From JBHIBR01 sp046759145 [NCBI: Nitrospinota bacterium] (lineage in GTDB: Bacteria; UBA8248), in NCBI GenBank assembly GCA_046759145.1, contig JBHIBR010000100.1, forward strand, positions 1-6,797: a stretch of DNA of 6,797 nucleotides, read 5' to 3'. Under the pieces are notes generated by a model, which worked only from the letters and a program-made list of their open reading frames with translations, was not told the DNA's origin and made no database searches. Positions within the stretch are counted from its first letter, which is position 1. Each line of letters starts with the position of its first letter. A program made the translations under genes and the position numbers. Shown here in pieces: positions 1 through 6,797 of the stretch.

Positions 1-2454
1 TATGACTCTATCCGGCTCCTTGGCCTCTTTGAGCGCTCGTTCAGATGTCTGCAGGAGTGGCGCCTCCCGGTCGAAACCCACAGGCGAGGGCTTCAGCTCG
101 ACGAACCAGAACGACCGCGGCACAATGGTGGCGCCCTCCTTGAACCGTTTCTTGTAATAACTCGCTTCGAGAGCGCGCCGTCGCCTTCCCGTCGCCCAGT
201 AAGAACGGGCACCCACTTTATGCAACGAGAGACTGATTTCCTCCCCCACAAGGAGTTTCTGGGCTTCATCCAGCGAGGCATTTCGACGGTCGCGGCCAAG
301 GCCCCCCGAGAGCTTCTCCCCGGCGAGGGGATACGGAACCTTTCCCTTCTCCGCCCTGTGGGCGAAAAGCACGCAAGCGGGCACGTTGAAGAGGGGCTCG
401 ACCTCCTCCAGGTCCCAAACGCGCACAACAGCGAGGCCCACCGCCTGAAAGCCCCCTTCACGGAAGACATGGTGCTGGTCTGCGGTGAAGACGCTCCGGG
501 GCATCACAAAGGCGATGGCGCCATCTCGTTTGAGATACAGATGAGCCGCCCGTAAGAAGAAGAGGGTGGCGAGCTCCATGTGGGTGATGAGGTACCCAGC
601 TCCCTTTACTAAGGCATAGGTCCTGGTGATTTGGGTTTTTAGGAAGCTCTGGTAGTCAAGCTGGTCCACGTATCGGTAGGAGAGCCAGGGAGGATTGCCC
701 ACCACCAGATCGAACTTCTTCATCAGGGAAAGGGGCTTGTAGATGTTCTTCAGGACGAATGACCAGATGGTGTCGCGGTTCTTCTCAATGAGGCTCTTGA
801 GTGCAGAGCACAAACCGTAAAGGGTCTGGACCGTCCCGGAATCCTCGGCCCACTCCAAATTGCGAGAACGGAGAAAACTTTCGAATGCTGCCCGCTGCAT
901 GGGCTTCCCCACGTGTTCAGAAGCAAATTCGCGGGCCGTCTCGATGGCTTCGTCGTATTGCGGTGGATTTTCCACTAGCTTCCGGGGGAGGAAAACCTCT
1001 TTACCGTCAATGGATTCCCGGTAATCTGCGCGGGGAGAGTCGGCCCAGGGTTCGGGCGGCTTCAAGGTGTTTGCCAGGTAGACGGGGATGCTGATCCTGC
1101 CTCTCAGCCTCTTGAGCAGATCCCCCAGGGCCAATATGTAGCTTGTTTTGGCGATGATGACTGCAAGGGGGTGGATGTCCACACCCACGACCCCCTCCAG
1201 GATCTGCCCCAGGGTCCGATTAGAGTCCCCCAGCTTGGCTCTTTTCTCCTTGATGGCCTGGTAAAGAAAAGTGCCCGACCCGCAAGCAGGATCGAGCAGC
1301 GAGCGTCCCGGCTCATCCTTCAAGACCTCCCGAATCATGCGATGGGCAAGCCAGTCGGGGGTGTAAAACTCCCCCAGATCATGGCGGGTCTTGGGGTCCA
1401 CAAGCTCCTGGTATAGGGATTTCAGGATGTCCTCGGAGAGCTGCCGGAGGTTGTAGTTGGAAAGCAGGCTCAGCAGTAGGCGCGCTGCCTGGATGCCTTC
1501 CCTTTCTGCGCCGGGGCGCACCAACCAGGAGAAGAAATCCTCCTCCAGAAAGTTTTCGATGCCCTGGTCCTTGAAGAACTGGCCCTCTAGCACTTTCACG
1601 ATGTCTTCATTGGTGGGCCTACCCCTTGGTTCTCCAATCCGCTGCCAGACCATGAGCTTCGCGAGGCTGGCGAGGTAGGTGTGGCGGATGAAGAGATCAT
1701 CTTCCCCGACCGCGCTGCCATAGACGATCCGCAAGTATTTGTCCCAGCTTTCATAGAAGACAGAAAACCCTGAGTCTGCCCCCAGGCTCCTCCAAAGAGC
1801 CAGGAGATTTTGCGCCGTCACCTGAAACGCGTGGCTCTCGGGGCCAAAGTCACGGACAAACCCCTCGGTTGTGGGAGCAAGGATTTCTTTGCGGAGGTAG
1901 TATCGGTCAACCCAGAAATAGACCTCATGGGGCTCAAGGTCCGCCCAGTCCACCTTCTCCAGCAGATGAAGGTGAATGTGGTCTGGCTCAATTTCCCCGT
2001 TTGCTTTCTCTGCCAGGGAAGGCGAATAGACGCGGAAGAACCGACCATCTGTGGCAATGCAAAGGTAGGGCCTGCGGCGCTCTTGAGCTTCTTCCGACCA
2101 GAGGGCCGCGACATACTTCTTGAGTTGCCCCTCCGCCTCTGCCTGGCTTCGGCGAAGATCGCGCTCGAACTCGATAACCAGGTTGTCGAAGAGGTTGTCC
2201 ACGCTGCCTCTCCGGACTCGGTCTTTCTCCTTCAGCCGAAGATGTTTTTCGATCCCTGAGACGTATTGCTCAATGAAGCTAGGCTCTTCCCCAAACAGTT
2301 CTTGAAGCAGTGCCCCGAACCGGTGAGACTTGGCGGACTCGGTGTTTAAAGTCGAGATATCTCGCAGGTAGGCCGGGACGGCCGAATTCCACCTCCCCTC
2401 CCGCACCTCAGGCACGCGGGCGGCTTTTTCGCGCAGCTTCGTGCGCTTAGTCAC
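1..2454 (-). CDS. Type IIG-like restriction-modification enzyme: N6-adenine DNA methyltransferase with probable N-terminal nuclease (3' end beyond window)
   Basis: Reading the minus strand from 2454 to 1 gives 818 sense codons with no stop, so the C-terminus lies off the left edge. Seen: an N-terminal block with D86, D90 and E95-F-E97 in the context GSVDNLFDNLVIEFERDL, followed by an AEGQLKKYVAALW helix, which resembles a PD-(D/E)XK nuclease core. Next are a mostly helical region, GEFYTP (F363, Y364), SAM-binding motif I LLDPACGSGTF (D388-F396), VDIHP (D426), catalytic motif IV VVGNPPW (N587-W590), and a DGAIAFVMPRSVF strand near residue 647. The part after about residue 690 is probably the start of the target-recognition domain. 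Family knowledge: DPACGSGTF plus NPPW marks N6-adenine methylases of the Eco57I/type IIG kind, often about 1000 aa or more, which methylate and cut DNA with one chain. The start is GTG at 2452-2454, because an in-frame TGA lies at 2461-2463. The start overlaps the upstream stop by 8 nt, suggesting translational coupling, and AAGGA lies about 11 nt upstream. Base composition is less GC-rich than the genes to the right. The methylase call is firm; the nuclease call is moderate. Confidence 0.9.
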   Translation of the reverse strand, partial: MTKRTKLREKAARVPEVREGRWNSAVPAYLRDISTLNTESAKSHRFGALLQELFGEEPSFIEQYVSGIEKHLRLKEKDRVRRGSVDNLFDNLVIEFERDLRRSQAEAEGQLKKYVAALWSEEAQERRRPYLCIATDGRFFRVYSPSLAEKANGEIEPDHIHLHLLEKVDWADLEPHEVYFWVDRYYLRKEILAPTTEGFVRDFGPESHAFQVTAQNLLALWRSLGADSGFSVFYESWDKYLRIVYGSAVGEDDLFIRHTYLASLAKLMVWQRIGEPRGRPTNEDIVKVLEGQFFKDQGIENFLEEDFFSWLVRPGAEREGIQAARLLLSLLSNYNLRQLSEDILKSLYQELVDPKTRHDLGEFYTPDWLAHRMIREVLKDEPGRSLLDPACGSGTFLYQAIKEKRAKLGDSNRTLGQILEGVVGVDIHPLAVIIAKTSYILALGDLLKRLRGRISIPVYLANTLKPPEPWADSPRADYRESIDGKEVFLPRKLVENPPQYDEAIETAREFASEHVGKPMQRAAFESFLRSRNLEWAEDSGTVQTLYGLCSALKSLIEKNRDTIWSFVLKNIYKPLSLMKKFDLVVGNPPWLSYRYVDQLDYQSFLKTQITRTYALVKGAGYLITHMELATLFFLRAAHLYLKRDGAIAFVMPRSVFTADQHHVFREGGFQAVGLAVVRVWDLEEVEPLFNVPACVLFAHRAEKGKVPYPLAGEKLSGGLGRDRRNASLDEAQKLLVGEEISLSLHKVGARSYWATGRRRRALEASYYKKRFKEGATIVPRSFWFVELKPSPVGFDREAPLLQTSERALKEAKEPDRVI

Positions 2455-2734
2455 TGGAACTCAGGTCCTTTGCCAGGCGGCGCGCTATCTCGAATGCAGC
2501 GGCGATCCGAATGATTTTTACGTCAGAGAGGCCCTTGAAGTCGAGGAATTTTTCAAGTGGCTGATTCGCCATGCCGTAGAAGGAGCCGTAAGTGCGGAGG
2601 ATTTCTTCGGCAATGGCTAGGGCGGATTTCCCCTTAATCCCGGTGGATATCAAGACCGCCAGCAGCTCTGCGTCCGAGAGGGCGGACGCCCCCTTCTCCC
2701 TCAGCTTCCCGCCCGGGTGTTTCCACGACTCCAA
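2447..2734 (-). CDS. Stand-alone RadC N-terminal (UPF0758, helix-hairpin-helix) domain protein
   Basis: This 95-aa protein matches the first domain of RadC: GGKLREKGASALSDAELLAV (residues ~8-27) corresponds to the RadC start REKLLxxGxxALSDAELLA, then STGIKGKSALAIAEEIL, then a helix-hairpin-helix-like stretch FKGLSDVKIIRIAAAFEIARR. Full RadC is about 220-230 aa and continues into a JAB/MPN metalloprotease-like domain with an HxH...D site. That domain is absent, since the frame ends in SSSD and a TAA. Start: TTG at 2732-2734, with AGGGGAG about 10 nt upstream and no in-frame ATG or GTG nearby upstream. The gene begins 16 bp after the acyl-CoA dehydrogenase stop, and its last 8 nt (GTGACTAA) contain the GTG start of the methylase/nuclease gene. 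Inference: it is an accessory DNA-binding or adaptor protein of the restriction-modification module rather than a repair enzyme. It could instead be the remnant of a full radC, but the clean end and the coupled start argue against decay. Its molecular role is unknown. Confidence 0.8.
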   Translation of the reverse strand: MESWKHPGGKLREKGASALSDAELLAVLISTGIKGKSALAIAEEILRTYGSFYGMANQPLEKFLDFKGLSDVKIIRIAAAFEIARRLAKDLSSSD

Positions 2735-2750
2735 GGGCGAGTTTCTCCCC

Positions 2751-3899
2751 TCACAGCCCCAGCAGGTTGCGGGCGATGACGAGGCGCTGGATCTGGTTGG
2801 TACCCTCTACGATCTGGAGCTGTTTGGCGTCGCGCATGAAGCGCTCGAGCGGGTGGTCCTTCATGTAGCCCGCCCCGCCGAGCACCTGGATGGCGTCCAC
2901 GGCCACCCGCATGGCGTTATCCGCGGCGAAGCATTTCGCCATGGAGGAGAGGTGGGCGTGCTCTCTCCCGATGAGGCCCTCATCCACCCCGGCGGCCGCC
3001 CGGTAGACGAGGAGCCGCGCGGCTTCCGTCCCGAGGGCCATGTCGGCCAGCATGAACTGGATGGCCTGAAGGTTCGCGATGGCCCCCCCGAAGGCCTCCC
3101 GCTCGCGGGCGTAGCGAAGGGCGTAGTCCAGGCACCCCTGGGCGAGGCCCACCCCGCGCGCGCCCACGGCGGGCCGCACCTGGTTGAAGCCCCGCATGGC
3201 GAGGTGGAAGCCGCGGTTGAGCTCCCCCACCACGCTCTCCGCAGGCACGCGGCAGCCCTCATAGAAGAGCTCCACGCTCGGCACCCCCCGCATCCCCATC
3301 TTCCGCTCTTGGCGTCCGATGCGGAAGCCGGGCGCATCGAGGGGCACGAGGAAGAAGCTGATCCCCCGCGTCCCCGCCCCCGGGTCGGTCTTGGCGGCGG
3401 TGAGCACGAAGTCGGCGTAGGGGGGGCCTGTGCAGAAGCATTTCTGGCCATTGAGGACCCAGCCGTCCCCCTCCCGGGCGGCGCGGGTGCGGATGTTGGC
3501 CGCGTCTGAGCCCGCGTGGGGCTCGGTGAGGGCGAAGGCGCCCCGCACCTCCCCCCGCGCCAGGGCGGGCAGGTGGCGGCCCTTGAGCTCCGCGCTCCCC
3601 CCCAGCGCGATGGGGCGGCTCGCGAGCATGGTGAGGACGATGAGGAGGGCGCTGTTGGAGCAGACGCGAGCGATCTCCTCGATGGCCACGCACCCGCCCA
3701 GGAAGCCTAGCCCTCCGCCCCCCACCCCCTCGGGCAGGAAGATGCCCAGGAGATGCGCCTCCCGCAGGAGGGCGAAGATGTCCTCGGGGTACTCCTCGCG
3801 CTCATCCACTTCGGCCGCCCGGGGGGCGATGCGGCTCTCGGCGAGCTCCCGCACCATGGTGCGCAGCATCCGGTGCGTCTCGCTCAGCTCGAACTCCAT
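2751..3899 (-). CDS. Acyl-CoA dehydrogenase (FAD-dependent)
   Basis: A complete 382-aa protein of the usual length for the soluble homotetrameric acyl-CoA dehydrogenase family, which oxidises the alpha-beta bond of an acyl-CoA and passes electrons to ETF. Seen: an N-terminal helical domain opening MEFELSETHRMLR; FALTEPHAGSDAA (residues ~122-134), which contacts the flavin; a middle beta domain with GQKCFCTG (151-158); FGGAIANLQAIQFMLADMAL (270-289), the FAD/tetramer segment; and LGGAGYMKDHPLERFMRDAK (340-359). QIVEGTNQIQR follows, with E365 at the position of the catalytic base of short/medium-chain and glutaryl/isobutyryl-type enzymes. The substrate cannot be read from the sequence; short, branched or medium acyl-CoAs are all possible. 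The ATG at 3897-3899 has GCGAGG five bases upstream and a plausible promoter ending about 36 nt upstream. The gene is divergent from amt and is followed after 16 bp by the RadC-domain gene, so read-through into the defence genes is likely. The composition is strongly GC-rich. Confidence 0.95.
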   Translation of the reverse strand: MEFELSETHRMLRTMVRELAESRIAPRAAEVDEREEYPEDIFALLREAHLLGIFLPEGVGGGGLGFLGGCVAIEEIARVCSNSALLIVLTMLASRPIALGGSAELKGRHLPALARGEVRGAFALTEPHAGSDAANIRTRAAREGDGWVLNGQKCFCTGPPYADFVLTAAKTDPGAGTRGISFFLVPLDAPGFRIGRQERKMGMRGVPSVELFYEGCRVPAESVVGELNRGFHLAMRGFNQVRPAVGARGVGLAQGCLDYALRYAREREAFGGAIANLQAIQFMLADMALGTEAARLLVYRAAAGVDEGLIGREHAHLSSMAKCFAADNAMRVAVDAIQVLGGAGYMKDHPLERFMRDAKQLQIVEGTNQIQRLVIARNLLGL

Positions 3900-3934
3900 G
3901 GGGACCTCGCGGCCTGGGTCGCGCGCGGAGTCCC

Positions 3935-3963
3935 AGCCTGCCCGAGGGGAAGGGGGAAGTCAA
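3935..3963 (-). promoter_or_regulatory. Putative sigma70-type promoter for the acyl-CoA dehydrogenase
   Basis: On the minus strand TTGACT (3958-3963) is separated by 17 nt from CAGGCT (3935-3940). The -35 box matches the consensus at five of six bases. The -10 box is weak but like those of GC-rich bacteria. Transcription would begin near 3928, leaving a leader of about 30 nt before the ATG at 3899. This is based on pattern and position only. Confidence 0.4.
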
Positions 3964-3976
3964 CCGCAGGGCAGGG

Positions 3977-3993
3977 CCGGCCCCCTCGGCCGG
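3977..3993. repeat. GC-rich inverted repeat between divergent promoters (candidate operator)
   Basis: CCGGCC (3977-3982) and GGCCGG (3988-3993) form a perfect 6-bp inverted repeat around the spacer CCCTC. It sits between the outward-facing -35 boxes at 3958-3963 (minus) and 3998-4003 (plus), where a regulator acting on both genes would bind. In such GC-rich DNA a repeat of this size can arise by chance, so the operator role is only suggested by position. Confidence 0.25.
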
Positions 3994-3997
3994 GCGA

Positions 3998-4026
3998 TTG
4001 ACAGCCCCGGCCTTCTCTGCTAGGGA
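3998..4026 (+). promoter_or_regulatory. Putative promoter for amt
   Basis: A perfect -35 box TTGACA (3998-4003) is followed, after exactly 17 nt, by TAGGGA (4021-4026). The TG of an extended -10 lies at 4018-4019. The -10 hexamer itself is poor. Transcription would start near 4033 and give a leader of about 80 nt before the ATG at 4113. No sigma54-type TGGCAC-N5-TTGC site, common for nitrogen-regulated amt genes, was seen in 3900-4112. Confidence 0.4.
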
Positions 4027-4093
4027 GGGGCGGAACCTGCGGTCAGAAGAGACAGTTCGGGGCGCGGGCGGCAGCTCGGGTGTGCCTGCGTCC

Positions 4094-4106
4094 GGAGGGA
4101 GGGGAG
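4094..4106 (+). promoter_or_regulatory. Strong Shine-Dalgarno tract that decides the amt start
   Basis: The purine run GGAGGGAGGGGAG ends six bases before the ATG at 4113. It makes that ATG the clear start over an in-frame GTG at 4080, which has no comparable site and would place residues EGGEQ in front of the signal peptide by translating through this tract. Confidence 0.75.
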
Positions 4107-4112
4107 CAAGCC

Positions 4113-5468
4113 ATGCGCGGACTTGTGCGATGGGGAGGGAGCTTGTGGGGCTCCCCAAGCGGCAGGCCGCTTGGGGTCCCCCTGTGGGGGGTCGTCCTCG
4201 TGACATTGGCGGCGGCTTCCCCCGCCTTCGGCCAGGAGGCCCCCGCCAAGGTGGACGGCGCGGACACGGCCTGGCTCCTGGCATCTTCGGCCCTGGTGAT
4301 GCTCATGACGCCGGGCCTCGCCATCTTCTACGCGGGGATGGTGCGCCGCAAGAACGTCCTCTCGACCCTGATGCACTGCATCTTCATCTTGGGCCTGGTG
4401 ACGGTGCAGTGGGTGGTGCTGGGCTACTCGCTGGCTTTCGGGCCGGACGTGGGAGGGGTGGTGGGGAGCCTCCGCTGGGCGTTCCTGAGCGGAGTGGGAC
4501 TGGAGCCCAGTGGGTACGCCGAGACGGTGCCCCATTTCGCCTTCATGGTGTTCCAGCTCATGTTCGCCATCATCACGCCCGCCCTCATCGCCGGGGCCTT
4601 TGCCGAGAGGTTGCGATTCTCCAGCTTCGCCGTCTTCACTCTCCTGTGGGCGACCCTCGTGTACGACCCCATCGCCCACTGGGTGTGGGGGGCGGGGGGC
4701 TGGCTGGCCGAGTTGGGGGCGCTGGACTTCGCCGGCGGAACCGTCGTGCACCTGAGCTCGGGCATCTCGGCCCTGGCCTTCGCGCTGGTGCTGGGCCGCC
4801 GGATCGGCTACCCCCACGAGCCCATGCCGCCCCACAACCTCCCCATCACGGTGCTCGGGGCGAGCCTCCTGTGGTTCGGCTGGTATGGGTTCAACGCAGG
4901 AAGCGCCCTCACCTCGGGGGCCCTCTCGACGCTCGCCTTCACCACCACCCACATCGCGGCGGCGGCGGCCGCCTTCGCCTGGGGCGTGGCGGAGTGGGCG
5001 GTCCACGGCAAGCCCAGCATGCTGGGTGTCGCCTCGGGCATCGTGGCGGGCCTGGTGGCCATCACGCCGGCCGCTGGCTTCGTGGGCCCCATCGCGGCGC
5101 TGATCATCGGCATCGCGGCAGGGCTGGTGTGCTACGCCGCCTGCCGGGCCAAGCGGCGCTTCGGATACGATGATGCCCTCGACGTCTTCGGCATCCACGC
5201 GGTGGGGGGAGCGCTCGGCGCGCTCGCAACAGGCCTCTTCGCCAGCACGTTGTGGAACCCCGGAGGGGCGGATGGCCTCTTTTTTGGCAACCCGGCCCAG
5301 TTCGGCCTCCAGCTCGTGGCCGTGGTGGCGACGGGCCTCTACGCCTTCGTGGTGAGCTGGATCCTGCTCAAGGTGATCGACGCCACCATGGGCCTGCGGG
5401 TGAGCGCCGAGGAGGAGGTGGGGGGGCTGGACCTGGCCCTCCACGGGGAGACGGGCTACAACCTCTGA
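4113..5468 (+). CDS. amt: Ammonium transporter, Amt/AmtB family
   Basis: A 451-aa inner-membrane channel of the Amt/Mep/Rh family, which forms trimers and conducts ammonium/ammonia. The N-terminus (residues 1-40) is a signal peptide: basic MRGLVRW, then hydrophobic VVLVTLAAASPAFG, with cleavage likely near AFG|QE. The 11-helix Amt core follows. Seen: DTAWLLASSALVMLMTPGLA (51-70), FYAGMVRRKNVLS (72-84), FQLMFAIITPALIAGAFAER (147-166), HWVWG with W192 (E. coli W148), LDFAGGTVVH with D205 and H213 (D160 and H168), FNAGSA (260-265), GKPSMLG (299-305), and DVFGIHAVGGALGAL with H362 (H318, the second pore histidine). All expected pore residues that can be aligned are present. The C-terminal tail keeps the conserved EEE..GLDLALHGETGYNL pattern by which PII (GlnK) proteins gate Amt channels, yet no glnK gene lies beside it. 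The gene is divergent from the acyl-CoA dehydrogenase and convergent with the mutase. A strong hairpin occupies codons ~12-23. Confidence 0.96.
   Translation: MRGLVRWGGSLWGSPSGRPLGVPLWGVVLVTLAAASPAFGQEAPAKVDGADTAWLLASSALVMLMTPGLAIFYAGMVRRKNVLSTLMHCIFILGLVTVQWVVLGYSLAFGPDVGGVVGSLRWAFLSGVGLEPSGYAETVPHFAFMVFQLMFAIITPALIAGAFAERLRFSSFAVFTLLWATLVYDPIAHWVWGAGGWLAELGALDFAGGTVVHLSSGISALAFALVLGRRIGYPHEPMPPHNLPITVLGASLLWFGWYGFNAGSALTSGALSTLAFTTTHIAAAAAAFAWGVAEWAVHGKPSMLGVASGIVAGLVAITPAAGFVGPIAALIIGIAAGLVCYAACRAKRRFGYDDALDVFGIHAVGGALGALATGLFASTLWNPGGADGLFFGNPAQFGLQLVAVVATGLYAFVVSWILLKVIDATMGLRVSAEEEVGGLDLALHGETGYNL
4147..4181 (+). repeat. Strong hairpin inside the signal-peptide codons of amt
   Basis: CCCCAAGCGGC (4153-4163) and GCCGCTTGGGG (4166-4176) are perfect 11-bp inverted arms separated by two bases. 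In RNA the innermost pair would open to a 4-nt loop. The stem can continue through a small internal loop with GGGG (4147-4150) against CCCC (4178-4181). It lies about 35 nt after the start codon. It could slow ribosomes or influence the translation or stability of the message, or be a small palindromic insertion; neither is proven. Confidence 0.6.
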
Positions 5469-5475
5469 GGGCTAC

Positions 5476-5495
5476 GGACCCGCTTCGGGCCCTTT
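5476..5495. terminator. Weak possible terminator between the convergent amt and mutase genes
   Basis: CCCG (5479-5482), loop CTT, CGGG (5486-5489), with outer pairs GG/CC after one mismatch, followed by TTT on the plus strand. It lies 8 bp after the amt stop in the 69-bp convergent gap 5469-5537. The stem is short and the T-run very short, so this is tentative. No better terminator is seen for either gene. Confidence 0.25.
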
Positions 5496-5537
5496 GATAC
5501 CCGTGGGTGGGTGCGTAAGCCGCCCTTGGGGAGTCCC

Positions 5538-6797
5538 CTAAAAAGCCACCGGCTCTTTGAACTCCCCAAACACCTCGCGTAGCGTGTTCGTCATCTCCCC
5601 CAGGGTGGCGTAGCTCTCGACCGCCTCCAGGATGGGGCCCATCAGGTTCTGAGTGCCCCGGGCGGCTTCTCCGAGCCTCCGGAGGGCGGCCTCGGCGCGG
5701 CGCTCATCCCTTCCCTCCTGCACCGCCCGGAGGCGCGCGAGCTGGCGGTCCACGCCCTGAGGGTCGGGGCGGAAGATGGCGAAATTCCGCCGGGGGGCGC
5801 CAGTGTATTTGTTCACGCCCACCACCACCCTCTCCCCCGCGTCCACCTGCTTCTGGGCGCGGTAGGCGGACTCGGCGATGCGGCGCTGGATCTCCCCCGC
5901 CTCGATGGCCCGGACCATCCCTCCGCGGTCCTCCACCTCGCGGATGAGCTGGGCGATGGCCTCCTCCATCCGGGCGGTGAGGTTTTCGACGAAGTAGGAG
6001 CCCCCCAGGGGGTCGGCCGTGGCGGGCACGCCCGTCTCGTGGGCGAGGACCTGCTGGGTGCGGAGCGCCAGGAGGGCCGACTCCTCGGTGGGGAGGGCGA
6101 GGGCCTCGTCCCAGGCGCAGGTGAAGATGGTCTGGGTGCCCCCCAGCACCGAGGCCAGCGCCTCGTAGGCGACCCGGACGATGTTGTTCTCGGGCTCGAT
6201 GGCGGTGAGGGTGCTCCCCCCGCACACCACCCCGAAGCGGAACCGCCACGAGCGCGGGTCCTTGGCGCCGAAGCGTTCCCGCATCAGTTTTGCCCAGAGC
6301 TTGCGCATGGCGCGGTATTTGGCGACCTCCTCGAAGAAGTCGCTGTGGGTGTAGAAGTAGAAGCTGATCCGGGGGGCGAAGTCGTCCACCCGCAGGCCCC
6401 GGGCGAGGGCGCACTCCACATAAGTGATGGCGTCGGCCAGGGTGAAGGCGGCCTCCTGGACCGCCGTCGCGCCCGCGTCGCGGAAGTGGGCCCCCGCCAC
6501 GCTGATGGGGTTGAAGCGCGGGACCTCCCGCATGGCGTACTCCAGCGTATCCACGATGAGCCGCAGCGAGGGCTCGGCGGGGAAGATCCACGTGCCCCGG
6601 GCCACGTACTCCTTCAGGATGTCGTTCTGGGTGGTACCGCGCAGCTCTGCCGGCGCGGCACCCTGTTTCTTGCCCACCGCCACGTACATGGCGAGGAGGA
6701 TGGCGGCCGTGGCGTTGATGGTGAAGGAGGTGCTCACCCGCCCGAGGGGGATGCCGCGGAAGAGGGTCTCCATGTCGTCGAGGGTGTCGATGGCCAC
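5538..6797 (-). CDS. Acyl-CoA mutase large subunit, methylmalonyl-CoA mutase family (5' end beyond window)
   Basis: The last 419 residues of the catalytic (TIM-barrel) subunit of a coenzyme-B12-dependent acyl-CoA carbon-skeleton mutase. The visible start (AIDTLDDMETLF) aligns inside the family, so roughly 100-140 N-terminal residues lie beyond the right edge. Seen, numbered from the window edge: VSTSFTINATAAILLAMYVA (21-40), TQNDILKEYVARGTWIFPAE (56-75) with R67 at the place of Arg207 of the Propionibacterium enzyme, AGAHFRDAGATA (101-112) with H104 at the place of His244, ENNIVR, ALALPTEESA (232-241), DPLGGSYFVE (262-271) and VVVGVNKYTG (324-333). Arg at the 207 site favours a carboxylated substrate (methylmalonyl- or ethylmalonyl-like) over isobutyryl-CoA, whose mutase has Gln there. 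However, the Tyr before the His is Ala (A103), and the VCGGST and TIFTCAWDEA blocks differ from canonical enzymes, so the substrate is uncertain. The chain stops at GEFKEPVAF without a B12-binding domain, as in split mutases whose cobalamin subunit is a separate gene. That gene is not in the window. Confidence 0.93.
   Translation of the reverse strand: MAIDTLDDMETLFRGIPLGRVSTSFTINATAAILLAMYVAVGKKQGAAPAELRGTTQNDILKEYVARGTWIFPAEPSLRLIVDTLEYAMREVPRFNPISVAGAHFRDAGATAVQEAAFTLADAITYVECALARGLRVDDFAPRISFYFYTHSDFFEEVAKYRAMRKLWAKLMRERFGAKDPRSWRFRFGVVCGGSTLTAIEPENNIVRVAYEALASVLGGTQTIFTCAWDEALALPTEESALLALRTQQVLAHETGVPATADPLGGSYFVENLTARMEEAIAQLIREVEDRGGMVRAIEAGEIQRRIAESAYRAQKQVDAGERVVVGVNKYTGAPRRNFAIFRPDPQGVDRQLARLRAVQEGRDERRAEAALRRLGEAARGTQNLMGPILEAVESYATLGEMTNTLREVFGEFKEPVAF

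Follow-up and report, generated by a model that had tools for sequence, protein, structure and literature searches.

A gene encoding a stand-alone RadC N-terminal (UPF0758_N) domain and a restriction-modification gene form a recurring, defense-like pair, and their linkage is not due to chance. In the window, which designates here the whole stretch of 6,797 nucleotides analyzed, the small gene (2447..2734, minus strand) starts with TTG, ends with TAA and encodes 95 residues. It is followed by a gene for a type IIG-like N6-adenine methylase and probable nuclease (1..2454, minus strand; GTG start), which is open at the window edge, with 817 codons translated within the window and the C-terminus located beyond it. 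As described in the initial annotation, the stop of the small gene overlaps the start of the methylase gene by 8 nt (2447..2454, minus strand; GTGACTAA). GTG 2454 is indeed the most upstream start of the methylase ORF, with an in-frame stop three codons earlier, but it is not the only one as had been claimed, further in-frame start codons being present at residues 14, 17 and 85. It is favored because relatives keep residues 1-16.

The G+C content is 58% in the two-gene stretch versus 70% in the remaining window. A ribosome-binding-site-like AGGGGAG (2745..2751, minus strand) can be read in the sequence 10 nt ahead of the TTG of the small gene, and an acyl-CoA dehydrogenase gene (2751..3899, minus strand), which lies 16 nt upstream with the same orientation, is a neighbor outside the module. 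No RNA element was found in the window at Rfam gathering scores.

Linkage of the small gene to restriction genes

Relatives of the small gene were sampled by taking 80 of the at least 169 loci encoding one, identical copies being merged, and the family set comprises 79 non-redundant members obtained with an 85-bit filter. Three loci whose small genes are cut or broken (L039, L043 and L044) fell under this filter; class B and class A enzymes are nonetheless present downstream in L039 and L044, respectively. The small gene is associated with restriction genes: restriction-modification genes or their remnants are located downstream of 63 of the 79 members, eight members have none and eight are too close to a contig end. 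The pairing is thus not unique to one genome, a possibility raised at the outset. Sixty-one members were recognized by an automatic criterion (presence within 1.6 kb of an enzyme, whether whole, interrupted by the contig end or reduced to a remnant), to which were added L186, with type I R, S, TIR and M genes, and L137, with a methylase fragment. The initial annotation had also called for counting the methylase genes that follow short UPF0758_N genes. An intact ORF with an adenine-methylase motif was found downstream of 53 of the 67 small genes with enough DNA versus 0/32 full-length RadC genes (Fisher p 2e-15, which is only indicative because the sequences are related and the RadC control is unmatched by taxon), and a methylase-like ORF was found on the upstream side of 1/67 small genes. 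In the reverse direction, with no more than two enzyme candidates scored per genome, the small gene is present in 14/15 genomes that possess a class A or B enzyme and in none of the 21 with only weaker relatives.

The partner is sometimes of a restriction type other than IIG. Besides two type IIG classes, type ISP and type I partners were encountered, as well as D12-like methylases and a type II methylase/endonuclease pair. In Nitrospirae and related records, near-identical small genes precede different enzyme classes. On the small-gene tree, the members paired with class C partners group in a single clade (SH-aLRT 95). The family is patchy, being present in 44 of 1040 genomes, and the pair with overlapping frames recurs in records titled Nitrospirae, Deltaproteobacteria, Chloroflexi, Bacteroidetes and WOR-3. 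Frames overlap in 37 of the 53 intact pairs, a count based on the most upstream start, so that some overlaps may be shorter; in 11 of the 53, the gap exceeds 30 nt, several with other small genes in between.

The eight lone members have at least 1.6 kb of downstream sequence and no restriction gene within 1.6 kb, as judged by Pfam on the downstream proteins of L001 and L136 and by motif and profile in the remaining six. L020 and L136 belong to sequence pairs with dN/dS 0.05-0.12, L147 (81 aa) and L188 (68 aa) are shortened, and L135 is divergent. Tight coupling had been taken to imply that both products are needed together. Coupling does not prove a strict joint need, since small genes intervene in some relatives, eight members are alone and genome G253 possesses the enzyme alone.

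A family separate from full-length RadC

The small protein matches Pfam UPF0758_N (PF20582) over residues 6-74 (E 4.5e-18; 65.5 bits for a cut-off of 27.1), and neither a second Pfam family nor any PADLOC family was detected at E up to 1. With UPF0758_N as its only Pfam match at this threshold, it is not the helix-turn-helix of restriction-modification controller (C) proteins. It scores 72.6 and 58.4 bits against the NCBIfam RadC models, below their cut-offs of 180 and 133.85. The view of a solitary 95-aa domain devoid of JAB/MPN was borne out, as no Pfam match to this domain was obtained and the ORF stops after 95 residues. No broken JAB part was found either, by profile, within the limits of the window or at the 78 other small-gene loci (the profile was built from 35 RadC proteins and recovered two control loci, both of which it contains). 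The further concern that homologues would mostly be full-length RadC was not substantiated: among relatives with more than 50% identity, 43/44 are short, stopping within about 100 codons, and L036 runs off its contig.

In a tree with 36 full-length RadC N-domains, the small members form one clade apart (SH-aLRT 99), with W.HPGGKL and RIAAAFEIARR as specific signatures and 20 residues invariant across 37 members. Their dN/dS has a median of 0.05 and a maximum of 0.13 (97 pairs sharing members), and full-length RadC frames (229-386 aa) are also present in 11 of the 12 carrier genomes examined. A truncated RadC or pseudogene was thus rejected, on the basis of the separate clade, the low dN/dS, the lack of a JAB part at any of the 79 loci and the full-length RadC frames of these 11 genomes. 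Phage and plasmid cargo were likewise rejected: the phage collection gave eight weak matches below 60% identity, none reaching 80% query coverage, and no match was obtained in the plasmid collection at E 1e-10. One locus with the small gene, L178, was found in the viral-contig collection.

The predicted structure of the small protein is confidently helical (mean pLDDT 93) and appears to resemble HhH domains. The HhH domains of DisA and XPF/ERCC1 are near the top of the fold matches (Z 6.8-7.5), on a par with SAM and NusA domains, which are unrelated; Foldseek returned no match for this model at E 0.001.

The enzyme and its basic N-terminal tail

The large protein matches N6_Mtase, Eco57I and PADLOC REase_MTase_IIG (E 8.8e-76), the latter over residues 71-691. 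It contains both N6-adenine methylase motifs, i.e. motif I (DPACGSGTFL, residues 388-397; 1264..1293, minus strand) and motif IV (NPPW, residues 587-590; 685..696, minus strand). Pfam and PADLOC thus uphold the earlier assignment as an N6-adenine methylase; its nuclease domain is probable, the evidence being a motif. This stretch, D...VIEFE (2164..2223, minus strand), in which D78 and E95 are invariant in the alignments, may represent a nuclease motif of the PD-(D/E)xK kind. Assignment to BREX PglX or MADS MAD2 was not supported, the best equivalog scores being 30.7 bits (cut-off 400) and 52.1 bits (cut-off 720), respectively. Complete class A relatives contain 1064-1118 residues; a target recognition domain would be expected past about residue 700, and the part within the window reaches residue 817.

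Linked enzymes of the two main IIG classes bear a basic N-terminal tail, about KKxKLxEKxxRIP, in contrast to their unlinked relatives. In the window, this extra tail (2407..2454, minus strand; VTKRTKLREKAARVPE) is a candidate docking peptide, which would lie beside the nuclease-like domain. With a profile of class B tails, 12 of the 14 linked class A enzymes are detected versus 0/13 unlinked ones. When 10 linked and 12 unlinked enzymes are aligned, the latter have no extension or an unlike one (L125). Unlinked neighbors branch beside class A and beside class B in the enzyme tree, which is unrooted and has long branches, and the link between tail and small gene probably corresponds to about two independent lineages. 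None of 12 non-type I partners of other classes passed the tail test. When 60-residue windows are used, the class A profile gives scores above 9.4 at the nuclease motif of three of the 10 unlinked class B enzymes; one internal window (L139) reaches 22.4. The class B enzyme of G253 (L143) has no small gene, yet bears a class B tail, scoring −2.9 in the 45-residue class A test versus 26.4 with the class B profile, which was trained on its near kin. For L011, a complete class A enzyme, the structural model is poor (mean pLDDT 65.7) and was left out of the fold search; the first 17 residues, with pLDDT below 50, might fit a flexible tail.

Possible roles of the small protein

On the most likely reading, to which we give even weight for and against, the small protein would be an HhH DNA-binding accessory subunit which docks on the enzyme and gates cleavage. 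A RadC-type HhH domain without JAB would have evolved into a separate family, its gene becoming dedicated to a restriction-modification enzyme. Made just ahead of this enzyme, usually via overlapping frames, the protein would hold the DNA backbone without sequence specificity, dock on the basic tail of the type IIG enzyme, beside the PD-(D/E)xK-like domain, and gate the timing of nuclease cutting. We infer this DNA binding, docking and gating, as well as the direction of the latter, for which restraint on host DNA is slightly preferred to activation, given that the small gene precedes the enzyme gene and that certain members have no neighboring enzyme. This proposal is supported by the conserved separate family, the recurrent linkage and overlaps, the helical HhH-like model and the tail found in linked enzymes only. 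Against it, the partners appear too varied for one protein–protein interface, as reflected by the failure of the other classes in the tail test; the tail link amounts to about two lineages; near-identical small genes precede different enzyme classes; and the G253 tail without a small gene, the stray 60-residue scores, the ties with SAM and NusA, the absence of a Foldseek match and the poor enzyme model also weigh. A wider version, which we regard as tentative and somewhat doubtful, would make the small HhH domain a portable restriction-control part, a non-specific DNA binder gating cleavage in type I, II, IIG and ISP systems, tied to IIG on two lineages via the same docking tail.

Rather unlikely in our view, an immunity-like or timing factor would restrain the nuclease on host DNA before methylation, in an antitoxin-like manner and without forming a stable subunit. 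The position of the small gene, the lone members, notably L020 and L136 with their low dN/dS, and the many restriction types linked, which suggest a common DNA-level step, are consistent with such a factor. However, type IIG enzymes normally shield the host through their own methylase, the class B enzyme of G253 is retained in the absence of the small gene, the shortened or divergent L147, L188 and L135 make persistence alone weakly shown, and pairwise dN/dS cannot date partner loss. It is improbable that the protein is a repair factor binding restriction-made nicks or breaks and aiding the mending of the host chromosome: repair-protein HhH domains are among the nearest folds and this function would be general across restriction types, but the protein has no catalytic domain and the enzyme tail tracking the small gene would be left unexplained. 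Despite the frequent overlaps, there is very little chance that the small ORF chiefly sets enzyme translation, with a product of little weight, given the purifying selection at the protein level, the invariant residues and the widely spaced pairs. Hitch-hiking, i.e. a conserved gene marking an insertion hot spot for defense genes, would account for the varied small and restriction genes downstream of near-identical copies in Nitrospirae and related records, but is the least credible reading in view of the overlapping pair recurring across distant records, the single clade of class C partners and the patchy family.

Compared with known systems, the accessory-subunit proposal has partial parallels. 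Full-length RadC (UPF0758_N plus JAB/MPN) shares the UPF0758_N domain, with 35-46% identity among the matches listed, whereas the small protein differs by its missing JAB/MPN domain, separate clade, own signatures and scores under the NCBIfam cut-offs. Type IIG enzymes (PADLOC PDLC03630, matched by all 26 members of enzyme alignment A1) likewise join an N6-adenine methylase to an N-terminal nuclease-like domain within a single chain; in contrast, those described here are paired with a RadC-type HhH protein and bear an extra N-terminal tail. XPF/ERCC1-type nucleases possess a PD-(D/E)xK nuclease and (HhH)2 within one chain. The same association of a PD-(D/E)xK-like nuclease with HhH would reflect a similar way of working, not descent; here two polypeptides plus a methylase are involved, and the fold matches are weak. 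Excerpts of two papers place RadC near antirestriction genes, in RadC/ArdB 'moron' modules and fused to ArdC-N (PMC12458937, PMC5512222), the JAB-type RadC domain being within mobile elements (PMC5512222). As far as these excerpts go, the likeness is a RadC relative beside restriction-related genes, whereas here the HhH part only is found, apparently chromosomal and tied to restriction itself. A literature search outside REBASE and most subscription journals, partly based on excerpts, returned no description of the pair.

The function of RadC, a widespread bacterial protein, is disputed. A naturally occurring HhH-only form, maintained alongside restriction enzymes, isolates this domain in a context where function is measurable, through restriction and methylation, and a short UPF0758_N gene followed by a tailed enzyme is a simple signature for finding further pairs. 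Collectively, the pairing suggests that restriction systems of bacteria possess a helper or control component not described so far, which would represent a general accessory part of these systems. If true, the portable-part reading would provide the N-terminal domain of RadC with a biochemical role open to testing, and would link RadC with restriction, not repair.

The gene pair and the small-protein family

In the window, a 95-aa protein with UPF0758_N as its sole Pfam match is encoded on the minus strand (2734..2447), and its reading frame shares 8 nt with that of the following gene (2454..1, same strand, open at the left window edge). The 817 translated residues of the latter place its product with the Eco57I/type IIG-like N6-adenine methylases; among the partner enzymes (classes A–D) it belongs to class A. 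An acyl-CoA dehydrogenase gene lies 16 nt upstream of the small gene in the same direction, beyond which are found an ammonium transporter gene on the opposite strand and, at 5538-6797 on the minus strand, what we take to resemble a methylmalonyl-CoA mutase large subunit. The G+C content is 58% in the two-gene stretch vs 70% in the remaining window, a contrast compatible with acquisition of the pair by transfer.

A scan of genome contigs for relatives, in which 80 of 169 related loci were kept among the matches listed, separated two kinds of genes. The 44 best of the kept loci (L001-L044) share 52-80% identity with the window small protein, and 43 of them reach a stop within about 100 codons past the match, L036 running off its contig. 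The other 36 (≤46% identity) comprise 35 full-length RadC and one locus cut by a contig end (L057). A tree built on few alignment columns, and with mostly unresolved inner forks, splits the 79 short N-domains from the 36 of full-length type by a branch with an SH-aLRT support of 99. A family-profile search of 12 genomes gave 90-171 bits for family members and at most 71 for every other match. In 11 of these genomes such other matches include frames of 229-386 aa, presumed to encode full-length RadC; two low-scoring matches have frames of just 105 and 118 aa. When the JAB part of 35 full-length RadC proteins was made into a profile, it had no match in the 79 small-gene loci. Twenty columns are invariant among 37 small-protein members, covering most of the W.HPGGKL (N-terminal side) and RIAAAFEIARR (C-terminal side) signatures, and small genes more than 80% identical have a median dN/dS of 0.05 (maximum 0.13; 97 pairs, with members shared between pairs). 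Judged by its sequence, the stand-alone small protein is thus a family of its own. Two loci, L140 (4729-5277) and L187 (G430:C120), carry a tandem-duplicated RadC N-terminal domain in a single frame (183 and 186 aa), which Pfam reads in L140 as two stretches; both precede class C methylases.

Counted at E 1e-25, with the centre genomes (known carriers) included, the small gene occurs in 44 of 1040 genomes over four phyla, represented by a Nitrospirae (12/295), a Deltaproteobacteria (14/297), a Chloroflexi (4/301) and a WOR-3 record (14/147). L178 was the only member found in phage, plasmid and viral-contig collections.

Restriction genes downstream of the small gene

The downstream DNA of 79 non-redundant members was collected. 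In 61 of them, the first 1.6 kb encodes, in the direction of the small gene, a restriction enzyme or methylase, a portion of one cut by the contig end, or a recognizable remnant. Two were added by hand: L137, with a downstream methylase fragment, and L186, in which a type I operon (R, S, TIR and M genes) follows. In this operon, directly behind the small gene (L186:3287-9001), the TIR-domain gene, of the CAP12/Pycsar type, is located between S and M. Eight members were too near a contig end for scoring, and eight have no restriction gene within 1.6 kb downstream (L001, L020, L028, L135, L136, L147, L188 and L194); in this last group, a ResIII helicase is encoded 1.8 kb downstream in L001, the small genes of L147 and L188 are shortened and that of L135 is divergent. 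At L003 (6489-7012), a class B enzyme is reduced to two short remnants and the small RadC gene is still intact.

An intact ORF with a methylase motif lies downstream of 53 of the 67 short genes whose downstream DNA extends for 1.6 kb or more vs none of 32 full-length RadC, a control drawn largely from other taxa, and upstream of only one of the 67. With the most upstream start codons, 37 of these 53 ORFs overlap the small gene, five start within 30 nt and 11 are farther away.

The partners are diverse. Class B (35 partners, about 1000-1170 aa when complete) and class A (13 partners and one fragment, window included) are type IIG-like. Class C comprises six enzymes of about 845 aa, of which L040 and L140, the pair submitted to Pfam, match N6_N4_Mtase and MethyltransfD12; class D has three of about 1350 aa, two of which (L031, L183) contain Eco57I and TaqI_C domains. 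Single partners are of type ISP (L132), HSDR_N plus methylase (L038) and methylase plus DpnII/BanI-like endonuclease (L013). In L021, L032, L033, L182 and L197, the class B gene is succeeded by a separate ORF of 125-153 aa; in the first three, the sequence kinship of this ORF to other class B enzymes suggests a split C-terminus. In L142 (5851-8090; G026:C1), a class B enzyme is broken up in its C-terminal part by two ORFs that resemble an IS21-type transposase pair.

Because class C forms one clade on the small-gene tree (SH-aLRT 95) and class A requires few changes (7 vs 13.5 in shuffles, 0/500 as low), partners are partly inherited with the small gene. They are also exchanged, since in Nitrospirae and related records near-identical small genes precede classes A, B, D and others. 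In this group, extra small genes, toxin-antitoxin-like where tested, are frequently found between the RadC-type gene and its partner. Such genes separate the short RadC gene from the restriction gene or its remnant in L001, L003, L009, L012, L015, L016, L017, L043, L131-L133, L136, L138, L139 and L144, resembling a small defence hot spot. Pfam identified HicA (L001), antitoxin PHD_like (L003, L012), ParE (L015), DUF2283 (L009) and PBECR2/DUF4258 (L139), and the remaining ones, judged by eye only, resemble these or VapBC.

Enzymes with and without the small gene

The enzyme was also searched in two phyla, scoring up to two candidates per genome, and compared with the small-gene lists. Of 15 genomes with a class A or B enzyme, 14 also carry the small gene (G400 being assigned to class A on the ground that its small gene lies on the contig of L005), the exception being G253; the gene is found in none of 21 genomes with only weaker enzyme relatives. 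In the G253 locus (L143, C172), the class B enzyme has the tail of its class, but the position of the small RadC gene is taken by a gene that looks, by eye, HicA-like. The WOR-3 phylum yielded four class A enzymes (1650-1920 bits), all adjoining a small gene, and 19 weaker matches that do not. Eleven intact class A relatives from the Bacteroidetes phylum (795-884 bits) have no small gene in flanks of up to about 1.5 kb (0.24 kb upstream for L250).

Ahead of the nuclease-like domain, a basic N-terminal stretch of about KKxKLxEKxxRIP is present in the linked enzymes of class A and in most of those of class B. Among the enzymes from these last searches, the match to the class A profile begins at position 2 in the linked class A enzymes and only at position 19-25 in the Bacteroidetes relatives. 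When 10 linked enzymes were aligned with 12 unlinked ones, the extension was missing from the latter, except that L125 has an N-terminus of different sequence. A class B tail profile found 12 of the 14 class A enzymes that are linked vs 0 of 13 unlinked enzymes. Conversely, a class A tail profile, applied to the first 45 residues, was scored against 642 internal class B windows: their maximum was exceeded by 21 of the 35 class B enzymes that are linked and by 0 of 20 unlinked enzymes. In a 60-residue version, one internal window spoiled the threshold; the second-highest window was exceeded by 18 of the 35 linked class B enzymes, and three of 10 unlinked ones passed, at the nuclease motif. Partners of other classes did not pass (0/12), L038 being nearest. 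On the enzyme tree (unrooted, with long branches), linked classes A and B are far apart, each with unlinked neighbours. Tail and small gene were therefore gained or lost together in about two lineages. The tail is not a by-product of frame overlap, since it is also present where other genes intervene between small gene and enzyme (L009, L012, L139 and L180).

Fold and proposed function

The model of the small protein is a compact helical domain (mean pLDDT 93). Its nearest solved folds (Z 5.7-7.5) are HhH domains of DisA, XPF/ERCC1, DNA ligase and UvrC, NusA and SAM domains scoring likewise; Foldseek returned no match at E 0.001. These comparisons support an HhH-like arrangement in the predicted structure, with no single relative singled out. 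UPF0758_N is a double HhH domain, and domains of this kind contact the DNA backbone irrespective of its sequence.

No description of the pair emerged from the literature searched, which does note RadC genes adjoining antirestriction genes within mobile elements (PMC12458937) and a JAB-type RadC domain fused with ArdC-N and HhH (PMC5512222). We file the pair as a new form of restriction-modification, with the reduced RadC protein as a putative accessory part. In the simplest reading, the small protein would be a DNA-binding accessory subunit of the restriction enzyme that gates its cleavage, the tail beside the nuclease-like domain being the candidate docking point. As the small gene comes first and a few members lack an enzyme, such gating may, by a slight preference, be restraint rather than activation.
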